Assembly: GCA_029260215.1 (NCBI GenBank)
Contig: JAJDDQ010000031.1
Coordinates: forward strand, 124,001-188,000
Direction: 5' to 3'
Length of the DNA: 64,000 nucleotides
Origin: Phycisphaerae bacterium
GTDB taxonomy: Bacteria; Planctomycetota; Phycisphaerae; UBA1845
Below are positions 1 to 64,000 of this stretch, piece by piece. Below the pieces are notes generated by a model. It saw nothing but the letters and a program-made list of their open reading frames with translations. It had not been told where the DNA came from and ran no database searches. Within the stretch, counting starts at the first letter, position 1. Every line of letters begins with the position of its first letter. The position numbers were made by a program, and so were the translations under genes.

Positions 1-954
1 CAGGGTGCGTCGTATTTTGCAGCCCCCAATCCGCCGTTCGGCGCGGTGATTTCGTATGTATTGAAAGAGGACATTCAATCGCGCGTGCAGCGCCGGCGAG
101 AGGCCGAGAAGAAAGCGTACAAAGCCGGCAAGACGCCGGACTACCCCGATATCGAAGCACTTCGCGCCGAAGACGAAGAGCACGATCCGGGCGTGTTTCT
201 GCTCATTCGTGATGAATCCGGCGAGATCATTCGTCGCGTACATGCGCCGCGGACCAAGGGCATGCACCGCGTAGCCTGGGACTTGCGCTATCCGTCGTCG
301 TTGCCCGTACGGTTGCGCGATTCGTCCGAGTTAGCACCTTGGGATCGCGAGCCGGTCGGGCCTCTCGCTCGCCCGGGAACGTATAGCGCTTCGTTGGCCA
401 AGTCGGTCGACGGCGACATGGTCGAGCTGACCGACGCGGTTTCGTTCGAGATTGTCCCGCTCGGGTTGGCCACGTTCGCCGCGGACGACAACGAAGCCGT
501 TATCGCGTTCAATCGCCGGGTCGCCTCGCAGCGCCGCGCGGTACGCGGCGCCATTCGGGCCGCCGGCGAATTCAAGAAGCGAATCGCCCACATTCGCAAA
601 GCCATCCTGGTAACACCCGATTCCGATCACGCTCTGTTGGCTGAGGCCCAAGCACTCGAGTCCACGCTGAACGTGCTGTCACGCGCGTTGTCCGGTGATC
701 GAACCAAAGGCAAGCATCAGCGCGCCGTGCCGCCCTCGATCAGCACGCGCGTAGAGATCGCAGCCGATTGGTACGTTACCTCGCCGCCCACGCAAACACA
801 GCGCGACAGCATCGGTTATGCGGAAGAACTGTTCACCGATGTCCTCGCCGGTTTGAAGTCGCTGCGGGAAGACTTGGCGGCGTTGGAAGGCAAGATTGAG
901 AACATCGGCGCTCCCTGGACACCGGGCAGGCTGCCGAACTGGTCGGCGGAGTAA
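1..954 (+). CDS. C-terminal part of a VPS10/BNR-repeat type exported protein (5' truncated by the window)
   Basis: The reading frame is open from base 1, so the true start lies before the window; only about 317 C-terminal residues are visible. The first residues include a YFAAPNPPFGAVISY stretch, which I know from the end of large bacterial glycosyl-hydrolase-annotated proteins with BNR/sortilin (VPS10-like) propellers, where a C-terminal beta domain follows the propeller. Next come a charged helix rich in Arg and Lys and a domain with HAPRTKGMHRVAWDLRYP, also typical of these C-termini. The end is helical (residues about 180 to 317). The family is usually about 900 to 1100 residues and exported; the reaction is unknown. 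Family assignment is fairly sure, function is not. Confidence 0.65.
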   Translation, partial: QGASYFAAPNPPFGAVISYVLKEDIQSRVQRRREAEKKAYKAGKTPDYPDIEALRAEDEEHDPGVFLLIRDESGEIIRRVHAPRTKGMHRVAWDLRYPSSLPVRLRDSSELAPWDREPVGPLARPGTYSASLAKSVDGDMVELTDAVSFEIVPLGLATFAADDNEAVIAFNRRVASQRRAVRGAIRAAGEFKKRIAHIRKAILVTPDSDHALLAEAQALESTLNVLSRALSGDRTKGKHQRAVPPSISTRVEIAADWYVTSPPTQTQRDSIGYAEELFTDVLAGLKSLREDLAALEGKIENIGAPWTPGRLPNWSAE

Positions 955-1014
955 TCCCGAAGCGTGCGGCCGGTGGTGCAGGGTGGATGGATCGATGCTG
1001 ATTCCACGGCGTGC

Positions 1015-2424
1015 TTACGAGAGAATCAGCATGGCGCTGGTGAGGTAGATTGTCACACTGAGCAGATCGTTGGCCGAGGTGATGAGCGGGCCTGATGCGA
1101 TGGCTGGGTCCACGCCGAATCGCTTGAACGCGAAAGGCAGCGTGATGCCCAGCGTGACCGACTCGGCGATGGCGCAAATCATGCCGAAAAAGATGGCCAC
1201 GCCCATGAGCGTCGGGCGGACGTCTTCCGGTATCGCAACCTGAAACTCCAGGCTGCGCATCGTGGCCAGCAATGCGCTGCCGCCCACGCCGGTCAGTGCA
1301 GCGCACAGAATGCCCACAAAAATAGCCACGCGCACCTCGCGCGCGAAAACATACTGAATCCTGCTCGCGCCCAGCTCGCCGGTGGCCAATCCACGCAGAA
1401 CAATGGTCGAGGCTTGTATGCCCGCATTACCGCTTGTGGCTGCGATCATCGGAACGAACAGCGTCAGAGCAGCCATCTGTGTCTTGGTGAGGGACGACGA
1501 CGCGAACAGCGCGATCACGCCGCCCGCCAACAAGGTTCCGATAATACAGGGGACGAGCCAGGCCATGCGTACGCGAGCCGCCCGGAAAGGCGAGTGCGTT
1601 TCCAGTTCAGCCGCATCCGTACCAGCCATTCGAAAGATGTCTTCGTCCGCCTCCTCGCTGGCAACGTCCATGACATCGTCGTAGGTAATGCGCCCGAGCA
1701 GAAGTCCATCCGCATCGACGACCGGGACGGCAGCCAGGTCGTACTTTTGAATGGCCCGCAATGCTTCTTCCTGATCCGCATCGACGCGGACGGTAATCGG
1801 ATCAGGTTCGGCAATGGATGCCAATACGGTGTTCGAGTCACGAACCACCAGCCGCCGCAATGGAACCATGCCCACCAGCCGCTTGGATTCGTCAACGATG
1901 TAGACGTAGTGCAGATCCTCCTCCGGCGCGAATTTCCGCAGCCCGGCGATGGCGCTTCCCACCGTCTCGTCGGAGCGCAACGCAATCAGCCTGGGATTCA
2001 TGATCCCGCCGGCGGTTTCCGGGCCGTAAGTCAGCAATTCGGTAATCTGGTCGGAGTGCTCGCGCGGGACGTGTTCAAGGACTTCGTCCGATTGCTCGAC
2101 ATCGAGGTCCGCGACGAAGTCAGCCGCATCGTCCGGGGCAAGCTCGGTGACGATCTCGCTCAGCGTCTCGTCGGTCATCTCCTCGACGACTTCACCGCGG
2201 ACGGCGTCGTCGAGCAGAACTACGACCTCCGCCAGCGTGCGCGGGGGCAGGCTGTAGAGCACGCGGGATCGATCTACATCTTCGAGCAGATCGAACGCCT
2301 CGGCGATGTCAGCTGCCCGGGCGTCCCGGACGGCGGCAGCGAGCGCACCTTCATCGTCCCGCTCGAGGCAGGCTGCCACCTGATCGTAGAGTTCTTGCAC
2401 GTCCGGATTCATGCCGACGCTCAT
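1015..2424 (-). CDS. mgtE: MgtE-type magnesium transporter
   Basis: An inner-membrane Mg2+ channel/transporter of about 469 residues, close to the usual 450. It shows the full MgtE order: an N-terminal superhelical acidic domain (about residues 15 to 125) ending in the typical TAGGIM motif, a CBS pair (about 130 to 255) that senses cytosolic Mg2+, a linker helix, and five membrane segments in the last 190 residues with the conserved SGPLITSANDLLS pore segment. I start at the ATG at 2424 because the 32 residues of open frame upstream are Arg-rich and unlike the family; an ATG at 2412 is also possible. No partner gene is adjacent. It converges with the partial gene at 1-954. Confidence 0.92.
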   Translation of the reverse strand: MSVGMNPDVQELYDQVAACLERDDEGALAAAVRDARAADIAEAFDLLEDVDRSRVLYSLPPRTLAEVVVLLDDAVRGEVVEEMTDETLSEIVTELAPDDAADFVADLDVEQSDEVLEHVPREHSDQITELLTYGPETAGGIMNPRLIALRSDETVGSAIAGLRKFAPEEDLHYVYIVDESKRLVGMVPLRRLVVRDSNTVLASIAEPDPITVRVDADQEEALRAIQKYDLAAVPVVDADGLLLGRITYDDVMDVASEEADEDIFRMAGTDAAELETHSPFRAARVRMAWLVPCIIGTLLAGGVIALFASSSLTKTQMAALTLFVPMIAATSGNAGIQASTIVLRGLATGELGASRIQYVFAREVRVAIFVGILCAALTGVGGSALLATMRSLEFQVAIPEDVRPTLMGVAIFFGMICAIAESVTLGITLPFAFKRFGVDPAIASGPLITSANDLLSVTIYLTSAMLILS

Positions 2425-2641
2425 TGTTGGGGACTCGTTCTTCACACGTCGTTCGGGTGCGTCATTATGCCCGTCGCGTGTGACGACGCAACGGCGGGCG
2501 GTTTCTCTTCGCACCGACAAGCAAGGCTGCGAGAGGTTTCATGTGATCGGGGAAGTCAGGGTTTGGTCCTCAGGGGATCGCGCCGACCATGCGCGAAAAA
2601 CCGTCTCAGACAGCCAATTTATTGAAGAACACTGGCTATCT

Positions 2642-2740
2642 GTGTGGCACCGGTTTGCAACCGGTGCAAGCGACAGCGTTCTACGTGGCACGGCTCTTGG
2701 GAGTCGGCGAAGACGCACGGATTGAAATCCCGTGCCACAC
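2642..2740. repeat. Palindromic dispersed repeat, family A, copy 1
   Basis: A roughly 99-base element in the gap between mgtE and the glycosyltransferase gene. It is bounded by perfect 9-base inverted repeats, GTGTGGCAC at 2642-2650 and GTGCCACAC at 2732-2740. Inside is a strong hairpin, GCACCGGTT (2647-2655) with AACCGGTGC (2659-2667) and a 3-base loop. The same ends and hairpin recur at 8126-8170. No coding capacity is evident. It looks like a small non-autonomous repeat (REP or MITE-like); the mobilising enzyme is not in the window. Confidence 0.75.
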
Positions 2741-2750
2741 TTGTTCGACC

Positions 2751-3524
2751 TCAAGCCACCGCACAGTCAGCCGCTAGGTCTTCGTATCGACGGGCCATCT
2801 CACGATAAGCGGGGCCTGGGTCGGGGTAGGCATCCGGCGCGGGCAGGTTCCATTTGGCGAAAAGCTTCGCGTTGTCGGTCTGACCGATGGGCAGGTCATT
2901 GATCTTGCGCTCGTCGTGAAACTCTTCGTGGTGAATCAGCGATCGACGACAGCCCATGACTTTGTAGCCCGACTGCAACTGCACTTTCAGCGAAAGATCG
3001 GGATCGAATCCGAAGAAGTAAAATCGCTCATCCGCGAAACCGATTTCCGCCAGAAGCGATCGGCGGATCAATCCGAAGTTCGCATACGGATAGCCGCGCA
3101 CGTTGTAGATCGAGTAACGTCGCCCGTCGCGTTCGACGCTGTCGAGCACGTTTCGTTCGCGGCTCCAGTCGTGGTAGAACGCGACCATGCCGACGTCGTC
3201 GCAGCGTTCGATCATTGCGACGGCAGCTTCGACACTTCCGGGCAGAGGATGAGCATCGTCGTTAAGCCACATAACATAATGACCTTTAGCCGCCTTGAAT
3301 CCCTTGTTGAAGGCCCGCACCGCGCCCTCGCGTTCGGGTTCCAGGATCACGTGGGCACCACCGTCGCCAGCCAGGTACGCCCGAGTACCGTCGGTCGATC
3401 CGCCGTCCACCACGACAATTTCATACGGGAGCTTCACGTTAGCGCGCACCTTGGCGATGCACCGGCACAGGCGAGCCAAGCGGTTGTATGTGGGGATGAC
3501 GATGCTGACCTTGATTTTTTGCAA
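2751..3524 (-). CDS. Family 2 glycosyltransferase
   Basis: A 257-residue single-domain GT-A fold glycosyltransferase, transferring a sugar from a nucleotide-sugar donor to an unknown acceptor, probably an envelope polysaccharide. Visible family motifs are the N-terminal SIVIPTYNR strand-loop, VVDGGSTDGT at about residue 40, and the metal-binding MWLNDDAHP (DxD equivalent) near residue 90. There is no membrane segment, so it is likely cytosolic. The start is a TTG at 3524 behind a GGGG stretch; no earlier start gives a better N-terminus. It stands alone, divergent from the exported protein gene at 3638. Family is sure; substrate is unknown. Confidence 0.85.
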   Translation of the reverse strand: MQKIKVSIVIPTYNRLARLCRCIAKVRANVKLPYEIVVVDGGSTDGTRAYLAGDGGAHVILEPEREGAVRAFNKGFKAAKGHYVMWLNDDAHPLPGSVEAAVAMIERCDDVGMVAFYHDWSRERNVLDSVERDGRRYSIYNVRGYPYANFGLIRRSLLAEIGFADERFYFFGFDPDLSLKVQLQSGYKVMGCRRSLIHHEEFHDERKINDLPIGQTDNAKLFAKWNLPAPDAYPDPGPAYREMARRYEDLAADCAVA

Positions 3525-3637
3525 TGATTTCCCCGTCTTCCCGTTGTCATTTTCCGTACTATATCGTGGTGTATCGGCGGAAACGGGCGACTGGCTGGCG
3601 GGTTTCCTGTAGAATAACCACGGGTTGACGTAAGATC

Positions 3638-4672
3638 ATGATTCGTACCACCACATCCATCATTCTTCTCCTGGCTGTTGCATCCGTGGGGCAGGCACCC
3701 CGGGATCGCGATGATGCAAACGCAAAAAACACCCCGCCGAACGACGGGTTCTGGCCGACCGACACCATGATGCGATCGTTCCTCGGTCGTTTCGCCGACG
3801 ACGAAATCGACAAGTACGAGTTGTCCGATGAGCAGGTAGACGCATATGAAGCCCGGCTTATGGATCGCTGGCCGGCGTTTCTGAACGAGCATCGGGCGGA
3901 TATTCAGCCATTGCTCAACGAGTTTATTGAAGCCCGGATTGCCAAGGAGCCGCCGGGCGAAGATAGCGTCAGTGACTGGGCGGAGCGTGCGCTTCCGATG
4001 TTCGATCTGTTCGAGGAGCAGTTGCTGGAGACTCAGCGCGATCTCGAGCCGATCTTGAATGCGAAGCAGAAAATAGAATTGATCGGCGAGTCGGTCAAAA
4101 TGGCAGCCGGTCTTCAGGCGTTTCGCGCGAAGCTCGAGCAATGGCAGCGGGGTGAATACGCGGAGAACGAATGGTGGGATCCACCCCGGCGCGTGCGCAG
4201 ACAGCGCCGACGGGAACGCGAGCTTGAACGCGATCGGCTGGAGGCGATCAAGAAAGCCGAGGAAGAAGCGGAGAAGAACAGGGGCCGGGTCAGCGAGGAA
4301 CTCGATCGCTGGGACAAGTTTGTTGCGGAATTCGTGGTGCGCTTTCAGTTGGACGACCCTCAAAAGGAGTCAGCCTACTCGATACTGCGTGAGTGCAAGC
4401 AGCGTGCGGAAGCTCATCGCGACCGTGTCCGCGACCGTATGAAGAAACTCGATGACCAGCTTGCCGACAAGCAGGAGATGGACGACGAGCAGAAGGCTCT
4501 GTTCGCCGAACTCTACGGCCCGGTCGACGCGTTGTTCGCAGAGATGTCTTCGCGCCTGGACCAGATTCCGACGGCTGAGCAGCGTGAAATTGCAGAACGG
4601 GCGGCACGGGAAAAGGCTGCGGGCGAAGACAAAGCCGGTTCGGAATCGCCCGAATCTCCGCCCAAACCGTGA
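3638..4672 (+). CDS. Exported coiled-coil hypothetical protein
   Basis: I do not recognise this 344-residue protein. It begins with a signal-peptide-like segment (MIRTTTSIILLLAVASVGQA) and then is almost entirely helical and highly charged. Residues about 130 to 320 are dense in Glu, Arg and Lys and predicted coiled coil by eye, with an EAIKKAEEEAEKN run near residue 210. The C-terminus is Ser/Pro/Glu rich. Such exported charged helical proteins are common single genes in planctomycetes and have no assigned role. It has no obvious operon partner: mnmA follows after a gap of about 150 bases that holds a possible promoter of its own. Confidence 0.7.
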   Translation: MIRTTTSIILLLAVASVGQAPRDRDDANAKNTPPNDGFWPTDTMMRSFLGRFADDEIDKYELSDEQVDAYEARLMDRWPAFLNEHRADIQPLLNEFIEARIAKEPPGEDSVSDWAERALPMFDLFEEQLLETQRDLEPILNAKQKIELIGESVKMAAGLQAFRAKLEQWQRGEYAENEWWDPPRRVRRQRRRERELERDRLEAIKKAEEEAEKNRGRVSEELDRWDKFVAEFVVRFQLDDPQKESAYSILRECKQRAEAHRDRVRDRMKKLDDQLADKQEMDDEQKALFAELYGPVDALFAEMSSRLDQIPTAEQREIAERAAREKAAGEDKAGSESPESPPKP

Positions 4673-4698
4673 GCCTGTGAATTCTGCCGACCGATCGC

Positions 4699-4704
4699 TA
4701 TAAT
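4699..4704 (+). promoter_or_regulatory. Possible -10 box upstream of mnmA
   Basis: A perfect TATAAT hexamer lies in the gap between the exported protein gene and mnmA, about 120 bases before the chosen mnmA start. I see no convincing -35 box at 16 to 18 bases upstream, so this is only a candidate promoter. Confidence 0.3.
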
Positions 4705-4826
4705 GCCGCACATGTTCGCGAATTCTCAAAGTCCACTCGTTTCCAAACAAACCGTGTGACGTACGGGGATTTCTCCTTGTTTTGCGGGGTGCGTGCTTCG
4801 CCCCTCAACAATCAGCACGGATTACG

Positions 4827-5951
4827 ATGGTGTCGTTCGGGAATAACAAACCAGATCACGCGGCTGAACGCACCAGGGTCGTTGTCGCGATGAGCGGCGG
4901 CGTGGATTCGAGCGTGGCAGCCTGTCTCCTTCACGAACAGGGCTACGACGTGGTGGGGTTGTTCATGCGCGTCGGTGTGGAAGCCCCCCCGGAAGCGAAC
5001 CCTGCGTCGGGGCGCAATCATCAGGGTTGCTGCAGTGCAGCCGACGCAGGTGATGCACGTTTTGTGGCTGGCAAGCTTGGCATCCCGTTCTTCGCCTTGA
5101 ATTTCGAAAAAGATTTCGATGAACTGATCGACTATTTCGCCGACGAATACGCCGCCGCACGCACGCCCAACCCCTGCGTCATGTGCAACCACAAGCTGAA
5201 GTTTGGCAAGGTCGCGGACTACGCAGACGCGGTGGGCGCGCAGTACATCGCCACAGGTCACTATGCCCGTGTGTGTCGAGAAGGCGGACAGACCGCGCTG
5301 CTGCGTGCCGTCGATCAGCGTAAGGATCAATCCTACGTACTCTTTGGCCTGCGTCCGCAAGTGCTCGATCGCGTGATGTTTCCCATCGGGCATCTGAACA
5401 AGGACGAAGTTCGTGCGGAGGCGCGACGCTTCGGGTTGCCGGTTTCGGACAAACCCGATTCTGTTGATATCTGCTTCGTGCCTGACCGGGACTATGCCCG
5501 CGTCGTGCGCGAACGCAGGCCTGACGCGTTCACCGAAGGCGACGTCGTCGACGAGAAGGGCCAAGTCGTTGGCAGGCACGAGGGCATAGGCCACTTTACC
5601 GTCGGGCAGCGTCGCGGGCTGGGCATCGCGATGGGGCTGCCCATTTACGTGACGGGTGTCTCCGCTGAATCGAACACCATCACGGTCGGTCAACGCGACA
5701 GCCTGCGCAAGAGCACCGTGTCAGCCGATCGCGTCAGCATGCTCGCACCGACGCCCGAGTGTTTCCGCGCTCGCGTAAAGATTCGCTACCTGCACACGCC
5801 GGCTGACGCGACGGTCACGCTTGAAGACAATGATCGATGCCAGGTCGTTTTCGACGAGCCGCAATCCGCCCCCACCCCAGGTCAGGCGATCGTGTTTTAC
5901 GACGGCGACCGCGTCCTCGGTGGCGGATGGATTCAGTCGTCGTCGGCATAG
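4827..5951 (+). CDS. mnmA: tRNA-specific 2-thiouridylase MnmA
   Basis: MnmA uses ATP and a persulfide sulfur to thiolate U34 at the wobble position of Lys, Glu and Gln tRNAs. At 374 residues the length matches the family (E. coli about 368). The PP-loop ATP site SGGVDSSV is near residue 18. The first catalytic cysteine is in NPCVMCNH (about residue 115) and the second in DICFV (about residue 215), both present. GQRRGLG and the C-terminal beta barrel with FDEPQSAPTPGQ are typical. I start at the ATG at 4827; a TTG 45 bases earlier would add residues unlike the family. It stands alone, followed by a 400-base gap. Confidence 0.95.
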   Translation: MVSFGNNKPDHAAERTRVVVAMSGGVDSSVAACLLHEQGYDVVGLFMRVGVEAPPEANPASGRNHQGCCSAADAGDARFVAGKLGIPFFALNFEKDFDELIDYFADEYAAARTPNPCVMCNHKLKFGKVADYADAVGAQYIATGHYARVCREGGQTALLRAVDQRKDQSYVLFGLRPQVLDRVMFPIGHLNKDEVRAEARRFGLPVSDKPDSVDICFVPDRDYARVVRERRPDAFTEGDVVDEKGQVVGRHEGIGHFTVGQRRGLGIAMGLPIYVTGVSAESNTITVGQRDSLRKSTVSADRVSMLAPTPECFRARVKIRYLHTPADATVTLEDNDRCQVVFDEPQSAPTPGQAIVFYDGDRVLGGGWIQSSSA

Positions 5952-6353
5952 TGTGATTACGCCCCAGGCGCAGCGAGCCGTGAACTTCAGTTCGCGCGGA
6001 TTTCCCCGCGCCCACAATCGAAAATCACCGCGAATCGACTGAAATCGCCTCCACAAGCGCAAAAGTCATCCCAAATCCACGCCGCGGGCGATTTTTTCAA
6101 AATAAATAACGGAAACCGCGTGCAGTTCGCGTTTGTTTAGCGCTATGAGGTAATGGAAGGCGTCATTTTTTTGTGATTCAGCGGGTACGTCCGAATTGTA
6201 TGGTGTTCATGAGCGTATGGGCGAGCTTGTCCGGGCCGCTGGGCAAACAGCGAATCGCCGCTTCCCGAGCATCGCATGGCGGGACGATCGGATTATCAAA
6301 TCCCGGAGAAACCGAGACCGAAGCCCGAGATTCAAGTGAGACCAGACGAACAC
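5952..6353 (+). other. 400-base gap between mnmA and the sigma factor gene
   Basis: No supported gene. It contains one copy of dispersed repeat family B just after the mnmA stop (5975-6030) and then an A/T-rich stretch with AAAATAAATAAC around 6100 that could hold the promoter of the sigma-factor operon. I cannot pick a single promoter. Confidence 0.5.
5975..6030 (+). repeat. Palindromic dispersed repeat, family B, copy 1
   Basis: The core reads GAGCCGTGAACTTCAGTTCG and continues with CGCGGA. It contains a near-perfect hairpin, in which GAACT pairs with AGTTC over a 2-base centre and the stem extends into flanking CG-rich bases. The downstream part (CCCACAATCGAAAATCACC at 6011-6029) also recurs, in reverse, next to the copy at 22029-22084, so the element is longer than its core. 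Other copies are at 32496-32521 and 34357-34382. Confidence 0.75.
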
Positions 6354-6944
6354 ATGACCATTATGACCAGAAATACGTCGTTGATTGACCTGTGCGAGGC
6401 CAATGACCCGCTCGCGTGGACCGAATTCCTGCACCGCTACGGCGAGATGCTCGTCTCGTTCGCCCGGCAGGTCGGCCTCAGTGATCGCGAAGCGAGTGAT
6501 GTCGCCAAAGCCACGATCCTCGCCTTTGGCGACGCGCTTCGCGATCACAACGATATCGCCGAACAAAGTCGCGTGAGAATCAAGCAATTGCTGCGAGACA
6601 TCGCGCGGAAGCGGGTCTTGGCTGTGTCACGGCACGATTCCAGTGACGGGAGTTCGAGCGCTCGTGTGTGGATAGGCCAAGCCCATATTGGGAACTCGGT
6701 TCGTGAAGAAGCGATGTTTGATCTCGAATGGCAACGAGCCTGTTTGAGACGGGCGATGGATATGGTACGTGCGGAAGTCGGCGACCAAACCATGAGTGCG
6801 TTCGAGCAATACGTATTGCGTCGCCAGCCTGTCGGGGAAGTTGCCCAGGACTTGAATACAACGCCGACAGAAGTGTACGTCGCGAAGACGCGCGTGTTGC
6901 GACGTATCCAGGCGAGCCTCGTAGTGATTCAGGCTGAGGAGTGA
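6354..6944 (+). CDS. ECF-like RNA polymerase sigma factor
   Basis: A roughly 196-residue two-domain sigma-70-like factor that would direct RNA polymerase to an unknown regulon. Region 2 is seen in residues about 12 to 85 (DPLAWTEFLHRYGEMLVSFAR, the planctomycete-style region 2.1 start), and region 4 in the last 60 residues, where PVGEVAQDLNTTPTEVYVAK fits the helix-turn-helix. Region 2 is divergent: the usual DLTQ-like segment is DVAKATILAF. The start is uncertain: ATGs at 6354 and 6363 are plausible, and the open frame extends to 6276. A zinc-finger gene begins 6 bases after the stop, a usual arrangement for a sigma and its regulator. Confidence 0.75.
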   Translation: MTIMTRNTSLIDLCEANDPLAWTEFLHRYGEMLVSFARQVGLSDREASDVAKATILAFGDALRDHNDIAEQSRVRIKQLLRDIARKRVLAVSRHDSSDGSSSARVWIGQAHIGNSVREEAMFDLEWQRACLRRAMDMVRAEVGDQTMSAFEQYVLRRQPVGEVAQDLNTTPTEVYVAKTRVLRRIQASLVVIQAEE

Positions 6945-6950
6945 CGGCTT

Positions 6951-7208
6951 ATGAGTGAATGTGCCTCCAGTTTCCAGATGATGTCGTTTGCACGCGGTGA
7001 TTTGGGGCGATCCGCGACACAGGCGATCGATGCCCATATCGAAACATGTCAAACCTGTGCAGCCGCCATCGCCGAGTCGGACGTCCACGAGCGTCTTGTC
7101 GAAGCGCTTCGGGAGTCGGAGGCATCACGCTGTGACAACGAAAACGCGGTCGCGATGTTTGAGGCTGCTCGCGCGGCGATCCTGGCTGCCTTGCTTGACC
7201 GTTCGTGA
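6951..7208 (+). CDS. Small zinc-finger (anti-sigma-like) protein
   Basis: An 85-residue protein whose HIETCQTCAAA segment near residue 31 is the H-x3-C-x2-C motif of zf-HC2/ZAS anti-sigma domains; an upstream Cys at residue 4 may complete a metal site. It has no membrane segment and ends in a short helix. Six bases separate it from the sigma factor, so the two are surely co-transcribed, and I infer that it binds and controls that sigma factor. In planctomycetes such a domain often forms the N-terminus of a Ser/Thr kinase (as in the kinase at 60501), so this may be a stand-alone or shortened version. Confidence 0.7.
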   Translation: MSECASSFQMMSFARGDLGRSATQAIDAHIETCQTCAAAIAESDVHERLVEALRESEASRCDNENAVAMFEAARAAILAALLDRS

Positions 7209-7464
7209 ACCCCGTCCGCAGAACACGGGCTGGTTGCCCCATCTCACGGCAGGCGTTTCCCGACCCCCGGTAGCCGGATGTGGCGTAAGCTACAGCTTGC
7301 GAGAACCCCACGCAGCGCTGAAAAACACTGATTTCGAGACACATCAAGGTTTTCATCGCTGAATTCGTTGGCTTGTCGTCACGCCTGATTTGAGCACAAT
7401 GGCGGGCACGTTTCCTTGACCCAAGCGGATTCGGTTCGCATTGAGCCGAACTCAGGAGAATAGA

Positions 7465-8079
7465 ATGTTGAAGTCGATCGCCCCGGCGTCGCTGCTCGCG
7501 GTGGCCGTGATGACAACGTGTGCGAATGCTCAGTCCAAAATCGCCGTTGTGAACCTGACGGCTGTGTTCGAGCGATACCAGATGGTCCATGACCTGGAGC
7601 AGGTCTTTGAGGAGCGTCGCCAAAGCGTCAAAGCCGAAGGCCAAAAGAGGCGCGACAACGTGACCATGCTGGGCGAAGCCTTGCGCGACATCAGGCCGGG
7701 TACACCTGATTTTGAGCAGCGCGAAAACGCGCTTATCACCGCCGAGGTGGAATTCCGAGCGTGGATCGAGATTCAGGAACGCCGCCTGAAGGAACAGCAT
7801 AAGACGTGGCTGTTGACGATCTACAGGGATTCGCAAGCTGTCATCAGCAAGTTGGCCAAGGAACGCGGCATCGAGCTTGTGCTCAGCTACAGCGATGAAA
7901 TCGAGGACGCGCCTGATTCGGTCGCATTCAAACAGCAGATTTTGCTTCGCAGCGTTCTTTTCGCGGACGCGCGTATCAACCTGACCAACGAAGTCATCGA
8001 GATTCTCGATACGGAATATCAGAAGCGCGGTGGAGCAGCCACGCTCTCCGGTGGCGGTGCCAAAGCAATTTCACCGTAG
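7465..8079 (+). CDS. OmpH/Skp-like periplasmic chaperone
   Basis: A 204-residue exported protein. The signal peptide is MLKSIAPASLLAVAVMTTCA followed by NAQ, then the family start KIAVVNLTAVFERYQMVHDL, and a long helical hairpin in residues about 45 to 140 typical of Skp, whose trimeric tentacles hold unfolded outer-membrane proteins in the periplasm. The start is the ATG at 7465 with AGGAG seven bases upstream. Its position before lpxD is the classic skp-lpxD order. The C-terminus carries an extra Gly/Ala-rich tail. Family is likely; the exact chaperone role is inferred. Confidence 0.82.
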   Translation: MLKSIAPASLLAVAVMTTCANAQSKIAVVNLTAVFERYQMVHDLEQVFEERRQSVKAEGQKRRDNVTMLGEALRDIRPGTPDFEQRENALITAEVEFRAWIEIQERRLKEQHKTWLLTIYRDSQAVISKLAKERGIELVLSYSDEIEDAPDSVAFKQQILLRSVLFADARINLTNEVIEILDTEYQKRGGAATLSGGGAKAISP

Positions 8080-8125
8080 TGCTCTTTTTCAATAGCTCGC
8101 GGTCGACCGGCAATCCATGGGAAAA

Positions 8126-8170
8126 GTGTGGCACATTGTCATTTGCACCGGTTGAAAACCGGTGCCACAC
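8126..8170. repeat. Palindromic dispersed repeat, family A, copy 2
   Basis: This 45-base copy sits between the chaperone gene and lpxD. It has the same terminal inverted repeats as copy 1 (GTGTGGCAC at 8126-8134 and GTGCCACAC at 8162-8170) and the same hairpin GCACCGGTT (8145-8153) with AACCGGTGC (8157-8165). Because it lies in the operon leader of lpxD, a transcript would fold into a strong hairpin about 25 bases before the lpxD start. Confidence 0.75.
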
Positions 8171-8192
8171 GGTACAACCGGAGCCGAAATTC

Positions 8193-9236
8193 ATGGCGAC
8201 CTCATTTACGGTATCCGAAATTGCCGAGCGCGTTGGGGGCACGGTTCGGGGACAGTCCAATGTGCGCATCTACGGCGTCGCGTCGTTGGAGGCGGCGGGT
8301 GCGCACGAGGTCTCCTGGATCACGCACCCCAAGTACGCAGCCGTGCTGGCTGAATGCAATGCCGGTGCGGTGTTGGCACCTTCGGACTACGGCGAAACGC
8401 CGATGGTCGCGATCTTGTGCCCGTTGGTTGAGGCTGCGGTCGGCAAGGTCATCAACATGTTCGCGCCGCCGATTCCGTCCCCGCCGGTCGGCGTTCACCC
8501 GTCCTCAATCGTGTCGGAGTCAGCCCGGATCGGCGATGAGGTCGCGGTCGGCCCGCACGTCGTGATTGAGGACGGGGTTGTCGTTGGCGATCGGACGATC
8601 CTGCACGGCGGCGTTCATCTCGGATGCGGCGTACGCGTCGGGAGCGATTGCCGGATTTGGGACCACGTCGTGATAGGCCACGAATGCGTGCTGTTGGATC
8701 GTGTTGTTCTTCACCCCAGCGTGGTGATCGGCGGCGACGGCTACGGCTACTTTCAGGACGGCGGTCGCCACCACAAGATTCATCACAGCGGGACGGTCCG
8801 AATCGAGGCGGACGTTGAAATCGGGGCGGGATCGTGCGTAGACAGGGCCAAGTTCGGTGTGACCGTGGTCGGTGAGGGCACGAAAATTGATAATTTGGTG
8901 CAAGTGGGACATAATGCGATCATCGGCAAGCACTGCCTGCTCGTTGCCCATTCTTCAATGGCTGGCAGTTCGAGGCTGGAAAATTCTACCGTAATCGCCG
9001 CCTATTCGGGCGTGCGCGAACATTGTGTCGTCGGCGAAGGAAGCGTGGTGTTGGTGCATACCGGCGTGGCCAGTGATGTTCCCGCCGGCCAGGTGGTCAG
9101 CGGATCTCCGGCGCAGGTGCATAGTCGCCGATTGCGAGGGCTTGCTGCCACGGACCGTCTGCCTAATTGGATTCGGCGAGTCAAGGAATTGGAAAAACGG
9201 ATCAAACGCCTTGAATGCCCAACGAACGATTCTTAA
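8193..9236 (+). CDS. lpxD: UDP-3-O-acylglucosamine N-acyltransferase LpxD
   Basis: LpxD adds the second hydroxyacyl chain, to the 2-amino group of UDP-3-O-acylglucosamine, in lipid A synthesis; it is cytosolic. The 347-residue length is usual. The N-terminal uridine-binding domain (TVSEIAERVGG...) is followed from about residue 105 by the left-handed beta-helix of hexapeptide repeats. The KIDNLVQVGHNAIIG segment holds the catalytic His region, and a C-terminal helix (RRVKELEKRIKRLE) closes the trimer. I start at the ATG at 8193; open frame further upstream runs through the family A repeat and is not family-like. The last 26 bases overlap lpxC/fabZ. Confidence 0.94.
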   Translation: MATSFTVSEIAERVGGTVRGQSNVRIYGVASLEAAGAHEVSWITHPKYAAVLAECNAGAVLAPSDYGETPMVAILCPLVEAAVGKVINMFAPPIPSPPVGVHPSSIVSESARIGDEVAVGPHVVIEDGVVVGDRTILHGGVHLGCGVRVGSDCRIWDHVVIGHECVLLDRVVLHPSVVIGGDGYGYFQDGGRHHKIHHSGTVRIEADVEIGAGSCVDRAKFGVTVVGEGTKIDNLVQVGHNAIIGKHCLLVAHSSMAGSSRLENSTVIAAYSGVREHCVVGEGSVVLVHTGVASDVPAGQVVSGSPAQVHSRRLRGLAATDRLPNWIRRVKELEKRIKRLECPTNDS

Positions 9237-10530
9237 GCCCGCCGAGACCAGCGGAAAAGGGTTGTTCACCGGCGAGGCTGCCACCGTACGGTTCACACCG
9301 GCGGCCCCCTGCTCGGGAATCACATTCGTTCGCACCGACCAATTGGAACCTGTACGCATACCCGCCCGCGTTGAAAACGTCTCGCGACGCGCCCGCAGGA
9401 CGTCGCTCAAAAACGGCTCCGTCACCATCGAGACCATCGAACACTGCATGAGCGCCTGCGCGGCGCTTGGCATTGACAATCTCGATATCGAACTGACCGG
9501 CATGGAATTGCCCGCCGGTGATGGCAGCTCACTTATCTTTGTCGATCTCATCAAGGAAGCTGGCGCTTGCGAACAGGACGCCGAGCGCGAGGTGTACCGT
9601 GTTTCCGATGTGATTCGTGTTTCAGAGGGCGATTCCGAACTGGTGGCACTGCCGCCGCTTTCGCCCGATTCATCGACAATGGAGGTTTTCTACGACCTCG
9701 ACTACGGCTCCGAAAGTCCCATCGGCCGACAGGTGCTTTCCGTGCGTCTTTCGCCCGAATTCTTCCTCAAGGAGATCGCCCCCGCGCGTACGTTCGTGCT
9801 GGAGGCTGAAGCCGAGGCACTGCGCAGCAACGGGCTGGGAACGCATCTGACGTATTCCGACATCGTTGTGTTCGGAACCGACGGCCCCATCGACAACACG
9901 CTGCGCTTTCCAAACGAATGTGTGCGGCACAAGATTCTCGACCTCATCGGTGATCTGGCTTTGCTCGGTCGCCACATCGTCGGGCGGATCTACGCACGCA
10001 AGAGTGGCCACGCCCTGAATCACGAGCTTGTCCGCGCGATTCAGAGCGCCATTCAATCCGAGGAGTCGGCCCGCACTCTGCTCGAGCCGCCGACGCTCGA
10101 TATTCAGCACATTCAGCGTATTTTGCCGCATCGCTATCCGTTCCTGATGATCGATCGCCTCGTCGAGATCGACGGTTGCCACCGCGCCGTCGGCATTAAG
10201 AACGTTTCGATCAACGAACCGTTTTTCCAGGGTCATTACCCGGGGCAACCGATCATGCCCGGCGTGCTCATTATCGAAGCGCTGGCCCAGCTGGGCGGAA
10301 TTCTGCTTTCGCAAAAACTCGAACACAAAGGCAAGATCGCAGTGTTGCTGAGTTTGGACAACGTGAAATTTCGCCGGGCGGTCAGGCCCGGCGATCAGTT
10401 ACTGCTCCACGCCGAGACGCAACGCATGACGCGTCGTGGAGGATACCTTAAATGTTACGCAAAGGTCGGTGCGAACGTCGTCGCTGAAGCGATGATCAAG
10501 TTCGCCATGACCGACGCCAACAGGGAATAA
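9211..10530 (+). CDS. lpxC/fabZ: Bifunctional LpxC/FabZ: UDP-3-O-acyl-GlcNAc deacetylase fused to 3-hydroxyacyl-ACP dehydratase
   Basis: One chain of about 439 residues combines the committed zinc deacetylase of lipid A synthesis with the fatty-acid dehydratase FabZ, a fusion known in several phyla. The LpxC half shows the zinc His in TIEHCMSA, the second pair in VRHKILDLIGDL and the catalytic His of SGHALNHELVRAI. The FabZ half begins near residue 295 with ILPHRYPFLMIDRL (catalytic His) and has FFQGHYPGQPIMPGV with its downstream Glu. The start is a TTG at 9211, giving the canonical N-terminus MNAQRTILKPAETSG, inside the end of lpxD. Open frame upstream of it is only the lpxD overlap. lpxA follows after 7 bases. 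Confidence 0.93.
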   Translation: MNAQRTILKPAETSGKGLFTGEAATVRFTPAAPCSGITFVRTDQLEPVRIPARVENVSRRARRTSLKNGSVTIETIEHCMSACAALGIDNLDIELTGMELPAGDGSSLIFVDLIKEAGACEQDAEREVYRVSDVIRVSEGDSELVALPPLSPDSSTMEVFYDLDYGSESPIGRQVLSVRLSPEFFLKEIAPARTFVLEAEAEALRSNGLGTHLTYSDIVVFGTDGPIDNTLRFPNECVRHKILDLIGDLALLGRHIVGRIYARKSGHALNHELVRAIQSAIQSEESARTLLEPPTLDIQHIQRILPHRYPFLMIDRLVEIDGCHRAVGIKNVSINEPFFQGHYPGQPIMPGVLIIEALAQLGGILLSQKLEHKGKIAVLLSLDNVKFRRAVRPGDQLLLHAETQRMTRRGGYLKCYAKVGANVVAEAMIKFAMTDANRE

Positions 10531-10537
10531 AGACTCG

Positions 10538-11458
10538 ATGAGCGGCAATCTGCGACCAGTTCCCAGCCCCGAAAACCACCGCATCCATCCGTCCGCGGTG
10601 GTCGATCCCGGCGCGAATCTCGGTTGCGGCGTCGAGGTCGGTCCGTTTTGTGTTGTGGGGCCTGATGTTACGCTCGGGCACGATTGTGTGTTGCACAGCC
10701 ACGTCGTCATCGACGGTCATACGACAGTGGGCGATCGGTGCGAATTTTTCCCCGGCGCCATCATCGGCAAGGCTCCGCAGGATCTAAAGTTCCGTGGCGA
10801 AACGACTTATCTCGAAATAGGCAACGGCAACGTGTTCCGCGAGCACGTCACCATCCACCCCGGCACGGGCAACGGCGGCGGGTACACACGCATAGGCCAC
10901 AACAACTTCCTGCTCGTCGGCGTGCATGTGGCCCACGATTGCACCATCGGGGACAGTTGCGTTTTCGCCAACGGCGTGCAGATCGCCGGGCACGTGAACA
11001 TCGAAAACAACTGCACGTTCGGCGGCGGTACGGGCATCCACCACTTCGTCACTATAGGCCGATTCGCCTTTGTCGGCGGCCTGTCGCGCATCGCGCAGGA
11101 CGTTCCGCCGTTCATGATCGCCGTCGCAGCCCGCGGACCCCGGAGCGAAATCCGCATGATTAACGGCGTAGGCCTGCAACGCGCGGGATTCACCGAAGAG
11201 CAGATTCTCGCGCTCAAGCAGTCGTTCCTCCGCCTCTTCTCCCGTCGGGCCAGATCGTCGGGCGTGCCCATTGTCACCACGATCCACAAAATCCTCGGCC
11301 AAAAACCGGACACGCACGTCGAATACCTGTGCAAATTCCTCCTCCGCGCTTACGAGCATGGCCGCCACGGTCGCTATCTCGAATCGCTTCGGCATGACGA
11401 CAAAAACGCGGATCGATCCCAATCGTCTTCCGAATCCGGTTCAGGGTCGGGATCGTGA
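10538..11458 (+). CDS. lpxA: UDP-GlcNAc (or GlcNAc3N) acyltransferase LpxA
   Basis: LpxA transfers a hydroxyacyl chain from acyl-ACP to position 3 of UDP-GlcNAc, the first lipid A step. Residues about 15 to 200 form a hexapeptide-repeat beta-helix; the catalytic His lies in GVHVAHDCTIGD. Then comes the C-terminal helical domain (GLQRAGFTEEQILALKQSF). At 306 residues it is longer than E. coli LpxA (262) because of a 14-residue N-terminal lead and a hydrophilic Ser/Gly-rich tail. The stop codon overlaps the GTG of the next gene by four bases, so translation of the oxidoreductase is coupled to it. Whether the acceptor is the normal or the 3-amino sugar is open. Confidence 0.93.
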   Translation: MSGNLRPVPSPENHRIHPSAVVDPGANLGCGVEVGPFCVVGPDVTLGHDCVLHSHVVIDGHTTVGDRCEFFPGAIIGKAPQDLKFRGETTYLEIGNGNVFREHVTIHPGTGNGGGYTRIGHNNFLLVGVHVAHDCTIGDSCVFANGVQIAGHVNIENNCTFGGGTGIHHFVTIGRFAFVGGLSRIAQDVPPFMIAVAARGPRSEIRMINGVGLQRAGFTEEQILALKQSFLRLFSRRARSSGVPIVTTIHKILGQKPDTHVEYLCKFLLRAYEHGRHGRYLESLRHDDKNADRSQSSSESGSGSGS

Positions 11459-12471
11459 CCAAGGCACTACGCACAGCCGTCATCGGAGCCGGTCGCATGG
11501 GCGGGCACCACGCGCGCGTTTATTCCGAAATGCCCGATGTCGAGCTGGTCGGTATCTGCGACGCGAACATCGATCGCGCCCAGGAACTGGCGGACAAGTT
11601 CAAGACCGTAGCCGTTTCGCACGCCGCAGACTTGCTCGACAAAGTCGATGCAGTCACGGTGGCTGTCCCAACCGTGCATCATGCGGAAGTTGCGAAACCG
11701 TTCATCGAACGGGGTGTGGCCGCGCTCATCGAAAAGCCCATCGCCCCCGACAGTGCGACAGCCGCCCAAATGGTCGAATGGGCCAAAGAGAGCGGCAGCG
11801 TGCTCAGCGTCGGGCATTCCGAACGCTTCAACCCCGTGGTACTCGCGATGGGACGCATGAATGTGGAGCCGAAATTCATCGAGGCCCACCGCGTCAGCCC
11901 GTTCACATTTCGCAGTGCGGATATCGGCGTCGTGTTCGACATGATGATTCACGACATCGACATCGTCCTGCACCTGGTCAAGTCGCGTCGCTATCGCATT
12001 CACGCAGTGGGCGTCAACGTTCTGGGCCCGCACGAGGACGTCGCCAACGCCCGCATCGCCTTCGACAACGGCTGCGTCGTGAACCTGACGGCTTCGCGCT
12101 TGGCACTCAAGACCGATCGCCGCATCCGCGTGTTCTCACCCGACGCCTACCTCACGCTCGATTATCAGAAGAAGTCAGGCCTCGCCGTGAAAAAGGACGC
12201 CAATCTCGATCTGATGAAGATGGCCCGCGAGCACGACTACAGCGACCTGTCCCAGATGAGCCATCTCGACTTCGGCAAGATGCTCAAAGTGGAACCCCTC
12301 GTGGTAAACGACGTCGAACCCCTCCGCGCTGAGATCGAAAGCTTCCTGTCAGCCGTCCGCACCGGCGATCCCCCCGCCGTCACAGGCCAGGACGGATTGG
12401 CCGCCGTCGTGCTGGCTGAGGATATCGTCGCGGCCCTTCGATCGACGGATTGGACGCTGGATAACGCCTGA
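11455..12471 (+). CDS. Gfo/Idh/MocA family oxidoreductase in the lipid A operon
   Basis: A 338-residue NAD(P)-dependent sugar dehydrogenase family member. The Rossmann site VIGAGRMGGHHARVY is at residues 9 to 23, and the family EKPIAP motif (catalytic Lys) is near residue 98. A C-terminal beta domain contains FDMMIHDIDIVLHL, carrying the usual catalytic His. The start is GTG, overlapping the lpxA stop by four bases. Homologues sit next to lpxA in many Gram-negative genomes; GnnA, which oxidises UDP-GlcNAc at C3 for 3-amino lipid A, belongs to the same family. No GnnB-like aminotransferase is in the window, so this particular role is a guess. Confidence 0.88.
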   Translation: MTKALRTAVIGAGRMGGHHARVYSEMPDVELVGICDANIDRAQELADKFKTVAVSHAADLLDKVDAVTVAVPTVHHAEVAKPFIERGVAALIEKPIAPDSATAAQMVEWAKESGSVLSVGHSERFNPVVLAMGRMNVEPKFIEAHRVSPFTFRSADIGVVFDMMIHDIDIVLHLVKSRRYRIHAVGVNVLGPHEDVANARIAFDNGCVVNLTASRLALKTDRRIRVFSPDAYLTLDYQKKSGLAVKKDANLDLMKMAREHDYSDLSQMSHLDFGKMLKVEPLVVNDVEPLRAEIESFLSAVRTGDPPAVTGQDGLAAVVLAEDIVAALRSTDWTLDNA

Positions 12472-12574
12472 CCAATTGTCCGTGTCGCTCTGTTCCCGCT
12501 ATTTTGCCGCGACAAACGATCGTATCTGCTCTCCGATCGCTCTCACCAAGACAAGTTGAGCGCTGTCGTTTGAT

Positions 12575-13444
12575 CTATGCTGCATCGATCGAAACAACCG
12601 GCATCGGCTTACTAAACCCTTTCAGTTCATGACACGCGGTTCGCATTGAATTTCTCGGGATTTCGGCTCCACTCGATACGATTTCTTGAAATACGGATTG
12701 CGGCACACAGATTTGGCCAGCTGCGGCTACGCTCATGATGCGATGTGCAAGATTAACTTCACTTCCAAACAACTCGTCGTTTCTTACGTCGACCTCTCCA
12801 ATGTTGATCCCAATTCGGAGATGGATTTTCGAGTGACCTGTATCGCTGGCGATTCCAAGAGAAAAATCGAATGCATCAAGAGGGCACTCAAAAAACGCGA
12901 GAATACCGTCGCCAGTTTGCTTTACTATATTGCCATCGTGCAGGCTAGCGTGAAAATTCAGTCTCCCAAAATGGCTTGAAAGAATCTTGTCCCACGCGAT
13001 GTCGCCTAGTTTATTGTTGAGTAGCGAACTATCACAAATATCTGAAAAAACAACTGAGATTTTTCTGCGCCCGTGCCGAAAATACGAATCTGCGCGATTA
13101 GTTATCCGATCACGTTCGACCAACAATTCTTTCTCTCCCCATCTCGTTTTCAATGTGTAACGACGTACTATTTGCTCGAATCCCAGCGATGTAAGGCTGG
13201 CAGTCCAGCTACTGTGGCCATGCTTCAGATAATGGTAGCTTGGGTCTTCTTCGCGGTCGTACCAAAGCGGTTGGCAAAAATACTGTGCAGAGATGTGACC
13301 ATTAGTCGTGACAAAAGTACCGGTTAAGATTCCTTGATAATCTGTTCGTACTAAATTAGCTGCAAAATCGGAAGCTTGATTCTCGGCGTAAATCGCGGCG
13401 TTGAATTTGAGTGACTCGCAAAATGATTGCAAAACGCCTTGCAA
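12575..13444 (-). CDS. Class III adenylate/guanylate cyclase, probably the 3' part of an interrupted gene
   Basis: Residues about 130 to 285 form a class III nucleotidyl cyclase catalytic domain. The first metal Asp is in VVFSDICDSS, the second in KQTGDGILAFF (with the substrate Lys), and VNLAHRI carries the transition-state Asn and Arg. The N-terminal 125 residues (CESLKFNAAIYAENQ...) look like a sensor domain. The only start is a TTG without ribosome site, and no in-frame ATG follows before the catalytic core. The same frame continues upstream through a single TAG at 13508-13510 into the next feature, so this may be a broken gene. Base composition is visibly richer in A/T than the neighbours, suggesting transfer. 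Confidence 0.7.
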   Translation of the reverse strand: MQGVLQSFCESLKFNAAIYAENQASDFAANLVRTDYQGILTGTFVTTNGHISAQYFCQPLWYDREEDPSYHYLKHGHSSWTASLTSLGFEQIVRRYTLKTRWGEKELLVERDRITNRADSYFRHGRRKISVVFSDICDSSLLNNKLGDIAWDKILSSHFGRLNFHASLHDGNIVKQTGDGILAFFECPLDAFDFSLGIASDTGHSKIHLRIGINIGEVDVRNDELFGSEVNLAHRIMSVAAAGQICVPQSVFQEIVSSGAEIPRNSMRTACHELKGFSKPMPVVSIDAA

Positions 13445-13507
13445 GTTATTGATTGCAGCACTTTCCGCGGTCGCGGCGGCCTCGGCGGCTGAAGTCGCAT
13501 TTCGATT

Positions 13508-13858
13508 CTAATACATGCGGCCGTGCGCTGTGCCAGCGCCGCCTCCGGTTGTTCGTTTGAGCGAGCCTTCGACGGTTCCTGCAGCTTGCCGAACATGGTT
13601 GGCTGCCTGCTGCAGATGGTACGCAAACCTTGTTTTTTCATCCAGTAGTCCCATTGCGCGACAAGCCGCAATGGAAACACAAGCGTCAATCACATTGAGA
13701 TATTGGCCCAGTTTGCGAAATTGCGTTGGGTGCGTCGTCCACTCTGGCAGCCAGCATAGTGGCTGTACGCGCATCGCACAGCGAGCCGATATTGCTGATT
13801 TGGAATGTATCGGGAGGGATTGGATTTTGGTCTTTGTTAGCGGTGGCGTGGATTCCAT
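13508..13858 (-). pseudogene. Possible 5' part of the interrupted cyclase gene
   Basis: A 116-residue open frame lies in the same frame as the cyclase, separated only by one TAG and 21 sense codons (NRNATSAAEAAATAESAAI and onward) that read like a normal Ala-rich helix. Its middle (GQYLNVIDACVSIAACRAMG then LLDEKTRFAYHLQQAANHV) is helical and protein-like. The region after the TAG has no good start codon. I therefore read the pair as one ancestral sensor-cyclase gene cut by a nonsense mutation. Alternatives are two separate genes, or readthrough. I recognise no family in the N-terminal piece. A TGA lies in frame 60 bases before its ATG. Confidence 0.4.
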
Positions 13859-13973
13859 TCTTAATACGCTTCCAATACGAGTAGGATCAAATCTCCAATG
13901 GCATATTGATCACTCGTTTTTTCGCAGTGTAAGGAGAACATGCAAACGGCTTTCTGCACCTACGCAGCCTCGT

Positions 13974-16685
13974 TCACTTACTCTCCAACCAATTCAACCC
14001 CGAATCAATATCCACCGCCAGAGGCACATCCAGCGGAATCGCGTGCGTCATCTTCTCCCGAATCATGTCCGACTCAGCCTCAACACGCGACGCTGGCGTC
14101 TCGAAGACCAGTTCATCGTGAACTTGCAGCAACATACGCGACGGCCGATTCTCTCTGTGGATCGCGTCTTGAATATCGATCATAGCCCGCTTGATCAGAT
14201 CGGCAGCGCTGCCCTGCACGACGGTATTCACAGCCAACCGCTCCGCCATCGCGGACCGCTGTTTGTTACGCGAATCGAGACCGTCAATAGGGCGACGCCG
14301 ACCTAGAATCGTCTCGGCGAAACCCACCTCGCGAGCCTTTTTGATGCACGCGTCGATGAACGTGCGAATGCCAGGGTAACGCTCGAAATACGTGTCGATG
14401 AACGTCTTGGCTTCCGCCATCGAAACACCAATCGACCGCGACAAGCCAAACGCGGTCTGACCATAAACAATGCCGAAATTGACCGCTTTGGCTGCACTGC
14501 GCTGCGCACGCGTTACGTCGCCCAACGACACGCCGTTCACCTGTGCAGCTACAAAGGCGTGAATGTCCTGCCCCTCGCGAAAGGCCTGCATCAGATTCTC
14601 GTCGCGACACATGTGGGCCAATATACGCAACTCGACCTGCGAATAATCCGCCACGATGAGCATGTTTTTCGGTGTGCCGGCTACGAACGCTTTACGAATC
14701 TTTCGGCCCGTCTCCGTGCGGATCGGAATGTTCTGCAAGTTCGGATCGCTGGAAGACAGTCGCCCGGTGATGGCACCGATCTGATTGAACGAACTGTGTA
14801 TCCGGCCCGTGCGTTTGCAAACCATATTGGGCAGCGAATCGACGTACGTGCTCTTGAGTTTGGTCAGCTCGCGGTATTCGAGCACCAGCTTGGGAATGTC
14901 GTTCGTGGCTGTTTCCACCAGCGTTGCCAGCGTATCCGCATCCGTGCTCCGACCGGTCTTCGTCTTGCGCACGACCTCCAACCCCTGCTCGTCGAACAGC
15001 ACGTTGGCCAACTGTTTGGTCGAATCGATATTGAACGTGTGACCAGCCGCACAATGAATTTCCTCGGTGAGCTTGTCGAGTCGTTCAGTGATTTCAACGC
15101 TCATTTCCGTCAGTACGGACGCGTTCAAAGCGATTCCGTTGTGCTCCATCTCAGCCAGCACTTCGACGAGCGGCATCTCGACGTCTTCAAACACGCGGCA
15201 AAGCGGGGATGATTCGATTTGGGGTTTGAAGAACTCGAACAGTCGCCAGGTAAAGTCCGCGTCCTCGCCCGCGTATTCGCACACACGGGCTGCGTCCACC
15301 TGATCGATCGTGATCTGATCGCGCCCCTTGCCGATGAGATCGGAAATCGGAATCATCGCATGGCCGAGGCAGTCACGGGCCAAAGCGTCCAGCCCGTGCG
15401 ACGAGCGCAGCGGATCGAGCACATATGACGCGATGAGCGTATCGAAGAAAGGCCCAACGACGTTAAGACCCGCCTGCCGCAGGACGACTGTGTCGTACTT
15501 GAGGTTTTGGCCACACTTGAGACGCTTCGGATCGGCGAAGATCGGCGATAGTTTTTCAACGACGAGTTCAACCGGCAGCGTCGCGCCCATCGCAGCCCGA
15601 ACAGGAATGTACACGCCTGAACCCGATTCCCAACTGATCGATATCCCCGCCAGCTTGCACGCCACCGGATTCAAACCCGTCGTCTCGGTATCGAATGCGA
15701 AGGCGGTCGTTTTCGCGAGGTCAGCCACAAGCGCGTCGAGTTTCTCGGGCGTATCGGCGAGTGTGTATTCCCCGCGCGAGGACTCCGTTACGAGAGCGGC
15801 TGACTCGACGGCTGCCCCGTCACCATCGACCGCCAACTCCGCCAACTGCTCCGTCATGCGATGCAGGCCGAGGGTTTCAAAGATCGGCAACAGGCGCTCG
15901 CTTTTCAACCCCGTGAAGCGGGCGGATTCCAGATCGAATTCGATCGGCACGTCTCTGCGCAATGTGACAAGCTGTCGCGTCAGGTCCATTTTGCTCGCGA
16001 ATTCCTTCACCCTGTCGCGCTGCTTAGGCCTCAGATCGTCGGCATGATCGACGACGGCCGCTGCGGACCCGTATTTCTCGATCAGCTTGATCGCCGTCTT
16101 CGGACCCACACCCTCGATGCCGGGAATGTTGTCCACCGAATCGCCGGTCAGTGTTTGAATCTCGACAGATTGCTCCGGTGTGAAACCCTTGTTCGCCACA
16201 AGGCCTGCCGCGTCGATGATTTCGCCCTTGATCGGGTCGAACAGCCGGACACGGTCGCCGATAAGTTGGTACAAATCCTTGTCGCGGCTGACCAGGACCA
16301 CATCGACGTCCATCTCGGGTGCCCGGTCTGCCAGCGTCGCGAGCACGTCGTCCGCCTCGAATCCTTCGGCGGACAGAATCGGGATTTCTGCAGCCCGGAC
16401 GATCTCGAAAATGCGGTTCGCCTGCGGGGCGAAATCCTCCGGAGGCGGCTCGCGATTGGCTTTGTATTCGGCGTAAAGGTCGCGGCGGAAGACGGTTGCG
16501 TCGCTGATGTCGACAGCCATCGCCAGATAATCGGGCTTTTGCTTGCGAATAAAATTGAACAGCGTGCCGCAGAACGCGTGAACAGCCTTGGTCGGTTCGC
16601 CCGTGGGCGATGAAAGGCGGCCGAAGGGCGCGTAGTAGGCCCGAAAAATGAGATAGTGACCATCAATGATGTAGAACGTGCTCAT
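13974..16685 (-). CDS. polA: DNA polymerase I
   Basis: A full-length, 903-residue polymerase for Okazaki-fragment processing and repair. The N-terminal 5'-nuclease domain (residues 1 to 290) shows EGFEADDVLATLA and GVGPKTAIKLIEKYG. The 3'-5' exonuclease domain is intact by motif: DTETTGLN, QNLKYDTVV and YAGEDAD carry the three acidic sites, so it should proofread, unlike Taq-type enzymes. In the polymerase domain I see motif A DYSQVELRI, motif B RSAAKAVNFGIVYGQTAFG and motif C QVHDELVFE. I start at MSTFYIIDGHYLIFRAYY (16685); the open frame has five more residues. It stands alone. Confidence 0.96.
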   Translation of the reverse strand: MSTFYIIDGHYLIFRAYYAPFGRLSSPTGEPTKAVHAFCGTLFNFIRKQKPDYLAMAVDISDATVFRRDLYAEYKANREPPPEDFAPQANRIFEIVRAAEIPILSAEGFEADDVLATLADRAPEMDVDVVLVSRDKDLYQLIGDRVRLFDPIKGEIIDAAGLVANKGFTPEQSVEIQTLTGDSVDNIPGIEGVGPKTAIKLIEKYGSAAAVVDHADDLRPKQRDRVKEFASKMDLTRQLVTLRRDVPIEFDLESARFTGLKSERLLPIFETLGLHRMTEQLAELAVDGDGAAVESAALVTESSRGEYTLADTPEKLDALVADLAKTTAFAFDTETTGLNPVACKLAGISISWESGSGVYIPVRAAMGATLPVELVVEKLSPIFADPKRLKCGQNLKYDTVVLRQAGLNVVGPFFDTLIASYVLDPLRSSHGLDALARDCLGHAMIPISDLIGKGRDQITIDQVDAARVCEYAGEDADFTWRLFEFFKPQIESSPLCRVFEDVEMPLVEVLAEMEHNGIALNASVLTEMSVEITERLDKLTEEIHCAAGHTFNIDSTKQLANVLFDEQGLEVVRKTKTGRSTDADTLATLVETATNDIPKLVLEYRELTKLKSTYVDSLPNMVCKRTGRIHSSFNQIGAITGRLSSSDPNLQNIPIRTETGRKIRKAFVAGTPKNMLIVADYSQVELRILAHMCRDENLMQAFREGQDIHAFVAAQVNGVSLGDVTRAQRSAAKAVNFGIVYGQTAFGLSRSIGVSMAEAKTFIDTYFERYPGIRTFIDACIKKAREVGFAETILGRRRPIDGLDSRNKQRSAMAERLAVNTVVQGSAADLIKRAMIDIQDAIHRENRPSRMLLQVHDELVFETPASRVEAESDMIREKMTHAIPLDVPLAVDIDSGLNWLESK

Positions 16686-17299
16686 ACCCAGCCTCAGCAT
16701 GTCGTGCCCGGCGACGGCGGTCTCGAACGATCCCGCCTCGGGTCAAGTTTGGTCGCGAAGGCTGACGCTGGCAAATGATCGGGCGGGCATCTTGCCCCCG
16801 GCCAATCAAGCGTCGCGAGAAATCGTCGAGGGTTACGTCCTGAAACGCACCAAAAACCGGCACGACACGATGATCGAATCGTACGATTCGGGTGAATTTG
16901 TTCGAAACCGGTTCATGATCTAGGGAGGGTAGAGGTATGGGAGCAGGCATTCGAAATCGCATTCGCCCGATCGAAGGACCGTGGTATCGCGCGACGCCGC
17001 CCCTGCCATGCCCCGGTGCTCCGCCCAGCGTGTCGGTCGGTATCAAGAAAGCCGTCGCTGTCCGATTCGACCCTTGTAGACGAACACGTCGAGGTCGCGT
17101 GACCTGGACATCCGCCCGCATGCCATCCAACGACTGATTCGCAGGCGTCTCCAATCGCCTGGCACCCGCGTCACAGCGGGAGTGGTCGCCGCTTTGCCGA
17201 GATTTTGAAATCTGCCGCCCCCCAGCGCATGCCGAACAGCCCCGTCACGGCGGGACTGTTCGGGTCGTTTGTTTGAGCGGGTTCTGCCAGCTGCCTACG
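16686..17299. other. Gap of about 600 bases between polA and the pilin gene
   Basis: Short open frames exist on both strands but none has a recognisable product. One + strand frame at 16937 has a GAGGGTAGAGGT stretch before its ATG and would encode a 66-residue Arg-rich peptide; I do not trust it. The right-hand part holds two related hairpins, listed separately. The polA promoter must lie at the left end. Confidence 0.5.
17165..17262. repeat. Two related hairpins near the pilin gene, possible terminator
   Basis: Hairpin 1: CCCGC (17165-17169) and GCGGG (17176-17180) around GTCACA. Hairpin 2 is stronger: CGAACAG (17233-17239) pairs with CTGTTCG (17256-17262), extended inwards by CCCG and CGGG around TCACGG, with one mismatch. 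Both share a CCCG..TCAC..GGGA core. The second lies just beyond the stop of the minus-strand pilin gene and could end its transcript, but there is no T-run on that side. Confidence 0.4.
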
Positions 17300-17497
17300 T
17301 CAGGTTTCGAGCGCGCCGGAAATCTCGACGTAAAGCCCGCGAACCCCGTCTCCGAAAGTCTGCAAGCCGACGATCGCAGCCACAATGATCACCGCGAGCA
17401 TGACGGCGTATTCCGCCGACGTCGGGCCATCGTCCTCGCGACAAAAATTCCGTCCCGCCGTCCATAGCCGAAGGCATGTATTCTTGAATGTCGTCAC
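17300..17497 (-). CDS. Flp/Fap-type IVb pilin
   Basis: A 65-residue minor-pilus subunit exported through a type IVb (Tad-like) assembly system. After a short basic leader comes the family core: EDDGPTSAEYAVMLAVII then a hydrophobic helix (VAAIVGLQTFGDGV), with the Glu and Tyr of the Flp motif. The prepilin peptidase would cut near the Gly of DGPTSAEY. The start is a GTG at 17497, chosen because GGAGG lies seven bases upstream; open frame further upstream is not family-like. No TadA, TadB or prepilin peptidase gene is adjacent, although a PilB/GspE ATPase gene is divergent to it 317 bases away. Confidence 0.85.
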   Translation of the reverse strand: MTTFKNTCLRLWTAGRNFCREDDGPTSAEYAVMLAVIIVAAIVGLQTFGDGVRGLYVEISGALET

Positions 17498-17814
17498 AGT
17501 ATTTCCTCCGTGAAAATAAGTCTTCGAAACCACTCTACAATCGTGTTTTCGAGGCGGCAAAGTCCGGATTTCCCCGGTTGCCCCTGGTCAGATAATGTGG
17601 GCCGACCCGGTCGTTGCGTTTGGTATCGAGTGCCTTAAGATCAGAAAATAAATGTTGTTACGTGCGATAGGGTTGGCGATATGGGACGTTTGCGAGATTT
17701 GCTCATCCGGGGCGGCGGTCGCGTGTAACAAGAAGGTGTGGAGATGTCCGCTTTTTGTGGGCAAGGCGTTTGGGACCTGGATTTTCAATTGACACTTGAA
17801 TCGGCGGTAATGGC
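17498..17814. other. Divergent promoter region between the pilin and PilB/GspE genes
   Basis: About 317 bases with no gene. Both flanking genes point away from it, so it must carry two promoters. An A/T-rich patch lies around 17640-17660 (AAAATAAATGTTG). I see no clear -35/-10 pair and no repeat. Confidence 0.4.
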
Positions 17815-19491
17815 GTGGCTTTAGGTGAAGTACTACTGAAGCGTGGGAAGATCACGGCGGACCAACTGAGCGACGCCCGGGCGAGCTGCAATAAGCCGAC
17901 CGATCGCGTCGAGTCCCAGTTGGTCAAAATGGGGTTCGCCAGCGAGCTGGACGTCCTCGAAGTCGTTGGCGAGCAGCTTTCGATCCCGGTTATTGACCTC
18001 GGATCCATCGAAGTGGACCGGGAACTGCTCAAGCTGGTCCCTTCGCGCATCGTGCATCGTTATCGGCTTTTCCCCGTTTCGCGCGAAAACGGCACCATCC
18101 GCATCGCCACAGCCAACGCACTGAACCTGTACGCCTTCGACGAGATCCGCATGCTCACCGGGTCGCGGGTCGAGCCACTGCTCGCCACCGAAGCCGACGT
18201 GCAGCGCTCGATCAACAAATATTACGGCGTCGGCGGTGAAACCATCGGAGCCATGGTGGCCGACGAGGGCATCGAACTCGTCACCGACGTTTCCGAGGAG
18301 GACAAAGACCTTATTGAGATGGCTCAGGAGGCCACCGTCGTCCGGTTGGTCAACGAGATTCTCCTTGAGGCTATTCGCGATCGTGCCAGCGATGTTCACA
18401 TCGAGCCCTACGAAGGCGGCCTGAAAATCCGATATCGCATCGACGGCGTGCTGCACACCACGAACGTGCCGCCGGAAATCCGCCGGTTTCACGCAGCCAT
18501 CGTCTCGCGTATCAAGATTCTGTCCAACCTCAACATCGCCGAGCATCGCCTGCCGCAGGACGGCGGTTTCAAGATTCGCGCCCAAAATCGGGATATCGAC
18601 CTGCGTGTCAGCATCATTCCCGCGGTCCACGGTGCTGCCGTCGTCATGCGAATCCTCGACAAGTCGTCCGCACTGTTAGGGCTTGAAGACCTGGGGATGG
18701 ATGGCAATGTGCTTACGCAATTCAACAAGATCATCCAGCAACCCTTCGGCATCATTCTGGTCACCGGGCCGACGGGTTCGGGCAAGACGACCACGTTGTA
18801 TTCCGCCCTGAACTCCATCAAGAGCGACAAGATCAAGATTCTCACGGTTGAAGACCCGGTCGAGTACCAGCTTGACGGGATCAATCAGGTGCAGATGCGT
18901 CCTAAAATCGGCCTGACCTTCGCGTCGGGCTTGCGGGCGTTCCTGCGTCACGATCCAGACGTTATTCTCGTCGGTGAGATTCGAGACCTCGAGACGGCTG
19001 AGGTCGCCATCAACGCATCGCTCACCGGTCACCTTGTGTTCAGCACGCTGCACACCAACGACGCTCCGACCGCCAACGCCCGTCTGCTGGACATGGGCGT
19101 CGAGCCGTTCCTGGTCAGTAGCGCCATCGGCGGAGTGCTGGCCCAGCGTCTTGTGCGAAAGATTTGTTCGGACTGCTGTGAGGAATTCACCCCTGATCCG
19201 GACAAGATTCCGCCGGACCTGGAACTCGAACCCGGGCAAAAACTCTCCCGTGGGAAAGGGTGCCGCGAGTGCCGGAACAGCGGCTATCGAGGCCGACTGG
19301 GCATTTTCGAGTTGATGACCATGAACGACAAACTTCGCGAAATGGTCGTCCGCCGGGCGTCGATCGGCGACATGGTCGTGGCCGCCCAGGAAAACGGGCT
19401 GGAACCCATGCGCACGGACGGCTGGGACAAGGTTCGCAAGGGTCTGACCTCGATCGAAGAAGTTGTGCGCGTGACCAAAGCCGGCCTGTAG
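17815..19491 (+). CDS. PilB/GspE-type secretion or pilus assembly ATPase
   Basis: A 558-residue hexameric motor ATPase for a type IV pilus or type II secretion system, at the cytoplasmic face of the inner membrane. An N-terminal MshEN-like domain (residues 1 to 140) is followed by the ATPase core. Walker A is GPTGSGKTTT near residue 322, then come the Asp box VEDPVEYQ, Walker B ILVGEIRD and the His box TGHLVFSTLHTND. A zinc site is formed by CSDC and CREC. The start is GTG at 17815 without a clear ribosome site. No pilC/gspF or gspD gene is next to it, so the machine is encoded elsewhere. Confidence 0.92.
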   Translation: MALGEVLLKRGKITADQLSDARASCNKPTDRVESQLVKMGFASELDVLEVVGEQLSIPVIDLGSIEVDRELLKLVPSRIVHRYRLFPVSRENGTIRIATANALNLYAFDEIRMLTGSRVEPLLATEADVQRSINKYYGVGGETIGAMVADEGIELVTDVSEEDKDLIEMAQEATVVRLVNEILLEAIRDRASDVHIEPYEGGLKIRYRIDGVLHTTNVPPEIRRFHAAIVSRIKILSNLNIAEHRLPQDGGFKIRAQNRDIDLRVSIIPAVHGAAVVMRILDKSSALLGLEDLGMDGNVLTQFNKIIQQPFGIILVTGPTGSGKTTTLYSALNSIKSDKIKILTVEDPVEYQLDGINQVQMRPKIGLTFASGLRAFLRHDPDVILVGEIRDLETAEVAINASLTGHLVFSTLHTNDAPTANARLLDMGVEPFLVSSAIGGVLAQRLVRKICSDCCEEFTPDPDKIPPDLELEPGQKLSRGKGCRECRNSGYRGRLGIFELMTMNDKLREMVVRRASIGDMVVAAQENGLEPMRTDGWDKVRKGLTSIEEVVRVTKAGL

Positions 19492-19695
19492 CGCACGATA
19501 GCGCACGATAAGGTACTGGTTCCGTCCTCCGCACCGCAGGCGGCGGGATTTTCTCGCAACAATCAACGTGATTCGCCTCTTCCTCCCCTTCTGTGTGAAG
19601 CTTGGTTTTGGCGCAACCTCCGGTTACAACATGGTTTATGCGGACTAGAAGCTGTGAATCTTTTGCGCGGACGGTCTAACCGACGGGTTTGACGT

Positions 19696-20331
19696 GTGTC
19701 TATTGGTGCAGACGTGGAAGAACGGTCGGATCGGTCAAGCGAGGAGGCGGCACACGATGCTCGGTTGGTGGAACAGGTCCGCCGCGGGCACAGTTCTTCG
19801 TTTGACGAGTTGGTGAAGCGTCATCAGCGGAAGGTTTTCGCGGTGGCTTATCGGTTGCTCAGTCATCGTGACGACGCCTGGGATGTGGCTCAGAATGCGC
19901 TGTTGCGGGCTTATCGGAGCCTGGATCAGCTTGACGATCCAGGCCGATTCGCACCGTGGCTGATGCGTATCGCACGGAATCTGTCGCTCAACTACCGTCG
20001 TTCGCGCTCGCGGACCGCGATGGGTGAGCTGGGCGAGGTTGTCGAAGCGACGCAGGCCACGCTTCGGGCGGCGGACGGTACGGTGCGTTCGACGGGGGGA
20101 AACGACGGCGGGGGTTTGGAGGATGTGCGGTCAGCCGTCGCGAAAGCGATGGGCGACCTGCCGGACAAGCAGCGGATGGCGCTCGTGCTGTCGAGCGTCG
20201 AAAAGGTGCCGCAAAAAGAGATTGCTGAAATGCTTGGCTGTACGGTTGAGCTGGTGAAGTGGAACGTGTTTCAGGCACGCAAGACGTTGAAGGAATCGCT
20301 GGCGAAATTCATGCCATCGAATGAGGATTGA
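19696..20331 (+). CDS. ECF sigma factor
   Basis: A 211-residue extracytoplasmic-function sigma factor. Region 2 is clear: FDELVKRHQRKVFAVAYRLL then DDAWDVAQNALLRAYRSLDQ, and APWLMRIARNLSLNYRRS fits regions 2.3-2.4. Region 4 holds GDLPDKQRMALVLSSVEK and a helix-turn-helix KEIAEMLGCTVELVKWNVF. A Gly-rich linker separates them. The start is GTG. A gene with one membrane segment follows after 3 bases, then an exported protein, so the three likely form one sigma/anti-sigma signalling unit. Confidence 0.92.
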   Translation: MSIGADVEERSDRSSEEAAHDARLVEQVRRGHSSSFDELVKRHQRKVFAVAYRLLSHRDDAWDVAQNALLRAYRSLDQLDDPGRFAPWLMRIARNLSLNYRRSRSRTAMGELGEVVEATQATLRAADGTVRSTGGNDGGGLEDVRSAVAKAMGDLPDKQRMALVLSSVEKVPQKEIAEMLGCTVELVKWNVFQARKTLKESLAKFMPSNED

Positions 20332-20334
20332 CCA

Positions 20335-20892
20335 TTGACGCGACCTGGCGAGGACAACAAGGGAATCGAGTTTCGCGTCAGCGAAATGCTCGACGGCCAG
20401 TTGGGCGAAGTTGAGCGGGCGAAGATCGAGGGTGACGCGCTCGCCAAGGCGACGGCGGAGGATTACCGGGCTGTTGACGGCTTGGTTGAGGCGTGGAGTC
20501 GCGATGTGCCGGAGGTCGACTGGTCGGCCTTTGAGCGTGAGGCGGCAGAGCGTCGTGCGGGCGTTTATCGGCGGGACCGTTTGCGTTTTGCGATACGCCT
20601 GTTCGCGCCCGTGGCCGCTGCGGCTGCGATTGTGCTGACGTTCATCACGATGGATTGGCCTGTGCGGACGAACAATGGCGTCATTGACACTGTGACGCAG
20701 GCGTATGAAGTCGAAGTTTCGGTTTCGCGCCCCGAAGAGTCTGAATTTGAAGAGGGGTCTATGGTTTCGGTTGTCAGGTATGGGCCTGCTGATGGCGAAC
20801 GTGTTGTGGAATCTCGGGCGGAAAGCGCAACGGTGGTCATCGCATACGCTTCGGTGGGCGGTGGCGACGGTATGTGGGGGTCGCGATGGTGA
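20335..20892 (+). CDS. Putative anti-sigma factor with one membrane segment
   Basis: A 185-residue protein with a cytoplasmic N-terminal half (FRVSEMLDGQLGEVERAKIE, like the first helices of anti-sigma domains), one membrane segment at about residues 85 to 105 (RLFAPVAAAAAIVLTFITM) and an acidic outer part. It begins with TTG three bases after the sigma gene, the standard coupling of an ECF factor to its anti-sigma factor. No zinc motif is visible. The assignment rests on position and topology. Its end overlaps the region where the next gene begins. Confidence 0.6.
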   Translation: MTRPGEDNKGIEFRVSEMLDGQLGEVERAKIEGDALAKATAEDYRAVDGLVEAWSRDVPEVDWSAFEREAAERRAGVYRRDRLRFAIRLFAPVAAAAAIVLTFITMDWPVRTNNGVIDTVTQAYEVEVSVSRPEESEFEEGSMVSVVRYGPADGERVVESRAESATVVIAYASVGGGDGMWGSRW

Positions 20893-20906
20893 AAACTAGG
20901 AACAGT

Positions 20907-22007
20907 ATGAAGAAACATCCCAGCCTGCGGTTCGTGGCTTATGTGTTTGTCGCGGTTCTGTGTCTGTCGATGGCTGGACGTGTGACCGCACAGCCCGATC
21001 TTGAATCGCTGGTTCATCAAGCTCTGGACCAGAAAATTACGCTGGAGGTTAAGGATAAGCCGTTGTCATCGGCGTTTCTGAAGGTGGCGGAGCAAACAGG
21101 TGTGTCGGTCACGATCAAGCCGTCGGTGCTCGCTTTGCTGCCGTATGGGGCTGACACGCGCATGAACGCGCGCATCGTCGATACGCCGCTGCGTGTGGGT
21201 ATTGAGCGTTTGCTGACGCCGTTGGGTTTGACCTATCGCGTTGAAGGCGGTGGCCTGGAAGTGATTCCAACGGAGCCATTGAGGCGCATCGTGGGGCGGG
21301 CGACATGGGATGAATTGGAGACGATCGCGTGGTTACGCAGGACTGAGTTCACCGGCGACGATGTGCAGAAGGAGGAATTGTCGCGGCGGTTGCGGTTCGA
21401 GGATTACAACAAACTGCCTGAGCCGTTGCTGAGGCTTTTCCAGGCAATGCAGGATAGTGGTGCCGGCACCCTGGATGAGGTTCTGACCGCCGCGCTCGGA
21501 GAGGGCAGGCCTTGGTATCCATCAGGCAAGCGCATCGTCGTAACCGGGGTTCTTCAACAGAGTCAACGCGAGCTAAAGCGTCGCGTGACATTGACCGCCA
21601 GCCACAAGCCGCTCTTTGACATTTTGACGGACTTGTCGAATCAGGCGGGCATCAGAATAATTTACGGGCCTGATGCGCTCGTCTCCCTGCCGATCCGGGC
21701 GCAAAAAGACTTTTCGATTGTCCTCAAGAATGCGACGGTCGAGCAAGCACTGGAAGAAATCAAGGCGGCTACGGGCTTGACGTATCAGCTCTATGTCGGC
21801 GGCGTGATTATCAATCGTGGTAGTCGGCGGAAAGCGGAATCGCGCGAGCGCGTCGGAGCGGTCCTGGTAATTCCCGGTCGTGGGGAAATTCCCATTTACG
21901 AAAGCGATATGTCGCCCGAGACGCGCAAGGCCCTCGACGAGCTGATTGATCGCCTGATGCGGGCGATTCCTGACGAGAGTGAAGAGTCACCGGACGCCGA
22001 TCAGTAG
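20907..22007 (+). CDS. Exported protein with two secretin-N/STN-like domains
   Basis: A 366-residue protein with a signal peptide (MKKHPSLRFVAYVFVAVLCL...AQ). Two similar alpha/beta repeats can be seen. The first, at about residues 35 to 125, has VKDKPLSSAFLKVAEQTGVS and LRVGIERLLTPLGLTYRVEG. The second, at about 235 to 320, has ASHKPLFDILTDLSNQAGIR and VEQALEEIKAATGLTYQLYV. This pattern is that of the secretin/TonB short N-terminal (STN) domain. There is no secretin barrel. It is the third gene after an ECF sigma factor, so it could be a surface sensor or target. I start at ATG 20907 (AGGAA upstream); ATG 20886 and GTG 20874 are alternatives. Confidence 0.65.
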   Translation: MKKHPSLRFVAYVFVAVLCLSMAGRVTAQPDLESLVHQALDQKITLEVKDKPLSSAFLKVAEQTGVSVTIKPSVLALLPYGADTRMNARIVDTPLRVGIERLLTPLGLTYRVEGGGLEVIPTEPLRRIVGRATWDELETIAWLRRTEFTGDDVQKEELSRRLRFEDYNKLPEPLLRLFQAMQDSGAGTLDEVLTAALGEGRPWYPSGKRIVVTGVLQQSQRELKRRVTLTASHKPLFDILTDLSNQAGIRIIYGPDALVSLPIRAQKDFSIVLKNATVEQALEEIKAATGLTYQLYVGGVIINRGSRRKAESRERVGAVLVIPGRGEIPIYESDMSPETRKALDELIDRLMRAIPDESEESPDADQ

Positions 22008-22028
22008 AGCCGATTCAAAAGCATACCT

Positions 22029-22084
22029 GGTGATTTTCGGTTGTGGAGTTTTGGGAAGTCCGCGCGGACTGAAGTTCGCGGCTC
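22029..22084 (-). repeat. Palindromic dispersed repeat, family B, copy 2
   Basis: Reverse-orientation copy: TCCGCGCGGACTGAAGTTCG continues to CGGCTC at 22084. The flank GGTGATTTTCGGTTGTGG at 22029-22046 matches the flank of copy 1, so about 56 bases are shared. It lies between the convergent ends of the STN gene and kdsA, where its hairpin might also end transcripts. Confidence 0.75.
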
Positions 22085-22100
22085 GTTGGATTTGCCTGCG

Positions 22101-22925
22101 TTATGCGAGATCGTTTATGGCGTCGCGGACTCGGGCGCACTTTGTGAGAATCGATTCCAACTCAACCAGGGGCCAAACGGTGGCGGCGTCGCTTTTGGCG
22201 TTGTCGGGGTCGTCATGGACTTCCAGAAACAGTGCGTCACAACCGGCTGCGACGGCTGCGGCTGCGAGTGTGGGGGCGTATTGGCGTTGCCCGCCGCTTG
22301 CGTTGCCCGCTTCGCCGGGCAGTTGGCAACTGTGTGTGGCATCGAACACGACGGGGGCGAAGGTGCGCATGCGTGGAATGGCGGTCATGTCGTTCACCAG
22401 GCGGTTGTACCCGAAGAACGTGCCGCGCTCGGTCAGCAGCAGATTTTGATTGCCGGTCGATCGTACTTTTTGGATGGCGTTGCCCATTTCCTCGGGCGAC
22501 ATGTACTGCCCTTTTTTGACGTTGACGGCCACTCCGGTGTTGCCGGCGGCTAGGAGCAGGTCGGTTTGTCTGCACAGAAAAGCCGGAATCTGGATGCAGT
22601 CCAGCACCTCGCCCGCGGGGGCTGCGTGGGCGGCTTCGTGAATATCGGAGAGCACGGGCAGGCCGATGTCTCGTTTGACGCGATCGAGGATGGCCAACCC
22701 GTCGGTCAGCCCCGGTCCCCGGAAGGAGTCGATGGAGGAGCGATTGGCTTTGTCGAAGCTGGCTTTGAAAATCAGCGGCAGGTTCAGGGTCTGGCACACG
22801 TCGTGGATGGCTGCCGCAAGCCCCAGCGAGTGTTCGAGGGACTCGATCACGCAAGGCCCGGCGATGACGGTCAGCGGCCGACCTGGACCGATTCTGACGC
22901 CTGCAATGCTTGCCGTTTCTGACAT
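22101..22925 (-). CDS. kdsA: 3-deoxy-D-manno-octulosonate 8-phosphate synthase
   Basis: KdsA condenses phosphoenolpyruvate with arabinose 5-phosphate to Kdo 8-phosphate, for the inner core of LPS. At 274 residues the length is normal. Motifs: VIAGPCVIES, FKASFDKANRSS, VLSDIHE, NVKKGQYMSP, ERGTFFGYN, DATHSCQLPG and FLEVHDDP. The Cys in AGPC, with the later His, Glu and Asp, indicates the metal-dependent class (as in Aquifex) rather than the E. coli class, which has Asn there. I start at ATG 22925; a much longer open frame upstream is not family-like. It is divergent from the lipid operon. Confidence 0.95.
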   Translation of the reverse strand: MSETASIAGVRIGPGRPLTVIAGPCVIESLEHSLGLAAAIHDVCQTLNLPLIFKASFDKANRSSIDSFRGPGLTDGLAILDRVKRDIGLPVLSDIHEAAHAAPAGEVLDCIQIPAFLCRQTDLLLAAGNTGVAVNVKKGQYMSPEEMGNAIQKVRSTGNQNLLLTERGTFFGYNRLVNDMTAIPRMRTFAPVVFDATHSCQLPGEAGNASGGQRQYAPTLAAAAVAAGCDALFLEVHDDPDNAKSDAATVWPLVELESILTKCARVRDAINDLA

Positions 22926-23005
22926 GTAAATTCCGACCTTTCCACAGGTAACGACGGTATCTTTGTCCGATTGTGTGGTCCGTGTGCGTACTGGGGCCTG
23001 TTCGC

Positions 23006-23032
23006 TTGACAATTGGCCCAAAGCCTTATGAT
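23006..23032 (+). promoter_or_regulatory. Candidate sigma-70-like promoter for the lipid operon
   Basis: TTGACA at 23006-23011 and TATGAT at 23027-23032 are good -35 and -10 boxes. The spacer is only 15 bases, shorter than the ideal 17. They lie about 160 bases before the GTG of the 1437-residue enzyme, leaving a long G-rich leader. Confidence 0.4.
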
Positions 23033-23191
23033 ACACGGAATTAGGGATACGTAGAGGGGGGGGCGCGCGCGAGTTCGTCGATGCGGGCGGGCCTCGGTCT
23101 CGATTGAAGCCGGTGTTGGTTCGCGCAGACCGTCTCGAAAGGTGTCGGGCGGTGGTCGGTTCCTTAGAGGGGCGTTGGAAACGGTGAAGCC

Positions 23192-26100
23192 GTGATTGCA
23201 CAAGCTGAAACCCGTCAAGCCCGGATCGCGGAACGGTTGGCCGGCGAGCACATCCTCGTGACCGGTTCCACCGGTTTTCTGGCCAAGATTTTCGTCGAAA
23301 AATTATTGCGCTCCGTGCCTGATGTGGGTTCTATTTGTCTCCTGGTGCGTCCGCGCGCCGACGGGACTGCGGCTGGACAGCGTGTCCGACGCGACGTGAT
23401 CGGCAGCAGTGCGTTTGATCGCCTGCGTGCCGTCCTCGGCCCGGGTTTTGAAGAATACTGGCGGTCGAAGATCGACGTTGTTTCGGGCGATTTGACGCAG
23501 GACAGGCTTGGGCTGTCGAAAAAGAACTACGCAGCGCTGGCCCGGCGGGTGACGGTCGTGGTCAACAGTGCAGCCACCGTTACATTTGACGAGCGGCTTG
23601 ATGCTGCGCTCGCGTTGAACGTCGAAGGCCCGCGCCGGCTGCTGCGCTTTGCGAAGGACGCGGGCAACGTGCCATTTTTGCACGTCTCGACTGCGTACGT
23701 CAGCGGCGTGCGACGGGGGGACATCCCCGAGGAATTGACACCGGCTGGTCATTCCGTCGCATCGTACATCGACTCGAAGAATGGCAAGCCTGACGTCGCG
23801 GCTGACTTTGACATCGAACAAACGCTCGCTCGCCTGTACGGCAAGGTCGAGGACGTAGTGGCCGAGCATGGTGGAGCCGGCTCGCGTGCCCGGCGCGATT
23901 TGATCGCGGTCGGCATGGATTATGCACAGGAGCATGGCTGGAACGATACGTATACCTGCACGAAATGGCTGGCGGAGCAGTTTCTGGCCCGTGATCGCGA
24001 TCAGGTTCCGTTGGTGTTGCTGCGTCCGGCTATTATCGAAGGCAGCTACGACGAGCCGGCGCCGGGCTGGATCGATGGTTTGCGCATGGCGGACCCGCTG
24101 ATTCTCGCGTTTGGCCGTGGCAAGCTGAAGGAATTCCCGGCGGACAAGTCGGTCGCGCTCGATTTTATCCCCGTAGACTTTGTGGCCAACGCGATGGTGG
24201 CAGTTCTGCCGGCGGGTCGGAAGAAACCGATGCTGGAGGTTTACCAGTGTGCGTCGAGCGGTCGCAACCCGGTGCGCATGACGGAGATAATTCGCTCGGT
24301 GTCGCAGGCATTCCGCAAGCGCCCGATGCGGGATGACTCCGGGCGTCCGATTCGCGTTTCGGATATGCAATGTATCCCGCGTGACGAGTTCCTCCGCCGC
24401 TGGCAACGACGACTGAAGTTCATCCGGCGGATGCGCGGGTTCCTGAAATCGACGAAGATCGCACCGCGCTATCGCAAGAAGCTGGCCTCCGTCGAGGCGC
24501 AGGTCGCGCAGCTCATCTACTTCGTGAAGATTTACGCGCCGTACACGCATCTTGATTGCCGATTCCTGGATGACAAGTTGCATTCCGTGTTTGAATCGAT
24601 GCATCCGGAGGATCAAAAGCAGTTTTCGTTCGACGTAGCCCGCATCGACTGGCGGGATTACATCGTCAATCGGCACGTTGTGGGCGTGCGACACTTTGTG
24701 CTCGGTTCGGGTACGGAACTCGAAGCGCCCATGCTGGCGGCTGGCTACGCTGTCGAGGAGGAATCGCCCGCGGCTCCGTCGCCGATGCAGGTGTTGGCGC
24801 CGTTGCGTGGCGAGTCGATATTCTCTGTCATCGAAAACGCCGCCGTCCGTTACCCCAAGCGCATCGCGTTGCAGGTTTGTCGCGACGGCCGCTGGACACG
24901 CTGCACGTACAAGCAGCTTCTCAACACGACGGCTGCCGTTTCGAGACGGTTTCAGGAGCAAGGCCTGTCGCAGGGCGATCACATCGCCATCTATTGCGAG
25001 AATGGGCCGGAATGGGGTCTGACCTACATCGCAGCCATGCGCAGCGGCCTGACAGTCGTTCCGCTGGACAAGCAGCTGCCAGCTTCGACGGCCGTCGGGA
25101 TGGCGGAATTCGCCGATGTGAAGCTGTTCTGTGCAGCGCCGGGCGTGCTGAAGGATATTCAATCTGCAGTGGACGCTGAATCGACCATGAAGATCGTCGC
25201 GCTGGATGCGACGTTTGTGCCGCCACCAGGTACCGCCCGCGATCCAGGGCCTGAGCCTGCGAGCGTGCCGGGCGATGCCGTTGCGTCGATCGTGTTCACG
25301 TCAGGCACGACGCTCGCGCCCAAGGGTGTCATGCTGCGGCACGCGAACTTCCTGGCCAACGCGCGCAGTCTGGTACACGTCCAATCCGTACATGCCGACG
25401 ATCAGTTTCTGTCGGTGCTGCCCATGCACCACGTTTTCGAGTTTACCGGCGGATTTCTCGTGCCGCTCTCCAATGCGTCCACGGTGACGTATGTGGAGAA
25501 CCTCAACGCGACCGAAATTCTCGAAACCATGCAGGCGACTGGCACAACGGTGATGATGGTGGTCCCCCGACTGCTCAAACTGTTTCACGATGGCATCATG
25601 CGCGAAGTCGACAATCGCGGATGGTTGGCCCGCAAGGTGTTCAGCCTGCTCGGCTGGATCGGCGATCGCGCCGGCGGTGAATTGTGCAAGAAGCTGTTCG
25701 CCCCGGTCCACAAGAAATTCGGCGGGCGATTGCGCATGTTCGTGTGTGGTGGATCGGCGCTGCCATCCTGGTTGTTCCTCGCGTTTCGGCGGCTTGGATT
25801 CCCGGTGTACGAAGGTTACGGCCTGACTGAGACGTCGCCGGTTTTGACAGTCAACCCCAATGGCGATCCGCGGGCTGGGTCGGTCGGCCTGCCGCTGCCG
25901 GAAACAGAGCTTGAAATCCGCAATCAGGACACATCGGGCGTGGGCGAACTCTTCGTCCGAAGCCCCAGCGTGATGGCGGGCTATTACAAGAACAAAGACG
26001 CCACAGCCGAAGTGCTGGAGGAAGATTGGTTTCGAACCGGCGATCTGTGCCGGCGGGATGCCGACGGGTTCGTCTATGTGGCTGGCCGGGCGAAGGATGT

Positions 26101-27505
26101 GATCGTTACGGCTGCGGGCAAGAATGTTTACCCCGACGAGGTTACCGCCAACTACGCCGATCTTCCGCATGTCAAGGAGATGTGCGTTTTGGCGGTCCCG
26201 AACAGCGATGGCATCGGTGATCGGGTGGATGCGGTGGTCGTGCTTAATCTGGACGAGGTCGCCGACGTCGATCACGGCAAGATTGAAACCGAAGTCCGCG
26301 ATGCCGTGGCAGCCGCCGGTGAGAAACAGCCCAGTTATCAGCGCATAAGCCACTTGTACTTCTGGAGCGGTGAGTTGCCGCGCACGACAACGCTTAAGGT
26401 CAAACGCAATGAAGTGCTCCGGCAATTGCTGGCCCGCCGCACCGACGCGCGGAGTCGCGGCCGGCGGATGGGCGACGGCTGGTCTGCGGAAGAAGCGTCG
26501 GCGGCGCCTCAGACCGCCAACGAAGCCTGGCTTCGCGATACGTTGATTCGATTTACGAATCGATCGCCGGCCCAGGTCAAGCCGGAAGCACACCTTCTGT
26601 TGGACCTCGGTGTGGACAGCCTGCTCAAGGTGCAGGTTCTCGGCGAGATCGAATCGTGTTTCGGTGTCGATTTGTCGGATGAAGTAGCCGCCCGCGTGAG
26701 TCGTGTCGCCGACCTGTTGGCCATCATCGGCAGTCGCACGCCGGTCAATGGCTCGTCCAGTGGAAAAGCCGCGTGGCGATCCAAAGTGCAGGGTAATCGC
26801 AACGGTCAACCTTTCGTGAACGGTCGCACGCCGCTTCTTCTTCGGCCGCTGCGCTGGACGTTGCGCGGTGTGATCGCATTGCTGTGCAACAGCTACATTC
26901 GCGTTCGGGTTGAGGGTGTGGAAAACATTCCCAAACGCAGCGCGTTTATCCTGGCAGCCAATCACGCTTCACATCTCGATTCCGCCGTCGTGCTCGCGGC
27001 TGTTTCCGGTGCGCTACGCCAAACGTCACGGCGATGCTACGTGGCCGCTGCGGAAGATTACTTCTTCGACAGCCCCTTCAAAGCCATGATCTTCCGGGAC
27101 TTGTTCGACTCCATCCCGTTCGACCGCAACGCCGACGGCATGCGCGGGCTGAGTCGCTGTGCGGAAGCGCTCCAGCAGGGGCACGCTGTGCTGCTCTTCC
27201 CCGAGGGTACGCGCACGGTGACGGGCGAGATTCAGTCCTTCAAAATCGGAGCGGCTGTTCTGTCCAGCGAAATCGGCGTGCCCGTCGTGCCGGTGCGCAT
27301 CGCCAACACATTCGATCTGTTTCCCAAGGGCCGACGCTTCATCAAACCCGGGGCTGTTGAAGTTCGATTCTCGCCGCCCGTGCAGCCGGCCGACGTAGAC
27401 AAACTGTCCGCCGACGCACGCTACAAAATCTACCGGGATGTCGCAGCCGAGGTGCAGCACTGCGTCGAGTCGGAAAACGGGCGGAGCGTCCTCACGCATG
27501 TCTGA
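23192..27505 (+). CDS. Multifunctional lipid enzyme: fatty acyl reductase, acyl-ACP/CoA ligase, acyl carrier and PlsC-type acyltransferase (ElbD-like)
   Basis: A 1437-residue fusion of four domains. Residues 1 to about 510 are an NAD(P)-binding thioester/fatty-acyl reductase with TGSTGFLAK at 23 and the catalytic YTCTK near 255. About 545 to 1075 is an AMP-forming acyl ligase: TSGTTLAPKG near 703, YEGYGLTETSP near 873, WFRTGDL near 948. About 1110 to 1185 is a carrier domain with the phosphopantetheine Ser in LGVDSLLKV. About 1215 to the end is a PlsC acyltransferase with NHASHLD near 1257 and FPEGTRT near 1335. One chain could thus load, reduce and transfer fatty chains to a glycerol backbone. 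From memory, myxobacterial ElbD for ether lipids has similar parts. GTG start, weak ribosome site. Confidence 0.85.
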   Translation: MIAQAETRQARIAERLAGEHILVTGSTGFLAKIFVEKLLRSVPDVGSICLLVRPRADGTAAGQRVRRDVIGSSAFDRLRAVLGPGFEEYWRSKIDVVSGDLTQDRLGLSKKNYAALARRVTVVVNSAATVTFDERLDAALALNVEGPRRLLRFAKDAGNVPFLHVSTAYVSGVRRGDIPEELTPAGHSVASYIDSKNGKPDVAADFDIEQTLARLYGKVEDVVAEHGGAGSRARRDLIAVGMDYAQEHGWNDTYTCTKWLAEQFLARDRDQVPLVLLRPAIIEGSYDEPAPGWIDGLRMADPLILAFGRGKLKEFPADKSVALDFIPVDFVANAMVAVLPAGRKKPMLEVYQCASSGRNPVRMTEIIRSVSQAFRKRPMRDDSGRPIRVSDMQCIPRDEFLRRWQRRLKFIRRMRGFLKSTKIAPRYRKKLASVEAQVAQLIYFVKIYAPYTHLDCRFLDDKLHSVFESMHPEDQKQFSFDVARIDWRDYIVNRHVVGVRHFVLGSGTELEAPMLAAGYAVEEESPAAPSPMQVLAPLRGESIFSVIENAAVRYPKRIALQVCRDGRWTRCTYKQLLNTTAAVSRRFQEQGLSQGDHIAIYCENGPEWGLTYIAAMRSGLTVVPLDKQLPASTAVGMAEFADVKLFCAAPGVLKDIQSAVDAESTMKIVALDATFVPPPGTARDPGPEPASVPGDAVASIVFTSGTTLAPKGVMLRHANFLANARSLVHVQSVHADDQFLSVLPMHHVFEFTGGFLVPLSNASTVTYVENLNATEILETMQATGTTVMMVVPRLLKLFHDGIMREVDNRGWLARKVFSLLGWIGDRAGGELCKKLFAPVHKKFGGRLRMFVCGGSALPSWLFLAFRRLGFPVYEGYGLTETSPVLTVNPNGDPRAGSVGLPLPETELEIRNQDTSGVGELFVRSPSVMAGYYKNKDATAEVLEEDWFRTGDLCRRDADGFVYVAGRAKDVIVTAAGKNVYPDEVTANYADLPHVKEMCVLAVPNSDGIGDRVDAVVVLNLDEVADVDHGKIETEVRDAVAAAGEKQPSYQRISHLYFWSGELPRTTTLKVKRNEVLRQLLARRTDARSRGRRMGDGWSAEEASAAPQTANEAWLRDTLIRFTNRSPAQVKPEAHLLLDLGVDSLLKVQVLGEIESCFGVDLSDEVAARVSRVADLLAIIGSRTPVNGSSSGKAAWRSKVQGNRNGQPFVNGRTPLLLRPLRWTLRGVIALLCNSYIRVRVEGVENIPKRSAFILAANHASHLDSAVVLAAVSGALRQTSRRCYVAAAEDYFFDSPFKAMIFRDLFDSIPFDRNADGMRGLSRCAEALQQGHAVLLFPEGTRTVTGEIQSFKIGAAVLSSEIGVPVVPVRIANTFDLFPKGRRFIKPGAVEVRFSPPVQPADVDKLSADARYKIYRDVAAEVQHCVESENGRSVLTHV

Positions 27506-28256
27506 CGGGCAGGCTCGAAGCGCCGAAAATTCGCCCGGCGAAGCCGCTTTCTTCGACGTTGACGGCACACTGGTATCCACGCATATCGTCCACCAATACG
27601 TCTTCGCGCGCAAAATGCTCGCGCACGATCGCGGTGCGGTAAGCCAATTGATGCACCCGCTCTGGTTCGCAGCTTTCACAGTCAGGTGCCTTCAGTATCT
27701 CTATCTCGATCGTGTCAGCCGGACGCGTATGAACATTGCCTTCTACCGCAACTACGCCAACCTGCCAGCCGATCGCGTGCGGGCTGTTGCGGGGGATTGT
27801 CTGGAGCACATCCTGAAACCGAATCTGTTTCCCGCCGGTTTCGCCTGTGTCGGCGAGCATTTGAAAGCTGGGCGACATGTCGTGCTGGTCACCGGATCGA
27901 TCGACTTTTTCATCGCCCCGCTCGCACAACACTTTGCGCAATGTCACGACGCATCGCCGCAAAACGTGCGTGTGTTGGCCCGCACGCTCGTCGAACGCGA
28001 AGGTCGATTCACGGGCGCGCTTGACGGTCCGCCCATCGGCGAGGGCGAGAAGGCTGAGGTCATCCAAAAATACGCGAAAGAAGAGGGCATCGCTCTGGAT
28101 GCGAGCTATGCTTACGGTGACAGCATCGCCGATTTAGCCATGCTCGAAACCGTCGGAAACCCCGTGGCGATCAACGCCGATTCAGAACTGACACACGTCG
28201 CGCGCGAGCGCGGTTGGCCTGCCTTGACCTGGAAAAAGAACGCGGGGGACGGATGA
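27498..28256 (+). CDS. HAD-IB family phosphatase of the lipid operon
   Basis: A 252-residue SerB-like HAD hydrolase. Motif I is FFDVDGTL near residue 18, motif II is VTGS near 130, and motif IV is YGDSIADLAML near 210; a helical cap lies between. It probably removes a phosphate from a small lipid or glycerol phosphate. Members of this group are often fused to or next to PlsC acyltransferases, as here. Its ATG (27498) lies inside the end of the multifunctional enzyme gene, overlapping by 8 bases, so translation is coupled; I reject the upstream open frame because it only reads through that overlap. The stop overlaps the next gene by four bases. Confidence 0.85.
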   Translation: MSDGQARSAENSPGEAAFFDVDGTLVSTHIVHQYVFARKMLAHDRGAVSQLMHPLWFAAFTVRCLQYLYLDRVSRTRMNIAFYRNYANLPADRVRAVAGDCLEHILKPNLFPAGFACVGEHLKAGRHVVLVTGSIDFFIAPLAQHFAQCHDASPQNVRVLARTLVEREGRFTGALDGPPIGEGEKAEVIQKYAKEEGIALDASYAYGDSIADLAMLETVGNPVAINADSELTHVARERGWPALTWKKNAGDG

Positions 28257-29542
28257 ACGCAGTCGTTTTCGAAAAGAGCATTCCCCGATACGCAGCCCTG
28301 AAAATCCTCGGGCCTCGGCGGGCGGCGCGCATCGCGGTCAGCAACTTGCTCAAGCTCTGCCCTGTATCCATGCGCGATATACCCGAACCGAAGCTGCCCA
28401 CGCGCGAATGGCTGCGCGTAAAGCCGACGCTGTCCGGCGTTTGCGGCTCGGATATCGGCGTCATCCTCTCCAAGGGCAGCCCCTACCTGTCGCCGCTGAC
28501 CTCGACCCCGTTCGTGTTGGGTCATGAGGTTGTGGGCGTCGTCACTGAGGTTGGCGCGGATGTTGCCCGCTACGAGGACGATCGCGATTTGTCGCGCATG
28601 CAGGTCGGCGATCGCGTGTTGCTCGAACCCGCGCTGGGATGCGAAGCCCGAGGCATCCGCCCACGGTGCAAGCCCTGTGCCAATGAGCAGGCAGCGCTGT
28701 GTCGCAACGTGACACGCGGGACGCTGTCCGCCGGGATTCAAACGGGGTACTGCCGCGACACGGGCGGCGGATGGTCAAGCGGATTCGTCGGCCACCGATC
28801 GCAGCTTCACCGTGTGCCCGAAGGAATGTCCGACACGGTGGCTGTCCTGACCGAACCGCTTACCTGCGTGATGCACGGCGTGCTGCGCGCCCTGCCCCCG
28901 GACGACGGAACTGCCCTGGTCATCGGTTGTGGATCGATAGGTTTGTTGACCGTAGCCGCCTTGCGTGCGAAGTCCAAAGCGCGCATCGTCGCCGTCGCGA
29001 AGCATCGCCATCAGCGAGAGATGGCTGCGAAGCTCGGTGCAGATGTCGTGTTGCACGCCGGGTCCGCCCGCAACATTCGCGAACGCTACCGTACCTGGGC
29101 TGACGAACTGAACGCCGAACTGCACTACCCCGAAATCGGCAAGCCCACCGTCGTCGGCGGGGCATCGGTAACGTACGATTGTGTCGGGTCTTCCATGAGC
29201 ATCGACGACGCCGTGCGCTTCACCGATGCTGACGGACACTTGGTGCTCATAGGCATGCCGGGCATTCCTTCCAACATCGACTGGACCGCGATATGGTACA
29301 AGGAGCTTTCGGTACACGCAGCCTACGCCTACGGCCCCGAGCAGGTAATCGACGACGCAGGCAAACCGCGTCGCGTGCAGACGTGGGATCTTGCCGTCGA
29401 AATGTTGAGCGATTGGGGGGATCGGCTGGCACCACTGGTCGGCGAGCCGTTCGCACTGGGCGATTACCGTCGCGCTTTTCAAGCCGCACTGTTCACGGGT
29501 GTTTCTGGGGCCGCCAAAACCGTATTTCGGATTGAGTCATGA
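28253..29542 (+). CDS. Zinc-dependent alcohol dehydrogenase-like oxidoreductase
   Basis: A 429-residue medium-chain dehydrogenase. The catalytic zinc ligands are seen in GVCGSDIG and FVLGHEVVG. A structural-zinc-like cluster of four cysteines lies at about residues 129 to 151 (GCEARG...CKPCANEQ..LC), and the NAD(P) site is VIGCGSIGLL near residue 222. It is longer than typical family members (about 350) owing to an N-terminal extension and an insertion after the Rossmann motif. The substrate is unknown; in this operon a lipid aldehyde/alcohol or a glycerol-phosphate-like compound is plausible. It overlaps both neighbours by four bases (ATGA), so it is made in step with them. Confidence 0.85.
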   Translation: MNAVVFEKSIPRYAALKILGPRRAARIAVSNLLKLCPVSMRDIPEPKLPTREWLRVKPTLSGVCGSDIGVILSKGSPYLSPLTSTPFVLGHEVVGVVTEVGADVARYEDDRDLSRMQVGDRVLLEPALGCEARGIRPRCKPCANEQAALCRNVTRGTLSAGIQTGYCRDTGGGWSSGFVGHRSQLHRVPEGMSDTVAVLTEPLTCVMHGVLRALPPDDGTALVIGCGSIGLLTVAALRAKSKARIVAVAKHRHQREMAAKLGADVVLHAGSARNIRERYRTWADELNAELHYPEIGKPTVVGGASVTYDCVGSSMSIDDAVRFTDADGHLVLIGMPGIPSNIDWTAIWYKELSVHAAYAYGPEQVIDDAGKPRRVQTWDLAVEMLSDWGDRLAPLVGEPFALGDYRRAFQAALFTGVSGAAKTVFRIES

Positions 29543-31173
29543 TTGCAGGAAACGAAGAAGCCCGCCGCACGCCGATCACAAAAAACGGGGACAGCCCCTA
29601 CACGCATTTCGTCGGCTCGGACGACCCGCCGTACCTCTTTCACTGCGGCGAGAACTTCGAGATGCACAAGCTGCCCGTGGGCACGCGCGTGCTCCTGCCC
29701 AAGCCGCCGCTCCCCGGTATCCGCGACGTGCGCGGCGCGATCAACCACTCGCTCGACCATCCGCTCGGCAGCGAACCGCTAACCGATCTGCTCAAACCGG
29801 GCATGAAAGTTACCGTCGCTTTCGATGATATTTCCCTGCCACTCCCGCCCATGAAAAGCCCGGATATCCGCAGGCAGATTATGGAGATCGTGCTCGATCG
29901 TCTCGAACGTGCGGGTGTGGAAGATATTCACTTTATCTGCGCGATCTGCCTCCATCGTCGTCTCACCGCCGGTGAGTTGAAGCACATCACCGGCCCGCGC
30001 ATCTTCAAAGAATATTGGCCCGATCGCTTGTACAACCACGATGCGGAAGACCCGGAGGGCAACGTCACCGTCGGCGTGACGCCCGAAGGCGAAGACGTGG
30101 ATATCAACCGTCGAGCCGTCGAATCCGACCTCATCATCTACGTCAACATCAACCTCGTTACGATGGACGGCGGGCACAAATCCGTCCCCGTCGGACTCGG
30201 TACGTACAAGACTGTTCGCCACCATCACAACGTCAAGACGATGATGGCCACCAACAGCTACATGGACCCCGAGACGAGCACCTTCCACCGCTCCTGCGAT
30301 CGACAGGGAGACGTGCTCGCAGGCCACGCGCGCATCTTCACCATAGAAACCACGCTCAACAGCGACACCTTTTCACCCCTGCTCGGATTTTTGCAAAAGC
30401 GTGAATCGGAGTGGTCCGCGTTCGACCACCTCAACTACCGGGCCAACCGAACACTGCTCAAAGTCTTGCCCGGCGCTGCGCGTCGCTGGGCTTATCAAGC
30501 TTTACCCGCACCCTACGGATTGACCGGCATCCACGCCGGTGCCACCGCACCCGTTCACGAAAAAACACTCGTAAACGTACACGAACAACAGATGATTGAC
30601 GTCGACGGACAGGCGGACATCCTGCTCGTAGGCCTGCCCTCCATAGGCCCGTACAGCGTGCATTCCACGCTCAACCCCATCCTGGTGTACTGCATGGCCG
30701 CCGGTTACTTTTTCAATTTCTACCGAGGCCAACCCCTCGTGCGCAAAGGCGGCGTGATGATCGTCGTCCACCCGCTCGAGAACAAATTCCACAAAGTACA
30801 CCACCCGTCCTACATCGATTTCTTCAACGAAGTGCTGACCGAAACGCGCGTGCCGGCTGAGCTTGAACAACGCTTCGAAAAGCAATACGCGGAAAACGAA
30901 CACTACATTCACCTCTATCGAACGTCGTACGCCTACCACGGCGTGCATCCTTTCTACATGTGGTATTGGGGGTGCAAGGGTATGGATCACATGGGCAGAG
31001 TCATCGCGGTCAACCCGAGCAGCTCCGCCGCCGCCGAACGGATCGGCTTCGCACAGGCTCCGTCGCTCAACACCGCCATTGGACAGGCCAGAGAGTTCCT
31101 CAACATGCCCGCAGACCAAACCAGGATCACCTACTTCCACTGTCCGCCCATCGTGATGTGCGACGTACACTAG
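29539..31173 (+). CDS. LarA-like (DUF2088) protein in the lipid operon
   Basis: A 544-residue relative of the nickel-pincer lactate racemase LarA. The N-terminal domain holds VTVAFDDISLPLPPM (LarA has a similar DITRP motif), then CAICLHRRLT with a His, and MDGGHKSVPVGLGTYKTV then RHHHN. The last segment aligns by eye with the LarA GGRK..PG motif whose Lys carries the pincer cofactor, and with a following active-site His. The C-terminal half is larger than in LarA (about 425 residues). It could epimerise or redox-cycle a hydroxy group on a small acid or sugar. Its place between an alcohol dehydrogenase and a lipid kinase is unusual. ATGA overlap upstream. Confidence 0.75.
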   Translation: MIAGNEEARRTPITKNGDSPYTHFVGSDDPPYLFHCGENFEMHKLPVGTRVLLPKPPLPGIRDVRGAINHSLDHPLGSEPLTDLLKPGMKVTVAFDDISLPLPPMKSPDIRRQIMEIVLDRLERAGVEDIHFICAICLHRRLTAGELKHITGPRIFKEYWPDRLYNHDAEDPEGNVTVGVTPEGEDVDINRRAVESDLIIYVNINLVTMDGGHKSVPVGLGTYKTVRHHHNVKTMMATNSYMDPETSTFHRSCDRQGDVLAGHARIFTIETTLNSDTFSPLLGFLQKRESEWSAFDHLNYRANRTLLKVLPGAARRWAYQALPAPYGLTGIHAGATAPVHEKTLVNVHEQQMIDVDGQADILLVGLPSIGPYSVHSTLNPILVYCMAAGYFFNFYRGQPLVRKGGVMIVVHPLENKFHKVHHPSYIDFFNEVLTETRVPAELEQRFEKQYAENEHYIHLYRTSYAYHGVHPFYMWYWGCKGMDHMGRVIAVNPSSSAAAERIGFAQAPSLNTAIGQAREFLNMPADQTRITYFHCPPIVMCDVH

Positions 31174-31183
31174 CTGACCAATC

Positions 31184-32131
31184 ATGGCTCGCGTCGCGTC
31201 CTACACCATCGTCTACAACCCCGTAGCAGGTCGGGGTCGAGCCGCGCGAATCGCTTCCGTCGTGCGCGATGAACTCATCCGCAGGAATCAATCCTGCACG
31301 CTCATCGCCACCGAAAAACGCGGGCAGGCGGAATCAATCGCCCGCGACTTGATCTCAAGCAATTCCTCGGGCGGGCCGGTCTGCGTGGCTGCCTGCGGCG
31401 GCGATGGAACGATCCAGGACGTCGCCAACGCCCTCGCGAACGTACCCCCGGACCGCGCCGTGATGGCTGTCATCCCCGCTGGGCGATGCAACGATTTCGC
31501 CCGCGCGCTCGGCCTGCCAAAATTGCCCACCGAGTTGGCCGGCGTGTTGATCGACGGCGTCGCCCGCCCGACCGACCTCGGCAGAGTAGGCCAACGCTAC
31601 TTCTGCACGATCGCCGCAATGGGGTTCGACGCAGCCGTCTCGCGATTCGTCAACGACATGCGCATGCCGCTCAAAGGGCCAGCCGCCTACGTCTACGGCA
31701 CACTGAACATGCTCCTGCGTTACCGCACGCCGACGCTGCGTCTCACCGGCGATTTCGGCCAACACGAAGGACCGGTGTTCCTGGCTGCGACCGCCAACAC
31801 ACCCTGGTACGGCGGAGCAATGCACATCGCACCGCCAGCCAACCCCTTCGACGGAAAACTCGACGTGTGTCTCGTCGGGCCAACGACCAAATTCCGCGTC
31901 CTCGGCATGCTCAGTCGCGTCATGAGAGGCCGACATGTTGAACTGCCCGAAGTGAGCATGCTGCGGACTACTCGCCTGAACGCGGAACTGATTTCAGGCC
32001 AGGATGTCGAAATCTGGGCCGACGGTGAACCCATAAGCCAACTCCCCGCCACCATCGAATGCGTCCCCGGTGCGGTGACCATCATGCTGCCGCGCGAGAG
32101 GCCTGTTGATAAATCGCCGGTGAATCCGTAG
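31184..32131 (+). CDS. Diacylglycerol kinase family lipid kinase
   Basis: A 315-residue soluble lipid kinase of the DgkB/YegS type, which phosphorylates diacylglycerol or a related lipid with ATP. It starts with the typical TIVYNPVAGRGRA, has the nucleotide-binding AACGGDGTIQDVAN motif near residue 68, PAGRCNDFARAL near 98, and the C-terminal beta sandwich with DGKLDVCLVGPT. It begins 10 bases after the LarA-like gene. In this operon it would recycle or make a phosphorylated lipid after the phosphatase step, or activate an alkyl-acyl-glycerol; that is inference. Confidence 0.9.
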   Translation: MARVASYTIVYNPVAGRGRAARIASVVRDELIRRNQSCTLIATEKRGQAESIARDLISSNSSGGPVCVAACGGDGTIQDVANALANVPPDRAVMAVIPAGRCNDFARALGLPKLPTELAGVLIDGVARPTDLGRVGQRYFCTIAAMGFDAAVSRFVNDMRMPLKGPAAYVYGTLNMLLRYRTPTLRLTGDFGQHEGPVFLAATANTPWYGGAMHIAPPANPFDGKLDVCLVGPTTKFRVLGMLSRVMRGRHVELPEVSMLRTTRLNAELISGQDVEIWADGEPISQLPATIECVPGAVTIMLPRERPVDKSPVNP

Positions 32132-32145
32132 TGTAGACGACTGAA

Positions 32146-32466
32146 ATGACCGAAGAAGACCAGCCCAAAACGTATCTCGCGGAAACCAAACCCAGCGTCG
32201 AGTCGGCGTCCGCCATCGCCCATGCGCTCGAGGCGATGGCCAACGAAGCCTTCCAAATCTTCACCAACGCGCCGGGCCGATACCGCTACGATTTACACAA
32301 TAAGCAAGGCTGGCTCGATCTGCGCGAGTCTCTGTGGTCCCGGCGGCTGGTGGAATCAATTCCCGAGCCGACGCGCCGCCAACTTGATCTGCTCTGCGTG
32401 AGATGGCTGCACCTGCACAAACATCTCACGTTCATCTCCGCCACCAAGCCGGTCTGGAATTCCTGA
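32146..32466 (+). CDS. Small conserved-looking hypothetical protein at the end of the lipid operon
   Basis: A 106-residue protein I do not recognise. It is mainly helical, with an acidic N-terminus (TEEDQPKTYLAETKPSVESA), then EAMANEAFQIFTNAPGRYRY and an Arg/Leu/His-rich C-terminal half (RRQLDLLCVRWLHLHKHL). There is no signal peptide or membrane segment. It begins 14 bases after the kinase gene in the same direction, so it is likely the last gene of the operon. A family B repeat follows about 30 bases after the stop. Confidence 0.55.
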   Translation: MTEEDQPKTYLAETKPSVESASAIAHALEAMANEAFQIFTNAPGRYRYDLHNKQGWLDLRESLWSRRLVESIPEPTRRQLDLLCVRWLHLHKHLTFISATKPVWNS

Positions 32467-32495
32467 AGAATAGAGCAATCCCGCAACGTTTTAAC

Positions 32496-32521
32496 GAGCC
32501 GCGAACTTCAGTTCGCGCGGA
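32496..32521 (+). repeat. Palindromic dispersed repeat, family B, copy 3
   Basis: Core copy reading GAGCCGCGAACTTCAGTTCG then CGCGGA. It holds a perfect hairpin CGCGAACT/AGTTCGCG with a 2-base centre. It lies between the convergent ends of the lipid operon and the zinc-ribbon gene and may act as a two-way transcript end. Confidence 0.75.
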
Positions 32522-32535
32522 CGTTCAAAACACGA

Positions 32536-33018
32536 TCATTCATCACCAAGTCGCGCACCGCATTCAGAGCAGTAGATCGTGTCATCCTCAACCGCCGTCA
32601 CAACCAGCTTGCCGTGACACTGTTGCGAGTTGCAGCGTGCCGCCCGATGGCCTGTGTCTTCCTTGCAGTACGGGCACGTGACCGGGAACCGGCGAAATCG
32701 GAACTTGCGCTCGATTACGAAATGCCGCCCGCAGGACGAGTTGTAACAGACAACGTCGAAGAGCGCCGTCGTCGCCCGAGGCTCCACACGCTTCCCGCCA
32801 GCCGGTGCCATCGCGTTGATGCCCGTATTCACAAACAACAGCAGCATCAGCCCGCCGATACTGTACACACCGTAACGAACGACCGGCGTCTGCCAGATAA
32901 GCGACGGCTCCTCGCGAACAGCCCCCATCCAATCGCGAAATTGCTCGCGCGCATTCTCCTTCCGCTCCTTGGCAGCCTCAAGTAGATCGACCCATTGATT
33001 GCGATTCGGTGCCGGCAT
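32536..33018 (-). CDS. Membrane-anchored zinc-ribbon protein, function unknown
   Basis: A 160-residue protein with a charged helical N-terminus, one membrane segment at about residues 48 to 67 (YGVYSIGGLMLLLFVNTGI) and a C-terminal half with four Cys pairs: CYNSSCGRH, CPYCKEDTG, CNSQQC and CSECGARL. These look like two or more zinc ribbons arranged in tandem. I do not recognise the family. The ATG at 33018 starts a sensible N-terminus. The prepilin-type gene lies upstream in the same direction, ending 64 bases before, so they may be co-transcribed. Confidence 0.65.
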   Translation of the reverse strand: MPAPNRNQWVDLLEAAKERKENAREQFRDWMGAVREEPSLIWQTPVVRYGVYSIGGLMLLLFVNTGINAMAPAGGKRVEPRATTALFDVVCYNSSCGRHFVIERKFRFRRFPVTCPYCKEDTGHRAARCNSQQCHGKLVVTAVEDDTIYCSECGARLGDE

Positions 33019-33082
33019 GTGTCACGTCCTTCACCGCATTCTATCGGCGCGGACGACACGGTCGAGTCGGCCCTCAACAACC

Positions 33083-34186
33083 TCACGGCGTCGTCGCAAA
33101 CGCAGCCTCGGACCCAAAGCAGGGTATCCCGGTCGGATACGGATCCGCCGGCAGCGTGTCGACCTGCCAGCGCGAACCGAACGGAACATCACCGCTGCGA
33201 ATAATCACGCAATGCCAAGTTTGATAGTCGCCCGATGGATAAGAACGCAATCGCGGCTGCGGAATCTGATGGCCATTGATGTAGACGGAATCAACATGAC
33301 CATCCACAAACGCAGCCTGGTAGGTCTGCTCAGGGCCGTGCCAACCCTTCATGGCGAATTCAACATCATCCGCCAACGGTCCCCCGCTCAGAAAACTGCA
33401 ATCGTCGCTGCCGAAGTTCTTTCGCCACGCAAAACGCCCTGCGTTTTCGAGAATGAAAAGAGTTTCCTCCGCATTGGGCACGGTCGACAGAGGACGAAGG
33501 AGCGACGTATTGGACGAGAGTGTGCAACCACCGCCCGGGACGCCGATCCACTGCGCGCTGGCTGTATAGCTGTTTCCGTAATGATCGTAGGACGACAAGC
33601 CGGAATCGCGCCAAGCAGAGAAGTGATGTCCCGCGTAGCCGTAATCTTCCGGACAGCGATAGACATCAAGCTCCAACCGAATATCACGAAGCCAGTTGAT
33701 GTTGTTCTTGCCCGGTTCATCCTGATAATCCGTGAAAACATCACCGAACAGAACCTGATTAAGTCCCCGCGTCGCAGGCCCCCGACCGGCGGCTGTGCCC
33801 CACTTCGAAGTGTACGGATTGGTCTCGACCTGCGGCTCACCGCGACCCGCCTTCCCGCCCCATTCCGCCTCGTTCATCGTCCCCGGCTGAGTTCCAAACA
33901 GTGCATGCTTGGGCAGACTCAACTCGTCCGGATCGGTCATCGCGTGAATCGCGCCAGCCATGCTGATTTGCGCCTGATTGTCGCGACACTGCGCGATCTG
34001 TGAATTCCCCCGCACGTCAGCCGCACTGGTCACGACCACCGTCATGACCGCCCCGACGGACATCATCGACATCGCCGCCTCGATAAGCGTCAAACCTCGC
34101 GCGCGGAATCCCCGCGCTTGCGTGGATTTCATCCAACCGCCGCGGCTGCGACGATCCTGCAACAACAGACTTCGTGATATTCTCAT
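33083..34186 (-). CDS. Prepilin-type (pseudopilin-like) exported protein
   Basis: A 367-residue protein with a long basic leader followed by the prepilin cleavage motif RARGLTLIEA and a hydrophobic helix (MSMMSVGAVMTVVVTSAADV). It would be processed by a prepilin peptidase and assembled or displayed by a type IV pilus/type II machinery. The remainder resembles the large family of planctomycete prepilin-type proteins (DUF1559-like): QAAFVDGHVDSVYINGHQIP near residue 315 is the H-x-DGH-like segment of that family. I start at ATG 34186, behind GAGGAG seven bases upstream; open frame upstream adds 14 residues. Confidence 0.75.
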   Translation of the reverse strand: MRISRSLLLQDRRSRGGWMKSTQARGFRARGLTLIEAAMSMMSVGAVMTVVVTSAADVRGNSQIAQCRDNQAQISMAGAIHAMTDPDELSLPKHALFGTQPGTMNEAEWGGKAGRGEPQVETNPYTSKWGTAAGRGPATRGLNQVLFGDVFTDYQDEPGKNNINWLRDIRLELDVYRCPEDYGYAGHHFSAWRDSGLSSYDHYGNSYTASAQWIGVPGGGCTLSSNTSLLRPLSTVPNAEETLFILENAGRFAWRKNFGSDDCSFLSGGPLADDVEFAMKGWHGPEQTYQAAFVDGHVDSVYINGHQIPQPRLRSYPSGDYQTWHCVIIRSGDVPFGSRWQVDTLPADPYPTGIPCFGSEAAFATTP

Positions 34187-34258
34187 GGCTCGGCTCCTCG
34201 TACACGGTTCCCATAATCGCTTCGTCAAACGACAGGCTGTCCCGCCCGCCGCGTTCTC

Positions 34259-34286
34259 TTAATATGGATGTCTCGGTTGGGAGCAA
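34259..34286 (-). promoter_or_regulatory. Candidate promoter of the prepilin-type gene
   Basis: On the minus strand TTGCTC (34286-34281) and TATTAA (34264-34259) form a -35/-10 pair with a 16-base spacer, about 75 bases before the chosen start. An A/T-rich tract (nine T on the minus strand at about 34304-34312) lies upstream and could act as an UP element. Confidence 0.35.
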
Positions 34287-34356
34287 TTTCTGACACGAAT
34301 TCCAAAAAAAAAATGAAATTTTTCACGATAAAGAGTGAAATTTGAACCCACCCCAC

Positions 34357-34382
34357 GAGCCGCGAACTTCAGTCCGCGCGGA
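34357..34382 (+). repeat. Palindromic dispersed repeat, family B, copy 4
   Basis: Core copy reading GAGCCGCGAACTTCAGTCCG then CGCGGA, with one changed base in the right arm of the hairpin compared with copy 3. Confidence 0.7.
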
Positions 34383-34784
34383 CGCCCCCAGACCCATACA
34401 GCGTTGTTTTCAACCGCAATGTCCCCCTACCGAAACATCGCCGTAGCAGACTGATGATTCGATACGAATTCCAAGTATCACGATCTTTGCGACAGGGGTG
34501 TGGCCATTATTCGTGGCGTGGTTTGGTCCGTCCAGAAAAGGTAAGTGAGTGTGACCGTGGCTTGCCGTTTAGCGGACGCAACGATGTCAGAGGGTGTCCC
34601 CAGTGGCAGTGGAAATATCGCCCGCCAATCACTGGTTGCCGGTTTTCTGATTTCGACTTTCGAGGGCCCGTGAACCGTAGTGGGACCGGAGGTGTTTCCG
34701 GGAGTTTTCACCTGCCATACCAACCCGATACATTTGAAGTCTCAAGAGACAAATCTTCCGATGCCACAATGTTTGGCGACACCC

Positions 34785-35462
34785 TCAAAGAAGCGCATCA
34801 AGCGACGTGATCGTCGTGCCCGCTGCCCCACCCGGTGCAGCCGGATTCCGCACATGCACACCACCGGGCCGATTGACGAACACTGTTCGCCAACCCAAAG
34901 CGTTCGGCGCTACAAAATCCTTAGCCGGATTGTCCGCCGCGTAAAGACAGGCTTCGTGTGGGACCGACAATCGCCGCGCCATCTCCTCGAACGCGCGTGC
35001 GTGCGGCTTCCAGAACTTCCTGCCCCAATCGTCGGTAACGATGATTTCGTCCACGCGATTGCGAAGGTTCAAAGCGTCGATCTTGGCGTGCTGCGTCACG
35101 GCGTACCCGTCCGTAATGATGCCGATTCGGTAAACCGACGACAGCCGCGACAACGCATCCTCCGCGTCCGCGAACAGCGAAATCGTCGGCCGATGGTTGC
35201 GGTAAACGTCGATCATATCGCGCACAAGATCGGGATCGTCATCAAAGCCGCACTCAGCAAGAATGGCATTGAACACGCGGGCACGATCGGGCGAATCGAA
35301 CAGAGCACGCATGCGTTCCGCCGGATCGAACGGAGCATTCAGGCGATCCGCAAAAGCATCCGCCACCGCACGGTAACCGCTGAACACATACGCACGTTCG
35401 GAATAGAGTGTGTCGTCCAGATCGAACACAACAGCCCGCGTGTCCGATGAAAGAACTACCAC
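34785..35462 (-). CDS. HAD family hydrolase paired with an ATP-grasp enzyme
   Basis: A 225-residue HAD-IA phosphatase-like protein. Motif I is VVFDLDDTLYSER near residue 11, motif II is IGIITDGYA near 112, the motif III Lys lies in FWKPHARAFEEM near 150, and motif IV is YAADNPAKDF. A helical cap lies at residues 20 to 85. It starts with a GTG inside the last codons of the ATP-grasp gene (7-base overlap), so the two are co-translated. Such HAD/ATP-grasp pairs are often found near surface-polysaccharide genes, but the substrate is unknown. Confidence 0.82.
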   Translation of the reverse strand: MVVLSSDTRAVVFDLDDTLYSERAYVFSGYRAVADAFADRLNAPFDPAERMRALFDSPDRARVFNAILAECGFDDDPDLVRDMIDVYRNHRPTISLFADAEDALSRLSSVYRIGIITDGYAVTQHAKIDALNLRNRVDEIIVTDDWGRKFWKPHARAFEEMARRLSVPHEACLYAADNPAKDFVAPNALGWRTVFVNRPGGVHVRNPAAPGGAAGTTITSLDALL

Positions 35463-36502
35463 TGGCGTCGATCGGCTTTGTAGAAAACAGACTCGTCGAA
35501 ACGAAGCATCGCCAGGTGGTTGTCGAACGCCGTCGGCTTGATCGGCACCGGTCGGCCCAAATGCTCAGCCATCAGCCACAGCGGAAAGTCCGCACCCGCG
35601 TGAATCGCCAGTGGCGCCCCGCCGCCGAATCGTGGGTTGATTTCAATCACCCTAATGCGTTTGTCAGCCGTAACAATACACTGCACCGTGACCACGCCGC
35701 GACAGTCCGCAAGCGCCGTCGCAACCTGCTTGCCGATCACGATGATGCGCCGATCCTTGACGATGACACCCTTTGACACTTCCCCGTTGCGCACCTCGAT
35801 GCGTCGCCGAGGCACGATGCAACGCGGTATGCCGTCGAAACCGGTGTACACATCGAGCGTGTGCTCAACGCCGACGACCAGCTCCTGCACAATCGGGTTC
35901 GGCACGCGACGGGCCAACACACGCAGATCGTCTCGGTCGTGAACGACGTAATTGCCCATGCCCGCACTGCCCTCGCGAGGTTTCATGAACAACGGGAACT
36001 TCAACCGCTTGCGCTCGATCGCCTGCTCGTATGTCCACGTTGCGGGTGTGTCGATCTCCGCCCGTCGCAGCATATGATAAGTTTGAATCTTGTCCTGACA
36101 CGTGTTGATGACATTCTCGCCCGAGATCACCGCCCGGCAGCCAAGCGCGTCAAAACGCACGTAGGCTTTGCTAAGCGACATCAGCTCGATATCGATCAAC
36201 GGAATAGCCATGTCGATACGATGCTTCCGCACGATCTCCAGCAGCGCGTCGAGATGCTCCGCCTCCTTGATTGCGGGCACGATGTGGGCTTTGTCTACGT
36301 GATGCATCGCCGGCGCGAAACAGGTCATGTCTGCCCCGTGTACCGTCAGCCCGATGCCCAGCTTCTTCGCTGCCGATCGAAACGCGCGCACCAACTCCAC
36401 GCGCCGCCCCACGCTTGTGAACAAGACGTTCAGACTGCGCTTCGCAGAATGCTTGCGTGTGGTCTTGCGGGTTGTTTTGGAATCGCGCGTCGCCATAGAC
36501 AT
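35456..36502 (-). CDS. ATP-grasp enzyme (CarB/PylC-like ligase)
   Basis: A 348-residue ATP-grasp ligase that would join a carboxylate to an amine or similar nucleophile using ATP. A basic N-terminal tail of about 25 residues precedes the PreATP-grasp domain (LNVLFTSVGRRVELVRAFRS). The ATP-grasp core shows CQDKIQTYHMLR, FPLFMKPREGSAGMGNYVV (phosphate loop) and IEINPRFGGGAPLAIHAG (metal site). It resembles carbamoyl-phosphate synthase large-chain fragments and PylC. It leads a two-gene unit with the HAD hydrolase. Start: ATG 36502 or 36496; neither has a ribosome site. Confidence 0.85.
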   Translation of the reverse strand: MSMATRDSKTTRKTTRKHSAKRSLNVLFTSVGRRVELVRAFRSAAKKLGIGLTVHGADMTCFAPAMHHVDKAHIVPAIKEAEHLDALLEIVRKHRIDMAIPLIDIELMSLSKAYVRFDALGCRAVISGENVINTCQDKIQTYHMLRRAEIDTPATWTYEQAIERKRLKFPLFMKPREGSAGMGNYVVHDRDDLRVLARRVPNPIVQELVVGVEHTLDVYTGFDGIPRCIVPRRRIEVRNGEVSKGVIVKDRRIIVIGKQVATALADCRGVVTVQCIVTADKRIRVIEINPRFGGGAPLAIHAGADFPLWLMAEHLGRPVPIKPTAFDNHLAMLRFDESVFYKADRRQW

Positions 36503-36827
36503 CACTTATATCGGCTTCAAACACCCACCGCTATGCAAACCTTCTTCGTAACTCTCCAGCTACGCGTAAAACGAAGCCACGTCCTGCCATCGCTTTGCGA
36601 CAGGAAACGATCTTTTCCCCCCTTGCAAAGGGGGGATACAGGGGGGTCTGGACCAGAGCAACGTCTTGCTTCGCAAGAAGAACCTCCCCTGGCCCCTCCT
36701 TCTGAAGGAGGGGAGAAAGAAGGTAATCTTCGCGTCTATGCAGCCCAACAGTGTTCGTTGCTATTGGGCATTGCTGAAGAGTTACCCTTCTTCCAAGCCG
36801 CTTCGCATCGCGGTATTCTAACGCATC
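36503..36827. other. Divergent gap between the ATP-grasp gene and cinA
   Basis: About 325 bases without a gene. Most of it is occupied by the composite hairpin element listed as repeat family C (36611-36720). Both flanking genes read outwards, so promoters must flank the element; I cannot place them. Confidence 0.45.
36611..36720. repeat. Composite hairpin repeat, family C
   Basis: Three palindromes in a row: CCCCCCTTGCAAAGGGGGG (36617-36635), CTTGC with GCAAG around TTC (36665-36677), and CCCCTCCTTC with GAAGGAGGGG around one base (36693-36713). Further runs GGGGGG and CCTCCCCTGG lie between. Elements of this look are, to my knowledge, scattered in many bacterial genomes outside genes. Only one copy is in this window, so dispersal is inferred. 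Confidence 0.55.
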
Positions 36828-38099
36828 GTGCGTGCCAAAATCATCAGCATCGGAACGGAACTTACCTTCGGCTTGACCGTGGACACCAACGCTGCCTGGT
36901 TGGCAGCCAGGCTGGCTGCGGTCGGCGTCACCGTTGATCAACACGTCACCGTCGCCGACGATCAAACTGTGATCGCCGATTCCGTGACGAGCATCGCCCG
37001 AACAACAGATATCATCGTTATCACCGGAGGCATAGGCCCCACCCCCGATGACCTGACCCGGGCCGCCGTCGCACAGGCCGCCGGTGTCGCGCTGAGATTC
37101 GATCCCGATTCGCTGGAACACATCAAGGGCTTCTTCGCCTCGGCAAACAAGCCAATGGCCGCCGGCAACGAGGCGCAGGCCTATCTGCCCGAAGGAGCCA
37201 CGGTCATCCAGAACACGCGCGGAACCGCGCCCGGCTTCGCGGTGAGCATCGGCCAAGCCCGCGTTTTTGTGTTACCCGGCGTACCTCGTGAGATGCGCCG
37301 AATGTACGAATTATCCGTCGAACCGGAAATCCGCCGTTCCGCCGCAGGGGCAGCCGTGGTCCTTCGCGCCATCCACACCTTCGGTGCCTCCGAATCCGAC
37401 GTGGCCGAACAACTCGGCCCAATGCTGTCACCGGGCCGATCGCCAGGCGTCGGCATCACCGCTCATGACGGGATCATCAGCCTGCGTGTTTTCTCCGAAA
37501 ACTCCACCCCGGATTCCGCCCGAACAAAGGCCGACGCCGACGTTGCGGAAATCAAGAATCGGTTGGGAACTTTGGTTTTTGGCGAGGAAGACTCGACGCT
37601 TCCAAAAGCGGTGGCAGACCTCCTCACGCAACAAGGAGCCACTGTCGCGACGGCTGAATCCTGCACCGGCGGGCTGCTGGCCAAGATGCTGACCGACATC
37701 CCCGGCAGCAGCGACTACTTTCACGGGGGGTTCATACCCTATGCGAACGCCGCCAAGAAAAGCTGGCTCGACGTGCCGGCCGACATGCTGGAGCGCGAAG
37801 GTGCCGTTTCCGAGCCTGTAGCGGAGTTCTTGGCGGAATCCTGCCGAAAAAAGGCCAAATCTGACTTCGGATTAGCCACCACCGGCATCGCCGGGCCTGG
37901 GGGCGGCATCGCAGGACCAAGTGGTGGCACGCATGAGAAACCGGTTGGGCTGGTTTTCGTCGCGTTGGCCAGCGCGTCCGCCACCGTGGTGCGGCGGTTG
38001 CTCGTGCCCGCGCATTTCGGGCGAGATGGCATCCGCGATCGATCATGTAAAGCGTTATTGAATATGTTGCGTCTTCACTTGCTCGAAGTTTTGGATTGA
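36828..38099 (+). CDS. cinA: CinA family nicotinamide-nucleotide amidohydrolase
   Basis: A 423-residue two-domain CinA. The N-terminal MoCF-like domain (residues 1 to 170) has AKIISIGTELTFG, ITGGIGPTPDDLTR and FVLPGVPREMRRM, and is linked to NAD-related pyrophosphatase activity. The C-terminal domain (260 to 420) is the NMN deamidase with the catalytic Ser in ATAESCTGGLLA and GIAGPGGG. It recycles nicotinamide mononucleotide. Between TGIAGP and the end there is a short duplicated GGGIAGPSGG. The start is GTG at 36828. Alone; complex I genes begin 176 bases downstream. Confidence 0.93.
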   Translation: MRAKIISIGTELTFGLTVDTNAAWLAARLAAVGVTVDQHVTVADDQTVIADSVTSIARTTDIIVITGGIGPTPDDLTRAAVAQAAGVALRFDPDSLEHIKGFFASANKPMAAGNEAQAYLPEGATVIQNTRGTAPGFAVSIGQARVFVLPGVPREMRRMYELSVEPEIRRSAAGAAVVLRAIHTFGASESDVAEQLGPMLSPGRSPGVGITAHDGIISLRVFSENSTPDSARTKADADVAEIKNRLGTLVFGEEDSTLPKAVADLLTQQGATVATAESCTGGLLAKMLTDIPGSSDYFHGGFIPYANAAKKSWLDVPADMLEREGAVSEPVAEFLAESCRKKAKSDFGLATTGIAGPGGGIAGPSGGTHEKPVGLVFVALASASATVVRRLLVPAHFGRDGIRDRSCKALLNMLRLHLLEVLD

Positions 38100-38275
38100 T
38101 TCAGGATGGAATCAGCGATCAGCCGATGCGGAAGAGGGATTCCTGCTCTTGCAAAACAATGCATCCAAAAATAGAATCCCGGCGGTTTCGGAGGCGGAGT
38201 CGGGTGGCCGCTGCGATTCCCAGATGACTGATCGTTCAGGACACGTAAACTCCTTCCCCGGAACGCCTCATCGCC

Positions 38276-38848
38276 ATGCGTGAATATTTTCACAATCTCT
38301 ACATGACGCTCAAAACCATCCTTATTGGGATGCGTATCACGCTCAAGTACTGCTTTGCGCGGACCATCACGCTTCAATACCCGGATCGCCCGCCGGCGCT
38401 TCAGCCGCGATTCCGCGGATTTCACTATTTTGAGATCGAAAAGTGCATCGCCTGCGATTTGTGCGCAAAAGCCTGTCCGGTCGATTGCATTTACATCGAA
38501 AAAACCGGGGCACGCAAAATCGACAAAGCCAGCGGAATCGCCAAGGGCGGAGCCATGACCCGCTACGCGATCGACTACTCGAAATGCATGTTCTGCGCCC
38601 TGTGCGTCGACCCCTGCCCGACGGATTGCATCCATATGGGCAATTTGCACGATCACTCCGGCTACACGCGGGAGAGCATGACCGTGGAATTCACCGATCT
38701 GGCGTTGGAAGGCCTGCAAACACCCCAGCCGTTCTGGATGCAGAGCGAAAAGCAGCCCGAATGGGTGAAACAGACCAAGCAGGACTGGATCAATCGCGGC
38801 GTGCCGGTTCGTGAGGAAATGCTCAAAGCGCTCGAGGAGCAGAAGTAA
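38276..38848 (+). CDS. nuoI: NADH-quinone oxidoreductase subunit I
   Basis: The 190-residue subunit of complex I that carries two [4Fe-4S] clusters (N6a, N6b) between the input module and NuoB. The binding motifs are CIACDLCAKACPVDC and CMFCALCVDPCPTDC. The N-terminal amphipathic part (MREYFHNLYMTLKTILIGMR) docks on the membrane arm. It is first in the operon here, whereas in the classic order it follows nuoH. Its stop overlaps the nuoA start by one base (TAATG). At 190 residues it is slightly long because of a C-terminal tail. Confidence 0.95.
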   Translation: MREYFHNLYMTLKTILIGMRITLKYCFARTITLQYPDRPPALQPRFRGFHYFEIEKCIACDLCAKACPVDCIYIEKTGARKIDKASGIAKGGAMTRYAIDYSKCMFCALCVDPCPTDCIHMGNLHDHSGYTRESMTVEFTDLALEGLQTPQPFWMQSEKQPEWVKQTKQDWINRGVPVREEMLKALEEQK

Positions 38849-39465
38849 TGCCGTTCAACCTGTCCATACCGGCCCAGGTGGCCGTGAACGCAGGCGGTCC
38901 GTCCAGTACGGAGCTTGTGTGGGGTATTTTGCTGTTTCTGATCCTGGGAATCATGATGGCGCTCGGTGCGCTGATTGCGGGCCGATTTTTGCGTCCGAAG
39001 CTCTCCCACCCGGAAAAAGGTGCGCCTTACGAATGCGGCGAGCCTGCCATCGGCGACAGTTGGGTGCAGTTTGACCTGCGTTTTTACGTTGTGGCGCTGG
39101 TTTTCATCATTTTCGACGTTGAAATCGCCCTTTTTTGGCCTTGGGCGGTGGTTTTCGGGGCGGCTGACGCTTCGACGGCTGCCGGCTACGCCATTAAGAC
39201 GGTGGCGGTGCTGGATATGCTGTTTTTCTTCGGTGTTGTTGTGGTGGGGTTCCTGTTCCTGTGGCGGTTCGGATACCTGGATTGGGTCCGGGCGTCGACG
39301 GGGCAGCGGCGGACCTCTCGACTTGGGGAGACCGCACGTCTTTCTTCGGGTTCCAGCAACGGTGCCGGTCAACCGCTCCCTTCGGGCTCCCGTCCTGGTC
39401 GCTCTCAGGGTCGCGAACCTGATGGGTCGAAGCGTGACGACGAGAAAGTGATGGCGACGGTATGA
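38848..39465 (+). CDS. nuoA: NADH-quinone oxidoreductase subunit A with a long hydrophilic tail
   Basis: NuoA is a three-helix membrane subunit at the junction with the peripheral arm. Its family signature is complete here: [20 protein letters not shown] then [15 protein letters not shown], with the three helices in residues 20 to 150. The last 50 residues are extra: a hydrophilic Ser/Gly/Arg-rich tail that the usual 120 to 150-residue proteins lack. Part of its DNA (near 39370-39420) resembles dispersed repeat family D, suggesting that the tail arose by repeat insertion. The stop overlaps nuoB by four bases. Confidence 0.93.
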
Positions 39466-39980
39466 GTTGGATCGAAAATCGCTTTGAAGAGGGCCTGATC
39501 ATCACGTCGCTGGATTGGGCGATCAACTGGGGTCGCAAGAACAGTATTTGGCCCATGACGTTCGGGTTGGCCTGCTGTGCGATTGAGATGATGGCCGTCG
39601 GGGCTTCGCGGTTTGATATTGACCGTTTCGGGGCGGGTGCGTTTCGCGCGTCGCCGCGTCAGTCGGATTTGATGATCGTCGCGGGCACGGTGACGTACAA
39701 GATGGCCAGCCGGCTGAAGCGTTTGTACAACCAGATGCCCGAGCCGAAATACGTGATCGCGATGGGCGCGTGTACGATCGGCGGCGGTCCTTATTTCAAG
39801 CACGGATATCATGTGGTCAAGGGTGTGGATCTGGTCGTGCCGGTGGATGTGTACATTCCCGGCTGCCCGCCGCGTCCGGAGGCGTTGCTCGAGGGTTTGA
39901 TGCGTCTTCAGGACAAGATCACGCATCAGACGCGTGCGAAGAATCCGATGTCGCGTTTGAAGGAAAGTGCGCTGGCGTGA
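39462..39980 (+). CDS. nuoB: NADH-quinone oxidoreductase subunit B
   Basis: A 172-residue subunit that holds cluster N2, the last iron-sulfur centre before quinone. The tandem Cys ligand pair is in [11 protein letters not shown], with further ligands in [11 protein letters not shown] and [11 protein letters not shown]. The quinone-site flank SRFDIDRFG is present. It overlaps the nuoA stop by four bases. A 290-base non-coding gap separates it from nuoC, the only large break in the first half of the operon. Confidence 0.96.
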
Positions 39981-40272
39981 TCGTGCCGGTTGGAACTGTT
40001 GGTGCGGGAAAAGATGTGCGACGCGTTTACGGCTTGGTTGTCGCTTTCACGCTTCCGTGTTGGTCGCGTTCAGTGTCACGGTTCTGGCAACAATAGGCCG
40101 CTCCCCTCATGCTTCCTGTTCGGGCGCATTATCGGTGTTGCGGTTCTGATTGGTCGCTTGCACGCTAACGGACGCTTCATGGACTGGTGCTTATCTGCTG
40201 GATAATCCGGATTGTTTCGCTCGTGCATAAAAGTACACAGCAGGGCGGCTGCCGAAACGGAGAAGGTTGAAC
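39981..40272 (+). other. 290-base gap inside the complex I operon
   Basis: No gene is visible between nuoB and nuoC. The stretch contains GGCCGCTCCCCTCATGCTTCC near 40099 with weak likeness to repeat family D. It could hold an internal promoter or processing site; I see no clear boxes. A good ribosome site for nuoC, GGAGAAGG, lies at its end. Confidence 0.4.
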
Positions 40273-40839
40273 ATGGCTCCTGAAGAGGTTTGCGACATAT
40301 TGAAGGAACGGTTCGGGGCGGCGGTGCTGGATGCGAAGCTCGATGCTCGGCGGCCTTATGTGGTTGTTGACGTTGCGCGGTGGCATGACATTGCTCTGTT
40401 TCTTCGCGACGACGAGCGATTGCAATTCAACATGCTCGAATGTCTGTCGGCGCTCGATTTGCTTGAGGACAACAAGCTGGCGGCGGTTTATGACATGTTC
40501 TCGGTTCCGGTGGTCATCGCGTCCGCGTCGACGGTAGTCGGCGGCTCGGGGTGCAAGAGCACGCCGTTGTTGCGACACCACATGGCTGTGCGGGTGGAGG
40601 TCGATCGTGACAAGCCTCGCATCCCCACGGTGAGCGATGTTTGGCCTGCGGCGGACTGGCATGAGCGTGAGGCTTTCGACATGATGGGCATAGTGTTCGA
40701 CAACCATCCGGACATGACGCGCATTCTGTGTCCGGATGATTGGGAGGGCTATCCGCTGCGTAAGGATTATGAGTTCCCGCTGGAGTATCACGGGATACCA
40801 GCCACGACCGAGCACACGTTGACCAATCCGAAGCATTGA
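40273..40839 (+). CDS. nuoC: NADH-quinone oxidoreductase subunit C
   Basis: A 188-residue peripheral-arm subunit of the 30-kDa family, which binds NuoD and NuoB. The signature [20 protein letters not shown] then EGYPLRKDY is present, and [14 protein letters not shown] precedes it. The start is ATG 40273 with GGAGAAGG upstream; an in-frame TTG two codons earlier is less likely. NuoC and NuoD are separate genes here, not fused. It contains a short insertion ([13 protein letters not shown]) in the middle. Confidence 0.93.
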
Positions 40840-40875
40840 TTAGATGGGCAACAGGCATCACGGGACGCACTTGAT

Positions 40876-42075
40876 ATGGCGACAACGGTGATTGAAACGA
40901 GGCCGGACGTACTGATCGATTTCGACAAGGAATCGCAGGGTGATGTGCGTACGGAGGAGATGCTGATCAACATGGGGCCTCAGCATCCGGCGACGCACGG
41001 CGTGTTGCGTGTGGTGCTGCGTACCGATGGCGAGCTGATACTCGAATCGGTACCGCATATTGGGTACCTGCACCGTTGTGCGGAAAAGATCGGTGAGAAT
41101 CTTCAACCCTACCAGTTTATCCCCTACACGGACCGCATGGATTACCTGGCGGGGATGAACAACAACCAGGCCTACGCAATCGCGATCGAGCAGTTGGTGG
41201 GGATTGAGGTTCCGGAGCGGGCGTTGTACATCCGCATGATATTCGCGGAGCTGAATCGCATCGCGTCGCATCTGGTTGCATTCGGCACGTACGGATTGGA
41301 CATGGGGGCGTTTACGCCCTTTTTGTACTCCTTCCGCGAACGCGAGATGATTCTGGACTTGTTCGAGAGTGCTTGCGGTGCCCGGCTGACCTACAGCTAC
41401 ATCAATGTTGGTGGCGTGCATGACGATCTGCCGGACAAGTTTCTCGACGTTCTGCTGGAGTATCTGGACTATTTCGAGCCGAAAGTCGCCGAATACAACC
41501 AGCTTCTCAGCTACAACCACATTTTTGTGAAGCGGACCGCCAACGTTGGCGTGATTTCAGCGGCGGACGCGGTGGGCTGGGCTTTGACCGGGCCTGTGTT
41601 GCGCGGGAGTGGTGTGAACTGGGATTTGCGCAAGAGCACGCCTTACGAGATTTACGATCGTTTCGAGTTTGATGTGCCGGTGGGGCTGCCCGGTGGTTCT
41701 GAGGGTGTGCCGCAGTCCGTGGTGGTTGGCGACTGCTGGTGCCGATACATGGTTCGGGTGCTTGAGATGCTTCAATCGTGTCGCATTATCCGGCAGGCTA
41801 TCAAGCAGATGCCCGATGGTCCTCATCTCGCGGGCAAGCTGAAGAATCTCAAGCTGCCTGACGACGAGATTTACGTTGAAATCGAGAACCCGCGCGGGCA
41901 GCTAGGGTTTTACGTTCGCGGAGACGGTTCGACGATTCCGGCGCGTGTGAAAGCCCGTGGGCCTAGTTTTTGCAACATCTCCATTCTCAACCATGTTGGG
42001 AGTGGATGCCTGCTGGCAGACATTCCCGCGATTGTGGGGAGTATTGATATTGTGATGGGTGAGGTGGATCGCTGA
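40876..42075 (+). CDS. nuoD: NADH-quinone oxidoreductase subunit D
   Basis: The 399-residue 49-kDa-type subunit, related to [NiFe]-hydrogenase large subunits, that forms the quinone-binding cavity with NuoB. Motifs: NMGPQHPATHGVLRVVL near the start, HIGYLHRCAEKIGEN, and at the C-terminus SFCNISILNHV with LADIPAIVGSIDIVMGEVDR. The quinone-site His and Tyr regions are intact by eye. It lies 36 bases after nuoC. Confidence 0.96.
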   Translation: MATTVIETRPDVLIDFDKESQGDVRTEEMLINMGPQHPATHGVLRVVLRTDGELILESVPHIGYLHRCAEKIGENLQPYQFIPYTDRMDYLAGMNNNQAYAIAIEQLVGIEVPERALYIRMIFAELNRIASHLVAFGTYGLDMGAFTPFLYSFREREMILDLFESACGARLTYSYINVGGVHDDLPDKFLDVLLEYLDYFEPKVAEYNQLLSYNHIFVKRTANVGVISAADAVGWALTGPVLRGSGVNWDLRKSTPYEIYDRFEFDVPVGLPGGSEGVPQSVVVGDCWCRYMVRVLEMLQSCRIIRQAIKQMPDGPHLAGKLKNLKLPDDEIYVEIENPRGQLGFYVRGDGSTIPARVKARGPSFCNISILNHVGSGCLLADIPAIVGSIDIVMGEVDR

Positions 42076-42172
42076 CGCGGCGTGCGGCGCGGTTTCAAGA
42101 TTGAACGCGCCGCGTTAGAATGCCCGCCCCACAGACATTCGGCCGTTCGGCGCGGCGGTTCGGAGGAATTCG

Positions 42173-43711
42173 GTGACGCAGATGTCCGTTCCCTGGCGAC
42201 CCAGGGGCAAAGTTCGATATACGGGGTTGTCCGGCTTGATCGCCGGGTTTGCGCGAGCGATCTACGGGATGGCTGCCCCGGTGGTGCGCGCCTTTCCGGG
42301 CAGCATTCTGCTGGGTGCCATCTTCACGGTGATTCTCGTCGGCTGGGCACACTTTTTACTTTTCGAGTTTGCGGACAACCACCTGATCGGTGCGGACAGC
42401 AATATATCGGCTGTGCGCGGGTTTCTTGGGGCTGAGTTGACGCTGGCAGAAATCGAGAACGGGTTGGCTGTGGCTGGTGCGCCTGCGCCGGGGGTTTTGC
42501 AGTACGCGTTTTACCCTATCCAGTTTCGCATCGTGCGGGATTTGCTCAGCGCCGGCGGGATTCTCGGGTTCATTTCGGTGATTCCGCTGTACACGATTTG
42601 GTGGGAGCGCAAGGTGGCGGGCAGGATTCAATCCCGCACCGGGCCTATGCGTGTGGGCGGCTGGCATGGTTGGTCGCAGTCGATGGCCGACGGCATCAAG
42701 CTGATCAACAAGGAAGATTTTGTTCCCGATCATGCTGACGGGGTGCTTTTCCGGTTGGCTCCTTATGTCGCGTTTGTGCCGGCGATTCTCGCTTTTTTTG
42801 CGCTTCCGTTCGGTACGTACTGGGTGTTTCGTGAACTGGATGTCGCCCTTGTTTTTATTTTGGCGATGTTGGGCATCGAGGTGCTTGGGGTAATTCTGGC
42901 TGGTTGGGCAAGTAATAACAAGTGGAGCGTCTATGGCGCTATGCGCGAAGCCTGCCAGATGGTTTCGTATGAGATTCCGATGGGGATGGCGTTGCTGATT
43001 CCGGTGATGGCGGTCGGGACGCTGAGCATGACCGAGATTGGGAATGTGCAGGGCGACGGGTGGACGTCGTGGATTGTGTTTCGCAATCCGTTCACGTTCG
43101 CGGCTGCTGTGGTCTACTACGTGGCAGCGCTGGCGAGTTGCAAGCGTGCTCCGTTCGATCTTCCCGAGTCGGAGAGCGAGCTGGTTTCGGGCTTTCATAC
43201 CGAGTATTCCGGGTTCCGCTGGTCGCTGTTTTTCTTCGGTGAATACGCGGCTATGTTCGTGGTCAGCGGGCTTTGCGTGATTTTGTTTCTAGGTGCTTGG
43301 CACTCGCCGCTGCCGATGTCTTTGGCCGACCGTTTTCTGGGCGACGATCTGTTGTCGCGTGCTGCCAAGGGGTTGTTTTTCTCCGGGCCTCTGTGGTTTG
43401 TGTTGAAGTGTGTTTGGCTGCTGTATGTGCAAATATGGATTCGGTGGACGCTTCCGCGTATCCGCATCGATCAGGTTCTTTACGCCTGTATTCAGTACAT
43501 GCTGCCGTTGATGATGGTGATTCTGCTGGGTCACACGCTGTACGAATTGCTCGTGCCGGTTCACGGTATCGTGTGGACATTTTTCAATATTGCGCTTTCG
43601 GTCATTGGGGGGGCGGTCATGCTGTTCCTGGTGTCCATAGCATGTTATGGATACCTGAATCGTGTGAAACTGGTTGGTTGGCTGGGAGTGGAGACGCTCC
43701 CCGGATCGTAG
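42173..43711 (+). CDS. nuoH: NADH-quinone oxidoreductase subunit H, N-terminally extended
   Basis: NuoH links the quinone cavity to the membrane proton pumps. The family signatures WWERKVAGRIQSRTGPMRVG and KRAPFDLPESESELVSGFHT EYSG (split by me) are clear. At 512 residues it is about 100 to 150 longer than most. The extra part is mainly N-terminal: a basic lead, a membrane helix (PGSILLGAIFTVILVGWAHF) and a 60-residue loop before the usual first helix. A second addition is a loop near residue 385. It starts with GTG, five to six bases after GGAGG. Confidence 0.94.
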   Translation: MTQMSVPWRPRGKVRYTGLSGLIAGFARAIYGMAAPVVRAFPGSILLGAIFTVILVGWAHFLLFEFADNHLIGADSNISAVRGFLGAELTLAEIENGLAVAGAPAPGVLQYAFYPIQFRIVRDLLSAGGILGFISVIPLYTIWWERKVAGRIQSRTGPMRVGGWHGWSQSMADGIKLINKEDFVPDHADGVLFRLAPYVAFVPAILAFFALPFGTYWVFRELDVALVFILAMLGIEVLGVILAGWASNNKWSVYGAMREACQMVSYEIPMGMALLIPVMAVGTLSMTEIGNVQGDGWTSWIVFRNPFTFAAAVVYYVAALASCKRAPFDLPESESELVSGFHTEYSGFRWSLFFFGEYAAMFVVSGLCVILFLGAWHSPLPMSLADRFLGDDLLSRAAKGLFFSGPLWFVLKCVWLLYVQIWIRWTLPRIRIDQVLYACIQYMLPLMMVILLGHTLYELLVPVHGIVWTFFNIALSVIGGAVMLFLVSIACYGYLNRVKLVGWLGVETLPGS

Positions 43712-43717
43712 AGATCG

Positions 43718-44383
43718 ATGAAGACGCTGATGCGATACGACAAGACGATTTTGGCGGGGTTGTTGCTGGCTGCGATGGCGTGCTGTTCAGCCTCTGCCGT
43801 GGCCCAGGATTATCCCGACCCCAAGGAGAGGCCTGAGCGGGTGGTCGAGGGTGAGGCTGTTCCGCAGGATGCGTACCGATCGGAAGTCACGCCGGTGGTG
43901 GAATCCGTTTTGTTTTACATTTTCGGCGGGGCGCTCCTGTTGTCTGCTGTCGGTCTTTGCATCTGTCGCGATGTGGTGCGGATGGCTACCTGTTTGTTTT
44001 TCACGCTTGGGTCCGCTGCTGTGTTGTACTTATTGTTGGGCGCGTTTTTTCTGGGTGCGATTCAGTTGATCGTGTATGCCGGGGGGACGTTGATTCTGCT
44101 GGTTTTCGGCGTGATGCTGACCAATAAGTCGCCTTGGGTGCGGTTTGATTGCAAGCCGGCTGAGATGATTGCGGCGGCTGGTGTGGCGATTGTTCTGTTC
44201 TTCGGGTTGGCGACGATGTTGACCACGACCGAGTGGGCTCAGTCAACCGGTGAGGCGCGGTCCACGACGGTTGCGCAGTTCGGCAAGGCTTTGCTGACGA
44301 CGTATCTGGTGCCGTTTGAGGTGGCCAGTGTGATGTTGCTGGTGGTGATGATCGCGGCGGCTTACATGGCGAGGCAGGAGTAG
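43718..44383 (+). CDS. nuoJ: NADH-quinone oxidoreductase subunit J with signal-peptide-like N-terminus
   Basis: NuoJ is a five-helix membrane subunit. The core is normal: VLFYIFGGALLLSAVGLC, then the pi-bulge helix LGAIQLIVYAGGTLILLVFG, and a last helix EVASVMLLVVMIAAAYMA. Unusually, about 60 residues precede the first helix: MKTLMRYDKTILAGLLLAAM, then ACCSASAVAQ, which looks like a cleavable signal peptide, then a hydrophilic acidic/basic linker. Total 221 residues against about 170 to 185 usually. It starts six bases after nuoH. Confidence 0.92.
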   Translation: MKTLMRYDKTILAGLLLAAMACCSASAVAQDYPDPKERPERVVEGEAVPQDAYRSEVTPVVESVLFYIFGGALLLSAVGLCICRDVVRMATCLFFTLGSAAVLYLLLGAFFLGAIQLIVYAGGTLILLVFGVMLTNKSPWVRFDCKPAEMIAAAGVAIVLFFGLATMLTTTEWAQSTGEARSTTVAQFGKALLTTYLVPFEVASVMLLVVMIAAAYMARQE

Positions 44384-44393
44384 GGATCGAACG

Positions 44394-44708
44394 ATGTTTA
44401 TCGTCGGCTTGACACACTATTTGATTCTGGCGGCTGTGCTGTTTTGCTGTGGCGTGTTCGTGATGATGACCAAGCGTAACGCGATCGGCATTCTTATGGG
44501 TGTCGAGTTGGTGCTTAACAGCGTGAACGTCAATTTCGTGGCTTTTGACCGTTACAGGCCCGGTGGGGGTTTTGACGGGCAGATTGCCGCGTTGTTCGTG
44601 ATCGTGTTGGCGGCTGCTGAGGCGGCGGTTGCGGTTGCGATTTGCATGAATGTTTACAAGAACCTGAACACGATCGACGTGGATCGCGGCGACGCGCTGC
44701 ACGGGTAA
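44394..44708 (+). CDS. nuoK: NADH-quinone oxidoreductase subunit K
   Basis: A 104-residue, three-helix membrane subunit related to MrpC. It shows GLTHYLILAAVLFCCGVF, the buried Glu in MGVELVLNSVNVNFVAF and a second in AAAEAAVAVAICMNVYKN, both on the proton path. Length is exactly typical. It lies 10 bases after nuoJ. Confidence 0.96.
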   Translation: MFIVGLTHYLILAAVLFCCGVFVMMTKRNAIGILMGVELVLNSVNVNFVAFDRYRPGGGFDGQIAALFVIVLAAAEAAVAVAICMNVYKNLNTIDVDRGDALHG

Positions 44709-44756
44709 TGATTCCGGCGATGTGCGGTCATTCGCCAGACGGGCATTAGCGAGTTC

Positions 44757-47201
44757 ATGAGCAACTACGAAACATATCTCACCCTTGGTGTGGCTATTCA
44801 GTTGGCCAGCTTCTTCTTGCTGATGCTGTTTGGGCCTCGTTTGGGCAAGCCGTGGGCCGGCTGGGTCGCGGTGGCTGCCATGGCGTCCGCGTGCGGGTTG
44901 GCGACGATCACGCTTGTCGGATGGATGGGCGAGATTGAGAACGGCACAGCCGCTGCTTTGACGGCTGCGGCTGCCCACAATCAGTTCCACTGGGCTGACA
45001 TCGGCAAGATGCCGGTCAACATCGGTGTGAAGCTCGATTCGCTCACTGTGATTATGTACTTCATGGTCACCTTCATTGCGACTTGGATTTTCGTTTTCAG
45101 CGTTGGGTACATGGCTGGCCACAGTGACGAGGTCGCGGGCAAGAGCAAGTTCCACCGGTTTTTCTGCTACCTGTCGCTCTTTGCCTTCAGCATGCTGGGG
45201 TTGGTTATCAGCAGCAACCTCTTGTTTCTGTTCATTTTCTGGGAGCTTGTGGGTCTGTGCAGTTATCTGCTGATCGGCTTCTACTTCGATAAGAAGTTCG
45301 CCTCCGACGCAGCCATGAAGGCTTTTATCACCAACCGCGTGGGTGACTTCGGCTTCATTTTCGGGCTGATGATGGTGTTCTTTTTCCTCGGGACGCTCGA
45401 TCTGGACGGGGCTGCCCGTGTGTTTGCGGATCAGTTCCATTCGCAGGCGGGCATCTTCGGTCGGGAATACGATATCAATCTGCTGGGTTGGCATGTGTCG
45501 TCCGTCAGTGGCACGACGCTGGCCACCATGATGGGCATAGGCCTGTTTTGCGGGGCGATGGGCAAGAGCGCTCAATTTCCGCTGCAGGTCTGGTTGCCCG
45601 ATGCGATGGCGGGTCCGACCCCGGTGAGTGCTTTGATTCACGCGGCTACGATGGTGGCGGCGGGCGTTTATCTTGTGGCCCGTGTGTTCCGCCTGCTAAC
45701 GCCGGAAGCCCAGATGTTCATCGCAGCCGTGGGGTGCATCACGCTGACCGCGATGGCGCTCATCGCCATTGTGCAGACCGATATTAAGAAGTGCCTCGCA
45801 TACTCAACGCTTTCGCAGCTTGGCTACATGGTTTTTGCTATGGGTTGCGGAGCGTGGATCGCCGCGTTGTTTCACCTGATGACGCACGCCTTTTTCAAGG
45901 CCATGATGTTCCTCGGCTCGGGGCAGGTTATTGAGGGCTGCCACCACGAGCAGGACATGCGCAAGATGGGCGGGCTGATGCGCAAGATGCCCGTTACGGG
46001 ATTCACGTTTCTCATCGGCGTGCTGGCTATCTCCGGTTTTGGCATACCCAAGACGGATATCGGTCTTGGCGGATTCTTCAGCAAAGATGAGATTCTGGCC
46101 GTCGCCTGGGATCGTGCGTACATGTGGGACGAACCTATTGAGGATCACGGCGGGCATCATGCGGATATCGCGAGCGCGTCGGCGTTTCAACTCGTGTCGT
46201 TCAGCCCCGATCAGGAGCACGGCGATCATGGCGGCGGGCATGACGAAGGTCGCGATACTCACACAGAATCGGCTGGCGAACACGGAGATGCGCACGCTGC
46301 GCACGGTCCGGTCATCGAACAGCCGCACGGTAAGGCTGCGATCATGGCTGGGGTTTCTGCGCTGCCGCGCTGGATGTTCTGGTGTGCACTCATTACGGCC
46401 TACGTTACGCCTTTCTACATGATGCGCTGCTGGTGGCTGACGTTTATGGGCAAGCCTCGCGATCAACACGTACACGATCACGCCCACGAAAGCCCGATGA
46501 TGTGGTTTCCGCTGGTCGTGCTGGCGGTGTTTACGTTCGTTTGCAGCTATGCCATTTTCCGCCCGCTGATTGCTGACGCGGCTGTGGTTGCGTCGGATGC
46601 GGTGATGGTCGTCGGGCTTGATGGTGTGGCGGTGCCGTCAAACGATCCGGTCGCGCGGAGCGAGGCGGCTGGTGCGTTCATTCATTTGCATGAAGCTCAT
46701 GATTTTCTTGCGTACGCCGTCGGCGGCTCGTGGCTGATCTCGTTCATCGTCGCGTTCCTGATCTATCGGAATGGTTTGGAGGTCGGGGCGAAGCTCAAGT
46801 CAGCCTTTGGTCCCATCGCGACGCTGCTGGAACGAAAATATTACTTCGACGAAATCTATGGCTTCTTCCTGGTCATGGGTTGTCGTGCGGTGGCACAGGT
46901 CTGCCGGGCGTTTGATACGTATTTCGTGGATATGCTGGCCAACCTGTCAGCCAAGATTACCGAGCGGTTTGCCGCTTTTTCCGGGCGGGCGGTGGATGCC
47001 TACGTTGTTGACGGCGTGTTCAACGGTATCGCGGCTACGTCAATGGATGTGTCGGATGTGTTCCGAAGTCCGCAGACAGGGCGGATTCGCAATTACGTGC
47101 TTTTTGCAACCGGCGGGGCTGCGATTGTGATACTTGTTCTGCTGTTCATCGATGGTTCGAGCGGCCCGGGTGTGGTGCTCGGGGCCAGCGGTGGTGGTTG
47201 A
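44757..47201 (+). CDS. nuoL: NADH-quinone oxidoreductase subunit L with His-rich insertion
   Basis: The distal antiporter-like proton-pumping subunit, with the long lateral helix at its C-terminal end. Core motifs: LFIFWELVGLCSYLLIGF, the Lys in GAMGKSAQFPLQVWLPDAM, and SALIHAATMVAAGVYLVAR. At 814 residues it is 100 to 200 longer than usual. Most of the excess is a His/Asp/Glu-rich loop of about 70 residues near residues 457 to 530 (encoded at about 46130-46345), with clusters such as DHGGHH, HGDHGGGHDEG and HGDAHAAHG, which could bind metal. The rest appears in loops around the lateral helix. Confidence 0.94.
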   Translation: MSNYETYLTLGVAIQLASFFLLMLFGPRLGKPWAGWVAVAAMASACGLATITLVGWMGEIENGTAAALTAAAAHNQFHWADIGKMPVNIGVKLDSLTVIMYFMVTFIATWIFVFSVGYMAGHSDEVAGKSKFHRFFCYLSLFAFSMLGLVISSNLLFLFIFWELVGLCSYLLIGFYFDKKFASDAAMKAFITNRVGDFGFIFGLMMVFFFLGTLDLDGAARVFADQFHSQAGIFGREYDINLLGWHVSSVSGTTLATMMGIGLFCGAMGKSAQFPLQVWLPDAMAGPTPVSALIHAATMVAAGVYLVARVFRLLTPEAQMFIAAVGCITLTAMALIAIVQTDIKKCLAYSTLSQLGYMVFAMGCGAWIAALFHLMTHAFFKAMMFLGSGQVIEGCHHEQDMRKMGGLMRKMPVTGFTFLIGVLAISGFGIPKTDIGLGGFFSKDEILAVAWDRAYMWDEPIEDHGGHHADIASASAFQLVSFSPDQEHGDHGGGHDEGRDTHTESAGEHGDAHAAHGPVIEQPHGKAAIMAGVSALPRWMFWCALITAYVTPFYMMRCWWLTFMGKPRDQHVHDHAHESPMMWFPLVVLAVFTFVCSYAIFRPLIADAAVVASDAVMVVGLDGVAVPSNDPVARSEAAGAFIHLHEAHDFLAYAVGGSWLISFIVAFLIYRNGLEVGAKLKSAFGPIATLLERKYYFDEIYGFFLVMGCRAVAQVCRAFDTYFVDMLANLSAKITERFAAFSGRAVDAYVVDGVFNGIAATSMDVSDVFRSPQTGRIRNYVLFATGGAAIVILVLLFIDGSSGPGVVLGASGGG

Positions 47202-47448
47202 TCGCGTCGGTATTGCGAGCGTGCAGTCGGCTAAGATCGCCGATGGATGCGCGGCTGTGTTCGAGATAGGTGTGGGGGAGTACTAGTGCTTTGCCAACCC
47301 GTCAACTGAGGTGTGTGTGGCAGGCTTTTGCTTGCTAGACCGCTTCCTTACGGGCGCGGCTCTGATGGTTGGAATTGCTATTGACGCGGTGCTTGTGTTT
47401 GAATGCATCGTGTTGTGACTGGATCGTTATCGAGAGGCTGAGGATATC
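47202..47448 (+). other. Gap between nuoL and nuoM with a family D repeat
   Basis: About 247 bases without a gene. It contains a family D repeat copy at 47338-47368. A good ribosome site GAGG sits six bases before the GTG of nuoM. A TACTAGTG stretch near 47281 and T-rich tracts follow, but I cannot place a promoter. Confidence 0.4.
47338..47368 (+). repeat. Dispersed repeat, family D, copy 1
   Basis: GACCGCTTCCTTACGGGCGC then GGCTCTGATGG. It closely matches the sequence at 49193-49223 between nuoM and nuoN, and more loosely the end of nuoA at 39370-39420. The CCGCT..TT.CGG..CGCGGC pattern can fold as a small hairpin. Confidence 0.6.
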
Positions 47449-49110
47449 GTGGAAGGTTCATTGCTGACGCTGCTTGTTTTCCTGCCTCTGATGGGGGCAG
47501 CCGGTTGTGTGGTCATGCCCAAGGAAATGGCCCGCGTCATCGCTCTGCTGACGACGCTGGTGACGTTTCTGGTTTCGCTTTGGCTGATCCCGCCGTTTCT
47601 GGCGGGTGGCGACGCTGCGCAGGCGGTCAACATCTTCGGGAGTTCCTACGGCGAGACGCTGCATTTCGTCCAGCGCATACCGTGGATTACGGGTGACAGC
47701 TTTTCGATCAAGTATTTCGTGGGTATTGACGGCCTTAGCATGCCGTTCGTCGTTCTCACCACGCTGGTTTCGCTTTTCGCCTGTGCTGCCAGTTGGAACT
47801 GTCACACATGGAAAGTGACCAAGAACCTCAAAGCGTTCTTTGTGCTCTTTCTGATGCTCGAAACCGGCATGATCGGCACGTTTGTCTCGTTGGATTTCTT
47901 CCTGTTCTACATATTTTGGGAAGTCATGCTCCTGCCGATGTATTTTCTCATCGGTGTGTGGGGTGGGCCTCGGAAGGAATACGCTGCGATCAAGTTTTTC
48001 CTGTTCACGCTGGCCGGCTCTGTGCTGATGCTGGTGGCGATGATCGCCATGTTCTTCTACAGCGCGGACGCGGTGGCGGGCGGCGTGCCCAGTGGTTACC
48101 AGGACGGTGTGACCATCACGCAGGGCACGTTCGACATGATCGAGCTGGCGACCAACTCAGCCATTCAGGAGAACTTTGCAGCCGCGACGTTTATGGGCGT
48201 TCTGCCGTTTGCGTCCACCATGTTCATCTTCATGTTTATCGGTTTCGCGGTGAAGCTGCCGCTCGTACCGGTGCATACCTGGTTGCCTGATGCGCACGTT
48301 GAGGCGCCTACGCCTATTAGTATGATTCTGGCTGGCGTGTTGCTGAAGATGGGTGGGTATGGTTTCCTGCGATTGTGTTATCCGATTTTTCCCACCGGCG
48401 GTCACTTCTGGGCGTCGACGCTGGCTGCTTTGGGTGTGATCAGTATTCTTTACGGCGCGCTGTGCGCGATGGCCCAGACGGACTTTAAGAAGCTGGTGGC
48501 GTACAGTTCGATTTCGCACATGGGGTACGTGATGCTTGGCATCGCGGTGATGACGCATACCGGTGTTCAGGGGGCGATGTACCAGATGATCGCCCACGGT
48601 ATTTCCTCGCCCATGTGCTTCTTCTTGGTCGGCGTCATTTACGATCGTGCCCACCATCGCGAGATCAACCGCTTCGGCGGCCTTTGGCTGACGATGCCGA
48701 AGTACGGCACGATGGCCACCATCGGGTTTTTCGCGTCGCTGGGTCTGCCGGGTTTGTGCGGATTTATCGGTGAGATTTACGTTTTGCTGGGTACGTTTGA
48801 AGCGCGGCACACGTTTGAATGGGCGGTTCCGGCGGCCATTCTGGCGGCCTTTGGCGTGATCTTTACAGCCGGTTACGTGCTCTGGCTGATTCAGCGTGTC
48901 TATCTCGGACCGGAGAAAGAGGAATACGCCGGTTACCCGGAAGCGAGCGGGCGCGAGATGGCTATCTTGGTGCCCTTTGCGGCGTTGTGTGTGGCGTACG
49001 GCGTGCTGCCGAAGCACCTGCTGTTCGATTACGTGAACGGGACGCTGAATCATATTGTCGACACGATGCAGTCGAGTGGGGCGATCACTGCTTTGGCGGC
49101 GGGGTCTTAG
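47449..49110 (+). CDS. nuoM: NADH-quinone oxidoreductase subunit M
   Basis: The middle antiporter-like proton-pumping subunit, 553 residues. Visible family motifs: FLFYIFWEVMLLPMYFLIG with the key Glu, FAVKLPLVPVHTWLPDAHVE with the key Lys, and SILYGALCAMAQTDFKKLVA then YSSISHMGYVM. A moderate extra loop (GGVPSGYQDGVTITQG, near residue 208) lies between helices. It begins with GTG after GAGG. nuoN follows after 149 bases with another family D repeat in between. Confidence 0.95.
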   Translation: MEGSLLTLLVFLPLMGAAGCVVMPKEMARVIALLTTLVTFLVSLWLIPPFLAGGDAAQAVNIFGSSYGETLHFVQRIPWITGDSFSIKYFVGIDGLSMPFVVLTTLVSLFACAASWNCHTWKVTKNLKAFFVLFLMLETGMIGTFVSLDFFLFYIFWEVMLLPMYFLIGVWGGPRKEYAAIKFFLFTLAGSVLMLVAMIAMFFYSADAVAGGVPSGYQDGVTITQGTFDMIELATNSAIQENFAAATFMGVLPFASTMFIFMFIGFAVKLPLVPVHTWLPDAHVEAPTPISMILAGVLLKMGGYGFLRLCYPIFPTGGHFWASTLAALGVISILYGALCAMAQTDFKKLVAYSSISHMGYVMLGIAVMTHTGVQGAMYQMIAHGISSPMCFFLVGVIYDRAHHREINRFGGLWLTMPKYGTMATIGFFASLGLPGLCGFIGEIYVLLGTFEARHTFEWAVPAAILAAFGVIFTAGYVLWLIQRVYLGPEKEEYAGYPEASGREMAILVPFAALCVAYGVLPKHLLFDYVNGTLNHIVDTMQSSGAITALAAGS

Positions 49111-49192
49111 TGGCGTTTCAGGTGCGATTCGAAGGGTAATTCGCACCGCGACAGTGTGTGTGAAAATGGGCGTAATAGACAATTGTCTCGGT

Positions 49193-49223
49193 CCACCGCT
49201 CCCTTGCGGTCGCGGCTTTGTAA
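49193..49223 (+). repeat. Dispersed repeat, family D, copy 2
   Basis: CCACCGCTCCCTTGCGGTCG then CGGCTTTGTAA, between nuoM and nuoN. The part CCGCTCCCTTGCGG is a small palindrome-like hairpin. Same family as 47338-47368. Confidence 0.6.
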
Positions 49224-49259
49224 GATTGACGCCGAAACGGCGATTGGATTGATTCGGTA

Positions 49260-51014
49260 ATGTTTGAAAGTTTCTGGCGACCGACGCTGACCGACCTCTA
49301 CTGGTTCTCTCCTGAGCTTGCGCTGGTCGGCACCTTGGTGACGCTGCTCATCGCTCCGATGATCGTCGGGCGCTCCTCGCGCAACGCGACCTGGATCGTC
49401 GTGCTCGGCACGCTCGTGACCATTCTGCTTAGTTGGAAAGTCGGTGGCGATGTGCGCTCCGCCGGGCTTAGCGGTTTAGCCCCGCCCGAAGCGGCTGGCA
49501 TGCTCATCCTGGACAATATGTCCGTCTACTTCAAGATCGTCCTGATGGTCTTCATGCTCGGGGTCGCCCTGTTGTGGAGCATCGGGTCAGCCAAGAAGGA
49601 AAAACACGCCGAGGAATTTCTCATCCTGCTCGTCGGCAGTGCGCTGGGCATGATCCTGATGGCTGGCACGCTAAATCTGCTGATGATTATCATCGCCATT
49701 GAACTGGCATCGCTGCCCAGCTACGCCATCGTCGCGTTCAACAAGAGGAATCGGCGATCGGCCGAAGCGTCTCTCAAGTACGTCATCTTCGGCGGCATTT
49801 CGTCAGCCATCATGCTTTACGGCATGAGCCTGCTTTACGGGCTTTATCACACGCTGGACTTCGCCCGGATCGCGTACGGTGTGGTCGCCGATTTGCAGGC
49901 GTTCGCCGCCGTCGATGTCAGTTCCGTCGCCCAGAGTGTCGATGCAAGCATGCCGGCTGCTCAGAACACGGTCGCCATCGGCGTTGCGTTGGCCTGCTTT
50001 TTGGCCGGCATCTTTTTCAAGATCGCAGCCGTCCCCTTCCACTTCTGGTGTCCTGACGTTTTCGAGGGTGCTCAGATCGAGGTCACCACGTGGTTGAGCG
50101 TGTCCAGCAAGTCGGCTGCCATTGTGCTGCTTCTGCGGCTGGTCGATACGTTTTCCTCTGCCACCGGTGCTTTTCCGGGTGGCGCGTCGCTGTCCGCACT
50201 CACCGGTCTCGCCTGGGGATTGGGGATTGTGGCTGCGGTTACGTGTACCTGGGGAAACTTTGCTGCTTATCGCCAGAACAACGTCAAGCGTCTGTTCGCC
50301 TATTCATCGATCGCCCACGCGGGATACATGATGATGGCTGCCTCGGTATTTGTTCACCCCGACAGCCCGCTCGACTATTCGCCGATCGCAGCCGTTCTGG
50401 TTTACATTCTCATCTACGTGTTTATGAACCTTGGGGCGTTTGGTGTGGCTGCCATGGTCGTTTGGCGTTCGGGCAACGAGAACATCGATGCGTTCCACGG
50501 TTTGGGACGTCGTGCTCCGTGGCTGGCGATCCCGATGTTGTGCTGCCTTGTTTCGCTCGTTGGCCTGCCTCCGTTCGCTGGGTTCATCGGCAAGATTTGG
50601 ATTCTGTTGTCGCTTGGTGCGTCCGGCGGCGGACTCTACTGGGGTCTGGTCATCGTTGCAGTGCTCAACACGCTGGTCAGCCTGTTCTTCTACCTGCGCA
50701 TCGTGAAGGCGATGTTCTTCGTCGACGACGGGCAGGAATCGTTCACACCGCCAATTAGCGGCTTGGCGATGGTCAACGTTTGTGCAGTGGTGCTGGTGTT
50801 GATGGGTACGCTGTTTATTGAAGCCCCGCGTCGCAAAGCCGAGTTCTACGCGAGCAACCTGTTCAGGCCAGCCATTCTCAAGGGCGGGATGAGTCATGCA
50901 GAAAACGCGGCAATCGATGCCACACAGGGCGAGCTTTTGCGATTGACCGAGGGTGTGGCTCGAATCGAGGGCGAACGAAACCGCCGGTCGGATCGACAGG
51001 CACAAACACCATGA
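49260..51014 (+). CDS. nuoN: NADH-quinone oxidoreductase subunit N
   Basis: The third antiporter-like subunit, closest to the quinone module, 584 residues. Motifs: IAIELASLPSYAIVAFNKRN, the Lys of FFKIAAVPFHFWCPDVFEGA, and YSSIAHAGYMMMAASVF. It is about 100 residues longer than E. coli NuoN, partly through an extra loop at about residues 205 to 240 and a soluble C-terminal tail of about 60 residues (HAENAAIDATQGELLRLTEG) rich in charged residues. The stop overlaps the ferritin-like gene by four bases. Confidence 0.94.
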   Translation: MFESFWRPTLTDLYWFSPELALVGTLVTLLIAPMIVGRSSRNATWIVVLGTLVTILLSWKVGGDVRSAGLSGLAPPEAAGMLILDNMSVYFKIVLMVFMLGVALLWSIGSAKKEKHAEEFLILLVGSALGMILMAGTLNLLMIIIAIELASLPSYAIVAFNKRNRRSAEASLKYVIFGGISSAIMLYGMSLLYGLYHTLDFARIAYGVVADLQAFAAVDVSSVAQSVDASMPAAQNTVAIGVALACFLAGIFFKIAAVPFHFWCPDVFEGAQIEVTTWLSVSSKSAAIVLLLRLVDTFSSATGAFPGGASLSALTGLAWGLGIVAAVTCTWGNFAAYRQNNVKRLFAYSSIAHAGYMMMAASVFVHPDSPLDYSPIAAVLVYILIYVFMNLGAFGVAAMVVWRSGNENIDAFHGLGRRAPWLAIPMLCCLVSLVGLPPFAGFIGKIWILLSLGASGGGLYWGLVIVAVLNTLVSLFFYLRIVKAMFFVDDGQESFTPPISGLAMVNVCAVVLVLMGTLFIEAPRRKAEFYASNLFRPAILKGGMSHAENAAIDATQGELLRLTEGVARIEGERNRRSDRQAQTP

Positions 51015-51466
51015 GCGACACCAAGACCATCGACATTCTCAACGAACTGCTCGAACGGGAAGCCACCGACCTCGTCTGGCGACTTCGGGAGGCTACTTGC
51101 TTCGTTTCCTGGGCGTCCACCGACGAGGGCATCGCCATGGCGCGTTTGGCCGGCGAAGTCTCGGAACATCAGCAGTGGCTCGTGGATACGATTCACGACC
51201 TCGGTGGCGAACCGTTGCCCATCATCGCCGATATCAACACCTCGAACCTGCACTTTCTCGAGTTCGATTACGTCATGCCTCAAGTGATCGAAGAGAAGAA
51301 GCAGCTCCTGGCCGCCTACGAAATGGCTGCGGGCTGCGTCGGGGGCAACCCGCGTGCCGCCGAGGTGATCTCCCGCATCGCCGACCGCCATCGTCGCCAC
51401 CTCGATCAGCTCATCCGCCTGACCGCCAAAGCTCAGGCCATTTCCTCTGCCACCTCCAAGCTGTGA
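51011..51466 (+). CDS. Ferritin-like helical protein coupled to nuoN
   Basis: A 151-residue, all-helical protein that looks like a ferritin-like four-helix bundle. Residues 8 to 60 hold LNELLEREATDLVWRLREAT and LAGEVSEHQQWLVDTIHDLG, whose Glu and E-x2-H-like spacing resemble di-iron ligands; the last helices hold PQVIEEKKQLLAAYEMAAG and ISRIADRHRRHLDQLIRL. It could store or deliver iron, or protect the iron-sulfur enzyme from peroxide. That role is inferred only from its ATGA overlap with nuoN, which makes it the 12th gene of the operon. The match to ferritin-like/DUF892-type proteins is by eye. Confidence 0.65.
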   Translation: MSDTKTIDILNELLEREATDLVWRLREATCFVSWASTDEGIAMARLAGEVSEHQQWLVDTIHDLGGEPLPIIADINTSNLHFLEFDYVMPQVIEEKKQLLAAYEMAAGCVGGNPRAAEVISRIADRHRRHLDQLIRLTAKAQAISSATSKL

Positions 51467-51715
51467 TTTTCAGGCCTCAGGAGGCCAACCGCTGGGCATT
51501 TGACGCTGCCGATCACACCGATTTTACGCTCAATTGTATTTTTTAGTAACGGTTGGCGTGTTTTCGTCTTGGATCGGGCTTGGTGTTCCTGCTACACTTG
51601 ATCCTTGGCACTGGTGATTCCGCGCGATGAGTCCGTTCGCCTCGAACGGTGTGGTCCCCGCTTGGATGAAGTGCCTGGCAAAATATGCAAATGGTCAACC
51701 GAAGGAGGTCTGAAG

Positions 51716-53014
51716 ATGTGTGGTCGAATCATGGCTCGTGCGCATTGGGTAGCGGTGCTCGCCGCAATCGCGTCAATCGCGAACGGGCAAACGCTGAATA
51801 TTGACTTGGGCGATGGGCCTGGGGGAGATGGAGACTACGTGGGGGTGGCTGCCAGCGGGCAGGGCGGAACATGGAACTACATCAACGCCGCAATGGACGC
51901 CGGCGTCCCGGTCGACCTTGTCAATGCGGACGGCTCGGACACAGGCGTGCAACTCGTGGCGTCGATCGACACGCAGGTGTTCGACGCAGACGAGCCGACA
52001 GATAATTTGCTCGATTCGGACCTGATGGGAGATTTTCACTGGGAAAACCCAGGGAACGATTGCACCTATGAGATCCGCAACCTTGCACCGAATCAGTACA
52101 ACCTGTTCGTCTATGCGTACGCTGGTGACGTGATTAATGACGATACCGAAATCGAATACAACGGTGAGATTCAAACGGTCGCGCACATTGGCCCCGTTGA
52201 TCCGTTCTCGCATGAATTCCTGGACACGTTTGGATTGTTCTTCCCGGTCGTGCCGGACGAAAATGGTACGGTCGCATTCACGGTGCGTGCGGGGCCTGGC
52301 GTGCCGCAGATACTTAATTTCTGGCAGGTGAACGGGTTGCAGCTTGGTGTTGGCGATCCGTCGCAATTGCCGCCGCAGGTCATATTCAGCCAGCCGACAC
52401 GCGGAACGAACAAGGACGGTTGCTGCGTGTTCAACTGGACCGTGCGCAATTCGAACCCGGTTTTTGACGTGGGAACATTCCATATGGAATTGGAGGCTGC
52501 CCTTGGTGGACGTTTGCCCGCCTGCACGGGTGCGGACACGATCACGGTGGACAACCCCGGTTGGACGGCGAATTTTTGCTACCCGTGGGATTTGGGGAAG
52601 GGTGTGTCCGCTCCGTCAAGCCGTGCGGTGATTACGTTTGAAGGCCCACCGCTCGGCCCGGGGCAGACGATCGGCGGCACGATCGCCCTGGAAGTCAACG
52701 GAGAAGTCAGCTTCGACGAACCGGGCCCTGACCCGCTTGTGTTGCCATACGTGCCGCCCGGGAACCACATCGTCATTCCAGCTGGCGTGCATGTGCATGC
52801 GAACCAGGGGCCGCCGGACGCACAGTGCGAAACCGGTGAGTTCAACTCGCACAACGGCCTTAGTGACGGCTGGGGCAGCAGCATCAACGTGGAGTGTATC
52901 CCCGCGTTCCTCCCGGTCCCGTCGATGAGTTTGGCTGCGAAGGTCATTCTGGCGTTTACGGTACTGCTTGGCGGGCTGGTGCTTTCCGTTCGGCGGCGCA
53001 CGCAAACCACGTGA
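51716..53014 (+). CDS. Exported surface protein with IPTL/PEP-CTERM-like sorting tail
   Basis: A 432-residue secreted protein. The signal peptide is MCGRIMARAHWVAVLAAIAS followed by IANGQ. The C-terminus has FLPVPSMSLAAKVILAFTVL, a hydrophobic helix, and a closing VRRRTQTT, the layout of IPTL-CTERM/PEP-CTERM sorting signals read by exosortase/archaeosortase-type enzymes. Between them are beta-rich regions: an NIDLGDGPGGDGDYVGVAAS start, and a later part with a CCVFNW motif and paired cysteines. Function unknown; probably an envelope or matrix protein. The start is ATG 51716 with GGAGG seven bases upstream. A strong terminator follows. Confidence 0.72.
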   Translation: MCGRIMARAHWVAVLAAIASIANGQTLNIDLGDGPGGDGDYVGVAASGQGGTWNYINAAMDAGVPVDLVNADGSDTGVQLVASIDTQVFDADEPTDNLLDSDLMGDFHWENPGNDCTYEIRNLAPNQYNLFVYAYAGDVINDDTEIEYNGEIQTVAHIGPVDPFSHEFLDTFGLFFPVVPDENGTVAFTVRAGPGVPQILNFWQVNGLQLGVGDPSQLPPQVIFSQPTRGTNKDGCCVFNWTVRNSNPVFDVGTFHMELEAALGGRLPACTGADTITVDNPGWTANFCYPWDLGKGVSAPSSRAVITFEGPPLGPGQTIGGTIALEVNGEVSFDEPGPDPLVLPYVPPGNHIVIPAGVHVHANQGPPDAQCETGEFNSHNGLSDGWGSSINVECIPAFLPVPSMSLAAKVILAFTVLLGGLVLSVRRRTQTT

Positions 53015-53467
53015 CAATGACCTGTCACCGAATTCCGAGAAGCGTATCGTGAAGGAAACGATAATGCCGCTGGCAGCGCGAAATGCGCGCTGCCGGCGGC
53101 TTTTGCACAAGCGACGATTGCCGTGGATGTGTTTCGACTCAGTCGTCGACAGAAGAGCTTCGGATGCGTAGGCATCTCACCGACATCCCACCTGCCCACC
53201 TTCGCCCAACTCCGAAACCGAACACATGTTCGCAGCCTGTTAGGGTGTTCACGAATTCTTGTTGCATTTGTCGAGAAGTGTCTGGATGATTGGGGTTGAT
53301 CTTACCGGACGCAGCCGAGAGACGGGCGCGATGGTCGGGCCCGCGTCGGCGTGCATGCGTTCAACCACCATTCGGACAGCCGGCGGCGGCCGTGAACGCT
53401 ATGGCTTGAACAGCTACTTCAAATTCTTGGCAATGTTTCAGCCAATCTTCTAAAGGGAGATTTCAAA
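53015..53467 (+). other. 450-base gap with terminator before the large surface protein
   Basis: It contains the terminator at 53065-53104 and, near its end, a small TTGGC/GCCAA hairpin (53437-53455) and the ribosome site AAGGGAG of the next gene. Short frames such as 53259-53453 have no ribosome site or recognisable product. The promoter of the 2003-residue protein must lie here, but I cannot place it. Confidence 0.45.
53065..53104 (+). terminator. Rho-independent terminator after the IPTL-CTERM gene
   Basis: GCCGC, TGGCAGCGCG (53065-53080 overall) pairs with GCGCGCTGCCG, GCGGC (53085-53100) around AAAT, directly followed by TTTT (53101-53104). The stem is about 15 base pairs with one bulge. 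It lies about 50 bases after the stop codon. Confidence 0.8.
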
Positions 53468-56400
53468 ATGGGTGACAGGTTCCAGGTGTTGACCACGAGA
53501 CTTCAAGGGTCTGCGTTTGTAATGGTCGCTGTACTTTCGGCGGGTTTGCTGGGCTGGGCTTCACAGGCGACGGCTGCTCCGCCGCCGGGTTATTACAACA
53601 CCGTGGATGCGACCGATTCCACGACGTTGCGGAACACGCTGCACCCGGTGATCGACGATCACCTGCGGTTCCCCTACACATCCGGCAGCCGTGACACGTG
53701 GGACATTCTGGAGGACGCCGATCAGGATCCCAACAATGCGGGCAACATCCTCGACGTCTATTTGAATGCAAGCTACGCCAAGGTAGGCGGTGGAACAGGG
53801 CCTTACAATCGCGAACACTCCTGGCCTTCGTCTTACGGATTTACCAACGACGGCTCCACCAACATGCCGTACACCGATTGCCACCATCTCATCCTCTGCA
53901 ACAGCGGCTACAACACATCGCGGAGCAATCTGCCCTACGACACCTGCAATGCGGGATGCACGGAAAAGACGACCGTTGTCAACAACGGCCAGGGCGGGGG
54001 AAGCGGTACATATCCTGGAAACTCCAACTGGCGGACAGGCTCCGGATCGAGCGGAACCTGGGAGACGTGGATCGGAAAACGGGGCGACGTGGCCCGGGGT
54101 CTGTTCTATATGGACATCCGATACGAGGGCGGAACGCACAATGTTACCGGTGTGTCGGAGCCGGATCTGATTCTGACCGACAACCGCTCACTGATCGTTT
54201 CAAACACGCAAAGTAACCAGTCCGTGGCATACATGGGTATGCTGGCGACGCTTCTTCAGTGGCATCTGGATGACCCGGTCGACGCCAACGAGATGGCTCG
54301 CAACGATTCGATCTTTGCGGACCAGGGGAACCGAAACCCGTTTATTGACAATCCCGAGTGGGTAGACTGTTTGTTCAACAACGTCTGCGGTGGCGGAGGG
54401 TGCAGTGTTCCCGCCGATTGCGACGATGGGATATTCTGCAACGGCGCGGAAACCTGCGTAGCCAACGTCTGCCAATCCGGCAGCGATCCCTGCCCGGGAC
54501 AAAGCTGCGACGAAGGCACGCAAGCCTGCGCTGATTGCTTCAACGATCCTCAGTGTGACGATGGGCTGTTCTGCAACGGTGCGGAAACCTGTGTGGCCAA
54601 CCTGTGCCAAACCGGCAGCGACCCTTGTACGCCGCTGTCGTGCGACGAAGTGACTGATACTTGCGGTGGCGGGGGCGGCCCGGCTGGCGATCCGTGGATC
54701 AACGAGTTCCATTACGACAACTCCGGCAGCGACACGGGCGAGTTTGTGGAAGTGGCGGGTGCGGCTGGTACCGATCTTACGGGTTGGTCCGTCGTGGGCT
54801 ACAACGGCAGCGGCGGCGGGACGTACAAGACGGTCAACTTGTTGGGAACGATCCCGGATCAGGGTGGCTGTATGGGAACTCTCGGGTTCACCTTCACCAG
54901 CATGCAAAACGGTGCGCCGGACGGGTTGGCCTTGGTAGACGACCTTGGCGCGGTGGTTGAATTCATCAGTTACGAGGGATCGTTCGCGGCGACCAACGGT
55001 CCGGCGTCCGGGATGACTTCGGTGGATATCGGCGTGGCGGAAACGGGCAGTACGCCGATTGGCAACTCGCTTCAACTGGCTGGCACGGGCGGGCAGTCTT
55101 CGGACTTCACTTGGCAGGCCGCTCAGGCGAATACACAAGGTTCGCCGAACACCGGTCAGACTTTTGATGGCTGCGGCGGTGGTTGTACAACCGATCCCGA
55201 GTGTGATGACGGGATATTCTGCAATGGGGCTGAAACGTGTGTCGCGAGCGCATGCCAATCGGGAACGCCGGTCAATTGCGACGACGGCGTGGGTTGCACG
55301 GATGATTCCTGCAACGAAGCCACCGGCTCTTGTGACAATGTGGCCAACGACGCCAATTGTGACAATGGCCTGTTTTGCGACGGTGTGGAAACGTGTGATT
55401 TGGTGCTTGATTGCCAAGCCGGCACAACTGTCAACTGCGGCGACGGTGTGGGTTGCACGGACGATTCGTGCAATGAGGCGACCAATCAATGCGATAATGT
55501 GGCCAACGACGGCAACTGCGACAATGGCCTGTTCTGCGACGGGGCTGAGACGTGCGATCCGGCGTTAGATTGTCAGGCTGGCACAGTCGTCAACTGCGAC
55601 GACGGTGTTGGTTGTTCCGACGACTCTTGCAACGAATCAACGAATCAGTGCGACAATGCAGCCAACGACGCGAACTGCGATAATGGCCTGTTCTGTGATG
55701 GAGCAGAAACGTGCGATCCGATCCTGGATTGCCAGGCGGGGACGGCTGTAAGTTGCGGAGACGGCGTAGGATGCACAGACGATTCGTGCAATGAGACGAC
55801 TGACTCCTGCGACAACATTGCCAACGATGCAAATTGTGACGACGGGTTGGCTTGCAACGGCGCTGAAACTTGCGATGCGCTCCTTGATTGCCAGGCGGGT
55901 ACAGCCGTGAATTGCGACGACGCCGTTGCATGTACGGACGACGCTTGCAATGAGCCGGCGGGTTCGTGCAGCAATACAGCCAACAATGCCAATTGCGACA
56001 ATGGTTTGTTTTGCGATGGCGCGGAAACGTGTGATTCGGTGTTTGATTGCCAAGCTGGTACGACCGTCAACTGCAACGACGGCGTGGGTTGTACGGACGA
56101 TTCGTGCAATGAGACCACCAATCAGTGCGACAACGTGGCCAACAATACGAACTGCGACAATGGCCTGTATTGCGACGGGGCTGAGACGTGCGATCCGGCG
56201 TTGGATTGCCAAGCCGGCACAATCGTCAACTGTGACGACGGCGTGGGTTGCACTGACGATTCGTGCAACGAAGTTTCCAATTCGTGTGACAACGTGGTCA
56301 ACAATGCGAACTGTGACGACGGGTTGTTCTGCAACGGAGCGGAAACGTGCAGCCCGACACTTGATTGCCTAACGGGAGGCGATCCGTGTCCGGGCCAGGC

Positions 56401-59400
56401 CTGTGACGAAGTGACCGACACTTGCGTAGGTTGCCTGAACGACCCCGAGTGCGACGACGGCCTGTTCTGCAATGGCACTGAAACGTGCGTTACGGGCACG
56501 TGTCAACCGGGGACGGCGGTGAATTGCGACGACGGTGTCGGTTGCACGGATGATTCGTGTAACGAGGCTACGAACTCCTGCGACAATGCGGTCAACGACG
56601 CCAATTGCGACAATGGCTTGTTCTGCGACGGCGCGGAAACGTGTGACTCGGTATTCGATTGTCAGGCCGGCGCGACCGTCAATTGCGACGATGGCGTTGG
56701 TTGCACGGACGATTCCTGCAACGAGGCTACCAACTTGTGCGACAACGTGGCCAACAACGCCAACTGCGACAATGGGCTATTCTGTGACGGTTCGGAAACG
56801 TGTGATTCGGTGTTCGATTGTCAGGCTGGCACGACTGTCAATTGCGACGATGGCGTTGGTTGCACGGATGATTCGTGCAACGAATCGACCAATTCCTGCG
56901 ACAACGTGGCCAACAACGCCAACTGCGACAATGGGCTGTTCTGTGACGGGGCGGAGACTTGCGATCCAGTGTTTGATTGCCAATCCGGCAGTGACCCTTG
57001 TACGCCTCTGTCGTGCGACGAAGTGACCGACACTTGCGGTGGGGGTGGAGGTGGTCCGGCTGGCGATCCTTGGATCAACGAGTTCCATTACGACAACTCC
57101 GGCAGCGACACGGGCGAGTTTGTCGAAGTGGCGGGTGCGGCTGGTACCGACCTGACCGGTTGGTCCGTCGTGGGCTACAACGGCAGCGGCGGCGGGACGT
57201 ACAAGACCGTCAACTTGTTGGGAACGATCCCGGATCAGGGTGGGTGCATGGGAACCCTCGGGTTCACCTTCACCAGCATGCAAAACGGTGCGCCGGATGG
57301 ATTGGCTTTGGTGGACGACCTTGGCGTGGTGATGGAATTCATCAGTTACGAGGGATCGTTCGTCGCGACCAACGGGCCGGCGTCCGGGATGACTTCGGTG
57401 GATATCGGCGTGGCGGAAACGGGCAGTACGCCGATTGGCAACTCGCTTCAACTGGCTGGCACGGGTGGACAGTCTTCGGACTTCACGTGGCAGGCAGCTC
57501 AGGCGAATACACAAGGCTCGCCGAACACCGGTCAGACTTTTGATGGCTGCGGCGGCGGATGCACAACCGATCCCGAGTGTGATGACGGGATATTCTGCAA
57601 TGGGGCTGAAACGTGTGTCGCGAGTGCATGCCAACCAGGAACGCCGGTGAATTGCGACGACGGCGTGGGTTGTACGGACGATTCCTGCAACGAAGCCACC
57701 GGCTCTTGCGATAATGTGGCCAACGACGCCAATTGTGACAATGGCCTGTTTTGCGACGGTGTGGAAACGTGTGATTTGGTGCTTGATTGCCAAGCTGGCA
57801 CAACTGTCAATTGCGGCGACGGTGTAGGTTGCACGGACGATTCATGCAATGAGGCGACCAATCAATGCGATAATGTGGCCAACAACGCTAATTGCGACAA
57901 TGGCCTGTTCTGCGACGGGTCTGAGACTTGCGATCCGGCGTTAGATTGTCAGGCTGGCACAGTAGTCAACTGCGACGACGGTGTTGGCTGCACGGATGAT
58001 TCGTGCAACGAAGTTTCCAATTCGTGCGACAATGTGGTCAACAATGTGAATTGTGACGACGGTTTGTTCTGCAACGGATCGGAAACATGCAGCGCGACGC
58101 TCGATTGCCAAGCGGGAGGCGATCCATGTCCGGGTCAGGCCTGCGACGAAATAGCCGACATGTGCGTCGGTTGTCTGACCGATCCCGAGTGCGACGACGG
58201 CCTGTTCTGTAACGGCGCTGAAACGTGCGTTACGGGCACGTGCCAACCGGGAACGGCGGTGAATTGCGACGACGGTGTTGGCTGCACGGATGACTCCTGC
58301 AATGAGGCTACCAACTCTTGCGACAACGTGGCCAACGACGCCAACTGCGACAATGGCCTGTTCTGTGACGGGTTGGAAACGTGTGATTCGGTATTCGACT
58401 GTCAGGCAGGTACGACCGTCAATTGCGACGATGGTGTTGGCTGCACGGACGATTCGTGCAACGAGGCTACCAACTCGTGCGACAATGTGGCCAATGACGC
58501 CAATTGTGACAACGGTCTGTTCTGTGACGGCGCGGAAACGTGCAGCGCAACGCTCGACTGCCAAGCGGGAGGCGACCCCTGTCCGGGGCTGGGGTGTGAC
58601 GAAGCGCTTAATCAGTGTACCGGCGGCGGTCCAACTGCCCAGTTGGAGGCCGGTGCTGTAACGGTGGGCGGCAGCTTGGTGACTGTAACGCTGACCAATA
58701 CCTATACCAGCCCGGTGGTTGTCTGCTCGATCCAGTACAGTAACAATACTGTGCCGGTGGTTACGCGCGTCAGCAGCGTGACCCCGACCAGTTTTGATGT
58801 TCGGCTACAGAACCCCTCCGGCGGAGGCGTGGCGACTGAAAACGTCAGCTACATTGTCGTAGAAGAGGGTGTCTGGACCATCGACGGCGTGAACATTGAG
58901 GCCCAGACCTACCTGTCGACGGTGACGGACCGGAAGAGTAACTGGAACGGACAAATTCAGAGTTACGGACAGAGCTATACGAACCCGGTGGTTGTCGGCC
59001 AGGTGATGAGCGAGAACGATGCGTTGTGGTCGTTTTTCTGGTGTCGTGGGGCTTCGCGTCAATCTCCGCCGTCGGCGACGGATATCAGAACTGGCAAAGG
59101 CGTAGCAGAGGACAATGTGACATCTCGCGCGGACGAAACCGTTGGGTTTATCGTGTTCGAGGCTGGCCACGGGACGATCGGCGGGGTTGAGTTTGAGGCG
59201 TCGGTTGGTGTGGACACGGTACGCGGTATCGACAACAGCCCAGCATACACCTACTCATTCAACACCGCTTTTGCGTCGGCACCGACGGTGGCTGTGACAA
59301 CGATGGCAGCCATGGACGGTAACGACGGCGGATGGGCTCAGATACACGGTGGGACGATGGCGAGCAGCACGAGCCTGTTCCTTTCGATCGATGAAGATCA

Positions 59401-59479
59401 GATCGGTGGTTCTGAGCGCAGGCACACGACCGAACAGGTCGGCTACGTGGTATTCGCGACGACGGTGGTTTCTCCATGA
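53468..59479 (+). CDS. Secreted endonuclease I-like protein with 21 Cys-rich repeats and two lamin-tail-like domains
   Basis: A 2003-residue exported protein. After a signal peptide (GSAFVMVAVLSAGLLGWASQ) comes an EndA/endonuclease I domain at about residues 38 to 300: NREHSWPSSYGF near 113 and TDCHHLILCNS near 136 carry the His and Asn/Asp of the His-Me finger. Then 21 Cys-rich units such as CDNGLFCDGAETCD and CDDGVGCTDDSCNE; complete units are 53 residues (159 bases) with eight cysteines. Two lamin-tail-like beta domains (from about 403 and 1196) interrupt the array. From about 1720 a beta-rich C-terminal region has VGFIVFE and VGYVVFA repeats like H-type lectin domains. AAGGGAG precedes the ATG. 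Probably a surface or secreted nuclease. Confidence 0.8.
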   Translation: MGDRFQVLTTRLQGSAFVMVAVLSAGLLGWASQATAAPPPGYYNTVDATDSTTLRNTLHPVIDDHLRFPYTSGSRDTWDILEDADQDPNNAGNILDVYLNASYAKVGGGTGPYNREHSWPSSYGFTNDGSTNMPYTDCHHLILCNSGYNTSRSNLPYDTCNAGCTEKTTVVNNGQGGGSGTYPGNSNWRTGSGSSGTWETWIGKRGDVARGLFYMDIRYEGGTHNVTGVSEPDLILTDNRSLIVSNTQSNQSVAYMGMLATLLQWHLDDPVDANEMARNDSIFADQGNRNPFIDNPEWVDCLFNNVCGGGGCSVPADCDDGIFCNGAETCVANVCQSGSDPCPGQSCDEGTQACADCFNDPQCDDGLFCNGAETCVANLCQTGSDPCTPLSCDEVTDTCGGGGGPAGDPWINEFHYDNSGSDTGEFVEVAGAAGTDLTGWSVVGYNGSGGGTYKTVNLLGTIPDQGGCMGTLGFTFTSMQNGAPDGLALVDDLGAVVEFISYEGSFAATNGPASGMTSVDIGVAETGSTPIGNSLQLAGTGGQSSDFTWQAAQANTQGSPNTGQTFDGCGGGCTTDPECDDGIFCNGAETCVASACQSGTPVNCDDGVGCTDDSCNEATGSCDNVANDANCDNGLFCDGVETCDLVLDCQAGTTVNCGDGVGCTDDSCNEATNQCDNVANDGNCDNGLFCDGAETCDPALDCQAGTVVNCDDGVGCSDDSCNESTNQCDNAANDANCDNGLFCDGAETCDPILDCQAGTAVSCGDGVGCTDDSCNETTDSCDNIANDANCDDGLACNGAETCDALLDCQAGTAVNCDDAVACTDDACNEPAGSCSNTANNANCDNGLFCDGAETCDSVFDCQAGTTVNCNDGVGCTDDSCNETTNQCDNVANNTNCDNGLYCDGAETCDPALDCQAGTIVNCDDGVGCTDDSCNEVSNSCDNVVNNANCDDGLFCNGAETCSPTLDCLTGGDPCPGQACDEVTDTCVGCLNDPECDDGLFCNGTETCVTGTCQPGTAVNCDDGVGCTDDSCNEATNSCDNAVNDANCDNGLFCDGAETCDSVFDCQAGATVNCDDGVGCTDDSCNEATNLCDNVANNANCDNGLFCDGSETCDSVFDCQAGTTVNCDDGVGCTDDSCNESTNSCDNVANNANCDNGLFCDGAETCDPVFDCQSGSDPCTPLSCDEVTDTCGGGGGGPAGDPWINEFHYDNSGSDTGEFVEVAGAAGTDLTGWSVVGYNGSGGGTYKTVNLLGTIPDQGGCMGTLGFTFTSMQNGAPDGLALVDDLGVVMEFISYEGSFVATNGPASGMTSVDIGVAETGSTPIGNSLQLAGTGGQSSDFTWQAAQANTQGSPNTGQTFDGCGGGCTTDPECDDGIFCNGAETCVASACQPGTPVNCDDGVGCTDDSCNEATGSCDNVANDANCDNGLFCDGVETCDLVLDCQAGTTVNCGDGVGCTDDSCNEATNQCDNVANNANCDNGLFCDGSETCDPALDCQAGTVVNCDDGVGCTDDSCNEVSNSCDNVVNNVNCDDGLFCNGSETCSATLDCQAGGDPCPGQACDEIADMCVGCLTDPECDDGLFCNGAETCVTGTCQPGTAVNCDDGVGCTDDSCNEATNSCDNVANDANCDNGLFCDGLETCDSVFDCQAGTTVNCDDGVGCTDDSCNEATNSCDNVANDANCDNGLFCDGAETCSATLDCQAGGDPCPGLGCDEALNQCTGGGPTAQLEAGAVTVGGSLVTVTLTNTYTSPVVVCSIQYSNNTVPVVTRVSSVTPTSFDVRLQNPSGGGVATENVSYIVVEEGVWTIDGVNIEAQTYLSTVTDRKSNWNGQIQSYGQSYTNPVVVGQVMSENDALWSFFWCRGASRQSPPSATDIRTGKGVAEDNVTSRADETVGFIVFEAGHGTIGGVEFEASVGVDTVRGIDNSPAYTYSFNTAFASAPTVAVTTMAAMDGNDGGWAQIHGGTMASSTSLFLSIDEDQIGGSERRHTTEQVGYVVFATTVVSP
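54682..55500 (+). repeat. Internal duplication, copy 1 (lamin-tail-like domain plus adjoining Cys units)
   Basis: This block matches 57058-57880 almost base for base, at an offset of 2376. It covers the whole lamin-tail-like domain (GDPWINEFHYDNSGSDTGEF...) and the next two Cys units. Differences are scattered single bases and a few codons, for example Ala-Val changes (LGAVVEF against LGVVMEF). Confidence 0.85.
55198..56998 (+). repeat. Tandem 159-base Cys-rich repeat array, main block
   Basis: Twelve consecutive units between the two lamin-tail-like domains, most of exact 159-base period (for example TGCGAC at 55517 and TGCGAT at 55676). Each encodes 53 residues with eight cysteines. Units vary by synonymous and conservative changes. 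Two shorter variants break the period. Two more units precede the first lamin-tail domain and seven follow the second, giving 21. Confidence 0.85.
57058..57880 (+). repeat. Internal duplication, copy 2
   Basis: Second copy of the lamin-tail-like domain and the next two Cys units (see 54682-55500). The high identity, including synonymous sites, shows that the duplication or gene conversion is recent. Confidence 0.85.
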
Positions 59480-59520
59480 GGCGCCGCTCACGAATAGCCT
59501 GATTTGACATGGCATGAGAA

Positions 59521-59570
59521 AAGCCCGGCGGGGAGCGATTGAGTAATTCGTCCCCGCCGGGCTTATTTCG
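59521..59570. terminator. Bidirectional rho-independent terminator
   Basis: AAGCCCGGCGGGGA (59521-59534) pairs perfectly with TCCCCGCCGGGCTT (59551-59564), a 14-base-pair stem with a 16-base loop. On the minus strand the stem is followed by TTTTC, ideal for ending the YceI transcript; on the plus strand it is followed by ATTTCG and later TTTTT, serving the large surface protein gene. Confidence 0.88.
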
Positions 59571-59591
59571 TGGTTTTTGGCGCGTCTCCTG

Positions 59592-60215
59592 CTATTTCGG
59601 ATGTCCGCCGACGATGGCAACGCGGACTTCGATTTCCTCGGAGACGACCATTGGCCCCATGTCCGGTTTGATGTTGAAATCCTTGCGGGCGATGGGGAAT
59701 TCGGCTCGGATGACGATCAGATCGCCCTCGATGCCGCGTTGGCGCTGGCTGAGCATGCCTGGCAGGTAGGTCAGCGTGACCGGAACGATCATCTTTTTTG
59801 TGATGCCTTTGCAGGTGAATTCACCCTTTACGGTGAGCTCGTACCTGTTTTCTCCGATTTTTTTGGATTTTTTGACGGATTTTATTGTGAATTCGATATT
59901 CGGATGATGCTCGACGTCCATCCAGTCAGGCCCGTGAAGGTACTTTTTCATCGTGCCGTTCGGCGTGTGCAGCGATTTGGCCTCGACGACGATTCTTCCG
60001 GTCGTTTTTTCCGGGGCGGCGGGGTCGAACGAGACCTTCCCCGAAATGCCGGAGGCCAACCCCATGATGGGTTCAAGCTTGGAATCGAGCGTGAATGCGA
60101 TGCTGTGAACGCCTTTGGGGTCTTTGCAATCGAATTCGATTGGGGCAGCGTTGGCCCATGTCGCGAACGCGGTGGCGACAAGCAAGGCGGTTGGAACGAT
60201 TGGAATCGGGCGCAT
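59592..60215 (-). CDS. YceI family periplasmic lipid-binding-like protein
   Basis: A 207-residue exported lipocalin-like barrel. The signal peptide is MRPIPIVPTALLVATAFATW followed by ANA. The YceI core shows SIAFTLDSKLEPIMGLASGI, ISGKVSFDPAAPEKTTGRI, the HHPNIEFTIKSV strand and GEFTCKGITKKMIVPVTL; ARKDFNIKPDMGPMVVSEEI ends it. Family members bind isoprenoid or other lipids in the periplasm; the physiological role is mostly unknown. The start is ATG 60215 with AAGGAG seven bases upstream. Monocistronic, ended by the terminator at 59521-59570. Confidence 0.92.
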   Translation of the reverse strand: MRPIPIVPTALLVATAFATWANAAPIEFDCKDPKGVHSIAFTLDSKLEPIMGLASGISGKVSFDPAAPEKTTGRIVVEAKSLHTPNGTMKKYLHGPDWMDVEHHPNIEFTIKSVKKSKKIGENRYELTVKGEFTCKGITKKMIVPVTLTYLPGMLSQRQRGIEGDLIVIRAEFPIARKDFNIKPDMGPMVVSEEIEVRVAIVGGHPK

Positions 60216-60500
60216 TGAGTTACTCCTTGGAGATCTCACAAATCTGAGTCGCGAAACACCGTTCGTGTCGCGGGATGCGTACATTGTAAGCGAGAGCGGC
60301 CTGAGATGACCAACCTGAGCGTCGCCTTGGCTACGGTGGTGTAACAAATTGTCGCGCACGGTGGTGGACGAATCGTAGACTGGTATCTGGTGTGCCCCCG
60401 AAGTTTCGGTACGATCTTCGCAGTAGGGCGACCGACGCGGGCGGTTTTTGAAAGCCTGTTTTTCGACGCCTATTGTTTCGCGGCTGGCGGGGAAAAGCTT
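60216..60500. other. Divergent gap between the YceI and kinase genes
   Basis: About 285 bases; it must carry promoters for both genes. On the minus strand TACAAT near 60286 could be a -10 box for YceI, without a clear -35. The reading frame of the kinase gene is open back to 60390, so part of this stretch might be coding. Confidence 0.35.
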
Positions 60501-62933
60501 GTGCGCGAAAGGCGGCACGTGGCCGACTGTCTTACGGAAATCGATATCGAGAATTTGATTGTGGGGGCGTTGGACAGCGACACCGCCAGCCGCTTCGCGG
60601 TGCATATGCGCGCGTGCGCGGATTGTCGAGCGGCTGTCAGCACGTATCGCATGGAAAACCCGACGGAGGTTGATCGCACGCACTCCACGCCGGGTGTGGG
60701 GCCGACCAAGGGCGGTTTGAAGCTGACGATCTCGCCGACTCCTCCGCGTGATATTCCTGGTTACGACATTCTTTCCAAATTGCACGAGGGCGGGCAGGGC
60801 GTTGTCTATAAGGCGTTGCAGTGCTCGACGGGCAGGACCGTGGCCATCAAGGTGCTTCGGCGGGGGCAGGGCGCTTCGACGGAGCAACGCAAACGATTTG
60901 AGCGTGAGGTCAAATTAGCCGCCGGGCTTCGGCATCAGAATATCGTCACCGTTTATGAGAGCGGCAGCACCGCATCGGGCGATTACTTTGCGATGGAATA
61001 CGTCCACGGCCTGCCGCTGGACGAGTACGTGTTCTCGAAGTCGATACCGTGTGAGGCTGTTCTTCGCATGTTTGTGAAGATCGCGGACGCGGTGAGCCAT
61101 GCTCACCGGAACGGCGTCATTCATCGCGACCTCAAGCCGGGCAACATTGTCGTCGACGCCGGCGGCGAGCCGTTTGTCCTTGATTTCGGACTGGCGAAGT
61201 CTGCGGTGACAGAAATTGCGGGCGACGCGCCACTGACGGCGACCAGCCAATTCATGGGTACGCTGGCCTACGCTTCGCCGGAGCAGACGCAAGGTGATCC
61301 GCGTCGTGTTGACATTCGTTCGGACGTGTACGCGCTTGGCGTGATGCTTTATCAATTGCTGACGGGTGACTACCCGTATCCGGTTTCGAGCGATCTCGTC
61401 AAGACTTTTCACAATATCAACGAAACCGCACCTATCCCGCCGTCGCGCATCGACCCGGCCCTCAAGGGTGACATCGAGACTATACTATTGACTGCGCTGT
61501 CCAAGGAACCGGATCGACGATATCAAAGTGCGGGCGAGATGGCGCGGGATATTGAGCGCTACCTGGCTTGTGAAACGATCTCCGCCCGTAGAGACAGTGC
61601 TGCCTACGTTATCAGGAAGCGTTCGCAGACTCTTGTACAGAAGCACCGTTGGGCTGCGAGCTTCTGGGTGGGGCTGGCAACTGTTCTTGTCGCGCAGTCC
61701 CTTGGTGTCGCTTTTGTTTTCCACTGGACGGGGATCAATAGAGGTTTTGAGCAGTTTGCCGCCGTCGTGGCGAAGGCGGGGCCGGATGATGTTCTCGATC
61801 ACGTGCGCTTCGTCCTTATCACCGACGACACACCCATAAATGATGTCGCCGCGACTGAGGGTGTGGAAGGTGTATCCAAAGACAACCTCAAGAGTTGGCG
61901 GCGGCTTCACGGCCAATTGATGAAAAAGCTCGTCGACGCCCGGCCGCGCGTCGTCGCATTTGATATCACGTTCAGCACGCCTTCGGAGTATGACGCGGAC
62001 TTCGTCAGCGGTGTTCAGAGCCTTCGCGATGTCGGTATTGACGTGGTGACGGCTGTTTTGGATTGGGGACTGGATCCTGACGGTCGTCCGGCTTTGAGCA
62101 AGCACATCGCGGACAACGTGCGGCGGGGATCGGCTTCGTCCAGCTTTAATTCCGGAGGGCAGTGGCGAGCGCAACTCGCTGCTCAACGCCCCGGTCGTGA
62201 TGTCATGTCGTCATTCAATTTTGAGACCTGTGCCGCCTACGAGCATCCGGGGTTGTCCACAACGGTTCAGATGTATGAAGAAGAGGACAAAGTTAGCGTT
62301 TCATTTTGGACTCTTGATTCGGAGATGGAGGGCGTTCGCCGATACGTTGGCCAACCGCATATGTTTGACGTGACGCGCGTCTTTGATTTGGAGAAGGATG
62401 ATCCGAAGGCGAAACTGCGGAAGGGCGACCGATTGGCTGTTCATCGGTTTGACCTTCCGAACGATGCCACGATGGAATCATCGATGGTCGATTACGGCGA
62501 CATGTTCTCGATGACACCGGCTGCATTGCGCGGCACGTTCGGTGGGAAAATCGTCATGATCGCCGACTCACACGATGGTGCGGACATGTGCGAACACGAC
62601 GCACGAGGACGGCTACCGTGTGCCTGGGGACACGTGGCTGTGTTGGAGAATTTGCTGGCTGGAACGTCTGCTGCGCTGCCCGGTCCTCGCACCACATACC
62701 TGTGGACGATTTTCGCTTCCGTCGTTGGGCTGGGGGTCGGTGCGAAGTCTCGTGGCCGGGTGCGCGTTGTCTTTCTTTCGACGGTCGTAGTTGTTCTTGC
62801 GGCTGTCGTGATGTCCGCCGCCGCTTTTCGATATTGGCATCTACTGTTCAATCCGTCGGTTCCACTCATCGGTTTCTTCCTGGCGATGTGGGCGGCTCGG
62901 GTTGTGGAGAAGATGCGTGTTCGCACCTATTGA
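60501..62933 (+). CDS. Ser/Thr protein kinase with zinc-finger N-terminus and CHASE2-like sensor
   Basis: A membrane-spanning Hanks-type kinase of about 810 residues. An N-terminal HMRACADC motif (H-x3-C-x2-C) forms a small anti-sigma-like zinc finger. The kinase domain follows (about residues 90 to 360): LHEGGQGVVYKA, VAIKVLRR, HRDLKPGNIVV, DFGLAK and GTLAYASPEQT, all catalytic residues present. A membrane segment (SFWVGLATVLVAQSLGVAFV) leads to an outer domain of about 280 residues resembling CHASE2 (PRVVAFDITFSTPSEYDADF, GGKIVMIADSHDGADMC), then two or three membrane helices at the end. It would phosphorylate cytosolic targets on an outside signal. Start GTG 60501 is a choice; the frame is open to 60390. 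Confidence 0.85.
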   Translation: MRERRHVADCLTEIDIENLIVGALDSDTASRFAVHMRACADCRAAVSTYRMENPTEVDRTHSTPGVGPTKGGLKLTISPTPPRDIPGYDILSKLHEGGQGVVYKALQCSTGRTVAIKVLRRGQGASTEQRKRFEREVKLAAGLRHQNIVTVYESGSTASGDYFAMEYVHGLPLDEYVFSKSIPCEAVLRMFVKIADAVSHAHRNGVIHRDLKPGNIVVDAGGEPFVLDFGLAKSAVTEIAGDAPLTATSQFMGTLAYASPEQTQGDPRRVDIRSDVYALGVMLYQLLTGDYPYPVSSDLVKTFHNINETAPIPPSRIDPALKGDIETILLTALSKEPDRRYQSAGEMARDIERYLACETISARRDSAAYVIRKRSQTLVQKHRWAASFWVGLATVLVAQSLGVAFVFHWTGINRGFEQFAAVVAKAGPDDVLDHVRFVLITDDTPINDVAATEGVEGVSKDNLKSWRRLHGQLMKKLVDARPRVVAFDITFSTPSEYDADFVSGVQSLRDVGIDVVTAVLDWGLDPDGRPALSKHIADNVRRGSASSSFNSGGQWRAQLAAQRPGRDVMSSFNFETCAAYEHPGLSTTVQMYEEEDKVSVSFWTLDSEMEGVRRYVGQPHMFDVTRVFDLEKDDPKAKLRKGDRLAVHRFDLPNDATMESSMVDYGDMFSMTPAALRGTFGGKIVMIADSHDGADMCEHDARGRLPCAWGHVAVLENLLAGTSAALPGPRTTYLWTIFASVVGLGVGAKSRGRVRVVFLSTVVVVLAAVVMSAAAFRYWHLLFNPSVPLIGFFLAMWAARVVEKMRVRTY

Positions 62934-62946
62934 AGGAGCTATTGGT

Positions 62947-63864
62947 ATGCACCGAGCTATGATTATCATGTTGTTGGCTGCGATGTCCGGATGTGTTTCA
63001 CATGAGCCAGCCATGCAATCGAAGTCCGGATCCAGGCGATTCGAGAGAAGTCGTCGGCCATACAACGCGAGTCCGACGACGGCTGGCGTGTCGGATTCTC
63101 ACTTCGGGCATCGGCATCACTCCAAGGACCATGAGGAACAACACCATGAACCCTTGATTCCCACGCCCGTCAGCGCGACGCGGGTGTATGCGTCCGTGGT
63201 TGGTTTTCTGGTACAGAAGCCCGATACAAACGGAAACTCTGCGAACGATTACGATTTTTTCAATCTATTGAGTGAGCCTGTGCTGGGTCCGCCTGCCGGC
63301 ATACCCTGGATCGTCGGGACAAGGCTGCAAACCACTAATTACTGGGTCAAGGCCCGCGTAGCGCGTTTCGAGGACGGCGCTTTCAGGCACTCGGAAATCC
63401 TGTTCGGTCCGGACCCGACGCACCCGACGGGTACGCCCGTCATAGCCAGGATCAATCCGGTGACCGGTGCGGTGCAGATCCAGAATGGTTTGCTGGGGCT
63501 TTCCGGGGAATGGCCTCTGGCGGAGATCGCAACCGTGTCGGCTGCTGCACCCGGTACGTTTATGTTGATGCAGGATTTCGAAGAAGGTATCACACCGATC
63601 AAGCACGCGCGCGTGAGCTACCTTACCGACGGATTGGGAAGCACGGACAAGAAGATTATAATTAGCTACACAGACAGCGGCGGCAATACTGGATCAAAAG
63701 TTTCGTTGGAATACGGAAAGTCGGTCACGTTTCGACGACGCACTACGCCTGGATCGGTTGATATTACAGCGTGTGATGTGTCCAACGGAAAGGATGTCGT
63801 AGATCGCGTCAAAGCCATGGCGGAGAAGAGCGGAATCGCCAACTTCGGCGACAAGTGCCCGTAG
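62947..63864 (+). CDS. Putative outer-membrane lipoprotein, function unknown
   Basis: A 305-residue exported protein. Its N-terminus MHRAMIIMLLAAMSGCVSHE has a lipobox (MSGC), so it is probably lipid-anchored. A His-rich stretch (FGHRHHSKDHEEQHHE, near residue 52) follows, then a beta-rich body with YASVVGFLVQKPDTNGNSAN and VTGAVQIQNGLLGLSGEW. I recognise no family. The ATG at 62947 has AAGGAG eight bases upstream. It starts 13 bases after the CHASE2 kinase gene, so the pair is co-transcribed and this may be a partner or signal receiver of the kinase. Confidence 0.7.
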   Translation: MHRAMIIMLLAAMSGCVSHEPAMQSKSGSRRFERSRRPYNASPTTAGVSDSHFGHRHHSKDHEEQHHEPLIPTPVSATRVYASVVGFLVQKPDTNGNSANDYDFFNLLSEPVLGPPAGIPWIVGTRLQTTNYWVKARVARFEDGAFRHSEILFGPDPTHPTGTPVIARINPVTGAVQIQNGLLGLSGEWPLAEIATVSAAAPGTFMLMQDFEEGITPIKHARVSYLTDGLGSTDKKIIISYTDSGGNTGSKVSLEYGKSVTFRRRTTPGSVDITACDVSNGKDVVDRVKAMAEKSGIANFGDKCP

Positions 63865-63932
63865 ATCGTTGCCTCGCTTAATCTTGTGTTGGTTTCTCCG
63901 CGAATCCGCCGATGATTCGTGCGAGGCAAATG

Positions 63933-64000
63933 ATGCGTATTCTCGTACTTGATACATACTATGAGGAGTTCCTAGCCGAGCACTTTCGTGGGTTGAAGAA
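63933..64000 (+). CDS. Start of a possible glycosyltransferase gene (cut by the window end)
   Basis: An open frame begins at ATG 63933 (GAGG six bases upstream; ATG 63930 is an alternative) and runs to the end. The visible 22 residues start MRILVLDTYYEEFLAEHF, which resembles the N-terminus of a group of glycosyltransferases (a beta strand then TYY). This is too little to be sure. Confidence 0.45.
   Translation, partial: MRILVLDTYYEEFLAEHFRGLK

Follow-up and report, generated by a model that had tools for sequence, protein, structure and literature searches.

The closest described counterpart of the locus analyzed here is the myxobacterial elbABCDE cluster (Lorenzen et al. 2014, via PMC9131029; MIBiG BGC0000871 per PMC9426513). 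According to PMC9131029, elbD and elbE mutants of Myxococcus xanthus lose their ether lipids, elbD mutants also lose the aldehyde, and ElbD has been shown in vitro both to activate fatty acids and to load the acyl carrier protein (ACP); the same review reports ether-forming activity in vitro for no Elb protein. ElbD-dependent formation of the ether bond has been an open question since 2014. The review describes most of the pathway ahead of the final desaturation as unknown and terms elbC a gene of "unknown function" (PMC9131029).

ElbD has already been reported in Planctomycetota (PMC11868695). In Pontiella, ElbD homologues are present and ether lipids were undetected (PMC11868695), so that ElbD homologues alone do not prove the presence of ether lipids.

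Architecture of the operon

In the 64-kb window, by which we mean the whole stretch of DNA that was analyzed, six open reading frames (ORFs), all on the + strand, span positions 23192-32466. The host assembly comprises 5.0 Mb and is 97% complete. The first ORF (23192..27505) encodes an ElbD-type fusion protein (FUS) of 1437 residues, defined by domain matches and by motif conservation in 40 ElbD-type proteins. It consists of a fatty acyl reductase domain (FAR; NAD_binding_4, residues 23-335, about 23258-24712), an acyl-CoA/acyl-ACP synthetase domain (ACS; AMP-binding, residues 548-932, about 24833-26431), an acyl carrier domain with Ser1143 (PP-binding, residues 1113-1177, about 26528-26722), and a PlsC-type acyltransferase domain (PlsC, residues 1237-1370, about 26900-27301). 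It is followed by a HAD-IB phosphatase (27498..28256; TIGR01490, 110.6 bits against a cut-off of 98.3), a Zn-dependent medium-chain dehydrogenase (ADH; 28253..29542; ADH_N/ADH_zinc_N), a LarA-family protein (LAR; 29539..31173; Lar_N), a YegS/DgkB-type lipid kinase (31184..32131; DAGK_cat/YegS_C; TIGR00147, 142.3 bits against a cut-off of 118.65), and a small ORF of 106 residues (32146..32466) that matches no family. The LarA-family protein scores 791.6 bits with the LarAH14/15/16 model (NF052592; cut-off 740).

The ORFs and the domain search thus bear out the original prediction of six genes in a single direction with these domains. Its further claim, of overlaps of ATGA or longer between the genes, holds for the first three junctions (8 bp, ATGA and ATGA) and fails at the last two, where gaps of 10 bp (LAR-kinase) and 14 bp (kinase-small ORF) were found. 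The HAD and ADH genes likely start at the ATG codons at 27498 and 28253, respectively. Scans for promoters and terminators returned counts near those of shuffled sequence.

Several neighboring genes were also recorded. A divergent kdsA-like gene (22101-23201) lies upstream of the fusion, and three ORFs stand in a row at 19696-22007: one for a sigma-70-family (ECF-like) sigma factor (19696-20331), one that matches no family, and one for a protein with an STN domain (20874-22007). On the - strand, a 381-residue protein (33083-34228) carries a prepilin-like motif near its N-terminus (GLTLIEAAMSMMSVG) and has zero Pfam matches.

Kinship with the myxobacterial elb cluster

The comparison was made with the elb cluster of Citreicoccus inhibens, which was identified via the description in PMC9131029 and not from the M. 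xanthus sequence itself. This cluster reads SDR-HAD-LAR-ElbD-SDR, the order that the description of elbABCDE gives, and the window's phosphatase therefore corresponds to ElbB and its LarA-family protein to ElbC, with 40% and 48% identity to the Citreicoccus proteins, respectively. The fusion aligns with Citreicoccus ElbD over its full length, at 32% identity and with the same domain order. Furthermore, the LarAH14/15/16 model gives Citreicoccus ElbC 827 bits, placing both proteins above the NF052592 cut-off, from which we infer that ElbC of myxobacteria belongs to the LarA family.

The homology to the elb cluster therefore goes beyond generic domains, as shown by the full-length ElbD alignment and the ElbB and ElbC counterparts. 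The description of the operon as Elb-like is sustained for these three proteins; it does not extend to ElbE, which is replaced by an unrelated zinc dehydrogenase. The match of the LarA-like protein to ElbC, and its co-occurrence with ElbD described below, go beyond what the original prediction contained.

Conservation of gene order

The fusion is present in 29 of the 36 genomes of the window's family and, among sampled genomes from other families of the same order, only in G047. FUS, HAD and ADH follow each other in one order and on one strand in all 23 family loci that extend that far. The kinase comes next in 19 of the 20 loci that extend further; one of these 19 matches is weak and sits at a contig end. 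In 12 family loci, LAR is placed between the ADH and kinase genes or, where the contig stops short, comes after ADH. Such conservation across the family argues that the FUS-HAD-ADH order is not due to chance. Homologues of the small ORF were found only in the close relatives L039 and L040, which makes its membership in the system doubtful.

Outside the family, a planctomycete locus of family f33 holds all five genes as a single run (L210), and in families f50 and f56 the genes of the ADH-type set are distributed among two or three sites (FUS-HAD; ADH-LAR or LAR-kinase). A genome scan additionally recovered FUS-HAD-ADH-LAR in an Armatimonadota metagenome-assembled genome (MAG) and HAD-LAR-FUS in a row in a Myxococcales MAG.

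Two variations within the family were noted. In 15 family loci (L041, L042, L045-L049, L051-L053, L055, L057, L058, L061 and L063), an extra stand-alone gene for a PlsC-type acyltransferase closely precedes the fusion; the window does not have it. The family members G004 and G034, which lack both ElbD and LAR, contain a run of separate genes of similar function (L066:6493-17589, and its sister L065), which by Pfam matches encodes in L066 a HAD-FAR fusion, a second reductase, AMP-binding enzymes, an enoyl-CoA hydratase, an ACP, a YegS-type kinase and a PlsC protein. This run may stand in for the operon or be its analogue in unfused form.

Exchange of ADH and ElbE

Across 38 ElbD-containing genomes, ElbE occurs in 25 (at least 204 bits) and the window-type ADH in 12 (at least 469 bits, with the next-best ADH paralogues reaching no more than 383 bits); no genome has both, and one, G189, has neither. 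In the window's own genome, the best SDR match to ElbE is unlinked to the operon and scores 140 bits at 31% identity, compared with at least 204 bits in true ElbE genomes. This mutual exclusivity, together with the five-gene run and the split sets described above, points to joint action of all five genes and to a single role that is filled by either ADH or ElbE. By sequence, the nearest solved relative of ADH is the NADP(H) ketose reductase 1e3j, a kinship that would fit the reduction of a glycerol-type ketone.

The nearest solved chain to the kinase is 2qv7 (153 bits). A YegS-type kinase gene is also found directly after elbE in the myxobacterium G064 (L168:13618-15554), and the kinase thus occurs in the ElbE-type architecture as well. 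A 656-residue ORF in L168, considered as a kinase with an unknown N-terminal domain, was rejected, as its N-terminal part is an over-extended frame over elbE.

Proposed pathway and the nature of the product

Gene content, motif integrity, co-occurrence and the exchange of parts between genomes together favor an elb-type reading. With moderate confidence, we propose that the operon represents a second elb architecture, that it most likely makes alkyl-ether glycerolipids, and that ElbC is a required partner in their synthesis. In the pathway envisaged, the ACS domain would activate a fatty acid and load it onto the ACP domain, and the FAR domain would reduce the resulting thioester to an aldehyde or alcohol. 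Attaching the chain to the glycerol backbone, or adjusting it there, would then require ElbC, the LarA-like protein, together with an oxidoreductase encoded apart from the fusion (the zinc dehydrogenase here, the SDR ElbE in myxobacteria). The PlsC domain would acylate the second position, and the HAD phosphatase and YegS kinase may interconvert the phosphorylated and neutral glycerolipid.

The catalytic motifs of all four fusion domains are kept in the 40 ElbD-type proteins, in support of these activities. An alternative is that the operon makes something else from reduced fatty chains: fatty alcohols, wax esters or, for example, an unusual glycerolipid with ester bonds only. Under that alternative, FAR would yield an alcohol, the acyltransferase would join an acyl chain, and ElbC and ADH would tailor a hydroxy acid or polyol head. 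In its favor, the N-terminus of the fusion matches a solved fatty acyl-CoA reductase (7eoz, 298 bits). In a tree with three stand-alone FARs, the FAR domains of the two architectures do not clearly group with each other, and that of the window matches the stand-alone FARs about as well as it matches the FAR of ElbD; the two fusions may therefore have separate origins. The alternative is likewise consistent with the Pontiella result and with the state of the in vitro evidence for Elb proteins outlined in the opening paragraph. However, the elbB-elbC-elbD core is common to the very cluster in which mutation of elbD or elbE abolishes ether lipids, and the co-conserved DgkB/YegS-type glycerolipid kinase is more in keeping with a glycerolipid than with a wax ester. 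We therefore regard a product other than an ether lipid as unlikely, and retain the alkyl-ether glycerolipid as the preferred one.

Co-occurrence of LAR and ElbD

The distribution of LAR was followed in 292 Planctomycetota genomes (an even sample), 174 Myxococcota genomes and the 36 genomes of the window's family; most of these are MAGs, in which gaps may cause absences, and the search scored a limited number of candidates per genome. Among the Planctomycetota, a FAR-containing ElbD is present in 17 of 292 genomes and an ElbC-type LAR in 15, all of them among those 17, with none in the 275 sampled genomes that lack ElbD. In the two exceptions, G114 and G189, LAR was not found upon re-examination, and the ElbD frame of G189 contains a stop. 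LAR was also found in none of four Planctomycetota genomes with FAR-less relatives of ElbD. In Myxococcota, all 126 ElbD genomes possess LAR, as do only two or three of the 48 ElbD-less genomes. Six myxobacteria had seemed to carry LAR without ElbD; three proved to be weak matches, and the other three, G412, G478 and G486, fell below the ElbD threshold, G478 because its ElbD is cut at a contig end (L232), which leaves G412 and G486. Within the window's family, LAR accompanies ElbD in 29 of 29 genomes and occurs in none of the seven without it. The corresponding Fisher p values, which ignore relatedness, are 3e-23 (Planctomycetota), 2e-38 (Myxococcota) and 1e-7 (the window's family).

Relatedness alone does not explain this pattern. 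In 11 family genomes LAR belongs to a distant clade (34-39% identity) and is unlinked to the operon, no family genome was seen to hold both forms, and the ElbD tree of the family implies at least six switches between the operon-type and the unlinked, divergent LAR. In planctomycetes outside the family, LAR can lie megabases away from ElbD, as in G201, and tracks it all the same. No conserved neighborhood of their own was seen around the unlinked LAR genes, in a survey where greedy ORF picking missed some genes.

These 11 unlinked genes, and the hypothetical connection of single-histidine LarA proteins to carbohydrate metabolism drawn from genomic context (PMC12611868), would suit a LAR that is a passenger in the operon and acts separately in hydroxy-acid or sugar metabolism. 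Yet the unlinked LAR follows ElbD as faithfully as described, and LAR is absent, or nearly so, from the ElbD-less genomes of all three samples, which makes a mere passenger quite improbable. We instead read LAR/ElbC as a required partner of the FAR-containing ElbD. Our literature search, outside of which most subscription journals lay, found no link of ElbC or LarA to ether lipids.

That the fusion is an Aas-like phospholipid remodeling enzyme with an idle reductase domain, as the PRK08633-type acyl-ACP synthetase/acyltransferase model (213 bits on the fusion) and the existence of the FAR-less relatives L071-L076 might suggest, is scarcely credible, since the FAR motifs, Tyr254 and Lys258 among them, do not vary across 40 proteins and LAR in Planctomycetota goes with the FAR-containing forms and is absent from the four FAR-less genomes. 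A further domain arrangement was observed in Acidobacteriota OFTM223 (L069/L171), whose FAR-ACS-ACP protein has no acyltransferase and whose genome has neither LAR nor LarC.

The active site of LAR

In an alignment built via solved LarA relatives, Lys214, His230, His139 and Asp97 of LAR correspond to Lys184, His200, His108 and Asp72 of LarA, and none of the four varies across 53 sequences. By this alignment, Lys214 is the lysine of the nickel-pincer nucleotide (NPN), His230 the nickel ligand and His139 a catalytic histidine. At the position of the second catalytic histidine (LarA His174), no histidine occurs in any of the three LAR groups, and LarA groups 14 and 15 are likewise described in the literature as lacking it. 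A predicted model computed from four sequences, of moderate confidence (mean pLDDT 68.6), matches LarA structures along its length and is closest to the single-histidine enzyme 9q3k (TMt 0.76), with 9q2u and 9q3j also near (PMC12611868); identity to solved LarA structures is only 18-21%. LAR is thus a putative NPN enzyme with a single catalytic histidine.

LarC is found in 26 of the 29 family ElbD genomes, including that of the window; of the three assemblies without it, two fall short of 80% completeness and the other, in 330 contigs, reaches 90%. As ElbD-less relatives also carry LarC, it does not single out the pathway and was rejected as a marker. Its presence permits the NPN cofactor and does not in itself show it.

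The Frankia LarAH14 protein had no racemase activity on the tested substrates, and the authors of that study suggested that a LarA homologue minus one histidine may move a hydride to an adjacent site rather than racemize (PMC7583248). ElbC probably performs nickel-pincer hydride transfer and not classical racemization. More tentatively, and as a possibility that we would not yet favor, ElbC may be an NPN enzyme whose non-racemase hydride transfer is essential to ElbD-dependent ether lipid synthesis, perhaps by converting a fatty aldehyde-glycerol adduct to a ketone-bearing alkyl ether, whose ketone would then be reduced by ElbE or the zinc dehydrogenase. Such a role for ElbC, in which its hydride transfer would form or complete the ether, fits the list of parts, and is speculation. 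If true, it would be the first role for the NPN cofactor in making lipids, judging by the literature searched.

Implications and comparison with known systems

Since ElbD was already reported in Planctomycetota, what is new here, measured against the literature searched, is the LarA identity of ElbC and its co-occurrence with ElbD, the exchange of ADH and ElbE, and an operon that includes the kinase. The co-occurrence names a specific missing partner for ElbD-dependent ether bond formation, and ElbC gains a candidate chemistry in nickel-pincer hydride transfer. Judging by the exchange, either of two unrelated enzymes may carry out the second oxidoreductase step. In addition, a signature of four or five genes would be a stricter predictor of bacterial ether lipid capacity than ElbD homology alone, which matters where ether lipids serve as biomarkers.

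Among known families, the window's kinase shares DAGK_cat and YegS_C with the DgkB/YegS lipid kinases and differs in being bound to an operon. The window's LAR, above the cut-off of the LarAH14/15/16 family, keeps the NPN lysine, the nickel-ligand histidine and one catalytic histidine, but is tied to ElbD and not to glycolysis genes. The ElbD-centered clusters of sponge symbionts share the ElbD-type core with flanking hydrolases and oxidoreductases; they differ in that their hosts are Acidobacteriota and Poribacteria and in that the text consulted names no LarA-like protein (PMC9426513). With myxobacterial elbABCDE, the operon shares the ElbD-type FAR-ACS-ACP-AT fusion, ElbB and the LarA-like ElbC. 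In contrast to that cluster, the window's fusion stands first rather than fourth, LAR is fourth rather than directly before ElbD as in Citreicoccus, elbA is absent, a zinc dehydrogenase takes the place of the SDR ElbE, and a YegS-type kinase has been added.
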